From contig CAITKP010000037.1 of NCBI GenBank assembly GCA_903892995.1, forward strand, positions 62,001 through 126,000: a DNA stretch of 64,000 bases, read 5' to 3'. Made by a program: the position numbers and the translations under genes. Shown piece by piece: positions 1-64,000 of the stretch. The notes under the pieces were generated by a model that saw only the letters and a program-made list of their open reading frames with translations, searched no databases and had not been told where the DNA came from. The first letter of the stretch is position 1. The number at the start of each line of letters is the position of its first letter. This DNA is from an uncultured Campylobacterales bacterium (lineage in GTDB: Bacteria > Campylobacterota > Campylobacteria > Campylobacterales > Sulfurimonadaceae).

Positions 1-682
1 ATCTTTCTACCAGTTCATCACCTGAAGTTGTATTTGGCACAACTTCAACTTGCATACCAGCTTCTGTCAGCTCATTTAAAATATTTCTTTTCACGCCAAA
101 ATCTATTGCAACGATTTTTGCTTTTACCTCTGGAGCATCATTATATTTAAAATAAAATGGGTCATAAACACCATTTTGATGTACATAACTCTCTTTTGTA
201 CTCACTTGTTCTATGTAATTAACATCTTCTATGCGCGGAGAGTTTTCAAGAATCTTTTTAAGTTCTTCCTTGTCACTTATCAGCGTAGAAGCGATCATCA
301 TCATCGAACCTTGTTCGCGAATCATCTTGGTGAGGTAACGAGTATCTATATCACATATACCAATAACATCATGCTTTTTTAAAAAATCTCCAAGTGAACC
401 CTCTGCTCTAAAGTTTGAGTATCGATCTTGATATTGACGAACAATCATCCCTTTTGCGTGCGCAGCTTTACTCTCCATGTCCTCATCATTGACTCCGACA
501 TTTCCTATCTCTGTCATTGTGAAAGTTACAAACTGCCCAGCATACGATGGATCAGACATAATCTCTTGATATCCACTCATAGAAGTATTAAAAACGATTT
601 CTCCAACACTTGTAGTATCCGCACCAAAACTGTTTGCTTCTAAAAAAATCCCATTCTCAAGATATAACCAAGCTTTTTGCAT
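1..682 (-). CDS. carA: Carbamoyl-phosphate synthase small subunit, N-terminal part (cut by window edge)
   Basis: Reverse-strand reading from ATG at 680-682 stays open to base 1, giving about 227 residues with no stop, so the 3' part lies outside the window. It opens with MQKAWLYLENG and continues through the family-typical SMSGYQEIMSDPSYAGQ and CDIDTRYLTKMIREQGS segments of the small-subunit N-terminal domain. The enzyme's glutaminase chain supplies ammonia to CarB for carbamoyl phosphate (arginine and pyrimidine synthesis). The catalytic Cys/His/Glu of the amidotransferase domain would be beyond the edge. The start codon shares its A with the DUF507 stop codon (TGATG), so the two are probably translationally coupled. 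Confidence 0.95.
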   Translation of the reverse strand, partial: MQKAWLYLENGIFLEANSFGADTTSVGEIVFNTSMSGYQEIMSDPSYAGQFVTFTMTEIGNVGVNDEDMESKAAHAKGMIVRQYQDRYSNFRAEGSLGDFLKKHDVIGICDIDTRYLTKMIREQGSMMMIASTLISDKEELKKILENSPRIEDVNYIEQVSTKESYVHQNGVYDPFYFKYNDAPEVKAKIVAIDFGVKRNILNELTEAGMQVEVVPNTTSGDELVER

Positions 683-1233
683 CATGCCATCCCTCTTTTT
701 TGTATCTCTTCATGAAATAATTTTTCATAAAGAATCTCATAATCATCCGTGCCAGGAATGATATTACGTTTATAAGAACTAATTTTTTCTCTAACCGCTT
801 TTTCGATCTCATCATTGTCTGCAATAAATGAAGTTATTGAGTTGTAAATAATATTTTTAATACGATTTTCTGCAACGTCAAAGTGAATTAAATCCTCTTC
901 ATAAAGTTCATCTAATATTTTATGAGATAAATCTGAATAACGCTCTTCATAGTTTAAAATCACTCCATACTGTGGAGCTAGTTTTTTCTTTATCATATAA
1001 AAGAGTTGACGCTCATCTGCGAGATAAAACTCTATTTGATCCTCATTTGCATCAACGATTTCATACACTTTTTCTTCTAAAGTCATCTCTTGCTTTATGT
1101 TTGTCAATAATATTTTTTCTGCTTCATGTGCTACGGGTTCAAGACCTTTTGTCATAGTAACAACACCACTTTTACTTAAATCGATCGCTATTTTACTTGA
1201 TATATGTGGTACAGTTTTTAGTGAAACTTTCAT
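682..1233 (-). CDS. DUF507 family protein
   Basis: A 183-residue acidic protein with no signal peptide or membrane segment. Composition and the segments GVVTMTKGLEPVAHEAEKIL and DELYEEDLIHFD match the DUF507 family, which is common in Campylobacterota and Aquificae and usually sits directly upstream of carA. Its function is unknown. It overlaps carA by one base (TGATG). The upstream 70-base gap contains a short A/T-rich stretch that could hold the operon promoter. Confidence 0.85.
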   Translation of the reverse strand: MKVSLKTVPHISSKIAIDLSKSGVVTMTKGLEPVAHEAEKILLTNIKQEMTLEEKVYEIVDANEDQIEFYLADERQLFYMIKKKLAPQYGVILNYEERYSDLSHKILDELYEEDLIHFDVAENRIKNIIYNSITSFIADNDEIEKAVREKISSYKRNIIPGTDDYEILYEKLFHEEIQKRGMA

Positions 1234-1305
1234 ATTCAGCCCTGTTTAAAATTTCATTATTCTACAATAAAAAAGGTAAAGATTTGATTATGCAATGGCC
1301 CTCTT

Positions 1306-1905
1306 TTAAACTCTTTTTCTTTTACAAAAACGATTGCCCTCTTTAACTGTGGGCATAAATCCATTCATAATCATAAGTATTAAGCTCCCCAAATATGGAA
1401 TAAGTACAAGTAAATAAAACCAACCTGATCTATTTGTATCATGAAAACGTTTTATTGATGTTACTATATTTATATAAAGCAAAGGAAGTAAAATAAACAT
1501 AAAAAATGCACCTGTAATTACAACAGTTTGATCAGCTATCTCATTACTTTCTGTATTTGACATAACTACGTAAACTCCAAAAAGCATCCAAATTGCAAAA
1601 GAAAATAGAGTGATTTTCCAATACTGCCATCTTGTATAGCAGCCTTTTGAAGAGAAAAGTTCTGCAAAGCCATATTTTTGGTCTTCATAATAGCAGCTCG
1701 CTTGCTCATATTCTAAATCACTTGCCTCAGTTAAATAGATCTCTTTGGCATTATGTCCTTCTAGATTAAATTCTGCATCCATCCCTTTTTGTATATGATT
1801 TACACTAATAACATCACTTTTTTTAAAGCTACAACGACTACCATCATTACATGTAATGATCCCTTCGTTTGTTGCATAATCATAATGCAGTATTTTTCCC
1901 TTCAT
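1306..1905 (-). CDS. DUF805 inner membrane protein with N-terminal cold-shock/OB-like segment
   Basis: A 199-residue protein. The first about 60 residues (MKGKILHYDYATNEGIITC, FKKSDV) resemble a small cold-shock/OB fold. Residues about 85-195 are a DUF805 domain: a GCYTRWQYWK entry, three hydrophobic membrane spans, the RFHDTNRSGW motif and the terminal GNRF. It is likely an inner-membrane protein whose cytosolic head may bind nucleic acid or ligand, but this is inference. It ends 3 bases before the MotE-like gene start in the same direction, so the two could be cotranscribed. The function of DUF805 proteins is not established. Confidence 0.75.
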   Translation of the reverse strand: MKGKILHYDYATNEGIITCNDGSRCSFKKSDVISVNHIQKGMDAEFNLEGHNAKEIYLTEASDLEYEQASCYYEDQKYGFAELFSSKGCYTRWQYWKITLFSFAIWMLFGVYVVMSNTESNEIADQTVVITGAFFMFILLPLLYINIVTSIKRFHDTNRSGWFYLLVLIPYLGSLILMIMNGFMPTVKEGNRFCKRKRV

Positions 1906-1908
1906 GTT

Positions 1909-2427
1909 CTATTGTCCCTTTATCTGTGTTAGTAATGTTGTTATTTTAGATGCTTTTTGTGGATCCATTTTCGTTAATATCTTGCCAACAATATTTGGTT
2001 TTAATCCTGTCAAAATATTTACAGCACCCGCCTCATCCATTGCAGATAAAACATTGGCTGCAGCATCTGGCTTCATCTTTGCATAGGTTTGTGCTATTTT
2101 ATCCATTTTCAGTTTTTTAAGCTCTTCAAGTACTTTTTTGTTCTCTTCTAGCATCGCTTTAACGGATGCCATCTTCGCATCTGCCTCTTTAAATTTAGCA
2201 TTTGCCGCAGCCTCTCGATTGCTTACACTGCCCTGCTTCTTTTTGAGTAAATCTTCAGTTGCAATCTTTAATGCATCAAGTGCTTGCTTTTGTTCATCAA
2301 GACGTTCTATCTCAACTAAAAGTTCATTTTTTCTATTTTCAAATATTTTAGTACACTCATACATTTTACTATTATTGGCAGCACCAATCTCAATAAAAAG
2401 AAGGGAAATCAACAGTACATATTTCAT
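1909..2427 (-). CDS. MotE-like (PDP) periplasmic flagellar protein
   Basis: A 172-residue protein with a cleavable-looking signal (MKYVLLISLLFIEIGAA), a long coiled coil (about 30-115) and a C-terminal MgtE-N-like module containing AKMKPDAAANVLSAMDE and ILTKMDPQKAS. This layout matches the MotE/PDP family, which in Campylobacterota chaperones the flagellar stator component. It follows the FliJ-like gene with no gap (stop and start are adjacent), which supports a flagellar role. The symbol is withheld because the assignment is by architecture. Confidence 0.75.
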   Translation of the reverse strand: MKYVLLISLLFIEIGAANNSKMYECTKIFENRKNELLVEIERLDEQKQALDALKIATEDLLKKKQGSVSNREAAANAKFKEADAKMASVKAMLEENKKVLEELKKLKMDKIAQTYAKMKPDAAANVLSAMDEAGAVNILTGLKPNIVGKILTKMDPQKASKITTLLTQIKGQ

Positions 2428-2847
2428 TCATTTTTCCTTTTTATTATATGTCATGAGCGCTATTTCATCCAAATCTTTCGATTCTTTAATTTCACGCAAT
2501 TTAATAAGTTTTTTAATCTCTTCAAAATCTAAATACTTAAACTTTTCATACTCTACATTGGAGGTTTTTAGCTTTAACACAGCAACCTCTGCTTGATGTT
2601 TTGCAAAAGAAACCCAACTTTTTTTATCTTCAACAACTTCTCTTTGTGCAGTAATAAAACTATTTGCACTGAGCATCTCTTTGATTGTCCCTTTTTGAGG
2701 CAATTGCAGAGTTTCTAATAAAACATATGCTTCTTCAAGCGAAGATGCCGCACTTAATACTGCTTGATTTGCTTTTTGCAATTCACGTTCACACCGATCA
2801 AGTTCATTTTTTTTCAACTTTAAAAGCGGTGTATAACGAGTTTTCAT
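2428..2847 (-). CDS. fliJ: FliJ-like flagellar export coiled-coil protein
   Basis: A 139-residue, highly charged, almost wholly alpha-helical protein opening with RYTPLLKLKKNELDRCERELQ, the usual FliJ N-terminus. FliJ is the central stalk of the FliI ATPase ring in the flagellar type III export apparatus. The length is typical (about 140-150). It lies directly upstream of the MotE-like gene, and this pair is commonly seen in Campylobacterota. FliJ sequences diverge strongly, so the call rests on size, helicity, the N-terminal pattern and the neighbour. Confidence 0.7.
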   Translation of the reverse strand: MKTRYTPLLKLKKNELDRCERELQKANQAVLSAASSLEEAYVLLETLQLPQKGTIKEMLSANSFITAQREVVEDKKSWVSFAKHQAEVAVLKLKTSNVEYEKFKYLDFEEIKKLIKLREIKESKDLDEIALMTYNKKEK

Positions 2848-2871
2848 ACTCTTGTCCTAATCGATACTCTA

Positions 2872-4969
<2,098 letters not shown>

Positions 4970-4973
<4 letters not shown>

Positions 4974-6076
4974 AACTGAAAAAATACCTCATTGAAGATG
5001 CGGTTTGCTGTTCCATCATATTTTCTACGTCCAAGTTTATCAAGCGCTAGTTCCACGCTGTTTACAACCCAAGCCGCTTCATAGGGAGCTATTAAACCCA
5101 TTTGATTGATTCTAAAGATTTTACCCGCCAAATGATCTTGCCCGCCTGCTACGTTAATACCAAAATCTTTTTGAAGGATTTTACGGATCTCGTTTGCATT
5201 TTCATCATCAATCGTTGTCATCGATTTTGCTGGATTTTTTGGATATACATGTAAGCCCAAAGCCTGCAGAGATTTGATATTTGCCTCTGCACGGCGCGCT
5301 GTATCAGAGTAAAGTTTTTCTAAACCACCCTCATCTTTGATACGTTGTAAAACAGATTCTAAACCAATAATCAAAGTTGTTGCCGCAGTCCAAGCTGTCG
5401 TGTTTTTTGTTTGATTTTTGATCTCAGTTGCAAGGTTGAAATAGTACCCCTTACCGCTTCCGATTTTTTCTAATGCGAGTGCGCTTAGTCCCATGATTGC
5501 AAGTCCGGGAGGAAGCATCAACGCTTTTTGACTTCCAGCAAGCAAACAGTCGATATTTGTCACATCTATTTTTTCTACACCAACAGCTGTAATTCCATCT
5601 GCGATGATGATGATATCTTTATTTATCGCTTTTACAGCTGCTGCGATCTCTTCAACATCGTGACGAAGTCCGCCCGCTGACTCACTAATCTGAATTGCAA
5701 TAGCATCAATCGAAGGGTTCGCTTTAAGTGCATTGAGAACTTCTTCCACAGATGCTGGCGTATCCCACTCATTTTTAATACTGACGTTTTTAAGACCAGA
5801 TGCTAGAGCGATTTTTCCAAAACGCTCACCAAACTTTCCAGAATCGATATTTAAAAGCGTATCATGACAAAGATTTGTCACAGCAGCTTCCATCGCGCCT
5901 GTTCCGCTTGATGAAAGCATGATCACTTCATCCATACTATAAAGTTCAAATAAAAGCTCACGAGTTTTCTCAAAAATAGCTTCAAATTCTGGTGTTCTGT
6001 GGTGAAGAGTCTCATCGCTCATCGCGTTTCTAACACTTTGAGGAACTGGAGTAGGCCCTGGTGTAAAAAGTAGCAT
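4970..6076 (-). CDS. Class V PLP-dependent aminotransferase (alanine-glyoxylate/serine type)
   Basis: A full-length 368-residue PLP enzyme. It opens with the TPGPTPVP motif, has SSGTGAMEAA (57-65), an Asp in IIADGITAVG (D160) that contacts the pyridine nitrogen, and the Schiff-base lysine in AGSQKALMLPPG (K184). Campylobacterota proteins of this type are usually annotated as aspartate or serine-pyruvate aminotransferases; the substrate cannot be read from sequence. It is the first gene of the operon leading into hisZ and purA. One core copy of the dispersed palindrome (5245-5254) encodes its L-H-V. Confidence 0.88.
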
Positions 6077-6210
6077 ATAAATGTCCTATGTTTAATAATT
6101 TAAAAAACTGTGTATTATAACGAAAGAAGTATAAATCTTAAATTTAATGCTTTACATGTAAGGGTTTTTTTGAAGTTTTTCGGCTTATATTGAAGCCGAA
6201 AATTAAAAGA
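6077..6210. other. Intergenic region with a palindrome and a luxS-distal hairpin
   Basis: This gap lies between the aminotransferase start and the luxS stop. It holds a perfect TTACATGTAA at 6152-6161. It also holds an inverted repeat with 10-base arms, TTTTCGGCTT at 6177-6186 and its complement at 6193-6202, separated by 6 bases. On the luxS strand the stem is followed by A's rather than U's, so it is a transcript-end hairpin without a classical U-tract. No gene is seen here. Confidence 0.6.
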
Positions 6211-6726
6211 TTATTTGGCTACTTTGACTAAAGATTCATCAAGAGCTAGTTCCTCATTATTCATCACCCCGATTCCACGTTCAAGAACCTGTTTTGAGAT
6301 CGCTTGTGCTTCCTCTAATGAGTGCATTGTATAGGTTCCGCATTGGTAGATATTGAGCTCTGGAATCTCCTCTTGATTCTTTACATGTAAGACATCTTCC
6401 ATGCTTTTTGCCCAAGCACGTGCTACGGTTTGCTCATCAGGTGTACCAAAAAGGCTCATATAAAAACCTGTTCTACAACCCATTGGAGAGATATCAATGA
6501 TCTCCACATTTTCGCTATTTAAATGATCTCTCATAAAACCCGCAAAAAGATGCTCTAAAGTGTGGATTCCTCTTGGAGGGATGTTTTCTTCAGCGTTTGG
6601 ACGTGTAAAACGAAGATCAAACACAGTAACATCATCACCGCTTTTACTCTTCATAGATTTTGCAAAACGCACCGCCGGCGCTGTCATTTTTGTATGGTCA
6701 ACTTTAAAACTGTCTAGTAAAGGCAT
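6211..6726 (-). CDS. luxS: S-ribosylhomocysteine lyase (autoinducer-2 synthesis)
   Basis: A full-length 171-residue enzyme that cleaves S-ribosylhomocysteine to homocysteine and DPD, the AI-2 precursor, in the activated methyl cycle. The metal-binding HTLEH motif (H55, H59) and Cys129 in YQCGTY form the Fe/Zn site, and Cys84 in MGCRTGFY is the catalytic thiol. AGGAAAA lies 4 bases before the ATG. A dispersed palindrome at 6381-6390 encodes L-H-V at 113-115. Confidence 0.96.
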
Positions 6727-6824
6727 AATATTTTCCTAAAATTTATTTGGCAAATTCTAACAAACTGATACTTAAGGGAGAGATTGCAAATTTACATCAT
6801 TTTTTCATGAGTGCTCATTTTAAT

Positions 6825-6838
6825 GGAACAGTAATTGC
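6825..6838 (+). promoter_or_regulatory. Sigma-54 (RpoN) -24/-12 promoter
   Basis: TGGAACAGTAATTGCTT gives GG at 6825-6826 and GC at 6837-6838 with exactly 10 bases between, which is the invariant spacing. The flanks match the Campylobacterota consensus (GGAAC, N4-5, TTGCTT). Predicted transcription starts near 6850, about 40 bases ahead of the small gene at 6892. The downstream leader has a 6-bp hairpin, TCTCCA at 6853-6858 and TGGAGA at 6864-6869. In this phylum RpoN chiefly drives flagellar rod, hook and basal-body genes. Confidence 0.75.
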
Positions 6839-6891
6839 TTTTTTTAGATAAGTCTCCATATTTTGGAGATTCTTCAATAAAGGAGAGAATC

Positions 6892-6984
6892 ATGAAAACA
6901 TATACAGATATCAGCTGTAAAGTCACGAGCTTTATACAACGTCTTGAGATCTCGCTATACCGTTTGAGCCAAAAAGTTTTATAA
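6892..6984 (+). CDS. 30-residue small protein under a sigma-54 promoter, unknown function
   Basis: The ATG is preceded by a strong AAAGGAGAG site (about 6 bases away). The 30-codon frame reads MKTYTDISCKVTSFIQ then RLEISLYRLSQKVL and stops with TAA one base before the convergent rdgB stop. It has one Cys and an amphipathic C-terminal helix, with no signal peptide. I do not recognise it. A good ribosome site, a consensus sigma-54 promoter 50-70 bases upstream and a self-contained unit argue that it is expressed. The promoter class hints at co-regulation with flagellar genes. It could instead be a leader peptide or a coding-looking small RNA. Confidence 0.6.
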   Translation: MKTYTDISCKVTSFIQRLEISLYRLSQKVL

Positions 6985-6985
6985 C

Positions 6986-7588
6986 TTAACGCATCTGTTT
7001 TGAAAGTGAATGCAAAACAGCTTTTGTATGATTAAGCGCTTGTGAACGGTGAGAAAGCGATTTCTTCGTTTTATCATCAAGTTCGCCTAGTGTCTTATCA
7101 TACCCCTCTGGGATAAAAATCGGGTCATATCCAAATCCGTTTTCTCCTCTTAGGGTCGTAATCACATCTCCATACATCCATCCATGAATCGTAAATTCAG
7201 CATCTTTGGTGACAACAGCAATAGCTGCAGTGTAGTGAGCTTTAGAACTTTGCACTCCTTTTTCTTTGAGTGCATCAACAAGTTTATTTAAGTTATCTCT
7301 ATCGTTTGCATCTACACCCGCATATCTTGCACTATAAATTCCAGGTTCTCCATCAAGTGCATCAACGCTAATTCCACTATCATCTGCTATTACAATGACA
7401 TTTTTATCCTCTAATGCTGCAAAAACAGCTCGAGCTTTGATAAGTGCATTCTCTTTAAAAGTCAATCCCGTTTCTTCAATCTCAAAAGGCTCAATCAAAT
7501 CGCTATATGCAACAACATCCATATCTTCATATATATATTTTATCTCTCTTACTTTCCCTTGATTGGATGTTGCTAAGACTAATTTCAT
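6986..7588 (-). CDS. rdgB: XTP/dITP pyrophosphatase (HAM1/RdgB)
   Basis: A 200-residue nucleotide-sanitising enzyme that hydrolyses XTP, ITP and dITP to monophosphates. Visible motifs are SNQGKVREI (8-16), ADDSGISVDAL with the catalytic acidic pair, GIYSARYAG, GENGFGYDPIF and the C-terminal KSLSHRSQAL. Length is normal. It is transcribed divergently from the YajR-like exporter and converges on the 30-residue gene. Confidence 0.94.
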   Translation of the reverse strand: MKLVLATSNQGKVREIKYIYEDMDVVAYSDLIEPFEIEETGLTFKENALIKARAVFAALEDKNVIVIADDSGISVDALDGEPGIYSARYAGVDANDRDNLNKLVDALKEKGVQSSKAHYTAAIAVVTKDAEFTIHGWMYGDVITTLRGENGFGYDPIFIPEGYDKTLGELDDKTKKSLSHRSQALNHTKAVLHSLSKQMR

Positions 7589-7657
7589 CTGTTTTCCCTT
7601 ATTTTTATCTTTAAACTTTTATACCTAAAAATTATTTACATTCTATAAACTATTTAT

Positions 7658-7669
7658 GGATTATAATCC
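7658..7669 (+). promoter_or_regulatory. -10 element of the YajR-like gene inside a 12-base palindrome
   Basis: GGATTATAATCC is a perfect palindrome whose centre contains TATAAT (7662-7667). It lies 35 bases before the MFS start codon, at a position expected for the -10 box. A symmetric site overlapping -10 could be a repressor operator, but it may be coincidental in this AT-rich gap between divergent rdgB and the exporter. Confidence 0.45.
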
Positions 7670-7702
7670 CAAACTTCTTAATAGTTTATATAAAGGTTTA
7701 TA

Positions 7703-9019
7703 ATGTTTAAAAAAGTTCTTCCTCTTTCTGGAATCTTGTCCCTTCGCTTTTTAGGGCTGTTTTTAGTACTTCCAGTTCTCTCTGTTTACGCTTTAACGCT
7801 TGATAATGCAACGCCTTTGCTTGTGGGGATTGTTGTTGGTGGCTATGCGCTTACTCAAACAATTTTTCAAGTTCCATTTGGTGTTATGAGCGATAAGATT
7901 GGTCGAAAACCAACTATCTTTGTTGGCCTTATCATCTTTCTACTAGGCTCAATCATCTCTGCTATGAGTACAGATATTTACACACTTATGCTTGGTCGTT
8001 TTTTACAAGGTGCAGGCGCTATCGGCGCAGTTGTAACGGCAATGATCAGTGATCTTGTTGAAGAAGAGGTTCGTGGTAAAGCTATGGCAATGATGGGTGG
8101 AACAATCGCAATCAGTTTTGCCCTCGCTATGGGTCTTGGTCCAGTTATTGGCGCACAGTACGGGGTACCTACCCTATTTTGGATCACTGCAATTCTTTCA
8201 ATCCTTGCAATCTTTGTACTTTTTACAAAAGTTCCTACACCGCCAAAAATAAAACATATTTATCATGAGACAACAAAAACATCTGATATTTTAAAAGATT
8301 CAAATCTTTTTAATATGATTATCATCAACGGGATGCAAAAGGGTCTTATGACAATGGCATTTGTTATTATTCCAATCATTCTTACAAGTGATGTTTTTAA
8401 ATGGCAAAAATCAGAACTTTGGATGGCCTATGTTCCTGCGATGGTTTTAGGACTTGTCGCTATGGGACCAGCGGCTGTTTTTGGAGAAAAATACAATAAA
8501 CCAAAACAGATATTTTTAATCTCAATCGCTCTTTTTATCGCATCATTTTTACTGATGGGTCTTACAACTTCTAGCATACTTTTTGTCATGGGAGTTATTA
8601 GTTTCTTCATCGCATTCAATATGATGGAACCTCTCGTTCAATCAATGATCTCTAAATTTGCAAAAGTACATCAAAAAGGTGCTGCATTAGGGATCGCAAA
8701 CTCTTTTTCATACTTTATGACTTTCGTTGGTGGTACTGCAGCTGGAGTATTTTTAGACTTTTCAAATCGTGAAGTTTTAGGATTAAGTGCTGCTGGGATT
8801 GCATTTTTATGGCTTTTATGGACATTGAAACTACAAAATCCTATCAAACATTCACATCTTTATATAGCACAAGATCATGTCGATATGCAAAAATTAAATG
8901 CGCTAGAGCATGAGCATATTGCAGAATGGTATATCAATGAAACAGAAAAACTTGTAGTTGTAAAATATGTAAGCGAGGGTATCAGCGAAGATGAGATAAA
9001 AGCAAAGATTGTGAAATAA
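7703..9019 (+). CDS. MFS exporter, YajR-like with C-terminal cytoplasmic domain
   Basis: A 438-residue major facilitator with 12 predicted membrane spans. It shows SLRFLGLFLVLPVL in TM1 and the motif A loop PFGVMSDKIGRKP (58-70). After TM12 it carries a soluble tail of about 60 residues (from about 380) ending EGISEDEIKAKIV, in keeping with the ferredoxin-like YAM domain of YajR. The family performs proton-driven drug/metabolite export; the substrate is unknown. It is monocistronic, divergent from rdgB and convergent with moeA. Confidence 0.85.
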   Translation: MFKKVLPLSGILSLRFLGLFLVLPVLSVYALTLDNATPLLVGIVVGGYALTQTIFQVPFGVMSDKIGRKPTIFVGLIIFLLGSIISAMSTDIYTLMLGRFLQGAGAIGAVVTAMISDLVEEEVRGKAMAMMGGTIAISFALAMGLGPVIGAQYGVPTLFWITAILSILAIFVLFTKVPTPPKIKHIYHETTKTSDILKDSNLFNMIIINGMQKGLMTMAFVIIPIILTSDVFKWQKSELWMAYVPAMVLGLVAMGPAAVFGEKYNKPKQIFLISIALFIASFLLMGLTTSSILFVMGVISFFIAFNMMEPLVQSMISKFAKVHQKGAALGIANSFSYFMTFVGGTAAGVFLDFSNREVLGLSAAGIAFLWLLWTLKLQNPIKHSHLYIAQDHVDMQKLNALEHEHIAEWYINETEKLVVVKYVSEGISEDEIKAKIVK

Positions 9020-9030
9020 TTTTCACAATC
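9007..9030. terminator. Shared stem-loop at convergent gene ends (exporter / moeA)
   Basis: A perfect inverted repeat with 10-base arms: GATTGTGAAA at 9007-9016 and TTTCACAATC at 9021-9030, loop TAAT. It contains the stop codons of both convergent genes (9017-9019 and 9023-9025), so it could act on both transcripts. Neither side has a long U-tract, so it may be a 3'-end stabilising hairpin rather than a strong intrinsic terminator. Confidence 0.5.
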
Positions 9031-10234
9031 CGCTCAAAGGAATGACGTTTACGAGCATCCCCTCTTCTAAATTTCCATCCTCTTCACCGCTTATCATCAA
9101 TGCAGAACCATTTAGTAAGTTTGTAAGTATGGCCGATGTTCCAGACTTTTTATCTTTAAAATCTACTCTATAACTTCCATCTTCAAGTGAAAGATTACAT
9201 GCAGTAAACTCTGTTTTGTTGGACTTTTTATAAAAATTCTCTGCAAGTTTTGCCTCAATAACTGGCAAATCAGCATCAAGACCTAAATATCTATAAATCA
9301 ATGGCACGGCATATAAAAGTGCTGTGACTGTTGAGGAATACGCAAATCCCGGAAGTGCAACGATAAACTTATTTTCACGCTTGGCTAACAAAATATGCTG
9401 TCCAGGCTTGATATTTACACCCTTAAAAATCACTTGTGCTCCAAGGCGAGGTACGATATCTTTTACAAAATCATAATCCCCAACACTCACACCTCCAGTA
9501 GAGATCACGATATCAGCACTTTGAAGGGCATTTTCAAAACTCTCCATAATAGAAACTTTGTCATCTTTGACTACACCCAGCTGAACAACCTCTGCCCCAG
9601 CCATTTTTGCCATCGCTTCTATTGTGTAATTGTTAGAGCTTCTGATTTGTGAAGATGTAATTGCCTCTTCGCCAAGATCTAAAATCTCACTTCCAGTTGA
9701 AAGTACTGCAACACGGGGCTTTACAACTACTTTTATCATCACACGATTGAGCCCTGCGATAACGCCTATCTCTGTAAATGAGAGTTTTGTTCCCTTTTTG
9801 ATAAGAACATCACCACTTTTATAGCTCTCCCCAACTGGTCTCACACTAGAACCAACAGGAACTTTTTTATTAATAACAATCTCATTGCCCTCAACACTGA
9901 CATTTTCAATCTGAATAAGCGTATCTGCACCCTCAGGCATCCTAGAACCTGTAAAAGTTTTAATGCAATATCCAGTTGTTACAATCCTTGTCTCATCGCT
10001 TCCAGCAGGGTTATCTCCAAGAATTTCTAAACGCTCAAACTCTTGATCCTCACCGATAATAGCATATCCATCCATTGCACTTGTAACAAATTCAGGAGAA
10101 GAGTGTGATGCGATGATATCCTCGTACAAAACACGTCCAAGGGCATCTGATAAAAATAGATTTTCAAAACGTAAAGCTCCTACATGTAAGAGATGTAACA
10201 TATCTTGTGAGGTTTCATAGCTTATAAAACTCAT
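9023..10234 (-). CDS. moeA: Molybdopterin molybdenumtransferase
   Basis: A full-length 403-residue MoeA that inserts molybdate into adenylated molybdopterin. Seen are SAMDGYAI near residue 54, FTGSRMPEGADT, VLSTGSEI, STGGVSVGDYD and PGFAYSS, all typical of MoeA domains. The ATG overlaps the moaE stop (ATGA), forming moaD-moaE-moeA. A near-palindrome at 10180-10189 encodes L-H-V. The likely client in this window is SoxC, a molybdenum enzyme. Confidence 0.95.
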   Translation of the reverse strand: MSFISYETSQDMLHLLHVGALRFENLFLSDALGRVLYEDIIASHSSPEFVTSAMDGYAIIGEDQEFERLEILGDNPAGSDETRIVTTGYCIKTFTGSRMPEGADTLIQIENVSVEGNEIVINKKVPVGSSVRPVGESYKSGDVLIKKGTKLSFTEIGVIAGLNRVMIKVVVKPRVAVLSTGSEILDLGEEAITSSQIRSSNNYTIEAMAKMAGAEVVQLGVVKDDKVSIMESFENALQSADIVISTGGVSVGDYDFVKDIVPRLGAQVIFKGVNIKPGQHILLAKRENKFIVALPGFAYSSTVTALLYAVPLIYRYLGLDADLPVIEAKLAENFYKKSNKTEFTACNLSLEDGSYRVDFKDKKSGTSAILTNLLNGSALMISGEEDGNLEEGMLVNVIPLSGL

Positions 10235-10677
10235 ATTTTTACTCCTAAAAGTCCACTGCCCTTTATCTGGGTCGAACGCTCTTTGGCATAGATTCTTTCT
10301 CCACCGATAATATCATATTTCCAAATCGGCGCACTTGCTTTAAAATCTTCAACATATTCATCTATAAGCTCCAAAGCGACCCGTCTTTTAGGTGAAAATA
10401 CGGCTGCGATATAAGAGGATTCATGAACCATCACGTCTCCAATAGAGTGTGCCATCACAACTTTCGCTCCCATTTTTGCAGCTTTTTCTTCCCACGCCAC
10501 AAACCAACTTTTAAGTATTGGCTCATAAATATCAAAACTAAGTCCCTCGATGCCATCTTCTGCTCGGACTGTTCCTATAAAAGGGATATATGCTCCGTAA
10601 TTGTTTGGAGATTCCTCTTCATACCAGCGTTTTAAAATTGTGGGAACATCAAGGGCTCCGCTATATAACTCCAACAT
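10231..10677 (-). CDS. moaE: Molybdopterin synthase large (catalytic) subunit
   Basis: About 148 residues, taken from ATG at 10675-10677 (MLELYSGALD), 2 bases after the moaD stop. A longer frame would need a TTG inside moaD. MoaE with thiocarboxylated MoaD converts precursor Z to molybdopterin. Motifs: GAYIPFIGTVR, SIGDVMVHESS, SPKRRVALELIDEYVE and the active-site stretch SAPIWKYD with the catalytic lysine. It sits between moaD and moeA in one operon. Confidence 0.93.
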   Translation of the reverse strand: MLELYSGALDVPTILKRWYEEESPNNYGAYIPFIGTVRAEDGIEGLSFDIYEPILKSWFVAWEEKAAKMGAKVVMAHSIGDVMVHESSYIAAVFSPKRRVALELIDEYVEDFKASAPIWKYDIIGGERIYAKERSTQIKGSGLLGVKI

Positions 10678-10679
10678 TT

Positions 10680-10901
10680 TCAACCACCACAAACCGGAGG
10701 TAAAAGAGAGATTTTATCTCCATCTTTTAACACTACATCAAGTGAAGAAACAAGAGTGTCATTGACTGCAACCGCACTAGTTGCTATCCACTCTTTAAGC
10801 TCTTGATCCTGATTTAAAATATCTGCTACATCGCCGAGTGTATGGGCTTCTATCTCAAGAGATTCTCTTTGAATCGGACCTAAAAATTCAATTCGTACCA
10901 T
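10680..10901 (-). CDS. moaD: Molybdopterin synthase sulfur-carrier subunit
   Basis: A 73-residue ubiquitin-fold protein ending in the diagnostic Gly-Gly tail (PPVCGG), which is adenylated and thiocarboxylated before donating sulfur. It has VNDTLVSSLDVVLKDGDKISLLPP just before the tail. It is the first gene of moaD-moaE-moeA. The intergenic space to mqnA on the other strand is 105 bases and contains a -10 box and a palindrome variant. Confidence 0.93.
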   Translation of the reverse strand: MVRIEFLGPIQRESLEIEAHTLGDVADILNQDQELKEWIATSAVAVNDTLVSSLDVVLKDGDKISLLPPVCGG

Positions 10902-10947
10902 ACATATTCCTCTTCTGTTTTTAGGTAATTATATCTAAAAATGTTGA

Positions 10948-10967
10948 TATAATTCGTTTACATGTAG
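10948..10967 (+). promoter_or_regulatory. mqnA -10 box followed by palindrome variant at the start site
   Basis: TATAAT at 10948-10953 is followed after 4 bases by TTACATGTAG (10958-10967), so the palindrome core lies over the predicted transcription start. The mqnD promoter shows the same arrangement (16335-16353). Binding of a protein here would directly affect initiation. The -10 call is by motif only; -35 boxes are poorly conserved in this phylum. Confidence 0.5.
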
Positions 10968-11006
10968 CCTGTTTTTGGCTTGTCTTTAATAAAGGGAATT
11001 ATCAAA

Positions 11007-11651
11007 TTGGTTTTTGGAAAAATAGAATATCTCAATCTTTTGCCATTTCACGTTTTTATGAAGCGTTTCAATAGATCTTCGCGAGAGTCAATGACAATGG
11101 AATATAAAAAAAATGTTCCAGCAAAAGTCAATCTGCTTTTTCAAAAGCGTTTGGTTGATGCTGCTTTTATCTCAAGCATTAAAGCTAAAAAGTATAAGTA
11201 TGCAAGAGTTGGAATCATTGCAAAGAAAGAGGTTTTAAGCGTGCTTGTCATCCCAAATGATGAGCAAAAAAATGATAAAGAATCCGCAACATCAAATATT
11301 TTAGCCTCTTTGTTAGATTTAAAAGGTGAGGTTCTCATTGGAGATAAAGCACTAAAATATTATCTCAGTGGAGAGCCCGCTACCGATCTTGCAAAACTTT
11401 GGAATGATAAGTATAAACTTCCCTTTGTTTTTGCACTTTTGAGCTATCACAAGCATACAAAGCAGATCAAACAGATTGAAAAGGTGTTTTCCAAAACAAG
11501 AGTAAAAATTCCACAATACATCCTAAAAAATGCTTCAAAAAGAACTGCTATTAGTGAAAAAGATATTCTCAACTATTTAAAAAAAATATCTTACACACTC
11601 GATGCCAAAGCAGCTAAAGGATTAAAAAAGTTTTATCAGCTCACCGCTTAA
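11007..11651 (+). CDS. mqnA: Chorismate dehydratase of futalosine menaquinone pathway (short form)
   Basis: About 214 residues from TTG at 11007 (MVFGKIEYLNLLPFHVF). AAAGGGA lies 9 bases upstream, and the reading frame can extend to TTG at 10980 without family similarity. The G-K-I-x-Y-x-N-x-L-P-F opening is the MqnA/periplasmic-binding-like signature. MqnA dehydrates chorismate to 3-enolpyruvylbenzoate, the first futalosine-pathway step. It is shorter than the 270-290 residues of many MqnA proteins, as is usual in Campylobacterota. MqnD lies 5 kb away. Confidence 0.82.
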   Translation: MVFGKIEYLNLLPFHVFMKRFNRSSRESMTMEYKKNVPAKVNLLFQKRLVDAAFISSIKAKKYKYARVGIIAKKEVLSVLVIPNDEQKNDKESATSNILASLLDLKGEVLIGDKALKYYLSGEPATDLAKLWNDKYKLPFVFALLSYHKHTKQIKQIEKVFSKTRVKIPQYILKNASKRTAISEKDILNYLKKISYTLDAKAAKGLKKFYQLTA

Positions 11652-12913
11652 TCAATTTTTGATGCTAGCTCTCTTTTGTACGCTTCAATATCAAACTCTT
11701 TCATCTGTGAAACTCCGCTTTGTATCGCAGCTTCTGCAACGGCTGAACTTACTTCTACAATAAGTCTTTTATCAAAGGGTTTTGGAATAATATACTCTCG
11801 CCCAAAGCTCAGTTTTGTATTATAAATCTCATTTAAATACTCTGGTACTTCTTTACATGTAAGCTCTGCTAGAGCCTTTGCAGCTGCTATTTTCATATCC
11901 ATATTTATTTTTTTCGCTCGTACATCCATCGCACCTCGAAATATAAATGGAAACCCTAAAACATTGTTTACTTGGTTTGCAATGTCGCTTCTTCCTGTTG
12001 CAATAATCGCGTCCTCTCTCACTGCTCTTATATCATCGGGAAAAATCTCTGGTACTGGATTTGCAAGAACAAATACTATGGGATCTTTCGCCATGAGTGC
12101 TATATGTTGTGTTGTAAAACTGTTTGGTTTTGAAACCCCAACAACAACATCTGCCCCACGAAAGGCATCATCTTGAGTCATCTCATTTTTTGCCATAAAT
12201 TCTTGTTTATACTTATTTATATCTTTACGCTTCTCATGTACAACACCTTTAGAATCGATGAGATATATCTCTTTTACTCCCAGATATCTGTAGAGTCTCG
12301 CACAACTTATCGCAGCAGCTCCAGCACCGACGACCACTAGTTTGATCTCTTTTAATTCTCTACATGTAAGCTTACAAGCGTTGATGATCCCTGCAGCACT
12401 TATCACTGCCGTACCATGTTGGTCATCATGCATTAGTGGAATATCCAGACGATCCATCAATATCCGCTCTATCTCAAAACACTCAGGTGCTTTTATATCT
12501 TCTAAATTTATACCGCCAAAAGTCGGTGAAATAGCAGTAACGATATCACAAAATTTCTCAATATCTTTTTCATCTATCTCTATATCAAATGAATCAAGTG
12601 CGCTAAATTTTTTAAAGAGTACAGCTTTACCTTCCATTACTGGCTTTGATGCTAGCGCACCAATATCGCCAAGTCCTAAAACTGCTGTTCCATTTGTTAT
12701 TACTGCGACTAAATTTGATTTTGTTGTATATTTGTAAGCATTTTGAGGATCTTTTTGGATTTCAAGACAGGGAAGTGCAACGCCAGGTGTATATGCAAGG
12801 CCTAAATCTTTTTGTGTTAACATCACCTTGCTAGGCTCAACTGATATTTTTCCAGATTTTGGAAACTGATGATAATCAAGAACCTCTTGATCATTGATTG
12901 TATTATTTGACAT
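11648..12913 (-). CDS. Malic enzyme (oxaloacetate-decarboxylating, NADP-type, short form)
   Basis: A 421-residue enzyme converting malate to pyruvate, CO2 and NAD(P)H. It has YTPGVALPCLEI, GLGDIGALASKPVMEGKAVL, the metal/active-site MHDDQHGTAV, the Rossmann VVVGAGAAAISCARL and PVPEIFPDD. It lacks the phosphotransacetylase-like C-terminal domain of MaeB, so it is the short bacterial form. Two palindromes fall in it (11853-11862 perfect; 12360-12369 one mismatch), each read as L-T-C-K/R. Its stop overlaps the convergent mqnA stop by 4 bases. Confidence 0.92.
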   Translation of the reverse strand: MSNNTINDQEVLDYHQFPKSGKISVEPSKVMLTQKDLGLAYTPGVALPCLEIQKDPQNAYKYTTKSNLVAVITNGTAVLGLGDIGALASKPVMEGKAVLFKKFSALDSFDIEIDEKDIEKFCDIVTAISPTFGGINLEDIKAPECFEIERILMDRLDIPLMHDDQHGTAVISAAGIINACKLTCRELKEIKLVVVGAGAAAISCARLYRYLGVKEIYLIDSKGVVHEKRKDINKYKQEFMAKNEMTQDDAFRGADVVVGVSKPNSFTTQHIALMAKDPIVFVLANPVPEIFPDDIRAVREDAIIATGRSDIANQVNNVLGFPFIFRGAMDVRAKKINMDMKIAAAKALAELTCKEVPEYLNEIYNTKLSFGREYIIPKPFDKRLIVEVSSAVAEAAIQSGVSQMKEFDIEAYKRELASKID

Positions 12914-12952
12914 AAGCTAATCCTCGGCTATTTTGTTAATTATAGCCTAGAA

Positions 12953-13600
12953 TCAGTTTAAAATGAGAGCACACCCGTTTGAATCTTGCGAAAATGTATA
13001 TTTATACTGTCCATCAAGCTCTAAAACAACGCGATAAAAATCATCATGATTCCCTACTCGTATCGATTTTACTATGCTGTTTGGCAACAATCTTGTAAAA
13101 GAGCTAAAAGTATGATCAGATTTAAAATCCACTACTATTCGATATGGATTTACAATTAAAAAATTTCGTAAATATTTATCTTTTGTATTGATCCTAATTG
13201 TTTTACCTTTTGAAGAGAAAGAGATAAATTTAAAATTAGCAAGCTCACCATCTTTTGAATCTACTTTTATCTCTTTGTCACTCACGGCTGCACTGCTTAT
13301 CACCGTATTATTTACGTTCGCTTGAGAAATAACAAGTGGAAGATGCCAATCAATACTATTGTCAACTGCAATAGATTTACGTTCAGTAGATCCATCAAGA
13401 TTGATATATTCAATAGAAATCTCTTTTAAAACACGCGCGCTTGAGGGTAGAGATATTGTAGTTTGTCTCAAAGGCTCATGACGCTGTGGTGTATTTGTCG
13501 TAACAGACATAGAGGGTTCATTATCTTTTGGTGGGAAAAAAGGATTCACTCTTGCCTCTAAAGAAGCGAGTATAAAAAAAAGTAAAAATATATATTTCAT
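12953..13600 (-). CDS. AMIN-domain secreted protein
   Basis: A 215-residue protein with a signal peptide (MKYIFLLFFILASLEA), a low-complexity linker and a C-terminal AMIN domain (about 130-212: KGKTIRINTKDKYLRNF, YRIVVDFKS, IRVGNHDDFYRVVLEL). AMIN domains bind peptidoglycan and localise periplasmic proteins. It is the last gene of the recA-eno-FtsB-like-AMIN order also found in Campylobacter. No catalytic domain is attached. Confidence 0.8.
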   Translation of the reverse strand: MKYIFLLFFILASLEARVNPFFPPKDNEPSMSVTTNTPQRHEPLRQTTISLPSSARVLKEISIEYINLDGSTERKSIAVDNSIDWHLPLVISQANVNNTVISSAAVSDKEIKVDSKDGELANFKFISFSSKGKTIRINTKDKYLRNFLIVNPYRIVVDFKSDHTFSSFTRLLPNSIVKSIRVGNHDDFYRVVLELDGQYKYTFSQDSNGCALILN

Positions 13601-13635
13601 CTAGCATACACCCTTTGTTATAGCTCTTTCATTTT

Positions 13636-13920
13636 TTATTGAGCAGTGATCTCTTTTAGTTCAAAATACTCTTTTTGTTTATTAGCATTTTGTTGTTTTA
13701 ATGTAACGATTTGCGATTTTAGATAATCATTGTAATCATCCAATTTCATATAGACTTGCAAGGAGTTTGTTCCATAGAGCAAACTTCCTATGTAAATACC
13801 AGAAAATAGAACTATACAAAATGCTACTATAAACTTACCAAATGTCAAACCAAAATATTTTTCGGTGATAGATTGAGACCTGTCTATTTCATCATATAAT
13901 TCATCTTGATTCAAAGGCAA
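13636..13920 (-). CDS. FtsB/DivIC-like septum protein
   Basis: A 94-residue protein: cytosolic N-terminus, one membrane span (about 29-50, FIVAFCIVLFSGIYIGSLLY) and a periplasmic coiled coil (about 60-92). This layout and size match septum-formation initiators that bridge FtsL and FtsQ. It lies 13 bases after eno, in the conserved recA-eno neighbourhood. The identity rests on architecture more than motif. Confidence 0.65.
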   Translation of the reverse strand: MPLNQDELYDEIDRSQSITEKYFGLTFGKFIVAFCIVLFSGIYIGSLLYGTNSLQVYMKLDDYNDYLKSQIVTLKQQNANKQKEYFELKEITAQ

Positions 13921-13933
13921 ATCCCTTTCAAGC

Positions 13934-15202
13934 TTATTTAAATAGCTGTGAACCTAAATATTCACCATATACAACTTCATTTTCTATCTCTAAAAGACGG
14001 TTGTATTTTGCTGTTCTTTCTCCACGTGCAGTTGATCCAGTTTTAATCTCTCCACAGTTAAGCGCGACTGCAAAATCAGCGATAAATGCATCTTCACTTT
14101 CACCAGAACGGTGGCTCATAACACATTTATAACCATTTCTTTGCGCTAAACGAACTGTTAGCATTGTCTCACTTACAGAACCTATTTGATTTGGTTTAAT
14201 CAAAATTGCATTTGCGATCTCTTTTTGTATCCCTTCGTTTAAAATAGCAGCATTTGTAACAAAAAGATCATCACCGACAAGCTGTACTTTATCTCCAAGT
14301 TTTTGAGTTAAGACTTTCCATCCAGCCCAATCATCTTCACTCAATCCATCTTCGATTGAAACGATCGGATACTTTGAACAAAGATCAACATAATAATCTA
14401 CTAATTGCTCAGATGTAACAGTACGATTTTCTGATTCTAAACGGTAACCACCTTCAGTGACAAGTTCAGATGCTGCAACGTCAAGTGCAATCGCAATATC
14501 TTTTCCAGCAACATATCCAGCTTTTTCAATCGCTTCCATAATCACTTGAATTGGTTCCTCATTTGAAGAAAGATCTGGTGCAAAACCACCCTCATCACCA
14601 AGTGCTGTATTATGTTTTTTTGCTTTTAAAATTGCTTTGAGATTGTGATAAACTTCAGCAGAAGCTTGTAGTGCATCGGCAAAATTTTCAAAACCTATTG
14701 GCATTACCATATATTCTTGAAAATCTACAGAGTTATCAGCATGACTTCCGCCATTGATGATATTTAACATCGGTGTTGGCATAACCATTGCGTTTGCACC
14801 ACCTAAATAGCGATATAATGGCATTTTTAAGCTTTGAGCAGCAGCACGGGCAACTGCCATAGAAACACCAAGTACAGCATTTGCACCTAAGTTGCCGTAA
14901 TTTTCTGTACCATCAATCTCTTTCATCGTCGCATCAATCATAGCTTGATTAAATGGACTCATTCCCATAAGTGCATCTGCAATGTGTGAGTTTACATTCT
15001 CAACTGCTTTTAAAACACCTTTACCCATGTAACGACTTCCGCCATCACGAAGCTCTAATGCTTCACGTTTCCCTGTACTTGCACCTGATGGAACAATAGC
15101 ACTTACTACTGTTCCATCACTCAACTCTACTGTTGCTTTTACTGTTGGATTTCCACGAGAATCCATCACTTCAATTGCATTTACATTATCTATAAAAATC
15201 AT
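13934..15202 (-). CDS. eno: Enolase
   Basis: A full-length 422-residue glycolytic enzyme (2-phosphoglycerate to phosphoenolpyruvate). Clear motifs: [40 protein letters not shown], the metal-binding SIEDGL and [17 protein letters not shown] with the catalytic lysine, and MSHRSGES. Its ATG overlaps the recA stop by 4 bases. It contains no copy of the dispersed palindrome. Confidence 0.98.
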
Positions 15203-16254
15203 AAATCTAAATCTCCTTCTTCTATATCAGATACATCCATGGTCATAAGTGTACTCATTCCCATAGCATTTTTAATTTTTTCTTCTATCTCTTTTGCTAA
15301 TACTGGCTCATCTTTAAACTTTTGTTTCACATTTTCACGACCCTGTCCAAGTTTTGTATCTTCATACGAAAACCATGCACCACTTTTGTCGATAATATCA
15401 AGTTTAACACCATAATCAACAAGTTCGCCCTCTTTAGATATCCCCTCACCAAACATAATGTCAAATTCTGCTTGACGAAATGGAGGAGCAACTTTGTTTT
15501 TTATTACCTTTGCTTTTACACGATTGCCGATTTGACTTTCACCCTGCTTGAGTGAAGCAATACGTCTAACATCGATACGTACTGAGGCATAAAACTTCAG
15601 TGCATTTCCTCCTGTTGTCGTTTCAGGAGAACCATAACCCATCATTCCAATTTTCATACGAATCTGGTTGATAAAGATAACGGTACAGTTCATTTTATGT
15701 AAAACACCTGTTAGTTTACGCAGTGCTTTTGACATTAAACGTGCTTGAACACCAACATTTTGATCGGACATCTCGCCCTCAATCTCAGATTTTGGAGTCA
15801 ATGCCGCAACTGAATCGATAACAATCAGATCAACAGCACCACTTCTAGCAATAGTTTCTACAATATCAAGTGCTTGTTCACCGTAATCTGGCTGAGAAAC
15901 AAGAAGATTGTCTATATCTACTCCAAGATTTCTAGCATAAATCACATCAAGCGCATGTTCAGCATCTATAAATGCACACACGCCACCACTTTTTTGACAT
16001 TCTGCAGTTATTTGAAGTGCTAAAGTCGTTTTTCCAGAACTTTCTGGTCCATAGACCTCTATCACACGACCTTGTGGGACTCCGCCAATTCCAAGAGCTA
16101 AATCAAGTCCAAGAGAACCTGTACTGATCGCTTTTATCGGCTCGATCTCTTTATCTCCAAGGCGCATTAAAGTGCCTTTACCAAATGTTTTGTCTATCTG
16201 TTTTAACGCTAAGTCTAATGATTTTTGTTTGTTTGCATCCATTGTAATACTCAC
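15199..16254 (-). CDS. recA: Recombinase RecA
   Basis: A 351-residue RecA with Walker [10 protein letters not shown] (69-77), Walker [11 protein letters not shown], the MAW/L1 region and L2 ([20 protein letters not shown]), plus the acidic C-terminal tail. It catalyses homologous strand exchange. It overlaps eno in the same operon. No LexA-type operator is apparent upstream; Campylobacterota commonly lack LexA. The promoter would lie in the 166-base gap shared with mqnD. Confidence 0.98.
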
Positions 16255-16334
16255 TTTTTGGGCTTTGCCAGAAATTTATTAGACTAATCATATTTCATAT
16301 TGAAATGCATTTAAATAAATATTGCATTTTGCCA

Positions 16335-16353
16335 TATAATATCTTACATGTAT
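16335..16353 (+). promoter_or_regulatory. mqnD -10 box followed by palindrome variant
   Basis: TATAAT at 16335-16340 is followed after 3 bases by TTACATGTAT (16344-16353), nearly the same layout as at mqnA. The two menaquinone genes may therefore share an element at +1. About 70 bases of leader would precede the mqnD start codon. Confidence 0.45.
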
Positions 16354-16420
16354 GCTTTACACATAAAATAGTGTGTAATTTTAGCGTTATTTGGTTAAAA
16401 TTAAATTGATTTATTTACTA

Positions 16421-17296
16421 ATGGATGTAACTTTGAAAAAAATGCTTATTGCTCACTCACCCGATGCTGATGATATATTTATGTACTATGCAATTAAATT
16501 TGGTTGGGTAGGTATGCAAGATGTCACATTTCTTAATATCGCACTTGATATTGAGACTCTCAACGAATCTGCACTTATGGGAACTTACGATATTGCGGCG
16601 ATTAGTTTTGCCCTGCTTCCACATATAAAAGAGCAGTATGCCCCTTTACGTACGGCTGTGAGTTTTGGGGAGGGTTATGGCCCTAAACTAGTAAAAATAA
16701 AAGGTACAAAACTCAAAAAGAACTTCAAAGTTGCTCTGAGTGGAAAATATACCACCAATGCAATGCTCTTTCGCATCGCTTATCCAGATGCGCGTGTTAC
16801 TTATATGAATTTTTTAGAGATTGAAGAAGCCGTATTGAGCGGTAAAGTAGATGCTGGAGTTTTGATCCACGAAAGTATTCTTACCTATTCTGACAAACTT
16901 GAAACAGAGCGTGAAATCTGGGATATTTGGCAAAAACTAGCAGGAATGGAACTTCCCCTTCCTCTTGGTGGGATGGCACTTCGCAGGTCGATTCCCTTAA
17001 ACAAAGCAATTGAGTATGAAAAAACATTAACAAAAGCTGTCGATGTTGCACGCTTACATAAAGAAAGGCTCTCAAAGATGCTTATCGAACGTGATCTTGT
17101 TCGTGTTGATGCGCCTACTTTGGAAAAATATTTAGAGCTTTATGCCAATGATGATTCAATCAGCATGAATGAACTGCAACTCAAAGCTGTCAACAAACTC
17201 TATGAGATAGGCTTTGCCCACGGATTTTATGATACCTTGGTAAAAATCGAGGATTATCTAATTCCAACTCACTATGAAAGTTTGAGAAACTCATAA
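16421..17296 (+). CDS. mqnD: 1,4-dihydroxy-6-naphthoate synthase (menaquinone, futalosine route)
   Basis: About 291 residues from ATG 16421; TTG at 16433 is an alternative start, and neither has a strong ribosome site. The family hallmark LIAHSPDADDIFMYYA is present, followed by a periplasmic-binding-like fold (SFGEGYGPKLV, VLIHESILTYS). MqnD converts cyclic dehypoxanthine futalosine to 1,4-dihydroxy-6-naphthoate. The stop overlaps the fliQ start (TAATG), and fliQ and murB follow at once, so three unrelated functions share one transcript. Confidence 0.9.
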   Translation: MDVTLKKMLIAHSPDADDIFMYYAIKFGWVGMQDVTFLNIALDIETLNESALMGTYDIAAISFALLPHIKEQYAPLRTAVSFGEGYGPKLVKIKGTKLKKNFKVALSGKYTTNAMLFRIAYPDARVTYMNFLEIEEAVLSGKVDAGVLIHESILTYSDKLETEREIWDIWQKLAGMELPLPLGGMALRRSIPLNKAIEYEKTLTKAVDVARLHKERLSKMLIERDLVRVDAPTLEKYLELYANDDSISMNELQLKAVNKLYEIGFAHGFYDTLVKIEDYLIPTHYESLRNS

Positions 17297-17562
17297 TGGA
17301 TGCACAGCTCATAGCACTAGGAATTCAAACTTTTAAAATCGCTCTTTTACTATCCCTGCCAAGCCTTCTTGTTGGTATGGTTATAGGTCTTGCGGTTAGT
17401 ATATTTCAAGCGACTACCTCAATCAATGAAGCCACACTTTCATTTATCCCTAAAATCGTTGGCGTTATTGTTGTTATTATTTTAACGATGCCATGGATGA
17501 TGAGTGAAACGGTCGATTTTGCGACAGAAGTATTTAATATGATTCCAACATTTGTGCAGTAA
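17296..17562 (+). CDS. fliQ: Flagellar export membrane protein FliQ
   Basis: An 88-residue protein with two membrane helices (about 13-40 and 50-76), matching FliQ of the flagellar type III export gate (FliP5Q4R1). Motifs: LPSLLVGMVIGLAVSIFQATTSINEATLSFIPK split around the first helix, and TMPWMM. It is coupled to mqnD by TAATG and lies 1 base before the murB ATG. Confidence 0.95.
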   Translation: MDAQLIALGIQTFKIALLLSLPSLLVGMVIGLAVSIFQATTSINEATLSFIPKIVGVIVVIILTMPWMMSETVDFATEVFNMIPTFVQ

Positions 17563-17563
17563 G

Positions 17564-18349
17564 ATGAAAAAAACTATCAATTTTAAGCGTTTTAGCTCTA
17601 TAAAAGTGGGTCAAGAGGTTGATGTCTTTATGATTGAAGATTTTGATTATCCACAAGATCATTATCTTCTTGGCGGGTCTAATAATGTCCTCATTGGAAC
17701 CAATCCTCCCCCACTCATGATGCTCAGTAAAAAATATGACTATATAAAAATTGAGGATAATAAACTTGTCATCGGAGCAGCTACACCAAGTGGAAAAATT
17801 GTCTCATTTTGTAAAAAAAACAACATCGCTAATTTCGAATTTGTCTCAAAACTCCCTGGCACTTTAGGTGGAATGCTCAAGATGAATGCAGGTTTGAAAG
17901 AGTTTGAGATCTTTAATAATCTCATTTGTATCCTTACATGTAAGGGTGAAATCGCAAAAGAAGATATTCCACACGGGTACAGATTTACAGCCATTGAAGA
18001 TGTCATTTTTGAAGCAAAATTTCATATAGAGAGTGGATTTAGCGAAGAAAAAATGGATTTTTTTAAAAATATGCGCTCAAATCAACCTAAAGAATCAAGT
18101 GCAGGAAGCTGTTTTAAAAATCCTGAGGGAGATTATGCAGGTCGCTTGATTGAGGCTGTTGGTCTCAAAGGCAAACGCATTGGCGATATGGAATTTAGCT
18201 CTGTACATGCAAACTTTTTAGTCAATCATGGCGATGGAAAGTTTGAAGATGCGATGGAGCTTATCGAGTTAGTTGAGCAAAAGGTTAAAGAGGAGTTTGC
18301 AATTGAACTCCAACGTGAGATTATTATCGTAGATAAGGCTTACATGTAA
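17564..18349 (+). CDS. murB: UDP-N-acetylenolpyruvoylglucosamine reductase
   Basis: About 261 residues from ATG 17564, one base after the fliQ stop. MurB reduces UDP-GlcNAc-enolpyruvate with FAD/NADPH in peptidoglycan precursor synthesis. Motifs: LLGGSNNVLIG, KLPGTLGGMLKMNAG, ESSAGSCFKNP with the catalytic Ser, and VHANFLVNHG. It is a compact form compared with E. coli. A palindrome at 17934-17943 encodes L-T-C-K. Another at 18340-18349 supplies the last codons Y-M and the TAA stop itself. Confidence 0.93.
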   Translation: MKKTINFKRFSSIKVGQEVDVFMIEDFDYPQDHYLLGGSNNVLIGTNPPPLMMLSKKYDYIKIEDNKLVIGAATPSGKIVSFCKKNNIANFEFVSKLPGTLGGMLKMNAGLKEFEIFNNLICILTCKGEIAKEDIPHGYRFTAIEDVIFEAKFHIESGFSEEKMDFFKNMRSNQPKESSAGSCFKNPEGDYAGRLIEAVGLKGKRIGDMEFSSVHANFLVNHGDGKFEDAMELIELVEQKVKEEFAIELQREIIIVDKAYM

Positions 18350-18387
18350 AGTTCTCTTTTGGGTAAACTACTTTTTGTACAATCCTT

Positions 18388-19065
18388 CTAAAGCACCTTG
18401 TCAAGTCGCATAAATGTGTAACCTTTTTTCTGCAAATTTTCTACAATACGAGGCAATGCTTGTGGTGTTGAGTATCCACGACCATTTATATGAAATATCA
18501 AGATATCTCCCGCTTTTGCATTTTCTAAAACTCCCTTAATTAAGCGTGGTGGCTTGATATACCTATCGGGATCTCCACTTGCAAAACTCCAATGCACTAC
18601 TTTATAGCCCATTGCTTCTACTGTTTGGAGTGCGGCTTCATCATAGTTTCCAGCTGGAAATCTAAAATATTTCGTTCTCTCTTTCCCAATTTTATAGATG
18701 ATCTCTTCTGTTGATTTTATCTCCTCTTTTACTGCTGTGGAGTTGAGATCTTCCATATGTGCGAAGTGATGATTTGAGTGATTTTCTATCTCTAAAAATG
18801 GGTATTTTTGTGCGATCTCTTTTAGTTTATCACTATTTCTTAGCGCAAATTTTGCACTTACAAAAAAAGTTGCAGGAATATGATTTTTTATGAGATAGCC
18901 CAAAATAACGGGATCAAAATATGAGGGAGTCTTTGTCTCACAAGCATCAAAAGTGAGGGCAAGCTCTTTTTTTCCATGTGGATTAAAAGAGTTTATCACC
19001 TCTGCACTGAGGCTGCTTACAAAGAGTAAAAAAGTGGTAAGAAAAAATGGTTTGAACATTCGCAA
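18388..19065 (-). CDS. Secreted polysaccharide deacetylase (NodB family)
   Basis: A 225-residue protein with a signal peptide (about 1-21). The NodB homology domain shows motif 1 LTFDACET (catalytic and metal Asp), motif 2 NHSNHHFAHM (metal His pair), motif 3 RFPAGNYDE and motif 5 ILIFHINGRG. It likely deacetylates N-acetylated glycans such as peptidoglycan in the periplasm; the substrate is not determined. It is followed 3 bases later by the outer membrane protein in the same direction. Confidence 0.85.
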   Translation of the reverse strand: MRMFKPFFLTTFLLFVSSLSAEVINSFNPHGKKELALTFDACETKTPSYFDPVILGYLIKNHIPATFFVSAKFALRNSDKLKEIAQKYPFLEIENHSNHHFAHMEDLNSTAVKEEIKSTEEIIYKIGKERTKYFRFPAGNYDEAALQTVEAMGYKVVHWSFASGDPDRYIKPPRLIKGVLENAKAGDILIFHINGRGYSTPQALPRIVENLQKKGYTFMRLDKVL

Positions 19066-19068
19066 TGC

Positions 19069-19797
19069 TTAAAATCTCAACATTAAACCAGCATAAATTC
19101 CAGAAAAATCGATATCAGTTTTAATATCTACACTTGATTCATCGATTTTGATTTTTTGCACTCTATATCCCACTTCAACTGCTGGCTGAACAATAGGAAA
19201 TGATTTAAAAGTGTAGTCAACCTTTGCTCTAGCATCTGAGAAAGTTGAAGTCCCGTTGCTGATATATTTGATATCACCCTCTAAACCAAGACCTGTTGTT
19301 GGAATCTGAACTCTTACTCTTGCATAACCCATAGGGATTGGCACTGTTTTTTTATAATCATAAGAAGCGGATGCGATTTTATAATCTAAATTCACCATTT
19401 TCACATCAAGACCTAGATCAAGTGTCGTCCAAAATGTGTTGTCTAAGATGTTGTAATATGGAATCACATCGATTTGTTGCATATCAAGTGTACTTTTTCC
19501 ACTTGCGGTATTTCCTCCCCAAGTTCCGCTCGCCACTCCTTCTGATGCGATGTTGACATACTCTAAACGAAGATTTGGCACGACTGGAATCGGATGCTTG
19601 ACAAGCGCCCATACATATGCTGAAGTATCTTGAGACTCTTTCATCACGTTTGAGCCACCCAAAGTTGCATTATAGTATGCAGACCCACTTGGCGTTTGCA
19701 TCCAAGCACCTGCGCCCATCTCAACTCTTGCGATATCCGCATAAGAACTTGTAGCCATCAAAGCAGCAAATGTTAAAACAGATAATATTTTTTTCAT
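19069..19797 (-). CDS. TIGR04219-type outer membrane beta-barrel protein
   Basis: A 242-residue protein with a signal peptide (MKKILSVLTFAALMATSSYA) followed by ARVEMGAGAWMQTPSG, the usual opening of the TIGR04219 family. Alternating hydrophobic strands and a terminal aromatic (GIYAGLMLRF) indicate a small outer-membrane barrel. Its function is unknown. It is upstream of the deacetylase in the same operon. Confidence 0.8.
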   Translation of the reverse strand: MKKILSVLTFAALMATSSYADIARVEMGAGAWMQTPSGSAYYNATLGGSNVMKESQDTSAYVWALVKHPIPVVPNLRLEYVNIASEGVASGTWGGNTASGKSTLDMQQIDVIPYYNILDNTFWTTLDLGLDVKMVNLDYKIASASYDYKKTVPIPMGYARVRVQIPTTGLGLEGDIKYISNGTSTFSDARAKVDYTFKSFPIVQPAVEVGYRVQKIKIDESSVDIKTDIDFSGIYAGLMLRF

Positions 19798-19847
19798 AAG
19801 AAACCCTTTGTCGTTGTGTATAAAAGTAGTTTAACGTAGAAATCTTT

Positions 19848-19877
19848 AAAAAAACTCAGAGCAGGCAATGCTCTGAG
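19848..19877 (-). terminator. Intrinsic terminator of tpx
   Basis: On the reverse strand CTCAGAGCA (19869-19877), loop TTGCC, TGCTCTGAG (19855-19863) forms a perfect 9-bp stem followed by seven T's (complement of 19848-19854). It lies 35 bases after the tpx stop. It is the clearest Rho-independent terminator in the window. Confidence 0.9.
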
Positions 19878-19911
19878 ATAAGTAGGAGGAGGTTTTTCTT
19901 GGGAAGAAAAA

Positions 19912-20415
19912 TTATTTTACTGAGTTAAGAGCTGCTTCGTAGTTTGGCTCTTCTGTAATTTCTGGAACGATCTCTTTATAAGTTACGATTCCCTCTTCAT
20001 TTACAGCAAAAATAGCTCTACATGTAACACCAGCAAGTACAGAACCGCCAAGTAATACACCATAAGCGTTAGCGAAATCTTTGTTTCTGAAATCTGAAGT
20101 TACTGTTAAGTTGTTAATACCTTCAGCTTGACAAAAACGACCAGCAGCAAATGGAAGGTCAAGAGAAACGATAGTTGGTTTAACACCTTCTAATGCAGCA
20201 GCTTTTGCATTGAAATTACGAGTTTCAGCAGCACATACACCTGTATCTAATGAAGGAACAACAATAATAAGTTGTTTGTGACCTTGAGCGCCACCAACTA
20301 CTACATCACCTAAACCATCTGAATTTACAACTGTAACTTCTGGTGCTTTATCTCCAACATTTACTTCATTTCCTAATAACTCTACGTCTGTACCTTTAAA
20401 TTTTGTAGTTGCCAT
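19912..20415 (-). CDS. tpx: Thiol peroxidase Tpx
   Basis: A 167-residue atypical 2-Cys peroxiredoxin that reduces lipid and organic hydroperoxides with thioredoxin. Peroxidatic Cys61 lies in PSLDTGVCAAET and resolving Cys95 in AGRFCQAEG, the defining spacing of Tpx. It is monocistronic with its own terminator. A palindrome variant at 20018-20027 encodes T-C-R in VTCRAIF. Confidence 0.96.
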   Translation of the reverse strand: MATTKFKGTDVELLGNEVNVGDKAPEVTVVNSDGLGDVVVGGAQGHKQLIIVVPSLDTGVCAAETRNFNAKAAALEGVKPTIVSLDLPFAAGRFCQAEGINNLTVTSDFRNKDFANAYGVLLGGSVLAGVTCRAIFAVNEEGIVTYKEIVPEITEEPNYEAALNSVK

Positions 20416-20525
20416 TTTGGCTCCTTATTTTTTGATTTTTAATTTTGATAGCGACAGTTTACTTAAATCGGATAACTTTTGTCTTAATTAGCAAATATCA
20501 CTTTTGACATAAGCATTATTTAAGA

Positions 20526-21503
20526 TTAAAGCTCGCTTCTTGAGCTTACATGTAAGGCATCATGAGGAGTAAACATCTTTTTATTATACATCTCAACGGC
20601 TACTCTTCCAATCATTGCAGCATTATCTGAACAATATTTCAACTCTGAGAGTAAAAGCGTAGCACCAAAAGGTTGCAAAAGCGTTTTAATCTGTTCTCTC
20701 AAATACAGATTCGCGCTCGCGCCGCCGACTATCGCAAAATGTTTTGGAGGATTTGTCTTAAAATATTTTTTGAGTTTTTGTATAAGATGTGCAACTGCAA
20801 TATGCTCAAAAGAAGCGGCAATATCTTTATAGTCTTCCTCTGTACCTTCCAAGACTGCCAAACGTACCGCATTTTTGAGTCCTGAGTAACTAAAAGCAAT
20901 TAGAGGCGATTGATGCAGCGGAATGGTAAATGGGTATCTTTTTCTATCTCCATCAAGTGCTAGTTTTTCGATCACAGGTCCACCTGGGTAACCTAGGTTC
21001 ATCATCTTGGCTACTTTATCAAAACTCTCTCCAAAGCTGTCATCACTTGTAGATGCCACCACTTTCATCTCTTCAAAACTTTTTGCTTGGATAACCTGTG
21101 TATGTCCACCAGAGACAAGCAAAACAGTAAGTGGGAACTGCGTCTCTTTTTCTATAAAAAGTGAGTAAATATGCCCTTTTAAATGGTTCACTCCGATGAT
21201 AGGAATCTTTAAAGCGATGCTAATCGCCTTTGCCATCGTTACGCCCTCGACAAGCGTGACAGCAAGTCCAGGTGTCGAGGTAACTGCTACGGCTTTTAAC
21301 TCACTAAAGTAGGGACGGCAAAGTTCCAAAATACGAGGAAGTGCTTCTGCATGAAGCCTTGAAGCAAGCTCAGGGACAACGCCGCCATAAACAGAATGCT
21401 CCAACTCTTGCGATATTTTTTTATGAAAAAGAAGCTTACATGTAGCGATTTCTGTAATAGCGATTGCGCTATCGTCGCAACTACTTTCAATGCTTAATAT
21501 CAC
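20526..21503 (-). CDS. tsaD: tRNA N6-threonylcarbamoyladenosine transferase TsaD
   Basis: A 325-residue ASKHA-fold enzyme that transfers threonylcarbamoyl to A37 of ANN-decoding tRNAs with TsaB/TsaE. It begins with GTG at 21501-21503 ([13 protein letters not shown]) and has the metal-binding [10 protein letters not shown] motif, LLVSGGHTQ and [12 protein letters not shown]. The GTG directly abuts the stop of the methyltransferase-like gene upstream, so that cassette now provides its upstream context. Palindromes at 20546-20555 (L-H-V) and 21436-21445 (T-C-K). Confidence 0.96.
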
Positions 21504-22382
21504 TCAACTATCCTTTTGTAAAATATGTAAATATTCAAAAGTATGATTCGCTTTATGATTTCTATTCTCGGTTTTATCTGCTTTAAATCTTTGATATTCT
21601 TTTGTTTTCAAGTCATATTTACCATATTTTTTCATGATGTTTTTAACGTCATCTTCACTCATAAGACCTTCATTGTTATAACTTAAAAAAATATATTTAA
21701 AATTTGCATTTTTTATAAGTTCTTCAAAACTTTTAGCAACCTCATTTTTTTTACAATAACTTGAACGGTTGTATTCTCTCATCCCCGTTTTCCCTTTTGG
21801 TTCAAACTCATCATAAAGTGCAATAGTATTTAAAAGATGATAGTTCGCACTATATTGTCTTTGATTGTAAGGTGGATCAAGGTATAAAATATCACCCTCT
21901 ATTTTTTTGATAAGCTCATTTGCATCTTCATTATAAACTTTGTGCTCATTTTCATTTTCTTCAAAAAGTGCTGGTTCAAGTAGCAATTCTTTTGAAGCTG
22001 ATTTTTTAATATGCTTCAAATATGCTCCATAAACTGAAGCCGTATTTGCTACTTTATCGGCACTTTCAAGTAAGGAAGCCAACAGAAAATAATACTCACT
22101 AGAATTTATTTTGTTAGCTTTTTGCCACTCATCTATTTTAGCTCTGATAGTGTCTATTTTTTTACCATTGTTATCGCTAAAATATTGTCTCTCCCCATGC
22201 CCACCTAAACAATAATTTTTGTAAATAAAACCATCATCTTTTAAAGCTAAACTATTTAATTCATCAATCAAATGTGAATAAGAAAACGGGATATGATTTT
22301 CAATGTAGTTTTTGTTAAGGACAAAACTATAACTTTCTAAATCGCTACTTATAACTTTTTTTATAAATGGATTAAAACACAT
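21504..22382 (-). CDS. D12-class adenine methyltransferase, N-terminus missing
   Basis: A 292-residue protein with the catalytic DPPY in ILYLDPPYNQRQYSANYHLL (169-172) and the D12/MethyltransfD12 layout. It starts at FNPFIKKVISSDLESYSFVL, which in relatives follows the AdoMet-binding FxGTG motif I. That motif and the preceding 40-50 residues are absent. A TAG stop lies 9 bases upstream in frame, and neither other frame restores the motif. The start overlaps the 72-residue gene stop (TAATG). It is probably a deletion-damaged or unusual modification enzyme. Confidence 0.75.
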   Translation of the reverse strand: MCFNPFIKKVISSDLESYSFVLNKNYIENHIPFSYSHLIDELNSLALKDDGFIYKNYCLGGHGERQYFSDNNGKKIDTIRAKIDEWQKANKINSSEYYFLLASLLESADKVANTASVYGAYLKHIKKSASKELLLEPALFEENENEHKVYNEDANELIKKIEGDILYLDPPYNQRQYSANYHLLNTIALYDEFEPKGKTGMREYNRSSYCKKNEVAKSFEELIKNANFKYIFLSYNNEGLMSEDDVKNIMKKYGKYDLKTKEYQRFKADKTENRNHKANHTFEYLHILQKDS

Positions 22383-22600
22383 TATTGTATCCTAGTTCTT
22401 TTTTTCATAATACTATATCCGTACTGTTTCAAACCATCTTTTGACATATCAATATTTCCTTCAAAACTCTCTTCTGAAACTAACGAATCAGCAAATTGTT
22501 CTATTGAATCAAAATTCCATTTATAATTTGGGTACTTTTCATTGATGTTATCTTCGTCAATTTTAATTTCTACTTCCAGTAAATATTTAAATGTTTTCAT
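22382..22600 (-). CDS. Small acidic protein of the restriction-modification cassette, unknown
   Basis: 72 residues (MKTFKYLLEVEIKIDED start), acidic, with no recognised motif or membrane span. It lies 2 bases after the HNH gene and overlaps the D12 methyltransferase start (TAATG), so it is inside the operon. It could be a specificity or control accessory, or debris from the event that removed the methyltransferase N-terminus. No ribosome site decides between these. Confidence 0.5.
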   Translation of the reverse strand: MKTFKYLLEVEIKIDEDNINEKYPNYKWNFDSIEQFADSLVSEESFEGNIDMSKDGLKQYGYSIMKKRTRIQ

Positions 22601-22602
22601 TA

Positions 22603-23313
22603 TTAACCTTGAAAAATATATCTTCTGTGATATTCTAAAAACTCTTCTCTACCGCTAACTGGTAAATCATCAATAACTTGCCCATGAACTATACCTAATC
22701 TTTGAATGTTGTCTTTTGTCAATTTATTGGATATTAAAATCTCTTTTTTTGGTGTAAAAGTAATAAGACCAACACTTTTATCAAAAAGTTTATCAAATAA
22801 TGGAGATAATAAAAATCCATTGTTTATATCCAATCTTTCGCTATTATCACAATATACCCAAGGCTTAATATGACTTGCAATTAACAATCTTTTTTCATTT
22901 ATATGAGTAATAGGACATTGTTTCAAGCTTTTTAATAAAGCCTGTCTAAAATCATTTTGTCCTATTCTAATTTTTTGATTTACAATTTTCTCAGTTTCCG
23001 CTCTTTTGATATTTTTAAGTACCACTTGATTATCGGTAAATTCAATATATTTATCATCACTATTTTCTAATTTATTTACAAAATCAGTTAAAGCATAAAC
23101 ACCTTTGGCAATTCTAGTAAATCTATTATCTCTTTGAACTCTTTCTTGAATTGTATTATCAGGAGTAAGTCCAGTTTTTTTACGATATTTTTCAATATTG
23201 TCATAAATATATTTTAGTGGTGCATAACCACCATTATCTAGTATGACTTTTTCAATTGCTTCTGAATATGTCAAATCATTATGCACAATATCTTTCCTTT
23301 TTATAGACATCAC
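22603..23313 (-). CDS. HARE-HTH plus HNH restriction endonuclease
   Basis: A 236-residue protein. Residues about 12-75 (TYSEAIEKVILDNGGYAPLK, ERVQRDNRFTRIAKGVYALT) form a HARE-HTH winged-helix of the kind found in restriction endonucleases. Residues about 125-205 are an HNH nuclease with CPITHINEKRLLIASHIKPW and NNGFLLSPLFDKLFD. Its start (two adjacent Met codons) overlaps the upstream methyltransferase by 35 bases. By context it is the nuclease of a type II system flanked by two methyltransferases. The recognition sequence is unknown. Confidence 0.75.
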   Translation of the reverse strand: MMSIKRKDIVHNDLTYSEAIEKVILDNGGYAPLKYIYDNIEKYRKKTGLTPDNTIQERVQRDNRFTRIAKGVYALTDFVNKLENSDDKYIEFTDNQVVLKNIKRAETEKIVNQKIRIGQNDFRQALLKSLKQCPITHINEKRLLIASHIKPWVYCDNSERLDINNGFLLSPLFDKLFDKSVGLITFTPKKEILISNKLTKDNIQRLGIVHGQVIDDLPVSGREEFLEYHRRYIFQG

Positions 23314-23890
23314 CTATCACAACCGCAAAATATCTATCCTTATCAAGATGCTTCAAACTATTTTCACATATGATTTTAAATTTTTTAACAAACTCATTAA
23401 TATTATCTATCTTTGACATATCATTTTCATCATCTGTAAACTTCACTATATCCATATAAGGTGGGTGCATAAGTACAAATTGTACCGATTTGATTCCAAG
23501 TTTTTCATTTGCATTTCCGAGGCTCTTGTCCACTTGTTGTTCATCCATACTATTGCAATGGTTGATATAAAAATTGTTTTCATATTTTCCATCGCCCATA
23601 GCGTTGTTTACATATTCAAACATTGCTGGATTTATATCAAATCCTATATATTTACGATTAAGCTTTTCGCATTCAAAAAGTGTTGTTCCACTTCCCATAA
23701 ATGGCTCTAATATAACATCATTTTCTTGTGTGTATCGTCTGATAAGTTGATTTGGAATTTGTGGAATAAAATTACCGTGATAAACATTTTTATGTTTTCC
23801 ACTTTTATCTCTTTCGTTTATAAGCCAAAGAGAATCCGTATTTATGTCGCTCTCTTGCCATTTTGTCATATCCAGATCATTCCATCTCAT
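23279..23890 (-). CDS. N4/N6 DNA methyltransferase, apparently C-terminally short
   Basis: A 203-residue protein with AdoMet motif I EPFMGSGTT (62-70), FDINP, and catalytic motif IV HPPY (142-145). It ends abruptly at VVIGDVYKKERYCA. Relatives continue for tens of residues after the GDV segment, so the C-terminus looks cut where the HNH gene begins. It is the first gene of a four-gene cassette that interrupts the tsaD-dxr neighbourhood. It may still bind AdoMet. Confidence 0.75.
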   Translation of the reverse strand: MRWNDLDMTKWQESDINTDSLWLINERDKSGKHKNVYHGNFIPQIPNQLIRRYTQENDVILEPFMGSGTTLFECEKLNRKYIGFDINPAMFEYVNNAMGDGKYENNFYINHCNSMDEQQVDKSLGNANEKLGIKSVQFVLMHPPYMDIVKFTDDENDMSKIDNINEFVKKFKIICENSLKHLDKDRYFAVVIGDVYKKERYCA

Positions 23891-23893
23891 TTA

Positions 23894-24421
23894 TCATCCT
23901 TTCACCATCGCAACCATCTCATCCCATGCTCCATATCCGCTTGCTGTGTTGATGTGTCCCGCTTCATCTAAAACGATGTGCCTACATGTAAGCGCTTGCG
24001 CTAAAGATATTGCCTCTTCTTGAAGCATATATTGATCATTTGTGGAAGTGATGAGTGTGACACTTTGTGCGTACAGATCATTTGGGACATCTACACTAAA
24101 AAAAGTAGAGAGTTCCTCTATCTCACATGTAAGGCTAGGAGGCGCGACCAAAAAAAGCTTTTTTACAGGGTATGCTTTTTGTTGATGGCATAGATGAAAC
24201 CAAAGCGTGTTTGCCAAAGAGTGGCACACAAGTACATCTGGACGAAAATCTTTTAAAATCCCCTCTACTTGCTCCATCCAAACATCTAGGTTTGGTGCAT
24301 CTTTCTCTTTTAAAAGAGGAAAGCAAACCGTGCCATAATCTTTAGCCAACTCTGCTGCAAGGTAGCTTTGCCAGTGTGGAAAATCGCTTCCGCCCCAACC
24401 GTGCAAAATGAGTGTTTTCAT
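23894..24421 (-). CDS. RBBP9/YdeN-type serine hydrolase
   Basis: A 175-residue alpha/beta-hydrolase of the compact RBBP9/YdeN family. LHGWGGSDFPHWQSYL is near the N-terminus, the nucleophile elbow is CHSLANTLW (Ser), and the catalytic His lies in EAGHINTASGYG. The substrate is unknown. Its start overlaps the dxr stop by 4 bases. Palindrome variants at 23982 and 24123 encode its two L-T-C segments. Confidence 0.8.
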   Translation of the reverse strand: MKTLILHGWGGSDFPHWQSYLAAELAKDYGTVCFPLLKEKDAPNLDVWMEQVEGILKDFRPDVLVCHSLANTLWFHLCHQQKAYPVKKLFLVAPPSLTCEIEELSTFFSVDVPNDLYAQSVTLITSTNDQYMLQEEAISLAQALTCRHIVLDEAGHINTASGYGAWDEMVAMVKG

Positions 24422-25488
24422 GCAAGAGACTCCACAAAAGCACGCACCTCTTTATCTATAGCAAAAACATCTTCCACGCTTGAGGGCGCATCACTAAACT
24501 TTTCAAACGCTTTAATAATATCTTTTGAAATATCCAAAAATCCATTTTTTCCAAGAAGAAACTTTGCGATTGAAGCTTCATTTGCAGCATTGACCACGAC
24601 ACCGAGTTTAGGATTTTTTAAGAGTTCCTCTTTGATCTGCCACACGCCATAGCGCGCAACATCGATTGAACGAAACTCCAGACTTCCTGCTTTTACAAGA
24701 TCAACAGGAGTTAAAATCTGCTCATCAACTCTGCCCATAATCGCATAAGAGATAGGAAGTTGCATCGAAGCATTCGCAATATGCGCTGTTGTAGAGCCAT
24801 CTTTAAAGTTTATAAGTGCATGAATAAGGGATTTTGTCTCGATGATCGCATCATAGTTGCCCTCGCCAAAAAGCCATCTTGCTTCTAGGAGTTCAAACAT
24901 CTTGTTGACCATCGTCGCACTGTCAATGGTGATTTTTTGTCCCATCGACCAATTTGGATGCTTTTGTGTGTCAGCGAGTGAGGCGGTTGCAAGATCTTTT
25001 AGATCCCAATCCCGAAATGCTCCACCGCTTGCTGTGATAGTCATACTTGCAATAGCTCGATTTTGCATCAAATACCAAAGCCCAAAATGCTCACTGTCGA
25101 TTGGCTGGATTTTAGAAGTATCTATAAAAGCCCCAGCAGCAACGAGGCTTTCTTTATTTGCCAAAGCCACGCGTTTGCCGCACTCTATAGCTTTGAGTGT
25201 TGGGCGAAGACCTAAAAATCCTACAAGCGCATTGACAACAAGTGAACTTGAAGAGTTTTCTATCGCCTCAAGGATCGCTTCTTCGCCACATAAAACATTT
25301 GCATGCTCTACAAGGCTACGATCTTTTTCTTGAGAAACAACAACAATACGAGGCTTATGAATTTTTATTTGTTCGTTTAAAAGGGAGATATTTTTGCCAG
25401 CAACCAAAATATCTACATGTAAATGAAATCGCTTAGCGATCTCAAGAGTATTGACTCCGATGGAGCCTGTACTTCCTAGTAGGATCAA
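24418..25488 (-). CDS. dxr: 1-deoxy-D-xylulose 5-phosphate reductoisomerase
   Basis: A full-length 356-residue enzyme of the MEP isoprenoid pathway, making 2-C-methyl-D-erythritol 4-phosphate. Visible are the NADPH loop GSTGSIG (5-11), ALANKESLVAAG, ITASGGAFRD, GQKITIDSATMVNK and the metal-binding acidic residues around QPIDSEH. It lies between the hydrolase and cdsA; dxr-cdsA is a conserved pair in Campylobacter. A palindrome variant encodes L-H-V near residue 24. Confidence 0.96.
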   Translation of the reverse strand: MILLGSTGSIGVNTLEIAKRFHLHVDILVAGKNISLLNEQIKIHKPRIVVVSQEKDRSLVEHANVLCGEEAILEAIENSSSSLVVNALVGFLGLRPTLKAIECGKRVALANKESLVAAGAFIDTSKIQPIDSEHFGLWYLMQNRAIASMTITASGGAFRDWDLKDLATASLADTQKHPNWSMGQKITIDSATMVNKMFELLEARWLFGEGNYDAIIETKSLIHALINFKDGSTTAHIANASMQLPISYAIMGRVDEQILTPVDLVKAGSLEFRSIDVARYGVWQIKEELLKNPKLGVVVNAANEASIAKFLLGKNGFLDISKDIIKAFEKFSDAPSSVEDVFAIDKEVRAFVESLA

Positions 25489-25491
25489 GCT

Positions 25492-26256
25492 TTATACCAA
25501 ACCACGAAGCATTACAAGCATCACAACCGATGCAAAAAGGTATCCATCAATTCTATCTAAAACTCCGCCATGTCCAGGGAGAATATGTCCGCTGTCTTTT
25601 ACTCCAGCCTTGCGTTTGAGATAGCTCTCAAAGAGATCCCCAAAAATCGAAGAAAATGCTACGAGAAAAGTGATGATAATTGCAAGTGGTGTGCCAACGA
25701 TCTCTATTCCAAAGTAAAAACCAGCCGCTGTTGCGATCAAAACACCGCCAACTACGCCCTCAATAGTTTTCTTCGGACTTGTCGGAGAAAATGGAGTTCT
25801 TCCAATAGTTTTTCCAACGATAAAAGCACCGATATCTGTTGCTGCGACGGCAACAACAAGCCATAATAGCGAGATCATCGCATACTCTTGATAAAGTGTC
25901 CAGATATAAAGCATTCCAGCTGTTGGATATAAAAATGGCAAAAAGTTTTTCCACGGAATATTTTGCGTGTATGCCACAGCGCCAAAAAAGATAACGCCAG
26001 AGATTACTAAAAGATCATCGCCATAAGGGTAAAAGAGTGCTGCGACCCACAAAACTGCGGCATAAAAAAAGAGAGAGTTTTTCTCAAGCCCAAAAAGTGC
26101 ATTTGCCTCATAAAAAGCAAAAAGGTAGATGACACCAAGAAAAAGCCATGTCACATAAAAATTATCGATATATCCAACACCAGCTATCACCGCAATTAGT
26201 GCGATACCAGTAAGAATTCTGTCTCTCAAAGAAGCATCCGTTTTTAATATACTCAT
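25492..26256 (-). CDS. cdsA: Phosphatidate cytidylyltransferase
   Basis: A 254-residue inner-membrane enzyme with about 7-8 spans that converts phosphatidate and CTP to CDP-diacylglycerol. The family signature is complete at the C-terminus: SYLKRKAGVKDSGHILPGHGG then DRIDGYLF. It lies 3 bases before dxr. The full length and intact signature support function. Confidence 0.95.
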   Translation of the reverse strand: MSILKTDASLRDRILTGIALIAVIAGVGYIDNFYVTWLFLGVIYLFAFYEANALFGLEKNSLFFYAAVLWVAALFYPYGDDLLVISGVIFFGAVAYTQNIPWKNFLPFLYPTAGMLYIWTLYQEYAMISLLWLVVAVAATDIGAFIVGKTIGRTPFSPTSPKKTIEGVVGGVLIATAAGFYFGIEIVGTPLAIIITFLVAFSSIFGDLFESYLKRKAGVKDSGHILPGHGGVLDRIDGYLFASVVMLVMLRGLV

Positions 26257-26297
26257 AGAAATTCCAATCTAAAAAATGATAGTTTAATTATATCCTA

Positions 26298-26600
26298 TCA
26301 AACTTTAATATCTAAATGGTGAAACTCTTCATGCTCTTCTTTATGACTCCCATGCTGCTTTTTAGGAGAGCGTTTTTGCTCCTCATCACTCTCTTGTCTT
26401 TGATGTTCGCGATCCTCATCGATCTCATTGTTGTCTTCTGTTGGGCGAACCTCTATGACCTCTTTTTCAGCTTCACTCACAGCAATGCCCGCTGCAAGAT
26501 TTTGCATCTCAACGCGCGCTATTTTGGTATTTTGCTCACTCGCCACATTTGCCATCTGCTGGTTTACATAGATCGTACTTCCCACTGCATCTAGCGCCAT
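26298..26600 (-). CDS. Conserved hypothetical charged, His-rich protein
   Basis: A 100-residue protein. The N-terminal half is a mixed helical segment (ALDAVGSTIYVNQQMANVAS). The C-terminal half is extremely hydrophilic, rich in Glu, Lys and His, probably disordered. It lies between cdsA and the NFACT gene in the same direction, a position that also holds an uncharacterised gene in Campylobacter. No function can be assigned. The AGGAG ribosome site before the ATG supports expression. Confidence 0.65.
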   Translation of the reverse strand: MALDAVGSTIYVNQQMANVASEQNTKIARVEMQNLAAGIAVSEAEKEVIEVRPTEDNNEIDEDREHQRQESDEEQKRSPKKQHGSHKEEHEEFHHLDIKV

Positions 26601-26611
26601 TTTTGTCTCCT

Positions 26612-27940
26612 TTAAAGAGTGTTATCAACCTCGATTGTGCTGTATTTGTTGTAGAGAACATTTGCGCCCTCTTGCATCTTTACTTCACGTCTTGGCGTAT
26701 AATCGACCAAATAGCGCCCTTTTTCAAATACAGAAAACTCTACACAGAGTTTTGCGGCTTCATAGATGATCTGGATCGGCAATGATTGTTTATCCGAGAC
26801 AATGATCACATGCGCGGATGGACGATCTTTGAGATGCAACCATGTGTCTTTTGCTTTTGCCTTTTGCAAAAGTTCAATATTTCCCTTTTCACTTTTGCCG
26901 ATCATCACTTTATACCCATCGATAAAAAACTGCTCTATCGATTCACTCTGTTTTACCTTTTTTTCCTGTTTTTTTGTAGGAAAAAGAAGCTCTATTTTAG
27001 AGATATCCTGTGCATTTTGCACTGTTTGAACAAAGTGTTGTAAAAATGTAATCTTCTCTTGCAAAGAAGCACGCTCTATATGAAGATTTTTTGCTTTTTG
27101 CTTGGACTTTTTTGAGAGTTTGAAAAAATATTTTGCGATATCTGAGGGTGTTGCAAAAAGAGAAGAGAGTTTTATCTCCAACTCATTTCCCTCAAAATCT
27201 TTTACATGTAAGGGATTTTGGTATGGTTTTAAAAGATGAATATTTGCCAACACTATTTGACCTAAATACTCATTTTTTTGCGCTTCCTCTTTAAGAGCAT
27301 TTTCATCCTCCAAAGTGCCAAACGATCTTCTAAGTCGTGAGAGTTTTTTCTCTAAAAGAGCACACTTTTGCTTTTTTAAAACATCAACTCTTGCATCCAT
27401 ACGCTCACTGTATGTCTCATATAAAAAGCTCTCAATATCTTCTATTGGGTACTCTTTTGCAACAAATGGCGCATTTGGCGGAGGAAGCAGTTTTTGCCCG
27501 ACTCGCACCTCTCGAAATGAGGAAAAAAGATCGATGTGACGTAGAGCTTCAAGCACCACCTCATCCTCATCAAGGATGATAATATTGGTGTATTTACCGG
27601 TAAACTCAAACTGTAAATAGCTTCTGATCTCTTTATACGCACCCTTTTGAAGGGTTGAAAATCGCAATATTTTATCATCTCCTACAAGATGAACATCCTC
27701 TATTTCACAGCGGTTAAAACGCTTAAAAAGCACTACATCAAAAGGTGCGCTATAAACTTTTGAACGCGTATAAGTCTTACATGTAAAGATTGCAGAATTG
27801 GAGCGAACCATATCAAAATAGATCTCAGCATCTTTATCAAATGCTACCTTGACGATAGTATCTGAGACTCGATAAATAGCACTGATTTTTTGAAATTTTT
27901 TAAAATAATCTATAAGTTGTTTGAGGTGTGATAGTTTCAT
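26612..27940 (-). CDS. NFACT family protein (RqcH/fibronectin-binding type)
   Basis: A 442-residue protein with the NFACT-N domain, a central coiled coil (about 190-330) and the C-terminal NFACT-R domain (DTWLHLKDRPSAHVII). Members such as RqcH bind obstructed 50S subunits and tag stalled nascent chains with alanine. Older names call them fibronectin-binding. Palindromes at 27202-27211 (L-H-V) and 27777-27786 (T-C-K) lie in loops. Its place next to cdsA matches Campylobacter gene order. Confidence 0.85.
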   Translation of the reverse strand: MKLSHLKQLIDYFKKFQKISAIYRVSDTIVKVAFDKDAEIYFDMVRSNSAIFTCKTYTRSKVYSAPFDVVLFKRFNRCEIEDVHLVGDDKILRFSTLQKGAYKEIRSYLQFEFTGKYTNIIILDEDEVVLEALRHIDLFSSFREVRVGQKLLPPPNAPFVAKEYPIEDIESFLYETYSERMDARVDVLKKQKCALLEKKLSRLRRSFGTLEDENALKEEAQKNEYLGQIVLANIHLLKPYQNPLHVKDFEGNELEIKLSSLFATPSDIAKYFFKLSKKSKQKAKNLHIERASLQEKITFLQHFVQTVQNAQDISKIELLFPTKKQEKKVKQSESIEQFFIDGYKVMIGKSEKGNIELLQKAKAKDTWLHLKDRPSAHVIIVSDKQSLPIQIIYEAAKLCVEFSVFEKGRYLVDYTPRREVKMQEGANVLYNKYSTIEVDNTL

Positions 27941-27970
27941 AAAAGGATTGTATCAAAATAATGATTTTCC

Positions 27971-30844
27971 TTATGAAAGCGTCACCCTGTTTCTACCGTT
28001 TTCTTTAGAAAGATAAAGTGCAGCATCCGCACGTTTTACCGATTTTTCTATGCCCTCAGAGCTTTGATGGAGTGTTGCACCAAAGCTACATGTAAGCGTT
28101 TGTATATGCTCAAACCGATGTTTTTCAATTTTGATACGCAGATTTTGAGCGATCTTATAAAGCTCTTCTATATCAGAAACGCTTACTAAAATAATAAACT
28201 CCTCACCGCCCCAACGGATAACAAAATCACTTTTTCGAGTGGACTGTGTCACGACACGGACAAGCTCTTTTAAGGTAATATCGCCTACTTCATGTCCATA
28301 AGTATCATTCACATTTTTAAAATGGTCGATGTCAAAGAAGATGATACCAAGGAGGGTATCTCTTGTCTGATTTTCAAGAATAATATTCTCTATTTTCGCA
28401 TCAAAAAAAGCTCGATTATATATGCCTGTAAGCGTATCGTGCATAGCTTTTCCTTCAAGCGCGATATTCTCTTGCATAGTTTGAGTGATATCTGTAAAAG
28501 TTACAATATGGTGCTCACCATATTTATTAAATTGGATCGTAAAACTATGCAAAACTCCATTTTTATCTGCCATCAAAACGATCCTGTTTTTTTCATCAAG
28601 ATGCTCTAGATAGGAGATCCAATTATGTTCTGGAGGTACTTTTTTTAGGGAATAGTATCGCTCATCTTCAACAAAATAGTCACAAATACAATCATGATTT
28701 TTTAAAAACTTCTCTATACTTTCATAATCAAAAAACTCTAAAAACTTTTTATTTGAATCTTCAAGTTTAAGACCATTTGTAATCACAATGATAGAGTTTT
28801 GCATATCTAAAATCTTTTGCGTTTTAGTGGAGAGGTCTAAGAGTTTTATTTTTTGAGCAAACTCTCTAAAGATAAAGAGTGCCAAAATCAATATAATAAC
28901 CGTCCCTCCAGCGAGAAAAAGTGTAAAAAGCTGCTTTTGTAGTTGTATAGCTCCGTTTTGCATCTCAAACACAAGCACCGCAGAAATATTATGCGTTACA
29001 GGATTTCGTAAAGGCATAAAGCTAAAAAGCGCACCAGAATCTTTGTCAGCAAGCGTAAAGATATCCCCTTTTAAGATCTCATCACTCACAAATTGTTTCT
29101 GCATTTGAGTAAGCTTTTTATCATCAAAATATAAACAACTATTTTCAAGCTGCTGTTTTGTCGTTTTCTCATAATAAAAGTTTTTAAAATCGCTTTTTTG
29201 GTAGTTTGATGCTTCCTCTTTAAAAACTTTTCCATCCACAACATTTTTTTGAACTAAAAAACCGACCTTGGCTTTATGGATAACTGCAAAATCTTTGACC
29301 ATTTCAAACGCACTCAAAGAGACCTCAACACTGCCTACATGCTCTTTTACTCCATCAGCATTTGTATAAAACAGTGGATAAACATAGCAAAAACCATCGT
29401 AAATGCGACCCTCTTCAAACCCTTCAGTTGGTGTTAAATTATGGTTGACATACTCTACTGTATGGCGGATTTGGCTAAGATTCTCACCATATTTTTGTGG
29501 TCTGTTAAATCTTAAAAAACTCTCATTATTTTTAAGATGAAAATGGAGTTGCTGGATACCATAATGCTTATAAGTCTCGTACAAAAACATAAAATGCTGG
29601 TAGAGTTTTTCTCTCGCTTTGTCTTTCTCTGCTCCATAAGCTTCATGCATCAAAGCTGCGACATCGGGTTTGTTGATGTCGTTTTGAAATATCCTATTTG
29701 CAAGATTTCGATAATTTTTATAAACAAATTCATAATCTGTTTGCAGATCTGTGTTGTATTGGTCTAAATACTGCTTTTGTGTACTCTTTTTATAGGCGTT
29801 TAAAATCGCCCAATTGCCTATAACAGCTAGCGAAAATATCGTGATAAATATGACACTGTATTTAGATAAACGCCCTTTTGTTTGAAAAATATTTTCATTT
29901 TTATTGAAGAGCAGAAGATATAAAAATAGCAAAATTACAATGCTAAAAAAGAGAACCATATTGATAAAACGCACCATGCTGGTGTCTGCTGAGAGGTTGA
30001 TCTTTTGAAACATCAACACATACGCCATAGGTTTCTCATCAGTATCAAAAATCGTCAAGTTGCTAATAAGAAGATTGGAGCTTTGATCGACCATATAATG
30101 ACTATTTGTGTTTAAAAACTTTTCAACGCCTCGCTTGGAAATGTAGTCTATATATGAAGCGTTTGCATTTTTATTTGCAAGATAATATTCACCTATAAAC
30201 TTTTCGCTAAAGGGATGAATAAACTGATTTTTATAGCTTTTATCCGCTAAAACGATGGTCTCAAATCCATCTTCTGACATCTTTTGCGCGATGGAATTAA
30301 AGTGAGTAATAACTTCTAAATAACCCAGAAAAAGATGCTTTTTCCCATACAAAGGTACCATAGTTCTAATCGCAAGATCAAAATCTCCCACATTTACCGA
30401 TGTCTTTACATGAGGCTCACCTATCTCTTTTTGTACATCTTTGCGTATTTTACTAAACTCTTCTCCCTTCTTATGAGTCCAACTTCTGGCGATTACAAGC
30501 CCTTTTGGATCAATAAGCTGAAACCAAACATTTTTAAAATCTGTTTCTTGTCCTAACTGGATAGAGTAGTTTTCAAGCTGTTTTGCTACATCGCTATGTG
30601 AAATAAATGCAGATTTGAGATCATCATTTTGTGAAAGTAAAAGAGCGATGCTTAAAGTGGAGTTCTTTTTTGCCTGTAAAAGAGTTTGAAAACTTGAAAT
30701 AGCGGTCTGAGAATTTTTGTAACACTCACGATCAAACGTAGCTGCAAGATATGAAGACTTATACTTTTCGCCAATCACCACAAAAAGCAACGCGATAGTA
30801 GTAAATAATGCCAGTAAAAGTAGATTCCAATATCTATTTTTCAT
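27971..30844 (-). CDS. Large membrane diguanylate cyclase with two extracytoplasmic sensors
   Basis: A 957-residue protein. It has TM1 (about 7-25), a first periplasmic sensor of about 260 residues, TMs near 290-310 and 330-350, a second sensor, TM near 645-665, a PAS-like segment, then GGDEF. The active site is RWGGEEF (GGEEF variant, near 880) with an RxxD product-inhibition site (RKSD) just upstream, so cyclic-di-GMP synthesis with feedback is predicted. Two consecutive sensor modules separated by membrane hairpins are unusual. It is monocistronic. A palindrome variant encodes L-T-C at 28086. Confidence 0.88.
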   Translation of the reverse strand: MKNRYWNLLLLALFTTIALLFVVIGEKYKSSYLAATFDRECYKNSQTAISSFQTLLQAKKNSTLSIALLLSQNDDLKSAFISHSDVAKQLENYSIQLGQETDFKNVWFQLIDPKGLVIARSWTHKKGEEFSKIRKDVQKEIGEPHVKTSVNVGDFDLAIRTMVPLYGKKHLFLGYLEVITHFNSIAQKMSEDGFETIVLADKSYKNQFIHPFSEKFIGEYYLANKNANASYIDYISKRGVEKFLNTNSHYMVDQSSNLLISNLTIFDTDEKPMAYVLMFQKINLSADTSMVRFINMVLFFSIVILLFLYLLLFNKNENIFQTKGRLSKYSVIFITIFSLAVIGNWAILNAYKKSTQKQYLDQYNTDLQTDYEFVYKNYRNLANRIFQNDINKPDVAALMHEAYGAEKDKAREKLYQHFMFLYETYKHYGIQQLHFHLKNNESFLRFNRPQKYGENLSQIRHTVEYVNHNLTPTEGFEEGRIYDGFCYVYPLFYTNADGVKEHVGSVEVSLSAFEMVKDFAVIHKAKVGFLVQKNVVDGKVFKEEASNYQKSDFKNFYYEKTTKQQLENSCLYFDDKKLTQMQKQFVSDEILKGDIFTLADKDSGALFSFMPLRNPVTHNISAVLVFEMQNGAIQLQKQLFTLFLAGGTVIILILALFIFREFAQKIKLLDLSTKTQKILDMQNSIIVITNGLKLEDSNKKFLEFFDYESIEKFLKNHDCICDYFVEDERYYSLKKVPPEHNWISYLEHLDEKNRIVLMADKNGVLHSFTIQFNKYGEHHIVTFTDITQTMQENIALEGKAMHDTLTGIYNRAFFDAKIENIILENQTRDTLLGIIFFDIDHFKNVNDTYGHEVGDITLKELVRVVTQSTRKSDFVIRWGGEEFIILVSVSDIEELYKIAQNLRIKIEKHRFEHIQTLTCSFGATLHQSSEGIEKSVKRADAALYLSKENGRNRVTLS

Positions 30845-30897
30845 AATACCTCTATCGCTTAATGTCCAATTTTAAAATAATTAAGATTAAAAGTTGT

Positions 30898-30903
30898 TAT
30901 AAT
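30898..30903 (+). promoter_or_regulatory. -10 box of the Cys-rich orphan gene
   Basis: TATAAT at 30898-30903, followed by TTCGAAA, lies 27 bases before the ATG at 30930. The ompA-family gene has the similar CTACAATTTCGAAA at the same kind of position. Motif-based call only. Confidence 0.5.
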
Positions 30904-30929
30904 TTCGAAATTTTTTTTAAAAGAGAACT

Positions 30930-31250
30930 ATGAAACTTCCTCGTGGATTTGGTAAAAACTATTTTACTCTCCGTGCCATCACCGCTACTGTCAACCAAGT
31001 AACGATGCATGCACAGTGTTCACGAGTACAGAGTTTTCACATGACTCATTTTGCAAGCGATGAGCTTGAAGCAGAATGCGAAGAGGAAGAACTCGCCGCC
31101 ACGCTCGGTACACTAGAACTCTCCCAAAAACCTTGCCAGTGTAACTGTTTTTACAAAAGACGCACCAAAAAAACCCTCAAACTTCACGCAAAAGAAAAAT
31201 CAAAACCTCAAATCTTTGTTACTTTAAATACCTCCATTTCACCACCTTGA
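30930..31250 (+). CDS. Unrecognised 106-residue protein with Cys-x-Cys-x-Cys motif
   Basis: ATG 30930 follows AAAAGAGAA at a suitable distance and a -10 box. The protein has no signal peptide. It contains a single Cys near residue 30, one in EAECEEEELAA, and a C-Q-C-N-C cluster near residues 70-75 followed by a strongly basic KRRTKKTLKLHAKEKSK tail. The clustered cysteines suggest metal binding, but I do not recognise the family. It sits 67 bases upstream of a TonB receptor and may be a separate unit. Confidence 0.55.
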   Translation: MKLPRGFGKNYFTLRAITATVNQVTMHAQCSRVQSFHMTHFASDELEAECEEEELAATLGTLELSQKPCQCNCFYKRRTKKTLKLHAKEKSKPQIFVTLNTSISPP

Positions 31251-31317
31251 AAACCCTTACATGTAAAGTAATCTTTACAAGACAAGCAAAAAAATCACAA
31301 AAATTTCAAGGAAAATT

Positions 31318-33246
31318 ATGAAAAAAAATATAAAAATTTCACTTATCACTGTTGCTTTTTTAAGCTCATTGCATGCGCAAGAGAGTGTCGTTTTAGAACC
31401 TTTAACGGTGGATTCGACTGCCATTAAAACAGATGAACTCAAATCTACTGATGCCGTAGAAATCTATACAGCAGCAGACATCGAAAAAGCACATGTACAA
31501 AATTTGTATGAGTTTTTAAATGAGCAAACATCAATCACAACTATTCCATCTTATGGCAATCCATTTACTCAGTCTATAGACCTTCATGGATATGGACTTG
31601 CCAATGGTTTTGAAAACGTAGTTATCACTCTTGATGGTAGAAAACTCAATAATATCGACAGCGTTCCACAACTTCTCGCAGCAATCTCGCCAAACTCTAT
31701 AGAACGCATCGAGATTATTAAGTCTAGCGGTATCGTGACAGCCGGCGATGGCGCAAATGGCGGTGTCATTAACATTATCACCAAGAAAAATAATGACACA
31801 AAAGAGGTCTCATTTTATGGTGGGAGCTACGGCACTGCTGATGGAGCATTTTATATAGCAAACCACACAGATAAACTCTCAATATCAGCAAATGCAGAAG
31901 CACAAAAATCTAACGGCATCCGCACTATCGATGCAAATGGAAATAAAGATGCTAATAAGCTCGCAACGGGGAGTTTCAACCTTACATACACTCCAATACA
32001 ACAACTAGAACTCAGGCTTGGTGCCACTTCTTCAAGAACGGATGTGACCTATGGTGGAAGTATGGCGAAAGCTCAATATGAGAGCAATCCTACTCAACTA
32101 GCAGGCTATACTTCAGAGCAATTATTTGATACAGATGCCCTCAATGCAGGTTTGACCTACTTCGTTGATAAGAAACTTTCCTTACATGTAGACACAAGTC
32201 ATGAAGGAAAAAAATCTGATTATGTACCATCATATAGCGGCCCATCCTATTATGATTATAACTCCGTGAAAATCTCTTTTGATTACACGACTGAAAACAT
32301 AATCTTAAATGGTGGATATGATGGTTTTTATGGTTCAAGAGAACAATCATCAAACACTTTTCACAAGCAAAATAACGCAGGCTTTTTCATGAGTCAATTT
32401 CATTTTGGAGCAGATACATTTAAAGCTGGATACCGATTTGAAAGAGTGCATTATGATTTTGCCGATCAAGGACTTAATTCAACTCATACACTACATGGTG
32501 CAGAACTAGGTTATAACCATGTACTAGATAAAGAAAGCTCACTTTTTGCCAACTATTCTCACTCCTATCAAGCACCGGATATTGACAAATTTTTTGGGTT
32601 TGATGCTAACACATGGACAGTTTTTTACAGTGGAAATATAAATCCGATGGAAGCAAATAATTACACAATCGGCTATAACAACATCCAAAAAAACAATAAA
32701 TTCAAAGCGTCACTCTATTATATTGACCTGAAAAATGAGATATATTATGATCCAAGCTATGTGGCTAATCCAAATTCTCTAAATTCAAACATCAACAAAT
32801 CCCACAAATATGGAGTTGATCTCTCTGAAAATATAATCGTCAATCAGCAGTTCAATGGCGCATTAAACTATAATTATGTCCAAGCAATCATCGATCAAGA
32901 CAGTTTCAATACTAGTTACTCAGGCAATAAGCTTCCAGGAGTAAGTAACCACTCAGTAAAAGCAACACTCAACTACTTGCCAAATCCATTCGCAACCCTT
33001 TCGCTCATCGAGACATATAGAAGCGAAGCTTATGCAGCTGATGACTTTGCAAATAATTTTTCTCAAAAACAAGATGCTTACATGAGTACAGATATTTCTG
33101 CAACTTATACAAAAAACAATTGGGAAATCTTTGCTAAAATAAATAACTTATTTAATCAAAAAAATGGTTTATGGACTTATGATGATGCAATCTATCCAGT
33201 TAACTACACAACCACTGCAATCGCAGGTTTCAAACTCAAGTTCTAA
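31318..33246 (+). CDS. TonB-dependent outer membrane receptor (probable cobalamin/corrinoid)
   Basis: A 642-residue BtuB-like receptor: signal peptide (to HAQ), TonB-box-like segment (EPLTVDST), plug domain (about 40-160, with SIERIEIIKSSGIVTAGDGA and NGGVINIITKK) and a 22-strand barrel ending in FKLKF. Substrate is inferred from the downstream cobyric acid synthase and Cys-rich gene, which point to cobalamin uptake or salvage. No cobalamin riboswitch fits in the 67-base leader, which instead holds a palindrome at 31257-31266. Confidence 0.85.
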   Translation: MKKNIKISLITVAFLSSLHAQESVVLEPLTVDSTAIKTDELKSTDAVEIYTAADIEKAHVQNLYEFLNEQTSITTIPSYGNPFTQSIDLHGYGLANGFENVVITLDGRKLNNIDSVPQLLAAISPNSIERIEIIKSSGIVTAGDGANGGVINIITKKNNDTKEVSFYGGSYGTADGAFYIANHTDKLSISANAEAQKSNGIRTIDANGNKDANKLATGSFNLTYTPIQQLELRLGATSSRTDVTYGGSMAKAQYESNPTQLAGYTSEQLFDTDALNAGLTYFVDKKLSLHVDTSHEGKKSDYVPSYSGPSYYDYNSVKISFDYTTENIILNGGYDGFYGSREQSSNTFHKQNNAGFFMSQFHFGADTFKAGYRFERVHYDFADQGLNSTHTLHGAELGYNHVLDKESSLFANYSHSYQAPDIDKFFGFDANTWTVFYSGNINPMEANNYTIGYNNIQKNNKFKASLYYIDLKNEIYYDPSYVANPNSLNSNINKSHKYGVDLSENIIVNQQFNGALNYNYVQAIIDQDSFNTSYSGNKLPGVSNHSVKATLNYLPNPFATLSLIETYRSEAYAADDFANNFSQKQDAYMSTDISATYTKNNWEIFAKINNLFNQKNGLWTYDDAIYPVNYTTTAIAGFKLKF

Positions 33247-33254
33247 GGCAAAAA

Positions 33255-33833
33255 ATGAAGATCATAACACGAGAGTTTTTACGTTATAAATTTTTAAATT
33301 CTCTGTTTATGGGGCTTAGTATTGGGAGTATATTTATTATTTATACTCCTCTTGAGCCTTCTGTTTATTCAGCGGGTGGGATTATTTTGGCACTTTTTAC
33401 CCTTTTTGTGGCAAAACTCTATGCAAAGATCTTACATGTAAGCTACTTTTTCAAAATCTCGCTCTTTGTAGAACTTGCCCTACTTTTTGCCATCAGCTAT
33501 TTTTTGCTCTTTGAAGAAAACTACACAAGTGCGCTTATCTACTATATCAGCTACCAAGCGACCTTTATTTTTGGTTCCTATCTTGTGCGTGCGGAGACAC
33601 TATTTTTTAAAAAATCTGCCCTGCTTACTTTGGTGGACGTTGTGAAACAAAAAGGATATTTAGCCGGCATGGCTCTCTCATACCTCTTTTACAAATTGCT
33701 CGAAAAAGCTTACCATGTAGAGAACAAAAATATTCAAGTCTATGAGATGAATTTAGCTCTTTTTTTCGTCGAACTTGCTATCATTTTCTTTCTAATGCGA
33801 TCATTTAAGAAGGAAAAAGATGACTTACTCTGA
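33255..33833 (+). CDS. Membrane protein in cobalamin-linked operon, unknown
   Basis: A 192-residue protein with about 5-6 hydrophobic spans (for example SLFMGLSIGSIFIIY, ISLFVELALLFAISYFLL, LALFFVELAIIFFLMRSF). It lies 9 bases after the TonB receptor and overlaps the Cys-rich gene start by 14 bases, so it is cotranscribed. It could be the inner-membrane partner for transport, but no transporter signature is visible. A palindrome at 33432-33441 encodes L-H-V. Confidence 0.6.
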   Translation: MKIITREFLRYKFLNSLFMGLSIGSIFIIYTPLEPSVYSAGGIILALFTLFVAKLYAKILHVSYFFKISLFVELALLFAISYFLLFEENYTSALIYYISYQATFIFGSYLVRAETLFFKKSALLTLVDVVKQKGYLAGMALSYLFYKLLEKAYHVENKNIQVYEMNLALFFVELAIIFFLMRSFKKEKDDLL

Positions 33834-34245
33834 GTGGTTTGATGCACATGCGACAAAACATAAAACTATCATAAAAAAGCTTCTTGCACAAAACTTCACA
33901 TCTGATCAAATCATCGAATATTTCGAGTTTTCAAATATGGCAAAACATGAAAAAGAGTTCTGCCTTTTATATGAAACCAAAAAAAAATGTCATGATATCG
34001 CGTATCTCAACTGCTACTTTTGTGCTTGTCCTCATTTTCGTTTTAAAAATGATGGGATTGAAAAAATAGAAGAAAAAACCAAATACAGCTTTTGCGCCAT
34101 CGATGCCAAAGATGGCGCTCTTGCGACTTATGGCGATGCTATACATCAAGATTGTAGCAACTGCGAAGTGCCGCATTCCAAAAAATATATCGAGCAAAAA
34201 TTTGACCTTGATTGGAAAAATGCGATGAGGGAGTGTGCGTTATGA
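33820..34245 (+). CDS. Cysteine-rich small domain protein linked to cobalamin synthesis
   Basis: A 141-residue protein with many paired Cys: EFCLLYETKKKCHDIAYLNC, YFCACPHF, YSFCAID, HQDCSNCEVPHS. This pattern fits the cysteine-rich small domain (PF04071-like), often encoded next to cobalamin genes or fused to CobD-type enzymes. It probably binds metal or an iron-sulfur cluster. It overlaps cobQ by ATGA. Family call from memory of the pattern. Confidence 0.65.
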   Translation: MTYSEWFDAHATKHKTIIKKLLAQNFTSDQIIEYFEFSNMAKHEKEFCLLYETKKKCHDIAYLNCYFCACPHFRFKNDGIEKIEEKTKYSFCAIDAKDGALATYGDAIHQDCSNCEVPHSKKYIEQKFDLDWKNAMRECAL

Positions 34246-35630
34246 GATCATTAAGTGTTTTTGGAACTTCCAGCGATGCAGGAAAATCAACTCTCTCTTT
34301 TGCTCTAACCTACCTTTTACACTCCCGCGGCGTAAAAGTCGCCCCTTTTAAAGCACAAAATGTCTCAAATAACTCTCACATCTGCGATGATGGCGGAGAG
34401 ATCGCCATCCCGCAACACTTTGCCGCCGAAGCTATCGGCATCGCAACGTCGCACTTTATGAACCCTATTTTGATCAAATCAGGCTCAAAAAACGCAGCAC
34501 ATCTCATCATCAACGGTGAAGCAGTAGCAAATGTGGAGTTGCATGAGTATTTTAAAAATATAAATTCCCTCAAACCGCATGTAAAAAAAGCGTTTAAAAA
34601 ACTCTCCAAAGAGTACGAGTGCATTGTCGCTGAGGGCGCTGGAAGTCCTGTGGAGCTCAATCTCATGGATAAAGACCTCTCAAACATCTTTGTCGCGCAG
34701 GAGTTTGACACTAAAATCATCCTTGTCGCAGATATTGAGAGAGGCGGGGTTTTTGCTTCTATTGTGGGAGTTTTAGCACTTCTTCCAAAGAGTTTGAAAA
34801 AAAATGTGATCGGTGTTATCATCAACAAGTTTCAAGGAGATATCACTCTTTTTGATGATGGCATCACTATTTTAGAGGAGCGTTTTGGTATCAAAGTTTT
34901 GGGCGTTGTACCTTTTAAACCCTTCAATCTCGGCTTTGAAGATGCCCAATCACTCCTAAATTACAGCCAAAACCACTCAAAAGCTATCATCAAAGTCGGT
35001 GTTATCAAACTTCCTCATATCAGCAATTTTACAGATTTTGAACCGCTTATAGCAGATGAAGAGATAGAACTCAGCTTCATCACAAACCCAAGCGAAGCCT
35101 TACATGTAAGCCTTCTCATCATTCCCGGAACTAAAAGAGTTGTTGAGGATTTAATGTGGCTCAAAGAGATGGGATTTGAAGAGATTTTACAATCCAAAAA
35201 GAGAACTATCGTCGCGATTTGTGGCGGATATGAGATGATGTATGAACGTATTTTAGACCCCTACCATATAGAATCTGAGATACAAGAGATACAGGGATTT
35301 GCAAGATTTGAGGGCGATGTCATCTTTAAAGAGAAAAAAGTGCTCAAAAAAGAGAATTATGAGCTCTTTGATTGCAATGTGCAAGGGTATGAGATCCACA
35401 ATGGCGTGGCAAAAAAGAGTGCAAAAAAACATAAAAATCTTTATGGCACTTTTGTGCATGGATTTTTTGACAGCGACGAGATACGCCTAAAACTCTTTAG
35501 TAAGATCGATCCCGCCTACAAGGGTTATGATTTTGCAAAATATAAACGTCAAAAAATAGAAGAGTTTGCCTTACATGTAGAGCAAAATGTAGATATAGAT
35601 TTCATCCACAAAGCGCTTTTAAAAGATTAA
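34242..35630 (+). CDS. cobQ: Cobyric acid synthase
   Basis: About 462 residues from ATG 34242, which overlaps the upstream stop (ATGA) and follows GAGGGAG. The enzyme amidates four carboxylates of adenosylcobyrinic acid diamide. The ATP loop is GTSSDAGKST (8-17), AFKAQNVSNNS follows, and the C-terminal amidotransferase shows the nucleophile Cys in AICGGYEMM and the His in GTFVHGFFD. Palindromes at 35100 and 35571 encode L-H-V. It converges on the radical SAM gene with a 4-base overlap. Confidence 0.92.
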   Translation: MRSLSVFGTSSDAGKSTLSFALTYLLHSRGVKVAPFKAQNVSNNSHICDDGGEIAIPQHFAAEAIGIATSHFMNPILIKSGSKNAAHLIINGEAVANVELHEYFKNINSLKPHVKKAFKKLSKEYECIVAEGAGSPVELNLMDKDLSNIFVAQEFDTKIILVADIERGGVFASIVGVLALLPKSLKKNVIGVIINKFQGDITLFDDGITILEERFGIKVLGVVPFKPFNLGFEDAQSLLNYSQNHSKAIIKVGVIKLPHISNFTDFEPLIADEEIELSFITNPSEALHVSLLIIPGTKRVVEDLMWLKEMGFEEILQSKKRTIVAICGGYEMMYERILDPYHIESEIQEIQGFARFEGDVIFKEKKVLKKENYELFDCNVQGYEIHNGVAKKSAKKHKNLYGTFVHGFFDSDEIRLKLFSKIDPAYKGYDFAKYKRQKIEEFALHVEQNVDIDFIHKALLKD

Positions 35631-36502
35631 TGCTCTAAAAACCTATCTTTATAACTGCATTTTAGACAAAGTTCTTCCACTGCTTTGTGGTTTGCAAAGC
35701 CCTCTAGCATCGCTTTTGAGCGTTTGGATTCGAGTATCGTTTTTAAAGACTCTACATGTAAGTCTCCAAGATTTATCACACCCTCTCCATCAAGGCAACA
35801 TGGCACAACAACACCATTTGCCAATATGCCAATATGCGACTTTAGACCATAACAGCTTGCGTGACTTTCATGGTTTGAACTAAGGGATGGCCACTCAAAA
35901 TAGCTATCAAAATTGAGCAGTATTTTTGAAGCAAGTCTCACTGATTTCACTCGATTTAAAACCACCTCATCCATCTCCAACCTTTCTCCAAAATGCTTCT
36001 CTAAAATCCCAAAAAGCGCTTCATTGAAAGAGCGCTCGGAAAAGGAGGTATCAAGATTCCAAACACGAAGGTTGATAAATGGCTTTGGATACTCTTGCAG
36101 TTTTTTATCACAAACTGCCAAAACACCTTGCATATAACTCTCAAAACTCAGATTTGAATCATTTTTATTGTACGCATTGAGTGAGATGTTAAGCTGGCGA
36201 ATACAGGGATGAAAGAGCGTGGTAAAAGGGTTTTTCTTGAGGTAATACCCACTTGTTGTAAGCTCCACTTCAAAGCCATTAGCAAGTGAGAGATCAAGAT
36301 ATTTATCAAGATTTGAAAGAGTAAGCGGATCGCCCATTACATGTAGGGCAAGATTTTTTGTGTAGGGCTTGAGCTGCAATAATATCTTCTCAAAAAACTC
36401 CAAACTCATCGTTTTTGATGCTTGTAATTTTGGAGGACAAAAACTACAAGCAAGCCCGCAGATATTGGTAATCTCTACATGTACGCGATGAAAATGGCTC
36501 AT
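35627..36502 (-). CDS. Radical SAM protein with SPASM-like C-terminus
   Basis: A 291-residue protein. The radical SAM cluster motif C-x3-C-x2-C is at Cys15, Cys19 and Cys22 (ICGLACSFC), followed by a half barrel with MGDPL. The C-terminus has a SPASM-like Cys set (SCYGLKSHIGILANG, VPCCLDGEG, LCLKCSYKDRF) that would hold extra Fe-S clusters. The product modified is unknown. Three L-H-V/V-H-V codons come from palindrome copies (35752, 36337, 36475). Confidence 0.82.
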   Translation of the reverse strand: MSHFHRVHVEITNICGLACSFCPPKLQASKTMSLEFFEKILLQLKPYTKNLALHVMGDPLTLSNLDKYLDLSLANGFEVELTTSGYYLKKNPFTTLFHPCIRQLNISLNAYNKNDSNLSFESYMQGVLAVCDKKLQEYPKPFINLRVWNLDTSFSERSFNEALFGILEKHFGERLEMDEVVLNRVKSVRLASKILLNFDSYFEWPSLSSNHESHASCYGLKSHIGILANGVVVPCCLDGEGVINLGDLHVESLKTILESKRSKAMLEGFANHKAVEELCLKCSYKDRFLEH

Positions 36503-36571
36503 ATTTTTCTCTCTTTTTGAAACCTTTTTTATGCTATGCTTTTAAACTTCTTGAAAAATAAAAGGAAAAAA

Positions 36572-36925
36572 ATGTACTTACATAAAAAAATTGATAATGT
36601 TGAAACTATACCGCAAAAAGCGGGAAAAGGTGTGGGGATGAAGATGCTTCTCTCGCCTGATGAGTCGCCAAACTTTGCTATGAGAAACTTTACGATCGAA
36701 GCGGGCGGGCATATGCCACTGCATACAAATATCATCGAACATGAGCAGTATGTTTTAGCTGGGCGCGCACTTGTAACCATTGGCGAGGAGAAGTTTGAAG
36801 CACAAGCGGGTGATATCTTGCTGATCCCTGCAAATATGCCTCATGCGTATGAAACACTCGGCGATGAGACGTATAGCTTTTTGTGTTTAGTACCAAAACA
36901 GGAAGATTGCATAAAGGTTTTATAA
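36572..36925 (+). CDS. Single-domain cupin protein
   Basis: About 117 residues from ATG 36572 with AAAGGAAA just upstream; the frame extends 36 bases further without similarity. Cupin motif 1 appears as GGHMPLHTNIIEHEQYVLAG and motif 2 as GDILLIPANMPHAY, giving the His/His/Glu/His metal site. Cupins range from isomerases to regulators, so the role is open. It is divergent from the radical SAM gene and sits before tRNA-Ser. Confidence 0.8.
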   Translation: MYLHKKIDNVETIPQKAGKGVGMKMLLSPDESPNFAMRNFTIEAGGHMPLHTNIIEHEQYVLAGRALVTIGEEKFEAQAGDILLIPANMPHAYETLGDETYSFLCLVPKQEDCIKVL

Positions 36926-36936
36926 AACTTTTTTGC

Positions 36937-36942
36937 TATAAT
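36937..36942 (+). promoter_or_regulatory. Extended -10 promoter of tRNA-Ser
   Basis: TTGCTATAAT ends in TATAAT at 36937-36942 with TG one base before it (extended -10). It lies 18 bases before the tRNA 5' end, as expected for a tRNA promoter. Confidence 0.65.
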
Positions 36943-36960
36943 GCCACTCTCCAACATCGT

Positions 36961-37048
36961 GGACAATTGGGAGAGTGGTTGAATCCAGTCGCCTGGAACG
37001 CGGCCGTAGGGCAACCTACCGTGAGTTCGAATCTCACATTGTCCACCA
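36961..37048 (+). tRNA. tRNA-Ser (anticodon GGA)
   Basis: A class II tRNA. The acceptor stem is GGACAAT at 36961-36967 pairing with ATTGTCC, with an encoded ACCA end (37045-37048). The anticodon stem GTCGC/GCGGC encloses the loop CTGGAAC, giving anticodon GGA (codons UCC/UCU). A long variable arm (GTAGG-GCAA-CCTAC) and a T arm (GTGAG-TTCGAAT-CTCAC) are complete. A defence-like island starts directly downstream, though no duplicated tRNA 3' end was found. Confidence 0.97.
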
Positions 37049-37071
37049 CTTTTCATAACTCAAATCAACTT

Positions 37072-37260
37072 TTACTTCTTTTTCTTGTCACTCGTTTCTA
37101 TACTCTCAAGTTTTTCCAAGCTCTCTTTTAATAGCTTTTTCACCTCTTCAACTTCAAAACCCTGCATAATTATTTTGTATAGGTTTGGTTTGTTCTTTTT
37201 CCAATTATATAGAGTTGTTCTGTCAATATTCAAATATCCAGCAATATCCCTTTGAGTCAT
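37072..37260 (-). CDS. Small helix-turn-helix protein, probable island regulator
   Basis: A 62-residue protein with an N-terminal HTH: MTQRDIAGYLNIDRTTLYNW fits helix 2, turn and recognition helix, followed by a charged helical tail. It is divergent from the methyltransferase across a 154-base region with three TGTTGAAAT boxes. It may be a controller of the island, like C proteins of restriction systems, but it is smaller than most. It ends 24 bases from the tRNA. Confidence 0.6.
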   Translation of the reverse strand: MTQRDIAGYLNIDRTTLYNWKKNKPNLYKIIMQGFEVEEVKKLLKESLEKLESIETSDKKKK

Positions 37261-37351
37261 TTTATACCTACTTTTTTATAGTAGGCTACATATAGGCACT
37301 TTACAAAACAACAGTTGTTATATTCTACAAATAATGTATTTATAGTTTAAT

Positions 37352-37414
37352 ATTTCAACATTAATAATATACAATGTTGAAATGTTAAACAAAAAACATT
37401 GAAAGTGTTGAAAT
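37352..37414. promoter_or_regulatory. Repeated operator boxes in the island control region
   Basis: ATTTCAACATT (37352-37362) and AATGTTGAAAT (37373-37383) form a perfect 11-base inverted repeat around a 10-base spacer. A third half-site TGTTGAAAT (37406-37414) ends exactly at the methyltransferase ATG, where a ribosome site would be expected. The arrangement suggests autoregulation by the divergent HTH protein, with translation or transcription of the methyltransferase under control. Confidence 0.6.
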
Positions 37415-38425
37415 ATGCCAAAAGAAAATAAAAACTTAAATAAAAATTTGCATAGTGCCAAAAAAGGTAAAAATGATGAATTTTATACACAACTAGAAGA
37501 TATAGAAAGAGAGCTAAAACACTACAAAGAGCATTTTAGAGGTAAGGTTGTTTACTGCAACTGTGATGATCCAAGAGTGAGCAACTTTTTTCACTATTTT
37601 TCGTATAACTTTGAAAAACTAGGACTGAAAAAACTCATCACTACCTGCTACAAAAATCAAAGTAGAGATTTGTTTAGTCAAAATGAATCCGAAAAAGCTA
37701 TCTATCTTGAATATACGGGTGATAAAAATGGAAACAATATTCCAGATGTAGAAGAGATTGGCGTTCATGAGCTTAAAGGTGATGGCGATTTTAGAAGTGA
37801 TGAGAGTATAGAACTTTTAAAACAAGCGGATATTGTTGTCACAAATCCTCCATTTTCACTGTTTCGAGAGTATGTGGCGCAACTTATAGAATATGACAAA
37901 AAGTTTGTGATAGTGGGTCACCAAAATGCCATAACATATAAAGAAATTTTTCCTCTCATTAAAGAAAATAGAATGTGGCTAGGATATGGTTTTAAAGGTG
38001 GTGCTGGACATTTTATTAATACTAAATATGAAGATTATGCAACAGCAGGAGACCATAAAGAGGGAATGATACGAGTTTCTGGTGTGGTGTGGTTCACGAA
38101 CTTAGAGATTAAAAAACGACATGAAGATTTGCCTTTGTATAAATATTACTCTCCTGAAGAGTATCCAAAATATGATAATTATAATGCTATTGAAGTTTCA
38201 AAAACAAAAGATATTCCTATGAATTACAATGAAGTTATGGGCGTACCGATAACTTTTATGGATAAATATAGTCCAGAGCAGTTTGAGATTGTTGATAGGG
38301 CTGATGCAAATATTTCAAGTGAAGATAATCAATATCATATTAAAGGATTTGCCGATAAAGGTGGCGCACCTCTAATAGCAGGTAATTTTGTATACAAAAG
38401 AATTCTTATTAAACACAAAAAGTGA
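37415..38425 (+). CDS. EcoRI-type adenine-specific DNA methyltransferase
   Basis: A 336-residue protein matching the EcoRI methylase family (PF13651-like). KGKNDEFYTQLEDIE opens it, an AdoMet-binding stretch VVYCNCDDPRVSNFFHYF spans 45-62, and catalytic NPPF is at 144-147 (VVTNPPFSLFREY). A GGAGHF loop and KGFADKGGAP follow. It would methylate adenine at a specific site. The companion gene is not an EcoRI-like endonuclease but a DUF262-HNH protein 10 bases downstream. Confidence 0.85.
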   Translation: MPKENKNLNKNLHSAKKGKNDEFYTQLEDIERELKHYKEHFRGKVVYCNCDDPRVSNFFHYFSYNFEKLGLKKLITTCYKNQSRDLFSQNESEKAIYLEYTGDKNGNNIPDVEEIGVHELKGDGDFRSDESIELLKQADIVVTNPPFSLFREYVAQLIEYDKKFVIVGHQNAITYKEIFPLIKENRMWLGYGFKGGAGHFINTKYEDYATAGDHKEGMIRVSGVVWFTNLEIKKRHEDLPLYKYYSPEEYPKYDNYNAIEVSKTKDIPMNYNEVMGVPITFMDKYSPEQFEIVDRADANISSEDNQYHIKGFADKGGAPLIAGNFVYKRILIKHKK

Positions 38426-38435
38426 GGGTGAAAAT

Positions 38436-39527
38436 ATGAACATAGAACTAAAAGAAATAACAATAAGAGAACTTACAAACGCTTATATGGATAATGAAGA
38501 AAATGGAGTTGTCGGATACGGCGGTAAACTCGACATACGACCGCCCTATCAACGAAATTTTGTTTACAAAGATAAACAAAGAGAAGCGGTCATCGACACA
38601 GTGACTAAAAATTTTCCTCTTAATGTTATGTACTGGGCGCAAAAAGAGGATGGCAGTTACGAAGTGATAGATGGACAACAAAGAACCATCTCCATCTCGC
38701 AATATGTCAACGGTGATTTTGCCTACTTGATGCGATACTTTCACAATTTACAAAAAGATGAACAAGAACAGATTTTAGATTATAAATTGATGGTTTATTT
38801 TTGCAGTGGAACAGATAGCGAAAAGTTAGAGTGGTTTAAAACTATAAACATAGCAGGAGAAAAGCTAACAGACCAAGAGCTAAGAAATGCAGTTTATAGT
38901 GGAAGCTTTGTAAGTGATGCAAAAAGATACTTCAGTAAAAATGGTTGTGTGGCATATAATAAAGCAAATAAATACCTAAGTGGAACTGTCAATAGACAAG
39001 AATATTTAGAAACAGCCATAGAATGGATAGCTAAAAGCAAAAGAACAACTATTGAAAACTATATGGCTCAACATCAACACGATGAAAATGCAAGTGAGTT
39101 ATGGGTTTATTTTCAAAGTGTAATTAATTGGATAGAAATACTTTTTACAGAATATCACAGAGAGATGAAAGGGCTTAATTGGGGAGAATTTTATTTTGAG
39201 TATAAAGACAAAAGTTATGACCCAATAAAGCTAAAAAGTGAAGTTACGAGACTTAGAAAAGATGAAGATGTTACAAATAAGAAAGGAATTTATGAATATC
39301 TATTGAGTGGTAAAGAAAAACATCTAAATATAAGAGCCTTTAGTGAAAGCCAAAGAGTAGAAGCTTATGAAAGACAAAAAGGGATTTGTCTTACATGTAA
39401 AGAACATTTTGAACTAAACCAAATGGAAGCCGACCACATCACACCGTGGCATGATAGCGGAAAAACGGATGCAAAAAATTGCCAAATACTATGCAGGGAG
39501 TGCAATAGGAGAAAATCGGGTAAATAG
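38436..39527 (+). CDS. DUF262 protein with C-terminal HNH nuclease
   Basis: About 363 residues from ATG 38436 (GAGGGTG upstream); the frame extends 48 bases into the methyltransferase end. The N-terminal DUF262/ParB-like domain shows PPYQRNFVY (36-44) and the nucleotide-handling IDGQQRT (78-84). The C-terminus is a classic HNH: CLTC zinc pair (317-320), EADHITPWHDSG, NCQILCRECNRRKSG. Similar domains occur in GmrSD-type and other modification-sensing nucleases. A perfect palindrome (39391-39400) encodes the zinc-site L-T-C-K. Confidence 0.82.
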   Translation: MNIELKEITIRELTNAYMDNEENGVVGYGGKLDIRPPYQRNFVYKDKQREAVIDTVTKNFPLNVMYWAQKEDGSYEVIDGQQRTISISQYVNGDFAYLMRYFHNLQKDEQEQILDYKLMVYFCSGTDSEKLEWFKTINIAGEKLTDQELRNAVYSGSFVSDAKRYFSKNGCVAYNKANKYLSGTVNRQEYLETAIEWIAKSKRTTIENYMAQHQHDENASELWVYFQSVINWIEILFTEYHREMKGLNWGEFYFEYKDKSYDPIKLKSEVTRLRKDEDVTNKKGIYEYLLSGKEKHLNIRAFSESQRVEAYERQKGICLTCKEHFELNQMEADHITPWHDSGKTDAKNCQILCRECNRRKSGK

Positions 39528-39538
39528 GAGAAAGCTTT

Positions 39539-41527
39539 TTACCACTTACCCTCTAGCGTAAACAAAATAGTTGCTTTTGTATCTTGATAATCTCTTTGCG
39601 TGAGCAAAAGTGTACCGCTACCATCATAGCTGTTTGTTGTTGTTTGAATCGTTTCGTGATTGATGTTTTTAAGATGCATACCGAGTTTAAAAGTTGGATT
39701 TAAACGCTTCATCGCATAAAGGTCAAGCACGCCATACGCTTTTTGAGTTTCACTGATCCCTTTTTCATCCACAGGATCACTATATCCTCCAACATAACGG
39801 TAACTTGCGCCATAGTTGAGTTTATAATCTGCGAGGTTATGATCAATTCCAAGATTATAAAGACACTTGCTTGTTCCCTTGATGGGACGTTTTGAAGAAG
39901 CGCTATCAAGCGAAGAGTCTTGCAGCGTCATATTTCCAAAAATACTCAATCCTTGAACAAGTGAATTCAAAGAGTTTTTAAACTCTAAATCCATACTCCA
40001 AAGTTTTCCCTCACCTGCATTATAGGGACGTTCAACATATCGCAAGTTCTCATACGTTGTCAATTTTTCGATCTTATCGCTGATATCTCGATAAAATGCA
40101 CTAACGCTCACAATTCCACGCTTATCAAAAAAATGCTCATATCGGAGTTCATAACTCAGAGCTGATTCCTCTTTTAGATTTGGATTTCCTGCTTTATCGG
40201 GATGGTTAAGATCATTCTCTTGGAGATTTTTATCTATAAGTGAAGTCAACTCGTTTAAGCGGGGAAGCTTCACTGTTTTGGCAAAACTCGCACGAAAGTT
40301 GTCTTTGGAAGTGATATGATAGATCCCATGTAATGATGGAGCGAGATAGGAGATATCAACTTTTTTATCTAAGTTTATGGCAGAGTATTCATATCTGATC
40401 CCAGGTGTGAGCATCAAATTTTCACTAACTGTGATCTCATCTTGGAGATATCCACTATACTGTGCTTCATTCATTTTTTGGGAGATATTTTGCACGAGAT
40501 CGTTTTGCACTAAAAACTTTGTATTCAAACCTGTCTTAAAAAAATGTTGGTCAACTGCTTTAGAGTAGCTCACTTCGCCACCAAATCGCTCAATGGAAGA
40601 TTTGTCATCTTGGCGCATAACTTGCACCCCATCATCCGTTTGGATCTCTCCTTGGGAACTGTTATTGAAATAAACGACTTTCCAATCTAGCAAATCATTG
40701 TTTTGAAGATGGTGCGCGCCTGAAAGTTTGGAGCGCAAAGACCATCCATTGCCATCATCTTGATTCTTCATCATCGTTTGTGCTAAGCCATCTCTATTTT
40801 CGACACTCTCGTTTTTATTGCCGCTTAGGGAGAGATCAAAACTATACTTCTCTTTTGGTGATTGCGTATAAATAAGCTTAGAAGTAAGGTTCACAGACTG
40901 CGTTTTAGAAGCGCTATTTATAGAATCACGAGAACTATTTGAATTGATCTGTGAACTATCAGATTGTAAACTATCTACTAAAGTGGTGTTGAGTATGTAT
41001 GCAAGTTTTTTCTCTTTTCCCTCTTGTTGTCCAAATACTGAATACTGAGGCACGCCATTGTAAGAGCCCGCTGAGAGTTTCATCATCGTCCTAGCCGCTT
41101 GTGAAGGAGTTTTTAAAATAATATTGACAATACCGCCCATCGATTCGGCGCTATACTCAGCGGATGGATTACTCATCACTTCCACTCGCTCGATCATCTG
41201 TGGCGATATCTGCTCAAGCGGATTTAAACGGCTTGTCACTTCCACTGCTTCGCCATCGATAAGTATTTTCGTATAACCCTTACCTGGAGCGCTTTTTTTT
41301 CCTTTTCCCTCGCTAATAGTAACACCGCCAAGGCGTTTGAGAATCTCATTTACATTTAAATCCCCATATTGCGTTAGCTCTTGGGCGGATATTATTCTCT
41401 TTGCAACTGAGCTCTCTTGACGCTCCTCTTGAATGTTGATACGATCTTCAACATCGATTTTATCAAGTACAATACTCTCTTGTGCGTAAAAAACAGTTGG
41501 TAAAAATAGAAATAATAAACGGTAAAT
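39539..41527 (-). CDS. TonB-dependent receptor (second), non-standard start codon
   Basis: The coding frame runs well beyond the first ATG (41245). In-frame sequence upstream encodes a signal peptide (IYRLLFLFLPTVFYAQES) and the plug (ISAQELTQYGDLNVNEIL, LGGVTISEGKGKK). The only start candidates after an in-frame TAA are ATT (41525-41527) or CTG (41528-41530), with an ideal AAGGAG at 41536-41541. About 662 residues with an intact barrel ending in FTLEGKW. It resembles colicin/iron-siderophore receptors. It could be an AUU-initiated gene or one that lost its ATG. Confidence 0.78.
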   Translation of the reverse strand: MYRLLFLFLPTVFYAQESIVLDKIDVEDRINIQEERQESSVAKRIISAQELTQYGDLNVNEILKRLGGVTISEGKGKKSAPGKGYTKILIDGEAVEVTSRLNPLEQISPQMIERVEVMSNPSAEYSAESMGGIVNIILKTPSQAARTMMKLSAGSYNGVPQYSVFGQQEGKEKKLAYILNTTLVDSLQSDSSQINSNSSRDSINSASKTQSVNLTSKLIYTQSPKEKYSFDLSLSGNKNESVENRDGLAQTMMKNQDDGNGWSLRSKLSGAHHLQNNDLLDWKVVYFNNSSQGEIQTDDGVQVMRQDDKSSIERFGGEVSYSKAVDQHFFKTGLNTKFLVQNDLVQNISQKMNEAQYSGYLQDEITVSENLMLTPGIRYEYSAINLDKKVDISYLAPSLHGIYHITSKDNFRASFAKTVKLPRLNELTSLIDKNLQENDLNHPDKAGNPNLKEESALSYELRYEHFFDKRGIVSVSAFYRDISDKIEKLTTYENLRYVERPYNAGEGKLWSMDLEFKNSLNSLVQGLSIFGNMTLQDSSLDSASSKRPIKGTSKCLYNLGIDHNLADYKLNYGASYRYVGGYSDPVDEKGISETQKAYGVLDLYAMKRLNPTFKLGMHLKNINHETIQTTTNSYDGSGTLLLTQRDYQDTKATILFTLEGKW

Positions 41528-41545
41528 CAGATCGGCTCCTTGGGT

Positions 41546-41884
41546 TTAATTTTTTGTTTGATATTTGTGTTTTAGTATCGCTTTATACTCTTCATAGATA
41601 GATTCCAAAGAGCTATTTTTAAACATTTTTAAGATTGCCCTTGAAAAATCAAGCGGATAATCGACTCTCTGCCCTGCATCATTTTCAAAAACCGCTTCTA
41701 GCACTTCATACATCTTTTGATAGATTTGGGGATTTTCTTTCTCCAATCTTTCAAGATTTTCTTGAATCTTTATAAGCGTCGTATCATTAAACTCTCCACG
41801 CTCTTGGATCGTTTTACGCAATGCGACATACTCTCTTAAATCTCTACGACCACGGATAAAATCTGTAAATATTTCAATAAGCAT
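41546..41884 (-). CDS. Conserved hypothetical helical protein
   Basis: About 112 residues from ATG 41884 (AAGGAGCAGGGA upstream). It is mostly charged helix (GRRDLREYVALRKTI, LERLEKENPQIYQKMYEVLE) without signal peptide or membrane span. Its stop lies only about 16 bases before the TonB receptor's start region, in the same frame, so they are cotranscribed. I do not recognise the family. Confidence 0.6.
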   Translation of the reverse strand: MLIEIFTDFIRGRRDLREYVALRKTIQERGEFNDTTLIKIQENLERLEKENPQIYQKMYEVLEAVFENDAGQRVDYPLDFSRAILKMFKNSSLESIYEEYKAILKHKYQTKN

Positions 41885-41950
41885 TCCCTGCTCCTTCAAT
41901 CGATTTTAAAATATTGTATCGGTGCAACAATGCAATAGTGTAGCAAAAAT

Positions 41951-43570
41951 TCAAAAAGAGGCTTTTTTTTGTATCTCCAACTTGTCATAAAGCTTTAACA
42001 TATTTTCATAATCTTCATGCAGTGAAGTATCTATAAAGAGCTCTTTTAAAACTCTTACATGTAAAGCTTTTTTTACATTTTCTTTTCCAAAAACATTTTC
42101 TAAACCCTCGGCAAACTCTTCAACCCTCTTGCCCTCATTTTCCATTTTAAAAAGTTCTACGAGGATTTGAGCGACTCTATTTTCACTATACTCTAAAAGT
42201 TCCATCACCTCTTCATGCTCGCCAAGAAGCAGATACATCTGCGCTTTAAACTCTGCCATGGTGAAACTCTCTTTAAAAATAACCCCGATATATTTATCTA
42301 CATGTAAGGAATCATCAAGTGATTCGATCATCTCTAAAATCTCACGAGGATCATAATCTTGCATATTTAAAACCATATCGCGGATAAGCTTTCCACTGTT
42401 TTTATTGTTATAAATCAGATCTTCCATCGGATAAACCTCCGAAACACTCGGCACAAGAAGCTGGCAAGAGTAAAATCCAAGATATTCATACTCTCTGATA
42501 TAAAGCTCCTTATCCATCTTTTCTAAAATATTCAAAAGAAAGTTATACTCATCATCGCACCCCTCGCCTTTATAGCTCCATGGTGCATACTCAAAACTTT
42601 TCTTAGAACTCAAAAATCCAAAACCCATTTTGCCATTTGAATCTACAAAATGCGACTCTAAATTAAAACTGCTCTCCACTAAACTCATATCAAAAGTTGG
42701 GCGTTCAAAGCTCTCTAAATTATCAAGTGTACGCCCTTGCATAAGCTCCGTCATAGTGCGTTCAAGTGAAACTTGTAGGATCGGATGCGCTCCAAAAGAG
42801 ACAAAAAGAGAGGAGTTTTTCGGGTTGATAAGCGAGATCGCAGTCACTGGAAACTTCCCGCCCATCGATGCATCTAAAACTTCAACTATATAACCCAAAT
42901 CCCTGAGTGCTTGGATATCACTAAAAAGTTTTTCAAAACCCTGTATCACAACATCTGGAAATCTCGGCAGTGCGTATCCATTTTTTATGATCTCTAACTT
43001 TGCATAACGCTCATAAATCTCACTCAAAGCTTGGATCTTTGCTTCTTTAGCAGAGTTTCCAGTTGCCAAACCATTGCTAACATAGAGATTAGCTAAAATA
43101 TTTTGAGGAAAATAGACTTTTTCATTGCTGGAGTATTGTATAAATGGAAGTACGACTATTTTTTCATTATGGTCACTGTTAAAATCGATCATATCTTCAC
43201 CGCTGAGTTCGCCGTTTGGATCGTAAATAGCAAGGAGTTCATCATTTAAATAGGAATCCCAAAAATCAAAAAGAACCTCATCTGGATAAGACTCTCTCTT
43301 TGGAAGATAGAAATCGATAAAAAAGTTGTTTGTCTGCAGCCGCTCTATATATTCACCCAAAGCACTTGCCATGGAAGCCTCTTTTAAAATCCCTTTTCCA
43401 TTGGAATATATATGTCGAGGAGCCTCTTTAGAGCTTAGATTGACAGAATAACAGTTGCTAAGCGGATGGATATGTTCAGAAAAAACAACTTCGCAGCCAA
43501 CATTTTGTAGCACTGCTTGCATCTTTTTAATCGATTCTTCAAGCGGAGCGGTTTTGGAGAGCAGATTCAT
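41951..43570 (-). CDS. ycaO: YcaO-type ATP-dependent cyclodehydratase-like protein
   Basis: A 539-residue stand-alone YcaO matching the E. coli-type protein linked to RimO-dependent ribosomal protein S12 methylthiolation. KGILKEASMASALGEYIERLQ and SAKEAKIQALSEIYERYAK carry the ATP/Mg-binding Glu residues, and a TPR-like C-terminus follows. No peptide-bacteriocin genes are nearby, which supports the housekeeping type. It overlaps the MFS gene by 4 bases. Palindromes at 42055 (perfect) and 42298 encode L-H-V. Confidence 0.85.
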   Translation of the reverse strand: MNLLSKTAPLEESIKKMQAVLQNVGCEVVFSEHIHPLSNCYSVNLSSKEAPRHIYSNGKGILKEASMASALGEYIERLQTNNFFIDFYLPKRESYPDEVLFDFWDSYLNDELLAIYDPNGELSGEDMIDFNSDHNEKIVVLPFIQYSSNEKVYFPQNILANLYVSNGLATGNSAKEAKIQALSEIYERYAKLEIIKNGYALPRFPDVVIQGFEKLFSDIQALRDLGYIVEVLDASMGGKFPVTAISLINPKNSSLFVSFGAHPILQVSLERTMTELMQGRTLDNLESFERPTFDMSLVESSFNLESHFVDSNGKMGFGFLSSKKSFEYAPWSYKGEGCDDEYNFLLNILEKMDKELYIREYEYLGFYSCQLLVPSVSEVYPMEDLIYNNKNSGKLIRDMVLNMQDYDPREILEMIESLDDSLHVDKYIGVIFKESFTMAEFKAQMYLLLGEHEEVMELLEYSENRVAQILVELFKMENEGKRVEEFAEGLENVFGKENVKKALHVRVLKELFIDTSLHEDYENMLKLYDKLEIQKKASF

Positions 43571-44709
43571 TTACTAAGCCTTGTATATAAAAAAGTGAAA
43601 AAAAGTGCTATCGCCAAAAAAAGAGCGATAACGATGAAAAAGTGCTGTACTCCAAAAAAAGAAACAGGAGTATGAAAAAGAACAGGAGAAAAAAATTGCC
43701 CCAAAAACAGCGCACTTGTAAGATATCCAGAAGCCTTTACACGCTTTTTGTGATCAACTCGCCAAAGCATCCAAGCGGAAATATTTGTCATCAAAATTCC
43801 GCCGCCAAATCCCATAATAGGAGAAGTTATAAAGAAAAAACGTACATCATTTACAAGACCGATCAGTAAAAATCCTAAAGCGACAATGGACATCCCTATA
43901 AAATAGATCATCTCAAAATCAAAATGTTTTTTCAATTTTGCAAAACTCAGTGCGCCAAGACCATTAAACAAAAAAGCAAGTGCGATGATCGTGCCTGCCA
44001 AAGTAGAACTTGCTCCAAAATGATTGATAATCAAAAAAGGCATCTGCGTTGGTAAAATATAAAAAATAAGCATCAAGAAAAATGCCAAAGCATAGATTTT
44101 GAACAATCCCGCATTGAGATTGATTGTATCCTCTTGAAGTTGAGTTATTTTTGTCTCTTCAAGAAACTTTGCAACTAAAGGTAAAAGTAAAAAACCAACA
44201 AGATAGATTCCAAAAGGATAACGCCAGTCGATATCAGCTAAAACACCGCCGCCGACTACAAAAAAGACACCGCCTAAAGAGATAAAAAGGCTTTGAATCC
44301 CCATATATTTATGTCGTGCTTCACCAGAAAAATAATCTCCTATCAAAGAGGTTGTCACGATCATCAAAATCCCGATAGCAACTCCAAGCAAAAATCTCGA
44401 AATGAGTAGCTCTTGTATAGTTTGCAGATACAAGCCAGCACTTCCAGCGAGCGCAAAAAGCACAAGTGCGCCAAGTGCTGAAGTATATTTACCGATTTTG
44501 TGTACAAGATGCCCCATAAAAGGAGCTAAAAAAGCGATTGCAAGCGAGGGAAGCGTTATCATAAGGCGGGATAAAAACTCAATATTTTCAATATTTGCAA
44601 AATGATTTTTTAAATGAGGTAACATTGTCACTATGGCAACATTAGACATCATCGTTGTCATAGAAAGAAGTAGCAGAGTTAGCTTTGTATATTTGCCAAT
44701 CTTGTGCAC
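43567..44709 (-). CDS. MFS transporter
   Basis: About 380 residues from GTG 44709 (AAAAAGGGGG upstream; the frame extends to 44784 but over the promoter). It has 12 predicted spans and a motif A-like loop PFMGHLVHKIGKYTSALG. Composition resembles DHA1-type exporters. The substrate is unknown. It is translationally coupled to ycaO. A symmetric AAACA-N4-TGTTT site lies upstream near -35. Confidence 0.8.
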   Translation of the reverse strand: MHKIGKYTKLTLLLLSMTTMMSNVAIVTMLPHLKNHFANIENIEFLSRLMITLPSLAIAFLAPFMGHLVHKIGKYTSALGALVLFALAGSAGLYLQTIQELLISRFLLGVAIGILMIVTTSLIGDYFSGEARHKYMGIQSLFISLGGVFFVVGGGVLADIDWRYPFGIYLVGFLLLPLVAKFLEETKITQLQEDTINLNAGLFKIYALAFFLMLIFYILPTQMPFLIINHFGASSTLAGTIIALAFLFNGLGALSFAKLKKHFDFEMIYFIGMSIVALGFLLIGLVNDVRFFFITSPIMGFGGGILMTNISAWMLWRVDHKKRVKASGYLTSALFLGQFFSPVLFHTPVSFFGVQHFFIVIALFLAIALFFTFLYTRLSK

Positions 44710-44729
44710 AAATCCCCCTTTTTTCTGCA

Positions 44730-44758
44730 AGTATACAATTAAATAAACAAATATGTTT
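44730..44758 (-). promoter_or_regulatory. MFS promoter with palindromic operator
   Basis: On the reverse strand TATACT (complement of 44730-44735) is a -10 box 21 bases before the GTG. AAACA-AATA-TGTTT (44745-44758) is a perfect inverted repeat where the -35 would be. A second inverted repeat, CATTGTA (44760-44766) and TACAATG (44780-44786), lies farther up. This is typical of a locally repressed exporter gene, but no repressor gene is adjacent. Confidence 0.45.
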
Positions 44759-44834
44759 GCATTGTAAAGAATAAAATGATACAATGTGGACGATGAAAGA
44801 TGAGGTTCGAATTCATCTTTAGTGTGTTACGTTA

Positions 44835-44840
44835 TATAAT
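44835..44840 (+). promoter_or_regulatory. cold-shock gene -10 with long leader
   Basis: TATAAT at 44835-44840 implies an mRNA leader of about 85 bases before the cold-shock ATG at 44932. Long structured leaders are characteristic of cspA-type genes. An inverted repeat with 8-base arms (44796-44803 / 44813-44820) lies just upstream. Confidence 0.5.
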
Positions 44841-44931
44841 CTGCTAAAAACGAAAAACTTTCCTCGACTTAGACTCCGTTTCAACTATAGTTTACTATTT
44901 AGAAATGTATTTTCCCACTAGAGGTACAAAA

Positions 44932-45150
44932 ATGGCAGAAGTATTGCACGGAACTGTTAAATGGTTCAATGAAGAAAAAGGTTATGGATTTATCCAACAA
45001 AACAACGGCGGTAACGATTTATTTGTTCACTTCCGTCAAGTAAACAGAACAGGTCCTGGTCGTGTTTCTTTAGCAGAAGGCCAAGCGGTTACTTTTGAAG
45101 TAGGCGAAGGTCAAAAAGGTCCTCAAGCGGAAAACGTTACAGCAATGTAA
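44932..45150 (+). CDS. Cold-shock protein (CspA family)
   Basis: 72 residues from ATG 44932 (GAGGT upstream). The single cold-shock domain has RNP1 KGYGFI (16-21) and RNP2 DLFVHF, and starts with the usual [11 protein letters not shown]. It binds single-stranded RNA/DNA as a chaperone. It is probably monocistronic. Confidence 0.94.
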
Positions 45151-45157
45151 TTTTTGT

Positions 45158-45177
45158 GCGTAGGCTTTTGCCTATGC
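45158..45177. terminator. Hairpin between cold-shock gene and convergent zinc-ribbon gene
   Basis: GCGTAGGC (45158-45165), loop TTTT, GCCTATGC (45170-45177): an 8-bp stem with one G-T pair, 8 bases after the cold-shock stop and overlapping the stop of the convergent gene. It is probably a shared transcript end; there is no long U-tract on the forward side. Confidence 0.5.
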
Positions 45178-45525
45178 ATCCTCTTCCCACAAAACGCTCA
45201 TTCCATACTCTTTATCCAAAACCACCCACTTAAAATACTCTTTTTTCGCATTCGCACTATAAAGTCTTACTTTTACTTGTTGCTCTTTTAAAAGTGTTCG
45301 TATCTCATTTTCACCTATTGCTTTTTTATTCCATCGTCTAAGCTGATTTTGAAATATTCGAAAGCTACATGTAGATTCTTTTGTTAGTTCTGCAAAATCG
45401 TTCTCAAAATGCCAATGTGCATTTGCACATGCAAACAATTTTATTGGTTTTGCATCTACATTTATGGTTCTTACTTCAATCTTTCCATCTTCACAATAGG
45501 GACATTTTCCTAAAAGCTTTGACAC
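45172..45525 (-). CDS. Zinc-ribbon hypothetical protein
   Basis: A 117-residue protein with an N-terminal zinc ribbon-like CPYCEDGKIEVR and CANAHWHFE that recalls the Cys-finger of topoisomerase I tails. The rest is basic (RIFQNQLRRWNKKAIGENE). It may bind nucleic acid. A CTACATGTAG variant encodes S-T-C at 45365. Confidence 0.6.
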   Translation of the reverse strand: MSKLLGKCPYCEDGKIEVRTINVDAKPIKLFACANAHWHFENDFAELTKESTCSFRIFQNQLRRWNKKAIGENEIRTLLKEQQVKVRLYSANAKKEYFKWVVLDKEYGMSVLWEEDA

Positions 45526-45607
45526 AAAAATCCTTTTTTCTTTTATCGTAACATCAAATATTTAATATTCTCAAAAATATTTCAAAATGCCATCAACTCT
45601 AAAAGGG

Positions 45608-45659
45608 TATAATTCGCTTAATTTACTAAAAAATACTTTACATGTAAGGATTCCACGTG
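45608..45659 (+). promoter_or_regulatory. leuC -10 box and palindrome overlapping the ribosome site
   Basis: TATAAT at 45608-45613. A perfect TTACATGTAA (45638-45647) is immediately followed by GG, making TAAGGA the Shine-Dalgarno, 6 bases before the GTG start (45657). Folding or protein binding at the palindrome would mask the ribosome site. Confidence 0.55.
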
Positions 45660-46916
45660 GGACAAACCATTACTGAAAAAATCTTCTCTAGTCATGTTGG
45701 GCATAATGTTTACGCTGGCGAAATAATCCGCTGTGACATCGATATGGTCATTGGAAATGACATCACAACTCCTATTTCTATCAAAGCTTTTGAAGATTCA
45801 GGCGCTACAAAACTTGCAAATCCAGATGGATTTTCAATCGTTTTAGATCACTTTATTCCAGCAAAAGATATCGCAAGTGCAAATCAAGCACGCGTCAGCC
45901 GTGATTTTGCAAAAAAATATGATCTTAAAAACTTTTTCGATGAAAAAGATATGGGAATCGAGCACGCACTTTTACCAGAAAAGGGGCTTGTTGTTCCAGG
46001 AGATGTGATCATCGGTGCAGATAGCCATACATGTACACACGGAGCACTTGGAGCTTTTTCAACTGGTATGGGTTCAACCGACCTTGCATTTGCGATGGTA
46101 ACAGGTGGAAACTGGTTTAAAGTTCCAGAATCTATCAAAGTAGTGCTTAGTGGAAAACCTGGAAAATACACGACTGGAAAAGATATCATTTTAGAGATCA
46201 TCCGTATGATCGGTGTTGATGGCGCACTTTACCAAACTCTAGAGTTTACAGGAAGCACAATTGAGCATCTTACAATGGATGACAGATTTTCTATGTGTAA
46301 TATGGCAATCGAAGCTGGTGCAAAAAGTGGGATCGTCGCATATGATGATGTAACAAAAGAGTTTTTAAACGATAAACCACTTGCTCGCGAACCAAAAATC
46401 CACTACTCTGATGCAGATGCGACTTATGCTCAAGTTTTAGAGATCGATGTTGCGGCACTTGATCCTGTTATTGCTTATCCATTTTTACCATCAAATGGAC
46501 ATTCGGTCAATCAAGCGGTAAAAGATCAGATAAAAATTGATCAAGCCTTTATTGGAAGTTGTACAAATGGCCGTTTAAGTGATCTTAAAGTCGCTGCTGA
46601 GATTTTAGAAGGCAAAAGAGTACATCCTGATGTGCGCCTCATCGTCACTCCTGGAACACAAAGAATTTTAAGAGAAGCAACAAAACTAGGATACATCGAT
46701 ATCATCATTGATGCAGGTGGCGTTGTGAGTAATCCTACATGTGGTGCTTGTCTTGGCGGATACATGGGAATTTTGGGTGATAATGAAGTAGCAGTTTCTA
46801 CAACAAACCGTAACTTCGTAGGACGTATGGGAAGTAGAAGTTCAAAAGTTTACTTAGCGAACTCTGCAGTTGCAGCAGCTTCTGCTGTTACTGGATACAT
46901 CACTGATCCAAGATGA
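45657..46916 (+). CDS. leuC: 3-isopropylmalate dehydratase large subunit
   Basis: A 419-residue aconitase-fold subunit starting at GTG 45657. Fe-S ligands lie in GSCTNGRLSDL and NPTCGACLGG; ADSHTCTHGAL and NRNFVGRMGS are typical of the short archaeal/bacterial LeuC form. It isomerises 2- to 3-isopropylmalate with LeuD in leucine synthesis. LeuD is not adjacent in this window; the OmpA-family gene follows on its own promoter. Confidence 0.93.
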   Translation: MGQTITEKIFSSHVGHNVYAGEIIRCDIDMVIGNDITTPISIKAFEDSGATKLANPDGFSIVLDHFIPAKDIASANQARVSRDFAKKYDLKNFFDEKDMGIEHALLPEKGLVVPGDVIIGADSHTCTHGALGAFSTGMGSTDLAFAMVTGGNWFKVPESIKVVLSGKPGKYTTGKDIILEIIRMIGVDGALYQTLEFTGSTIEHLTMDDRFSMCNMAIEAGAKSGIVAYDDVTKEFLNDKPLAREPKIHYSDADATYAQVLEIDVAALDPVIAYPFLPSNGHSVNQAVKDQIKIDQAFIGSCTNGRLSDLKVAAEILEGKRVHPDVRLIVTPGTQRILREATKLGYIDIIIDAGGVVSNPTCGACLGGYMGILGDNEVAVSTTNRNFVGRMGSRSSKVYLANSAVAAASAVTGYITDPR

Positions 46917-46962
46917 TAACAGCTATTAACTGAATTCAATATTTTTTTAATTTAAAAGTGGC

Positions 46963-46968
46963 TACAAT
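46963..46968 (+). promoter_or_regulatory. -10 box of OmpA-family gene
   Basis: TACAAT in GGCTACAATTTCG lies 29 bases before the ATG (46997), with CAAGGAAA as ribosome site. Sequence-based call; it matches the TACAAT/TATAAT-TTCG pattern of other promoters here. Confidence 0.5.
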
Positions 46969-46996
46969 TTCGAAACTTTTTACAAGGAAAAAAATA

Positions 46997-48097
46997 ATGA
47001 AAAAAACATTACTCGTTTCTGCACTTTTAGCATCATCTTTGCTACTTGCACAGGACTACAACTATGAAGTAACACCATTGGTTGGTTACAACATTTCAGA
47101 AGGAAATTTGAACCTTAAAAACCACTCTATTTTAGGTGGTGAACTTCAATTTAACAATTTAGGTATGCCTGTGAGTCCTGAACTTTCTGTTCTTTACTCA
47201 AATGCTGATTTTGATCCAAGCATGGGTAGTACAAATATCTATCGTATCGCTTTAAATGGTGTTTATGAATACAAAAAAATAGCATTTTTAACTCCATTTG
47301 CAAAAGCTGGTCTTGGATACGAGACTATGAGTGAACATCAAAAAGATGCAACAGGTAATGAAGACTCTCCATTTGTTGATGCTGGTCTTGGTGTAAAAAT
47401 GCCAATTACAAAACATATTGCTTTAAAACTTGAAGCAGTTTATATGCTTAAAAACAATGACAACAGATGGGATAACAACTTAGCAGCACTTGCTGGTATC
47501 AATATCGCATTTGGTGAACATGCAAAAGCGGTTGTTGAGAGCAAACCAGTTGAAGTTGTAGCTCCAGTAGCAAAACCTGCACCTGTTGCTCAAGAAGTAG
47601 TAGCTCCAGCACCTGTTGCTCAAGAAGAAGTTGTTGTAGCAGCTGCATCAAATACAGTTGCAGTAATTGATGGTGATGATGACCAAGATGGTGTAAAAAA
47701 CTCTATTGACAAATGTCCTACAACTCCAAAAGGTGCTAAAGTAAACACTGATGGTTGTCAAGAGATCGTTAACTTACATGTAAACTTTGAAACAAACTCT
47801 TACAAAATCGATAAAAAATCTGACGTAAACATTGAAGCATTTGCTGCATTTATGAAATTAAATCCAGAATACACAACAGAGATTACAGGACATACTGACA
47901 ATGTTGGAAAACCTGCGAAAAATCTTGCTCTTTCTGCAAAACGTGCAGATATCGTTAAAGCTGCTTTAGTAAAACAAGGCGTTGAAGCTTCAAGAATCAA
48001 AACTGCTGGAATGGGTCAAACTACTCCAGTTGCATCAAACAAAACAGCTCAAGGCCGCTCTGAAAATAGACGTATAGAAGCAAAACTTATCAAATAA
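46997..48097 (+). CDS. OmpA-family outer membrane protein
   Basis: About 366 residues from ATG 46997. Parts in order: signal peptide (to LLAQ), 8-strand barrel (about 20-175), a Pro/Ala/Val-rich linker (APVAQEVVAPAPVAQEE), a thrombospondin-3-like Ca-binding repeat (DGDDDQDGVKNSIDKCP) and the C-terminal OmpA peptidoglycan-binding domain (TGHTDNVGKPAKNLALSAKR). It is the Campylobacterota major OmpA/F18-like layout. It overlaps the mobA ATG at its stop. A palindrome at 47774-47783 encodes L-H-V. Confidence 0.9.
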   Translation: MKKTLLVSALLASSLLLAQDYNYEVTPLVGYNISEGNLNLKNHSILGGELQFNNLGMPVSPELSVLYSNADFDPSMGSTNIYRIALNGVYEYKKIAFLTPFAKAGLGYETMSEHQKDATGNEDSPFVDAGLGVKMPITKHIALKLEAVYMLKNNDNRWDNNLAALAGINIAFGEHAKAVVESKPVEVVAPVAKPAPVAQEVVAPAPVAQEEVVVAAASNTVAVIDGDDDQDGVKNSIDKCPTTPKGAKVNTDGCQEIVNLHVNFETNSYKIDKKSDVNIEAFAAFMKLNPEYTTEITGHTDNVGKPAKNLALSAKRADIVKAALVKQGVEASRIKTAGMGQTTPVASNKTAQGRSENRRIEAKLIK

Positions 48098-48726
48098 TGA
48101 TAACTACTCCATGCGTTATCTTTGCTGGCGGGAAAAGCTCCCGCATGGGCGAAGATAAAGCCCTTCTTCCTTTTGGCGACAAGCCAACTCTCATAGAGTT
48201 TCAATATGAACGCTTAAAAAAAATATTTCAAACTGTTTACATTTCAGGCAAAGATGCCAAGAAATTTCATTTTCTCAAAGAGGATGAAAAAGAAAACTTT
48301 ATCGAAGATATAAAAACTCAAAATATTTATGCCCCGACAACAGGATTTATTTCAGTTTTTGATGCCTTACATGTAAGGTTTTCCTCAAGGATTAATGAGA
48401 TATTTGTTTTAAGCGTTGATACTCCATTCATCGCAGAAGAGGAGATTTTGAAACTTTTTACTCACAAAGATGAACCCTTTGATGCCATCATTGCCAAGAC
48501 TCCACAAGGCATACATCCAATGTGTGGAATTTATAAAAAAGGCTTACATGTAAGCTTTAAAAAGATGTTGCAAGACAATGAGCATAAACTCACAAAACTT
48601 TTACGAGACTCAAATACTCTTTTTATTGAATTTGAAGATGAAAATAACTTTCTCAATCTCAATCATAAAGAGGAGTATCAAAAAGCTCTTTTACGCCTTC
48701 AACAAGATCGTAAAGTTAACGAATAA
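48097..48726 (+). CDS. mobA: Molybdenum cofactor guanylyltransferase
   Basis: A 209-residue nucleotidyltransferase with the GTP-binding FAGGKSSRMGEDKALLPFG and the metal-site SVDTPF. MobA adds GMP to Mo-molybdopterin. The SUOX-type enzyme SoxC does not need the dinucleotide, so its clients are DMSO-reductase-family enzymes elsewhere. Two perfect palindromes (48367, 48544) encode L-H-V twice within 60 residues. Confidence 0.9.
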   Translation: MITTPCVIFAGGKSSRMGEDKALLPFGDKPTLIEFQYERLKKIFQTVYISGKDAKKFHFLKEDEKENFIEDIKTQNIYAPTTGFISVFDALHVRFSSRINEIFVLSVDTPFIAEEEILKLFTHKDEPFDAIIAKTPQGIHPMCGIYKKGLHVSFKKMLQDNEHKLTKLLRDSNTLFIEFEDENNFLNLNHKEEYQKALLRLQQDRKVNE

Positions 48727-48742
48727 TCTATCTTAGTTTTTG

Positions 48743-48748
48743 TATAAT
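48743..48748 (+). promoter_or_regulatory. moaC -10 box
   Basis: TATAAT at 48743-48748, 38 bases before the moaC ATG, with AAAGAGAG as ribosome site. Motif-based. Confidence 0.45.
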
Positions 48749-48786
48749 CAAGCCATTGTATTTACTATTTAACTAAAGAGAGTTTT

Positions 48787-49260
48787 ATGAACTTAACACA
48801 CCTAGATGAGAAAGACAGACCAAAGATGGTCGATGTCTCCGATAAAAATCAAACAACAAGAATCGCCGTTGCAAGTGGTATCATAGAGATGAGCCAAGAT
48901 GCATATGACGCAATCGTGAGTGAAAAAACAAAAAAAGGTCCCGTACTTCAAACAGCTGTCATTGCTGCAATCATGGGAACAAAAAAGACAAGCGAACTCA
49001 TCCCGATGTGCCACCCTCTCAATCTCAGCGGAATTAACTGTGATGTAGAAGAACTGAGTGAACTTCCAGGATTTAAACTGATCCTCACTGCAAAGCTCAC
49101 AGGCCAAACAGGCGTTGAGATGGAAGCACTAACAGGCGTTAGCATCGGTCTTTTAACGATCTATGATATGGTAAAAGCGATAGATAAAGGGATGGTCATA
49201 CGCAATGTGCAACTCGAATCAAAAGAGGGAGGAAAAAGTGGAAATTTTAAACGAAACTAA
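48787..49260 (+). CDS. moaC: Cyclic pyranopterin monophosphate synthase
   Basis: A 157-residue enzyme that, after MoaA, forms the pyranopterin ring of molybdenum cofactor. It shows [46 protein letters not shown] and [20 protein letters not shown] with the conserved catalytic Asp and Lys. The end overlaps the DUF493 gene by 23 bases. Confidence 0.95.
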
Positions 49261-49507
49261 GGAAAAATTGGTTTTAGAATACCCGTGTAGCTGGTCTTAT
49301 AAAGTAATCGGTCATCATAAAGATGAAATTCATCTTGCAGTAAAAGAGGTAATCTTAGAAAAACCCCACACACTCAAACTCTCTAATGCAAGTAAAAATG
49401 GCAAGTATGTAAGTATGAATCTCGATCTCGTCATCACAAATGAGGATGAAAGAACATTTATCTACGAAGCATTAAAGAGTCATCAAAATATAAAAATGGT
49501 TTTATAA
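49238..49507 (+). CDS. DUF493 family protein (YbeD-like)
   Basis: About 89 residues from GTG 49238, inside the moaC end, with GAGGGAGG ideally placed; an earlier frame start has no ribosome site. The fold-typical [11 protein letters not shown] opening and the ACT-like alpha/beta layout match DUF493/YbeD. Members may bind small molecules as regulators; the function is unknown here. Confidence 0.8.
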
Positions 49508-49517
49508 AGGATTTGTT

Positions 49518-50576
49518 ATGAATATAGAACAGTTTGAAAGAGATATTAAAAATAGCTACAAAAATATTGAGTCTAACTCTGTTGCAGAAAAAATCGAGCA
49601 GCTTTTAACTCATATTTCCAATGAATGGAATATAGACCCTAAAAAGCTCTCCTTGCATGAACTCAAAATTGTAACAGCAACAATCATTGATAATGAAACT
49701 TTAGCCTTACATGATGAAGTAGAAGAGCTTTTAGCAAAAAAAGAGCAGATTCAAAGACGTATCGAGAAAACATCTCATGAACTTCAAGATAGTAAATATA
49801 CACTTTTTGATACGATAGAAGCATCTTTAAGTGATGCTCCCAAAGAAACTATCTCAAAACTTCATCAGATCAAACTCCAATCGGTCGACCTTTTTGATAT
49901 GCTCAACGAAATGGTAGAATCAGCAATCATTACAGCTTTAGAAAAGACAGATGAAGATATAGAAGAAACAACTACTGAACTCATAAAAGAGTTGACATAT
50001 GAAACTATCAATGAGGGACCACTCAATAGTATCAGAATCAGACAGATCTTATTTAACATCCTACAAACAGCTGTAAATGTGGCTGAAGCAACGCCAAATC
50101 AAGCCCACTTTATTCTTGAATCAACAATGAAAGGTACAAAAGCAGGTTTAATCAAATCGATCTCAAAATTCCAGCAACAGCTTCTATATATGCCAGATGA
50201 GATCAAAGTGATACTTCTTAGTGATTATGAACATACTTTTGATGAGCTGATCCATACAGATGTTATTTTTACACAGGTTGTAAATAAAGTCTCTCTTTCC
50301 AATTCTACTCAGACAAAAAATCTCCTTGATGAGATTTCAAATAGTATGCAATATGATCTAGAAGAGCTTGTACATATATCCAAAGAAACAGTAGCAATTA
50401 TGAAAGATAAATTTAAATCCATCAAAAAAGACGCTATGTTAAAAGGCTCTAAAGTCTTAAAATCTAAAAAAGCTCAAGAAGCAAAAAGAATGGGGACTCA
50501 AGCATGGGGAGTTGCCAGATCTGCTGTGAGTAATGCTATAAAATCAGCTAAAAATGCGATTGATAAAAAGGAATAG
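49518..50576 (+). CDS. Unrecognised 352-residue helical protein
   Basis: A highly charged, nearly all-helical protein with no signal peptide. It has coiled-coil segments (DEVEELLAKKEQIQRRIEKT), an acidic centre (KTDEDIEETTTELIKE) and a basic amphipathic C-terminus (AQEAKRMGTQAWGVARSAVS) that could touch membranes or DNA. Its stop is 4 bases from the next small gene. I do not recognise the family. It contains no palindrome copy. Confidence 0.65.
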   Translation: MNIEQFERDIKNSYKNIESNSVAEKIEQLLTHISNEWNIDPKKLSLHELKIVTATIIDNETLALHDEVEELLAKKEQIQRRIEKTSHELQDSKYTLFDTIEASLSDAPKETISKLHQIKLQSVDLFDMLNEMVESAIITALEKTDEDIEETTTELIKELTYETINEGPLNSIRIRQILFNILQTAVNVAEATPNQAHFILESTMKGTKAGLIKSISKFQQQLLYMPDEIKVILLSDYEHTFDELIHTDVIFTQVVNKVSLSNSTQTKNLLDEISNSMQYDLEELVHISKETVAIMKDKFKSIKKDAMLKGSKVLKSKKAQEAKRMGTQAWGVARSAVSNAIKSAKNAIDKKE

Positions 50577-50580
50577 CCCT

Positions 50581-50745
50581 ATGGAGGAAACAAAACAGAG
50601 TAAATTTCAAGAGCAAATGAGTGAAAAACTAAAAAATGAGCTCAAAAAATATCAAGAAAATCAACAACTCTTCACAGCATATATAAAAACAATGGATGAA
50701 ATCGATACATGGTTACAAAGTGGAGTAAAAAATGAAAATTGTTAA
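50581..50745 (+). CDS. Putative antitoxin-like small protein
   Basis: 54 residues from ATG 50581 (a longer frame lacks a ribosome site). It is helical and charged (QEQMSEKLKNELKKYQENQQ), ending DTWLQSGVKNENC. It overlaps the next gene by 14 bases, the usual antitoxin-toxin arrangement. The size and composition suit an antitoxin C-terminal neutralising helix, but no DNA-binding motif is visible. Confidence 0.5.
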   Translation: MEETKQSKFQEQMSEKLKNELKKYQENQQLFTAYIKTMDEIDTWLQSGVKNENC

Positions 50746-51016
50746 TTCACCACTCTATACAGAACAATTAAAATTGATACTTTTGAATGATTTTCAAGGA
50801 GATATCAAAGCTGCAAAAAGTTTTAAACTCTATCTTGATACTATCATCTTAAATATGCCAACAAAAGTGAAAAAGTACAAAAAATCACTCTATTTCAATG
50901 ATGAAAACATCAAAGATATAGAACATCAGGGCTTTACTATACCCTTTTATTATGATCTTATAAATGACACTTATGTAGTTCTAGGAATTATAAGTAATAC
51001 AAATTACAACTTATAA
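50732..51016 (+). CDS. RelE/ParE-like toxin candidate
   Basis: 94 residues with the ParE/RelE secondary-structure pattern: N-terminal strand and two helices (YTEQLKLILL, DIKAAKSFKLYLDTII), then strands with VKKYKKSLYF and the closing IPFYYDLINDTYVVLGI. Family members block gyrase or cleave ribosome-bound mRNA. The usual catalytic residues are not clear enough to choose. It is paired with the 54-residue gene. A hairpin follows at 51023-51044. Confidence 0.6.
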   Translation: MKIVNSPLYTEQLKLILLNDFQGDIKAAKSFKLYLDTIILNMPTKVKKYKKSLYFNDENIKDIEHQGFTIPFYYDLINDTYVVLGIISNTNYNL

Positions 51017-51022
51017 AAAAAC

Positions 51023-51060
51023 TTAAGCTTCATCTCAAGCTTGAAAGATTCGTTTTTTTT
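51023..51060 (+). terminator. Probable terminator after toxin gene
   Basis: TTAAGCTT (51023-51030) pairs with AAGCTTGA (51037-51044), one G-T pair, loop of 6. A run of eight T's is at 51053-51060. The 8-base gap before the T-run makes it weaker than textbook examples. Confidence 0.5.
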
Positions 51061-51137
51061 ATGTGTTGATTTGTAACAGCGGGCTTTTGAATGAAGCAAA
51101 ATATTCATATAAATATCCAAATTATAGTATCATTTCG

Positions 51138-51197
51138 TGTGATATAATTGTGATATTTACAAAACTGTTACATAATAATGTAATAATGTAATAATGT
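51138..51197 (+). promoter_or_regulatory. soxC upstream region: promoter and direct repeats
   Basis: TATAAT at 51143-51148 is a -10 candidate about 140 bases before soxC. It is embedded in two direct copies of TGTGATAT (51138-51145 and 51149-51156) spaced 11 bases, one helical turn. Just downstream are three perfect tandem copies of AATAATGT (51174-51197). Both sets could bind regulators of thiosulfate oxidation. Confidence 0.5.
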
Positions 51198-51286
51198 TGT
51201 GTGTAAAACTATTGGTTTAACTGATTTGTGTAACCACTGAGAACTGCATATTAGTTATATCTATACAAGCTTATAAAGGAAGAAAA

Positions 51287-52615
51287 ATGAACGATAATAA
51301 TTCTCAAAAAAATCTACAATCTTCATCTAATGATACACAAAACACATTAGCAAGAAGAGATTTTTTTAGAAAATCTGCAGCTTTGTCTGCTACTGCATTA
51401 GCTGGTACTAGTATTTTTGCTGGCACTCAAGCAATGGCTGATGATCCAGCTATAGTTAACAATGTACCATGGGGAATAAAATTTGGTGATCCTGTTACTA
51501 AAAATCTTTATGGTATGCCATCAGAATATGAGCATAACAATACAAGAAGAAATGCTGAACTTCTTTCATCTGGTAACTGGTATGCTTCAATTGCAATGTG
51601 TCCTATCCAAGAATCAGAGGGAATCATCACTCCAAATGGTCTCTTTTTCTCAAGAGCACATGGTGGAATCGCACAAGTTGATCCAAATCAATTTCGTTTG
51701 ATGATCCATGGTTTGGTAGAAAAACCTATTGTACTTACACTTGATCAACTAAAACGTTATCCAAGTGAAACTCGTATCCACTTTATCGAATGTCCTGCAA
51801 ATGGCGGTCCTGAGTGGAGAGGTCCACAGTTTAACTCTGTTCAATTTGCAAAAGGGATGATGAGTTGTGCACAATGGACTGGTGTTTACATCAAAACAAT
51901 CCTTAAAGACTTAGGTCTTAAACCAAATGCAAGATGGATGCTAGCTGAGGGTTCAGATAACTCAGAAATGGGTAGAACAGTGCCAATCGATAAAGTTCTT
52001 GATGATGCCATGATCGTATGGGGACAAAATGGTGAAGCTCTTCGTCCTGAACAAGGCTATCCAGTACGTCTTTTACTTCCAGGCTGGGAAGGGAACCTAT
52101 GTGTTAAATGGCTAAAACGTCTTGAGTTTTCAGATGAGCCATTCTATGCAAAAGAGGAAACAGCAAAATATACTGCTCTAAAACCAGATGGAACGGCAGT
52201 ACAACACTTTTATGTAAATGAAGTAAACTCAATCATCACTTCTCCATGTCCTGAAAAACCATGGACTGACCTTAAAAAAGGTGACCTAGTAGAGATCGAA
52301 GGTCTTGCATGGAGTGGAAATGGTACTATCACAGGCGTTGATATCACTTTTGATGGTGGAAGAAATTGGACTGAAGCATCACTAAAAGGTCTTGTATTGC
52401 CAAAAGCATGGACAAGATTTAGCTTTATGTATAAATATGAAGGCAAACCACTTATTATCGGAAGTCGTGCTATGGATGATGCTGGACGTATGCAACCTAC
52501 AATTGATGAAGAAGTAGCTGTTATGGGTATTGAATCAGTATACCATAGAAATAGTGTCGCTACATGGGAAGTAACAGCAAATGGGGAGGTAAATAATGTT
52601 CAAGTTAGATCGTAA
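51287..52615 (+). CDS. soxC: Sulfur dehydrogenase molybdenum subunit SoxC
   Basis: A 442-residue protein with a Tat signal (ARRDFFRKSAALSATALAG) for export of the folded molybdoenzyme. The SUOX-type Moco domain has the cofactor Cys in FIECPANGGPEW and continues with the dimerisation domain (WSGNGTITGVDITFDGG). With SoxD it oxidises the sulfane of SoxY-bound cysteine persulfide, releasing six electrons. It overlaps soxD by 20 bases. The moa/moe genes in this window would supply its cofactor. Confidence 0.94.
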   Translation: MNDNNSQKNLQSSSNDTQNTLARRDFFRKSAALSATALAGTSIFAGTQAMADDPAIVNNVPWGIKFGDPVTKNLYGMPSEYEHNNTRRNAELLSSGNWYASIAMCPIQESEGIITPNGLFFSRAHGGIAQVDPNQFRLMIHGLVEKPIVLTLDQLKRYPSETRIHFIECPANGGPEWRGPQFNSVQFAKGMMSCAQWTGVYIKTILKDLGLKPNARWMLAEGSDNSEMGRTVPIDKVLDDAMIVWGQNGEALRPEQGYPVRLLLPGWEGNLCVKWLKRLEFSDEPFYAKEETAKYTALKPDGTAVQHFYVNEVNSIITSPCPEKPWTDLKKGDLVEIEGLAWSGNGTITGVDITFDGGRNWTEASLKGLVLPKAWTRFSFMYKYEGKPLIIGSRAMDDAGRMQPTIDEEVAVMGIESVYHRNSVATWEVTANGEVNNVQVRS

Positions 52616-53753
52616 ATCATTAGTATCAATTTCAATAATTACGGCAGTTTTAGTTGGATTTACAGCTCAGGCGGATACTACAAGTGCTACATCAAAAACA
52701 TATACTAGTGGTCCAAACAAAGGAAAACTAGTTATCGATGGTGGTGTGACTTATCCTGTTAAAAATAATAAGACATCATCTTACTATGTAAATAGTGATG
52801 CACAAAAAGGTGGTTACTCTTATGGACGTACTCCAACTCCAACCGAGTTAGAAGCATGGTCTAGATCTGTAACACCTAAAACTCCACCGCCAGAAGGACA
52901 TGGAACAGTGTCTGATGGTAGTGAGCTTTACGATTCAAAATGTGCTATGTGTCATGGTGACTTTGGTTCAGGTGGTAGTGGATATCCATCTCTTGCTAAG
53001 GGAAATGCTTATGATGGTGTAAAATCTCTTAAAAACCAAAGAACAAGTGATACAGCTGATGGTCCAAATCGTGTTTTTGGAACATACTGGCCACAAGCGA
53101 GTACTTTATGGTGGTATATCAAAGAGGGTATGCCTCATCCAGCTCCAAAAAGTTTAACTGACGATCAAGTATATGCACTTGTTGCTTATATTCTAAATAT
53201 CAATGAAATGAAAATCGATGGTGAAGTAGTTGGTGATAGTTATGATTTAGATAGAGCAAAGTTCTTAAAAATTGTAATGCCAAACAAAGATGGTTTTGTT
53301 CCTAAAATTGATGGTCCAAAAGGCCTTGATAATACAAGAGCATTTTTCAATAATCCTAAAAATATCGGTGCAAAAACATCTAAAGCACGTTGTATGAACA
53401 ACTGTATTAAAGGTGAAACTAAAGTAACTCGTATTAAAATTGAAACGAAAGATTTCTTACCTCCATTATCAATCGTAAGAGATTTGCCAGTTAAAGATAA
53501 AAATGCAAATAGTGGTAACGCGGCAAAAGCAACGTATGATGCTACATGTAGTATGTGTCATGGTGCCGATGGTATGGGCGCTCCTGTAGTAGGAAACAAA
53601 GCTGCATGGGAAAAAGTAACTTCTAAAGGTATGGACGCTGTGTATCATAATGCGATAAACGGTATTAACGGTATGCCTCCAAAAGGTGGAACAGATCTAG
53701 CAGATACTGATCTTAAAGCTGTTGTTGACTATATGATCAGCTTAAGTAAATAA
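52596..53753 (+). CDS. soxD: Diheme cytochrome c subunit SoxD
   Basis: A 385-residue periplasmic protein with a signal peptide (to TAQA) and two CxxCH heme sites: CAMCH near residue 116 and CSMCH near 317. Distal Met ligands are plausible in WYIKEGMPHP and INGMPPKGG. It accepts electrons from SoxC and passes them to cytochrome c. The second heme Cys codons lie on a CTACATGTAG variant of the palindrome (53542-53551). Confidence 0.92.
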   Translation: MFKLDRKSLVSISIITAVLVGFTAQADTTSATSKTYTSGPNKGKLVIDGGVTYPVKNNKTSSYYVNSDAQKGGYSYGRTPTPTELEAWSRSVTPKTPPPEGHGTVSDGSELYDSKCAMCHGDFGSGGSGYPSLAKGNAYDGVKSLKNQRTSDTADGPNRVFGTYWPQASTLWWYIKEGMPHPAPKSLTDDQVYALVAYILNINEMKIDGEVVGDSYDLDRAKFLKIVMPNKDGFVPKIDGPKGLDNTRAFFNNPKNIGAKTSKARCMNNCIKGETKVTRIKIETKDFLPPLSIVRDLPVKDKNANSGNAAKATYDATCSMCHGADGMGAPVVGNKAAWEKVTSKGMDAVYHNAINGINGMPPKGGTDLADTDLKAVVDYMISLSK

Positions 53754-53775
53754 TTTTAAAAAAAAAGGAAATAAA

Positions 53776-54228
53776 ATGCAAAGAAGAAAATTTTTAAGTT
53801 TAGGTGCACTTGCAGCAGTTGCTACAATGGTGCCAGCTCGTTTAGCTGCTGAGGATTTCAGAGCAACTAAGCCTGATGTATGGACATCTAAAGATATTAA
53901 TGATGGTATTGCTAAGTTGTATGGAAAAGTTCCAACTCCAAGTGATGCTGTTAAGCTTACAATTCCAAAAGTTGCAAGTAATGGTGGTCAGGTTCCAGTT
54001 GATATTGCAACTGATATTCCTGCAAAAACTGTTGCACTATTTCAAGATGCAAACCCTGAAAGTGCTGTAATCGTTTTTAACGTATATGAGAATAGCGTTG
54101 TAGATTACTCTATCAAAATTAAAATGAAAAAAAGTGGAACTATGACAGTTGTTGTTGAGGGACTTGATGGTAAACTCTATTCAGTTACTAAATCTATTGA
54201 TGTTGCATTAGGTGGTTGTGAAGGCTGA
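53776..54228 (+). CDS. soxY: Sulfur-carrier protein SoxY with altered C-terminal arm
   Basis: A 150-residue protein with a Tat signal (MQRRKFLSLGALAAVATM). SoxY carries sulfur intermediates on the Cys of a flexible C-terminal arm, normally GGCGG. Here the end reads GGCEG, with Glu replacing the second-last Gly; the Cys is kept. It is followed by soxZ, its obligate partner. The substitution may influence docking into partner enzymes. Confidence 0.93.
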   Translation: MQRRKFLSLGALAAVATMVPARLAAEDFRATKPDVWTSKDINDGIAKLYGKVPTPSDAVKLTIPKVASNGGQVPVDIATDIPAKTVALFQDANPESAVIVFNVYENSVVDYSIKIKMKKSGTMTVVVEGLDGKLYSVTKSIDVALGGCEG

Positions 54229-54275
54229 TTTAGCTTTTACAACAGATCAAAACAAAAAAAATAAAGGATATATTT

Positions 54276-54578
54276 ATGAAAATTAAATCAAAATTAAAAG
54301 ATGGTGTTGTTGAGACAAAAGTAATGGCTTCTCACGAAATGACGACATATGACATTGCAGAGAAAAAAACTGGTAATAGAGAAGATGCTAACTTTATTAC
54401 TCATATTACTGCGACTATCAATGGTAAAGTTGTATATGAAGCTTCAACAAGTCAGTTTCTTTCTAAAAACCCTATCTTCAAATTTAGCTTTAAAGGTGCT
54501 AAGGCTGGTGATGTACTGAACGTTTCTTGGGTTGACCGTAAAGGTAACAAAGAAGACGAGAAAGAAACAATCAAATAA
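54276..54578 (+). CDS. soxZ: Sulfur-carrier complex subunit SoxZ
   Basis: A 100-residue immunoglobulin-like protein without signal peptide, exported by association with Tat-borne SoxY. It shows VVETKVMASHEMTT and FISHI-like THITATINGKVVYEA strands and the closing NVSWVDRKGNKE typical of SoxZ. AAAGGATA lies before the ATG. Confidence 0.93.
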   Translation: MKIKSKLKDGVVETKVMASHEMTTYDIAEKKTGNREDANFITHITATINGKVVYEASTSQFLSKNPIFKFSFKGAKAGDVLNVSWVDRKGNKEDEKETIK

Positions 54579-54629
54579 ATTTTTAAAGAGGAGACAGCTC
54601 CTCTTTAATCTCTAAAAGAGGATAATTAT

Positions 54630-55127
54630 ATGAAAGCTATGAAAATTCTCTTTCTTCTTTTAACCCTACAACTCTTATCATTCTCTGCAGAAATCAATAT
54701 TGACAAACTCATAGATAAAGCCACTAAAGAAAATAAACATGTTTATGTATATTTACATTGGAAAGATTGTGTTTATTGCCAAGAGATGTCAATGTTTACA
54801 CTTGACACGGACAGTGTCCAAAAAGCCATTAAAAATGACTTTTACTATGTAGATATTGAAACTTCAAAAAACGATACAGTTATATATAGGGATTTTAAAG
54901 GAACTAGTAAAGAGTTTACTAAACATATCGGTTTTGGGTTTCCAGTCTCTATTTTTTATGATAAAGACAAATCTGTTGCAGGTTTATTTCCAGGTATTTA
55001 TGCAGAAGATGAATTTTTAGTCATGCTAAAATATATTAAAAATAATAGCTACAAAAAGATGGAACTTGATCAATATGAAAAAAAATCGGATTTAAAAAGA
55101 AGAAATAGATGTCAAAGAAAATATTAG
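54630..55127 (+). CDS. Periplasmic thioredoxin-fold protein (SoxW-like)
   Basis: A 165-residue protein with a signal peptide (to SFSA) and a thioredoxin active site C-V-Y-C (Cys47, Cys50) in HWKDCVYCQEM, plus the cis-Pro segment GFGFPVSIFY. In sox clusters such proteins (SoxW or DsbD-linked) keep the SoxY cysteine reduced. The stop overlaps the MOSC gene by 19 bases. Confidence 0.8.
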   Translation: MKAMKILFLLLTLQLLSFSAEINIDKLIDKATKENKHVYVYLHWKDCVYCQEMSMFTLDTDSVQKAIKNDFYYVDIETSKNDTVIYRDFKGTSKEFTKHIGFGFPVSIFYDKDKSVAGLFPGIYAEDEFLVMLKYIKNNSYKKMELDQYEKKSDLKRRNRCQRKY

Positions 55128-55549
55128 GAACAGTAAAAGAGCTCTATATATCTACGAGCCAAGAGCCCTCTCGTATTCTCAAGTCAGAATTACAGATCGA
55201 TGAAAATGGTGTTATTGGCGATAAATTTTATGGAAAAGACTCTTTACGCTCTATTCTTATCTCATCTACGGATGCATATACACTTGCAAAAAATACCAAT
55301 ATCGATATGGCATATGGAGTTTTAGGAGAGAATATTCTCATTGAAGGAACAATCCGTGATCTCAATTTAGACGATTTTTTCTATATAGGTGAGGTTTCAT
55401 TTCAAATAGCACAAAACTGTACTATTTGCAAAGGACTCTCAAAAATAGATGCCAAACTTCCTAAACTATTAAAAGATGATCGCGGTATATTTATCCAAGC
55501 TATTTCAAATGGTAATATAAAAAATGGTGACGAGCTCTATATTTTATAG
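55109..55549 (+). CDS. MOSC-domain protein
   Basis: A 146-residue protein matching the MOSC (molybdenum cofactor sulfurase C-terminal) fold: GVIGDKFYGKDSLRSILI, MAYGVLGENILIEGT and the Cys in QNCTICKGL. MOSC domains carry sulfur or bind Moco. Its location after soxCDYZ suggests service to SoxC or to sulfur transfer. It overlaps the thioredoxin-like gene, so it is translationally coupled. Confidence 0.75.
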   Translation: MSKKILGTVKELYISTSQEPSRILKSELQIDENGVIGDKFYGKDSLRSILISSTDAYTLAKNTNIDMAYGVLGENILIEGTIRDLNLDDFFYIGEVSFQIAQNCTICKGLSKIDAKLPKLLKDDRGIFIQAISNGNIKNGDELYIL

Positions 55550-55621
55550 AACATCGATAATATTACCTTACTCTATATTAAGATTGCAATATACTTAATA
55601 AAATTACAAAAAAGGTAAAAT

Positions 55622-56665
55622 ATGAACATCTTCACAATATGTAAAACAAAGTTTTCTACCCATGTAACTTTAGTCTCAGCAGCGCTAGCACTGGCACTTA
55701 GTACCTCTGCACTTGCTGCTACTTCTTTTACTCCAAGTGATAACAAAAATCTAGCTGTCGTTTATACCTTAGATAAACCTATAGAAGAGGATTTTTTCAA
55801 ATTCACCAAAGATGATATGAAAAAAATCGGTTTTTTCTTAAATGATCCTCATCATAATGTTCAAAATGTTTATGTTGAACAAGTCGGAGCCACTGGTTTA
55901 GAACAGCTCTCTTTTTCATCTATGGTCAATGATATGAGCGCAAGACCTCTTATGAATATAGATCCAAGATTGGGTGGTTTTACTCCTTTTAATCTCGTTA
56001 TCTACAGAAAAAAATCAGAACCTTCCAAAACGATCATCACACATATAGCGCCAGAAGCTGCGCTTGATATCCTTGGCATATCAGACACAACCGTGAGAAC
56101 AAAGTTTGTTGATATGTTTAAACCAATGAATGAAGCGATAGAAAAAAAATATGGCGCTAAGAAAAGTTATGTAAAGCTTCAAGGCTATGCAAAAGAGAGC
56201 ATGATGAATTTTGAGATCCCTTTTGAAGAACCAGAAGATGTAGATGATTTCTTTGATAAATTTCAAGAGAAATTTGAATCATCTTTTCAAGCAAAAGGGT
56301 ACATAATCGCTGGTTTTTACAATATGAAATACAGCCTCAACACAAAACCAGATCAACTTCCAGGGTTTGATGAATACGTTGTATGGTCACTTTGTCATAT
56401 TCCATTTTCATACACTATCTTTGATGGAAAAAACCCACTTCCCCAAGCAGCAATATTTGCGCCATGTTCTATGTATGCCTATATCAAAAAAGGTGAAAAT
56501 AAGATCGTTATTGGTATGCCAACACTTCATGCATGGGCTTCAGCTCTTGGTATCACAGAAAAAGATAAACTTGAAAAAATCGATCAGTTAGATACTGAAA
56601 TACCTGCTGTCATAGAGAGTCTAGGCGGAAAAAGAGTTCCTAACACAAACCCTTTAGTTAAATAA
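55622..56665 (+). CDS. Exported protein with possible DUF302-like domain
   Basis: A 347-residue protein with a signal peptide (to ALAA near 33). The central-to-C-terminal part (QLPGFDEYVVWSLCHIPFSY, AIFAPCSMYAYIKKGENKIV, MPTLHAWASALGI) resembles DUF302 proteins common in sulfur-oxidising bacteria. Two conserved Cys (SLCHI and APCSM) could bind metal or sulfur. It is probably the distal gene of the sox cluster. It is followed by a palindrome hairpin at 56693-56730. The family call is tentative. Confidence 0.55.
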   Translation: MNIFTICKTKFSTHVTLVSAALALALSTSALAATSFTPSDNKNLAVVYTLDKPIEEDFFKFTKDDMKKIGFFLNDPHHNVQNVYVEQVGATGLEQLSFSSMVNDMSARPLMNIDPRLGGFTPFNLVIYRKKSEPSKTIITHIAPEAALDILGISDTTVRTKFVDMFKPMNEAIEKKYGAKKSYVKLQGYAKESMMNFEIPFEEPEDVDDFFDKFQEKFESSFQAKGYIIAGFYNMKYSLNTKPDQLPGFDEYVVWSLCHIPFSYTIFDGKNPLPQAAIFAPCSMYAYIKKGENKIVIGMPTLHAWASALGITEKDKLEKIDQLDTEIPAVIESLGGKRVPNTNPLVK

Positions 56666-56692
56666 TCTACTAAAAATATTTATACTATAAAC

Positions 56693-56730
56693 TACTTTAC
56701 ATGTAAGAAATAAATCTTACATGTAAAGTA
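56693..56730. terminator. Stem-loop made of two palindrome copies
   Basis: TACTTTACATGTAAG (56693-56707) and its exact complement (56716-56730) form a 15-bp stem with an 8-base loop. Each arm contains a full TTACATGTAA. It stands between two convergent genes, so it could terminate both. A second hairpin (TGCGA ... TCGCA, 56741-56767, with inner TAGAT/ATCTA) follows at once. Confidence 0.65.
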
Positions 56731-56777
56731 TTCCTTACGCTGCGAGTTAGATTCAAAATCTATCGCATCAAAAAAGC

Positions 56778-57242
56778 TTAGTACACAAAAAGAAGATAGT
56801 AAACTCCAACTCCCATATAAGAAGCTAAAGTAATCCCTAAAAATACAAGTTTTCCAACTTTTTTATGTGAAGCTAAAACGCCATTATTTTCGAGTTTATA
56901 ACTTTTAATCGCACTATATAAAAGTGCCGACCACAGCACAACGCTTGCTAATGCGATACTTACATGTACAATCAAAAATGTGATCATAAAGCCATACGAA
57001 ACATGTGCATTTTTCATAAACTCTACAAAGCCATCAGAAACTCTCACCCCTACTTCAAAAACCACAACAACAACTAAAGTAACAGCAAAGAGTGCTAACT
57101 GCGAAATAAAATGTTTCTCATACTTTTTCTTCATCGCAAAAGTGATAGAAAGAAACATTAAAACAGGCAATATTGCAAAATAAAGCGTTATAAAATCCAT
57201 ATAAAATGGTGCACTAGTACCTAAAAAGCCTAAACCAAACAT
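56778..57242 (-). CDS. DUF420 membrane protein
   Basis: A 154-residue protein with four membrane spans and conserved His at KHFISQLALF, NAHVSYGFM, IVHVSIALAS and SHKKVGKLVF. This His pattern and size fit DUF420 (CtaM-like), proteins linked to heme-copper oxidase assembly. No oxidase genes are in the window, so the role is inferred from the family only. A palindrome variant encodes V-H-V (56960). Confidence 0.75.
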   Translation of the reverse strand: MFGLGFLGTSAPFYMDFITLYFAILPVLMFLSITFAMKKKYEKHFISQLALFAVTLVVVVVFEVGVRVSDGFVEFMKNAHVSYGFMITFLIVHVSIALASVVLWSALLYSAIKSYKLENNGVLASHKKVGKLVFLGITLASYMGVGVYYLLFVY

Positions 57243-57348
57243 AGTAAATCCTTACAAATTTTTTTACACTGCAATCCTATCTTATAGAGCTTAAAATGAC
57301 GTTTTATTTCCCTATGCCATAAATTTTAGATCTAATTTTTTTTGATGA

Positions 57349-57354
57349 TACAAT
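57349..57354 (+). promoter_or_regulatory. -10 box giving a near-leaderless transcript of the Y-family polymerase
   Basis: TACAAT in GATGATACAATCC is at 57349-57354; transcription would start near 57361, at the ATG (57362). No Shine-Dalgarno precedes the ATG, which fits a leaderless mRNA. Motif-based inference. Confidence 0.4.
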
Positions 57355-57361
57355 CCTCGTT

Positions 57362-58633
57362 ATGAAAATACACATCGATCTAGACTGTTTTTTTGTCTCA
57401 GCCCAGCGCACACTTGATAGTTCACTTTTACACAAAGCAGTGGCAGTAGGTGGAAGAAGTGATACACATATATTCTCAAAAAACTCCAAAGATCAGGGGG
57501 TCAATTTCGTTAATGCAGGTTCATTTGTTTCCACTTTTTACCAAAACTATGAAAAAAGAGGGGATGATCTGCAAAATTTTATCGATGCTGATGGTCGAAT
57601 TCGAGGAATATTGACAACTGCAAGTTATGAAGCGAGAAAATATGGAATAAAAACCGCTATGAGTATTAATGAAGCTCTAAAACTCTGTCCACATCTCATC
57701 ATAAAATCCCCAAATATGGCTTTATATCAAGAGCTTTCTCATAAATTGCATCTATTTTTACAAGAGCAACTTCCACTTGTCGAGCAAGCAAGTATCGATG
57801 AGTTTTATGGTGACATCACAGGTTGGATAGCCGATGAAGATGTTCCTGCGTTTATCGATTCACTACGCCATAAAATACAAAAAAAATTAAACCTTCCAGT
57901 TTCTATTGGTGCAGCCAACACCAGATATATCGCCAAACTTGCGACTGGTGAGGCAAAGCCCTTTGGATGTAAAACTATCTACCCTTGGAATTTTGATGAG
58001 TTTGTAAACCCTTTACATGTAAGCAAATTTTCAGGGATTGGCAGAGCTATGATGCAAAAGCTCCAAGAGGTTCAAATAACGACATTGGGAGAATTGCGAA
58101 AACGAAAAGGAACACTCCAATCATGGGGGCCCTACGCAAAGGAACTCTACAAAAGAGTCAATGGAGAGAGTGACGCGCATATCTCTTTAAAAAGCGAACG
58201 TAAGTCTATTGGTATATCTCGCAGCTTTGATCCTGTTTTTGAACGCCATGAGCTTAAAAGAAGAGTGCTCATCCTCTCAAGGCATCTGCTTTTTGCCATC
58301 CAAAAACTCAAAGTGATTCCCACAACTTTTTCTCTCACAATCGGTTATGAATACCAACAAAAGTCTCACATATCACTTATAAAAAGAAAAGAGTTCTGTG
58401 AAAAAGAGTTCAAAGATTTTTGTATCGCCCTTTTTCATGAAGCAGACAAGCAAAAACGCTTACATGTAAGCTCTCTTTCCATCATAGCCTCAGACTTTAC
58501 ACATATCTGCCATAGAGAGCTTTCTCTTTTAGAAATGGAAGATGACAAAAAACTGCATCATCTCACAAAACAAGCTCAAAAAATAAGAGAAAAGTATGGC
58601 TTAGGAGCATTAAAATGGGGAAGTGAGATTTAA
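57362..58633 (+). CDS. Y-family DNA polymerase (DinB-like) with insertion
   Basis: A 423-residue translesion polymerase. Catalytic carboxylates are kept: IDLDCFF (D6, D8) and SIDEFYGD (144-151, normally SIDEAYLD). TASYEARKYGIKTAMS matches the fingers. Between AVAVGG (residue 31) and RGILTTAS (81) there is an insertion of about 48 residues absent from E. coli DinB, and SAQR replaces the usual A-V-E after FF. Helix-hairpin-helix (SKFSGIGRAMMQKLQ) and little-finger domains follow. Palindromes at 58013 and 58460 encode L-H-V. Confidence 0.83.
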   Translation: MKIHIDLDCFFVSAQRTLDSSLLHKAVAVGGRSDTHIFSKNSKDQGVNFVNAGSFVSTFYQNYEKRGDDLQNFIDADGRIRGILTTASYEARKYGIKTAMSINEALKLCPHLIIKSPNMALYQELSHKLHLFLQEQLPLVEQASIDEFYGDITGWIADEDVPAFIDSLRHKIQKKLNLPVSIGAANTRYIAKLATGEAKPFGCKTIYPWNFDEFVNPLHVSKFSGIGRAMMQKLQEVQITTLGELRKRKGTLQSWGPYAKELYKRVNGESDAHISLKSERKSIGISRSFDPVFERHELKRRVLILSRHLLFAIQKLKVIPTTFSLTIGYEYQQKSHISLIKRKEFCEKEFKDFCIALFHEADKQKRLHVSSLSIIASDFTHICHRELSLLEMEDDKKLHHLTKQAQKIREKYGLGALKWGSEI

Positions 58634-58937
58634 AATTAGTTTTTTTATGAACGACTTGTATTCACATCCTTATTTAATTGCAACACAATTGCAACATTAA
58701 ATCTTTATAATTGTATTTAAATAGGTAACTTTTGCAAGTAAAGAACTATTTATATTTCTCGGCAAATTGACATAAGGATGATGAAAAATTAAATGATTAA
58801 TAATATTTTAATATTAAATACGATAGAGAGAGAGAGAGACGAGATAATTTTGATAACAAATATCAATTTATAAGCCTTTCAAACTTCGTTATTTCTCACT
58901 GTAACATGAACTATACTAGTGAGCAAGGAATAATGGT
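58634..58937. other. 304-base AT-rich gap with simple repeat and BLUF-gene promoter
   Basis: No gene is seen; the longest frame with ATG is 17 codons without a ribosome site. It contains a direct repeat (TTGCAACACAATTGCAACA region near 58678-58696) and a pure (AG)7A tract at 58825-58839. An inverted repeat, CTCACT (58895-58900) and AGTGAG (58918-58923), encloses a possible -10 TATACT (58912-58917) just before the BLUF gene. Confidence 0.55.
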
Positions 58938-59342
58938 ATGAAAAGTTTAATTTATAGTAGCCACGCTTCAGAAGACACCGATTTAAATGTTTTAGTAGAT
59001 ATCTTGACCATTGCAAAGAAAAAAAATGAGAAGCATGGCATTACAGGTATGTTGATTTTTGATGGAAAAATATTTTTACACTATATTGAAGGTGAACCGC
59101 AGAAGGTAGACCAACTCTATCATAATATCCAGCATGACTCTAGACATCATTCTCTCAAAATTCTAGGAACACGTCTTCATGAGTATAGACTTTTTAAGGA
59201 TTGGAGTATGGGATATATGAATAATTCAAGTCAGATTTTAAAAACATATGAAAAAATAACAGGAAGAATGGAACCAGACATAAACGCTCTTGATTATCGT
59301 CAAGCTCAATTATTGATCTCGAATCTTTCAAAGATAGTGTAA
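58938..59342 (+). CDS. BLUF-domain protein lacking the photoactive glutamine
   Basis: A 134-residue single-domain BLUF. Flavin-pocket positions align with AppA at a constant offset of 15: Tyr6 (Y21), Asn30 (N45), Trp89 (W104) and Met91 (M106). The residue equal to AppA Gln63 is His48 (FLHYIEG instead of FxQxLEG). RHHSLKILG and DWSMGY are normal. BLUF domains sense blue light by Gln rearrangement, so signalling here must differ or be lost. There is no output domain. AAGGA lies 8 bases before the ATG. Confidence 0.88.
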   Translation: MKSLIYSSHASEDTDLNVLVDILTIAKKKNEKHGITGMLIFDGKIFLHYIEGEPQKVDQLYHNIQHDSRHHSLKILGTRLHEYRLFKDWSMGYMNNSSQILKTYEKITGRMEPDINALDYRQAQLLISNLSKIV

Positions 59343-59443
59343 CTTTTTTCTAACGCAGTAAAAAAATAAAAGAAGCGTAAAATACCTATTTCAATCAAAG
59401 AGTATTCAATGATGAAACTATATTTCATCATTGAATCATTAAA

Positions 59444-60442
59444 TTAAACTAAAACAGCTTTTCTCTCACCCGCTTTTATTTCGCCGATGTGGTAGCTTCC
59501 CGCAGCTTTTGCAAGAACTGTCTCTACATTTTCAGGACGAACAACCAAGATCATTCCAACACCCATGTTAAATGCTCTAAACATCTCTTCACGCGCTACA
59601 TGTTGTCCGATAAGATCAAAGATAGGAAGGGTTCTAATGCTCTGCTCTTTTACTTCTGCCATCAAATGTTCAGGCAATACACGAGGAAGATTTTCAACGA
59701 TTCCGCCACCTGTGATATGCGCAAGTGCGACTATATTCTCTTTAAGTGCTTTAAATGTTTTTACATAAATATTTGTCGGAGTTAAAAGAGTTTCAATAAG
59801 TGGTTTGCCATTAAAATCATCCTCAAACTTCATGCCCATTTTTTCTAGCAAAACTTTTCTTGCAAGAGAAAAACCATTTGAATGCAGTCCTGAACTTGGA
59901 AGTGCGATAAGTTGGTCACCCTCTTTTACAAGTGCCACGCGATCCATCTCACTTTTCTCAGCCACACCCACAGCAAAACCAGCAAGATCATAATCATCTT
60001 CACTGTACATTCCAGGCATTTCAGCTGTTTCACCGCCGATAAGCGCGCATTCAGCTTCGATACATCCAGTCGCAATCCCGCTCACAACAGCAGTTGCTAC
60101 TTCCACTTCAAGTTTTCCAGTCGCATAATAATCCAAGAAAAATGATGGAGTTCCAAAGTTACAGATAAGGTCATTTACACACATTGCTACAAGATCGATT
60201 CCTACAGTGTTGTGGATTCCAGAGTCAATAGCGAGTTTAAGTTTTGTACCAACACCATCCGTTGCAGCAAGCATTACAGGCTCAGCATACCCTTTTGGCA
60301 ACTCAAATGCTCCAGCAAATGAACCGATTCCACCAAGCACACCTGCAACTTTTGTAGATTTAACTAAAGGTTTGATGTTCTCGACAAAACTGTTCCCTGC
60401 ATCAATATCGACACCAGCGTCTTTGTAGCTTATTTGACTCAT
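59444..60442 (-). CDS. purM: Phosphoribosylformylglycinamidine cyclo-ligase
   Basis: About 332 residues from ATG 60442 (MSQISYKDAGVDIDAG), with CAGGAAT upstream; a longer frame adds 8 non-family residues. PurM makes AIR, the imidazole ring step of purine synthesis. Motifs: GGIGSFAGAFELP, LAATDGVGTKLKLA, IGGETAEMPGMY, ITGGGIVENLPRVLP. It lies near coaE and dapF as in Campylobacter. Confidence 0.95.
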   Translation of the reverse strand: MSQISYKDAGVDIDAGNSFVENIKPLVKSTKVAGVLGGIGSFAGAFELPKGYAEPVMLAATDGVGTKLKLAIDSGIHNTVGIDLVAMCVNDLICNFGTPSFFLDYYATGKLEVEVATAVVSGIATGCIEAECALIGGETAEMPGMYSEDDYDLAGFAVGVAEKSEMDRVALVKEGDQLIALPSSGLHSNGFSLARKVLLEKMGMKFEDDFNGKPLIETLLTPTNIYVKTFKALKENIVALAHITGGGIVENLPRVLPEHLMAEVKEQSIRTLPIFDLIGQHVAREEMFRAFNMGVGMILVVRPENVETVLAKAAGSYHIGEIKAGERKAVLV

Positions 60443-60470
60443 AAATATTCCTGTGTGAAAGTTCAAAACT

Positions 60471-60500
60471 TTTACATGTAAGCACTGCTTTACATGTAAA
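60471..60500. repeat. Pair of palindromes upstream of purM
   Basis: Two perfect TTACATGTAA copies (60472-60481 and 60490-60499) are 8 bases apart. Together they can form a stem of about 11 bp with a short loop, or each can form its own small hairpin. They lie about 30 bases before the purM start codon, in its leader or promoter region. Confidence 0.7.
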
Positions 60501-60537
60501 GGTTTTTTAAAGTGATGTGATTATACCAAAGTGCGTT

Positions 60538-60726
60538 TTAGTTTTCGTTGATATCGCATTTTTTGGAGAAGATACACAAAGGGCAAATATCAAAAAGACC
60601 TACAAATAACACAAGAACACCTAAGTAAAACCAACTGTTTCCTGAGCCGATCGCATAACCAACAAGTCCCGCACCTACCGCTGTACGGAACACTCTACAA
60701 AATGATCTTATTTTATTCAAATTCAT
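60538..60726 (-). CDS. DUF2892 small membrane protein
   Basis: A 62-residue protein with two hydrophobic segments (AVGAGLVGYAIGSG, WFYLGVLVLFVGLF) and the ending DICPLCIFSKKC, typical of DUF2892/YgaP-tail-like proteins. AAGGAG lies before the ATG and TATAAT (complement of 60746-60751) about 20 bases upstream. Its function is unknown; Cys-containing members sometimes accompany rhodanese domains. Confidence 0.75.
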   Translation of the reverse strand: MNLNKIRSFCRVFRTAVGAGLVGYAIGSGNSWFYLGVLVLFVGLFDICPLCIFSKKCDINEN

Positions 60727-60838
60727 AACAACTCCTTTGACTCAAATTATATCTATAATTTTTTTTAGTTATAATGAGAGACAAGATTAATCCCTTTTCA
60801 TAAGGGTAACTTTTTAATATTTTTTAAATCTAATCTGA

Positions 60839-60844
60839 TACAAT
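60839..60844 (+). promoter_or_regulatory. -10 box for the speE-like/coaE/dapF operon
   Basis: TACAAT in CTGATACAATCG lies about 29 bases before the TTG start at 60873. A second TATAAT at 60770-60775 may be an upstream start. Motif-based. Confidence 0.45.
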
Positions 60845-60872
60845 CGCAAAAACTTAAAAACAGGAACAACTT

Positions 60873-61418
60873 TTGAAAGATTTTATCTATCCAGAAATGA
60901 TGGTACATGTACCGCTTTGTACACATAAAGAGCCAAAAAATATCCTCATACTTAGTGACAATGCAACGCCTCTTGAGCTCGAAATCGCTCGCCATAATGA
61001 TATAAAAGCCACATCAATGCCAGCTCAATTAGATGCTCTTCGCAGTGCAGGTGACAATGCATTTGATGTAGTTCTCTCAGAAGTTCCATGTGATGCGGCA
61101 GTGATCGCTCATCTTGGGCGTGTTATCGCTGAAGATGGACTTTTGATGAGTGTTCATCCATCACTTCTTGATATCACAGAGAACAAAATCATCATGGAGA
61201 TCATGGCAAAATATTTCAAAATCATTATGCCTTGTCGTCTTGAAGATGGGACTACGCTTCTTCTTGCATCAAAAAGTTACCATCCAACAGCTGACCTTAT
61301 CCTCCAACGTGCGGATATGCTTGATGGTCTGAGTTATTACAACTGTGACATCCATCCAGCCTCTTTTGCTATGGGCAATTATATCCGTAAAGAATACCTT
61401 GGAGTCATCAAAAACTAA
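60873..61418 (+). CDS. Spermidine synthase-like protein (short form)
   Basis: A 181-residue protein starting at TTG (AGGAACA 7 bases upstream). A Rossmann-type methyltransferase/aminopropyltransferase fold is suggested by KNILILSDNATPLELEIAR and AFDVVLSEVPCDAAVIAHLG. It is shorter than classical SpeE (about 260-280) and lacks the N-terminal beta domain and an obvious GGGDG motif. Its place before coaE matches H. pylori speE-coaE order. Enzymatic function is uncertain. Confidence 0.65.
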   Translation: MKDFIYPEMMVHVPLCTHKEPKNILILSDNATPLELEIARHNDIKATSMPAQLDALRSAGDNAFDVVLSEVPCDAAVIAHLGRVIAEDGLLMSVHPSLLDITENKIIMEIMAKYFKIIMPCRLEDGTTLLLASKSYHPTADLILQRADMLDGLSYYNCDIHPASFAMGNYIRKEYLGVIKN

Positions 61419-62011
61419 TGGCATTTCAATACGCTATCGCACTTACAGGTTCCATCGCTACAGGTAAAAGTACCGTTGCTTCTCTTATGGCACTCAACGG
61501 TATGCGAGTGATCGATGCCGATAGCATCAGTCATGAAATCTTAGAGGCGAACTCCTTTTGGGTCAAAGAAACTTTTGGTGAAGAGTTCCTCAAAAATGGC
61601 AAAGTCGATCGTCCTGCTCTTGGGAAACTCATCTTCTCAGATCCAGAGGCAAAAAAAACACTTGAAGAGTTTCTTCATCCGCTTATCCGAGCAGAGATAG
61701 AGGAGAGATCAAAAAAACAAGACAGCTTCAAATTTCCCTATCTCATCGATATTCCTCTCTTTTTTGAGAGCAAAGCCTATGACATCAAAGATAGCGTTGT
61801 CGTTTACACTCCAAGCGAGTTGCAACTAGAACGCTTTATGAAAAGAAACGGCTTTAGTAAAGAGGAGTCTTTAAAACGTATTGCTTCACAGATGCCTATT
61901 GATGAGAAGAAAGCGCGTGCCACTTGGGTGATAGACAACTCAAAAGACCTCAAACACCTGCAAAATGAGGTTGAAAAATTTGTCACTACAATAAAGGAAA
62001 AATATCTATGA
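61418..62011 (+). CDS. coaE: Dephospho-CoA kinase
   Basis: A 197-residue kinase for the last step of coenzyme A synthesis. The P-loop GSIATGKST (11-19), VIDADSISHEIL with the substrate-binding Asp, and LIDIPLFFES are clear. It overlaps the upstream gene (TAATG) and dapF (ATGA), indicating coupled translation. Confidence 0.95.
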   Translation: MAFQYAIALTGSIATGKSTVASLMALNGMRVIDADSISHEILEANSFWVKETFGEEFLKNGKVDRPALGKLIFSDPEAKKTLEEFLHPLIRAEIEERSKKQDSFKFPYLIDIPLFFESKAYDIKDSVVVYTPSELQLERFMKRNGFSKEESLKRIASQMPIDEKKARATWVIDNSKDLKHLQNEVEKFVTTIKEKYL

Positions 62012-62772
62012 ATGTAGCTAAATACAGTGCCAATGGAAATGATTTTGTACTTTTTCACAGCTTTATAAAAAAGGATCGAGGAGCGTTGGCAAAAGAGATT
62101 TGTGATCGTCAAAATGGCATCGGAGCTGATGGACTCATCGTTCTTGTTCCACACGATACACACGATTTTGAATGGGAGTTTTACAATTCTGATGGAAGCA
62201 CTGCTGAGATGTGTGGCAATGGAAGCCGAGCATGCGCGCACTACGCATACTCAAATGGTCTTGCTCCTTCTAAAATGAGTTTTGTAACACTAGCTGGGGT
62301 GATTCGTGCTGAAGTTGATGAAAATTTGGTAAAAAGTGAACTTACACCTCCAAAGATCCTAGACAAAGATATAAACGAAGGTGGAAAATCTTGGTGGAAA
62401 ATCGACACAGGCGTTCCCCATCTCATCACTTTTGATGCAGATTTTAACAACTTCGATATTGCAGAAGCAAGACAGCTTCGATACAAATACAACGCGAACG
62501 TGAACATTGCTGTTATCAAAGAAAATGGCTTACACACGCAGGGCACTTTGCATGTAAGAACTTATGAACGCGGCGTAGAGGATGAAACACTCGCATGTGG
62601 GACAGGTATGGCATCTGCTTTTTATAGAGCATTTTCTGAGGGAAAACTCGCAAACGAGACAAAAGTATTTCCAAAAAGCGGTGATACGCTTACTCTTGGG
62701 TTTGCAAATGAAACCATCACTTTTGCAGGTGAAGTCAAAGCAGTCTTTACGACTACTTACGACTGCAATTAA
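62008..62772 (+). CDS. dapF: Diaminopimelate epimerase
   Basis: A 254-residue epimerase that makes meso-DAP for lysine and peptidoglycan. The two catalytic Cys lie in MCGNGSRACAHYAY and ETLACGTGMAS. KYSANGNDFVLFH is the usual start. It is shorter than the E. coli enzyme (274), as in other Campylobacterota. It overlaps coaE by 4 bases. Confidence 0.95.
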   Translation: MNVAKYSANGNDFVLFHSFIKKDRGALAKEICDRQNGIGADGLIVLVPHDTHDFEWEFYNSDGSTAEMCGNGSRACAHYAYSNGLAPSKMSFVTLAGVIRAEVDENLVKSELTPPKILDKDINEGGKSWWKIDTGVPHLITFDADFNNFDIAEARQLRYKYNANVNIAVIKENGLHTQGTLHVRTYERGVEDETLACGTGMASAFYRAFSEGKLANETKVFPKSGDTLTLGFANETITFAGEVKAVFTTTYDCN

Positions 62773-62781
62773 ATAGCACAG

Positions 62782-63345
62782 ATGAAAAAAAATATAACGC
62801 GCTGTGGATGGGTTAAATTAACTGATCCACTCTATGTAGATTATCATGATCAAGAATGGGGGAAACCTATTTATGATGACCAAGCATTATTTGAACTCTT
62901 TAGTTTAGAAACGCAATCAGCAGGATTGAGCTGGTTAACTGTTTTAAAAAAACGTGATGGATATAGAGAAGTGTTTGAGGGCTTCAAGCTTGAGAGGGTT
63001 GCTAAATATAGCGACAAAGATATTGAGCGGATATTAGAAAGTGGACTTGTCGTTAAAAGCAAACCAAAAATTGAGTCAATTATCAATAATGCAAAACTTT
63101 TTCTGGAAATTCAAAAAGAGTATGGTTCATTAAAAAACTACTTTTGGGGTAAAATCAACTTCAATACTATCACAAATGATGTTCCAAACTTGCAAGCACT
63201 TAACTCTTCTAGTGATCTTTCTAGCAATATAACAAAAGAGCTAAAAAAACGTGGCTTCAAATTTATAGGTTCAATCACACTATATGCCTTTATGCAAGCA
63301 AGTGGCATGATCAACGATCATGAAAATCAGTGCCATTGTAAGTAA
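62782..63345 (+). CDS. tag: DNA-3-methyladenine glycosylase I
   Basis: A 187-residue repair glycosylase that removes 3-methyladenine. Zinc ligands Cys8 (TRCGWV) and His22 (YHDQEWG) are present, with the C-terminal His/Cys in NDHENQCHC. The substrate pocket QSAGLSWLTVLKKR matches Tag. It follows dapF by 9 bases and ends close to the convergent exchanger gene. Confidence 0.93.
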   Translation: MKKNITRCGWVKLTDPLYVDYHDQEWGKPIYDDQALFELFSLETQSAGLSWLTVLKKRDGYREVFEGFKLERVAKYSDKDIERILESGLVVKSKPKIESIINNAKLFLEIQKEYGSLKNYFWGKINFNTITNDVPNLQALNSSSDLSSNITKELKKRGFKFIGSITLYAFMQASGMINDHENQCHCK

Positions 63346-63351
63346 TACCTT

Positions 63352-64000
63352 TTAATAGTAAATAGCGATGATCGTAAACGCACAGAAAAATATCAGGTGC
63401 GAAATCCCCTCAAAGTAGTTTGTTTCTCCATCATCTGTCGTTTTCCAAGCAAGCATAATCGTAAATATCAAAGCCCCTATTTCAAGCGGATTAAAATCAA
63501 GTGTAAGACCGATATCGCTTATATAAGCCAAAAATACTAACACTGGAACAGTAAGTAGAATAGAAACGGTTGAAGCTCCCATTGCGATATTGACAACCCT
63601 TTGAATCTCATCATTTTTTGCCGCTTTTATGGCAGTAGCGATCTCTGGCGCAACAGATACAATAGCGATGATGAGTCCAGAGATACCAGCCGATATTCCA
63701 TATTCACGCGCGACTTTTACACCCTCATTTGCAAATATTTCTGCGCCAAGAGCGATGATTGCAATAAAAACAAAAATAGAAGCAATAAGACCAATATTGT
63801 TGAATCTCTCAAAAATATAATCATCCTCTTCCTCTTCTTCGAGCTCCTTATTTTTCTTTGCCATCTTTCTTTTAAGCCTAAAAATTCTACTTTTTGCCGT
63901 TTGCTTAAAGAAGTGAGCATGTGTTTTTGTTTGAAAAACCAAAATAGTCATATAGAAGATAAATAGTAAAATTGCTATTGCTTTTGAGGCGCTCTGTATC
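63352..64000 (-). CDS. CaCA-family cation/proton exchanger, C-terminal part (cut by window edge)
   Basis: The reverse frame stays open to base 64000, beyond the first internal ATG (63951), so the gene starts outside. The visible 216 residues hold an acidic cytosolic linker (KNKELEEEEEDDYIF) and the second repeat with the ion-binding alpha motif SVAPEIATAIKAAKNDEIQR and NIAMGASTVSILLTVPVL. This is the ChaA/CAX layout for Ca2+ or Na+ export by proton exchange. The N-terminal repeat is not in the window. Confidence 0.82.
   Translation of the reverse strand, partial: IQSASKAIAILLFIFYMTILVFQTKTHAHFFKQTAKSRIFRLKRKMAKKNKELEEEEEDDYIFERFNNIGLIASIFVFIAIIALGAEIFANEGVKVAREYGISAGISGLIIAIVSVAPEIATAIKAAKNDEIQRVVNIAMGASTVSILLTVPVLVFLAYISDIGLTLDFNPLEIGALIFTIMLAWKTTDDGETNYFEGISHLIFFCAFTIIAIYY

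Follow-up and report, generated by a model that had tools for sequence, protein, structure and literature searches.

The window (the whole stretch of DNA that was analysed, 64,000 nucleotides long) encodes a short BLUF protein in which the switch glutamine of BLUF proteins is replaced by a histidine, His48. This is a genuine but rare variant of a known protein kind, differing in a single residue, and our analysis leans, with a little over even confidence, towards a light-blind, flavin-bound protein whose photocycle is lost or crippled, and which would be a constitutive or decaying flavoprotein.

The BLUF protein and its flavin pocket

The gene (identified by its ATG start, PF04940, the predicted model and Foldseek) and the codons of the residues discussed below (assigned by alignments) are located as follows.

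58938..59342, + strand: standalone short BLUF protein, 134 amino acids
58953..58955, + strand: Tyr6 codon (AppA Tyr21), kept
59025..59027, + strand: Asn30 codon (AppA Asn45), kept
59079..59081, + strand: codon CAC, His48 replacing the switch Gln (AppA Gln63, Slr1694 Gln50)
59136..59147, + strand: Asp67-Ser68-Arg69-His70 codons, of which Asp67, Arg69 and His70 are invariant columns, kept
59202..59210, + strand: Trp89-Ser90-Met91 codons (AppA Trp104, Met106), kept

The open reading frame is intact, with a clean start, and its product matches the whole Pfam BLUF profile (PF04940, 4.4e-28, profile positions 1-92 of 92) with 97.7 bits, against a curated cut-off of 25 bits. This is the sole Pfam domain found, which makes the protein a short BLUF without an output domain: residues 1-92 form the BLUF domain, and they are followed by C-terminal helices at residues 97-108 and 120-133. 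Sequence matches in the PDB include Slr1694 (3.5e-14), Tll0078, bPAC, OaPAC, AppA, BlrB and BlrP1; in the match to the AppA entry 2iyg, chain residues 18-108 pair with query residues 3-93, with equal lengths and an offset of exactly 15. Judged by its AlphaFold model (pLDDT 91, pTM 0.85), the protein has a true BLUF fold of the short PixD/PapB-like kind. The closest solved structure found by Foldseek is that of Slr1694/PixD (2hfn, TMq 0.91, E 4e-14), and both this protein and Tll0078/TePixD (1x0p) share the fold over the whole length (TMq 0.91, rmsd 1.8-1.9 Å), as well as the Tyr, Asn, Trp, Met and the Arg-His pair. They differ from the window protein, at about 31% identity, in having Gln50 where it has His48.

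The original prediction, that four pocket residues (Tyr6, Asn30, Trp89 and Met91) keep the AppA spacing and that the equivalent of AppA Gln63 is a histidine, proved right in every detail: all four residues are present at the offset of 15 seen in the 2iyg match, and His48, encoded by CAC, pairs with Gln63 with no gap between. The alignments place no other glutamine in the pocket, and a misalignment hiding such a residue was rejected, the spacing between the position-48 column and the Trp being identical in all loci. An alignment of 22 rows (A3) has 14 invariant columns, and in the Gln48 column the window protein is the sole exception; the protein retains all 14 invariant positions, and His48 is the only break among the family-conserved columns. 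It lacks the switch glutamine (AppA Gln63) by which canonical BLUF proteins are recognized. Since the 14 other invariant positions are all intact, the flavin pocket looks preserved, and FAD is probably still bound.

Origin of the gene and of His48

The BLUF gene lies between dinB and purM, in the following arrangement (gene names from sequence).

57362..58633, + strand: dinB-type Y-family DNA polymerase, left flank of the insertion
58634..58937, + strand: 304-bp AT-rich leader (25% GC) from dinB to the BLUF gene; with the BLUF gene, the stretch absent from the congeners
59404..59436, no strand: perfect 14-bp inverted repeat with a 5-nt spacer, in the gap where the BLUF and purM genes converge
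59444..60466, - strand: purM, right flank of the insertion

Convergent dinB and purM genes lie end to end (1-100 bp apart) in 6 of 6 congeners, without a BLUF gene; in the window they are separated by about 0.8 kb, where the BLUF gene sits. Among the eight genomes of the genus, the window's genome alone has a BLUF gene; BLUF is present in 20 of the 228 genomes of the family and in 11 of 399 evenly sampled genomes of the order (one of the 11 below the cut-off). The simplest reading of this distribution is a gain of the gene by the window's species between dinB and purM, with repeated loss as the alternative. Composition (GC 32% for the gene and 36% for the window; GC3 28%, with 26-40% in the neighbours) is uninformative on horizontal transfer. 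The inverted repeat is likely a shared two-way terminator of BLUF and purM. A promoter scan of the leader gave no site above chance and none better than in shuffled sequences, and no c-di-GMP gene, kinase or regulator (by gene names from sequence) is adjacent to the BLUF gene in the window.

The histidine protein is the single BLUF of its genome, and a peptide-pattern search of genome contigs with the protein itself found no relatives. Whether the histidine is conserved in the phylum had been proposed as a check. It is real in the window protein and it is not conserved: 28 of the 29 other Campylobacterota BLUFs have Gln at the switch column. The tree places four Gln BLUFs (L016-L019) as the sister group of the window protein, with moderate support (90/67), and all five sit in a well-supported clade of ten members, nine of them with Gln. 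These sisters have the same length and C-terminal helices as the window protein and 44-48% identity to it, but they carry the switch glutamine as CAG or CAA, where the window gene has CAC. Because the sister BLUFs have Gln with these codons, the simplest history is that one base change produced His48. The adjacent codon also differs from those of the sister genes (TGY to TAT, Cys to Tyr). The branch of the window protein is of ordinary length (0.56, median 0.52), and pairwise dN is below dS where dS is computable, although dS is saturated and says little on the last branch. The possibility raised against the original prediction, that the histidine is a single-strain change, thus largely applies: the gene occurs in one species of the genus, its sisters have Gln, and histidine elsewhere behaves like isolated changes at the tips.

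The one exception among the Campylobacterota BLUFs, L024 (with L036, from Sulfuricurvum sp. C5_maxbin.024), is a second BLUF copy with His at the switch column, and a normal Gln copy lies in the same genome. L024 is also without Asn30 (Asn to Thr) and the Arg69-His70 pair (Arg-His to Asn-Gln), and its branch is long (1.53). By its sequence it looks like a decayed BLUF paralogue, possibly a flavin-free BLUF fold.

Histidine at the switch position across bacteria

A DNA motif requiring histidine at the switch position was scanned over some 85,000 species genomes (84,980). The motif retrieves the BLUF gene in 30 of 30 loci with an above-cut-off BLUF but misses BLUFs departing at F86, W89, M91 or in spacing, so that all counts are lower bounds. 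The scan returned 15 stretches. Fourteen are BLUF-like and come from Pseudomonadota, Bacteroidota and Sulfuricurvum; the remaining one (L039) is not a BLUF and was dropped. When either Gln or His was allowed, 398 genomes sampled from Pseudomonadota (the centre genome not counted) gave 104 matches, all Gln and none His, and 120 Hymenobacter genomes gave about 236 matches, two of them His. Gln homologues exist in related genomes, most clearly in Stenotrophomonas, with 24 of 26 identical residues in the stretch around the site. Of the 14 His genomes, 11 also contain at least one Gln BLUF paralogue; in the other three a single BLUF was read.

Eight of these 14 proteins keep all 14 invariant columns (six of these columns are required by the search motif itself, which leaves eight that carry information), which with the window protein makes nine intact natural His-BLUFs. 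Among the eight are proteins of Limnohabitans (L032), Robiginitomaculum (L040) and Sphingobium (L045). The other six have lost key residues, five of them flavin-pocket residues and the sixth the electron-donor Tyr, a sign of relaxed constraint. The tree requires at least four changes of state at position 48; as Gln sequences of other phyla are sparse in it, four is a minimum, and the apparent clustering of the His rows means little. A conserved His-BLUF class, with the histidine common to orthologues of several species, was rejected: the cases are single and scattered, and the sister genes of the window protein have Gln. The His-for-Gln swap is genuine, yet rare and scattered over phyla, and the evidence speaks against a conserved new sensor class.

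In an Alphaproteobacteria MAG (L100/L110) and in Hymenobacter amundsenii (L093/L105), His and Gln BLUF genes adjoin, within about 0.5-1.3 kb of each other, which suggests duplicated pairs in which one copy has lost the switch glutamine.

An EAL protein associated with BLUF in the family

Beside or near Gln BLUF genes of the family lie genes for an EAL protein with a conserved N-terminus, MxCxxCQTLP, in a region without a Pfam match.

L060:4726-5781, - strand: MxCxxCQTLP EAL gene
L061:4719-5774, - strand: MxCxxCQTLP EAL gene
L064:2456-3511, - strand: MxCxxCQTLP EAL gene
L063:10558-11625, + strand: MxCxxCQTLP EAL gene

This gene is present in all four genomes with the sister BLUFs L016-L019 (G050, G075, G078 and G081), and in three of these loci it divergently adjoins the BLUF gene. 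In the family, the protein occurs in 19 of 228 genomes and in 10 of the 20 with a BLUF (hypergeometric 1.4e-7, a value that ignores the relatedness of the genomes); within one genus alone (g16), five are shared of seven and seven, the genus size being approximate. No match to the protein was found in the window's genome, where other EAL-like proteins are present (one was seen). The arrangement resembles PapB-PapA of Rhodopseudomonas palustris, where a short BLUF and an EAL phosphodiesterase are separate proteins (PMC8846402): PapB, like the window protein, is a short BLUF without an output domain, and the Gln relatives in the family stand divergently beside an EAL gene. It differs from the window's genome, where the associated EAL protein is absent, and from the window protein, where the glutamine is absent. 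The BLUF and the MxCxxCQTLP EAL protein of the family are candidates for a light-controlled c-di-GMP phosphodiesterase pair, and their association suggests that light controls c-di-GMP in the group.

Discussion

In canonical BLUF proteins, light makes an electron and a proton pass from the Tyr to the flavin, with the Gln relaying; the Gln then rotates or tautomerises, so that C4=O gains a hydrogen bond, and removal of the Gln blocks formation of the signalling state (PMC3915823). AppA Q63L is photoinactive (PMC4780082), and for Slr1694 Q50A and AppA Q63E a locked pseudo-lit state is reported (PMC6695109). In the open-access literature we found no Gln-to-His mutant of a BLUF protein and no spectrum of one, a weak absence, as most subscription papers fall outside that search. 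Flavin sensors that naturally lack the switch glutamine, with histidine among the natural replacements, are known among LOV receptors, which differ from BLUF in an unrelated fold and a cysteinyl-adduct photochemistry; there, a His in place of the Gln abolished the photocycle of YF1 and the light response of NmPAL, while Leu was tolerated (PMC9098866).

Because removal of the BLUF glutamine blocks the signalling state and these LOV variants with His lose their light response, light-blindness with flavin bound is the best reading of the window protein. It builds on the fold, the state of the sequence, the rarity and scatter of the histidine, the restriction of the gene within the genus and the absence of the family's EAL partner, to which it would add flavin binding, loss of photoactivity and a constitutive state. 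In the mechanism that we propose, the window's species would have gained the gene between dinB and purM, and a single-base change in one lineage would have turned the switch Gln into His in a flavin pocket that is otherwise complete and probably still binds FAD. The glutamine amide, the proton relay that rotates or tautomerises between Tyr, flavin N5 and C4=O, would be missing, so that the red-shifted signalling state of canonical BLUFs would fail to form or be strongly impaired; the protein would then be a light-insensitive (constitutive-state) partner-binding flavoprotein, or would be early in losing function. Several points weigh against this reading: histidine both donates and accepts hydrogen bonds and has two neutral tautomers, which makes partial function possible; the rest of the pocket is perfectly kept on a branch that is not unusually long, which argues against long decay; and eight of the 14 other His-BLUFs likewise keep all 14 invariant positions. 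The original prediction had offered light-blindness, redox sensing or another photocycle; the literature mutants make the first the most likely of the three, and no direct evidence was found for the other two.

We regard it as unlikely, at roughly one chance in five, that the gene is non-functional or nearly so, as a recently gained orphan without a partner whose decay starts at the critical site. The missing EAL partner gene, the presence of the gene in one species of the genus only and the further key residues lost in six other His-BLUFs are all in keeping with this. The intact frame with its clean start and likely shared terminator, the retention of all other conserved residues, and the pairwise dN below dS (for what saturated dS can say of the last branch) speak against it.

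Slightly less probable still is a protein that remains a photoreceptor, with the His48 imidazole taking over the switch between Tyr6 and the flavin (by a flip, a tautomer or a water relay) in a weaker or shifted photocycle. All other photocycle residues are kept in the window protein, histidine arose repeatedly at this one site, with an intact pocket in eight other proteins, and LOV receptors free of Gln can still signal with other replacements (PMC9098866). Against it stand the specific failure of histidine in LOV, where leucine kept the response (PMC9098866), the halt of signalling-state formation on removal of the BLUF glutamine (PMC3915823), and the failure of the scans to find any conserved-His lineage, such as a working alternative switch should have left behind. 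Given the intact pocket around His in eight other bacteria, an altered photocycle (in shift, lifetime or a stable flavin radical) supported by the imidazole is conceivable; that such His-based hydrogen-bond switching is natural and has occasionally been favoured is a more doubtful step again. Whether the canonical Gln rotates or tautomerises is still debated, and natural His-BLUFs with an intact pocket are ready-made test proteins from living bacteria, nine of which make the test direct: if they are photoactive, models needing the glutamine amide are wrong, and if they are not, they show how blue-light sensing gets lost.

A dark flavin redox sensor, in which FAD near Tyr6 and His48 would report redox state and not light, is improbable. 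The flavin pocket is retained, and soxYZ-like sulfur-oxidation genes (by sequence) lie about 4.5 kb upstream of the BLUF gene, but they share no operon with it, no redox-specific feature and no evident partner among the neighbours was found, and the absent Gln is the only point in its favour. A base-calling or assembly error hiding a true Gln is the least credible reading, for although a single codon of one genome, one base from CAA/CAG, is concerned, the neighbouring codon also differs from the sisters, the frame is otherwise clean, and independent His-BLUFs in isolate genomes make the state biologically possible.

Probable exposure of the group to light

Blue-light sensing had been called notable in a dark-living sulfur oxidiser. 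That description is now doubtful: photolyases occur in five of the eight genomes of the genus (the window's genome and four of its seven congeners), so the group probably meets light. In the window's genome (G000), the gene is located as follows, on contig 26, a different contig from that of the BLUF gene.

L069:3424-5714, - strand: photolyase, directly beside a DUF523/DUF1722-like protein

A photolyase adjoins the Gln BLUF locus L061, and the BLUF neighbourhoods of G060 and G075 hold a photolyase together with a DUF523/DUF1722-type protein. The pair in the window's genome is the same pair that neighbours the Gln BLUF genes in L061 and L062.
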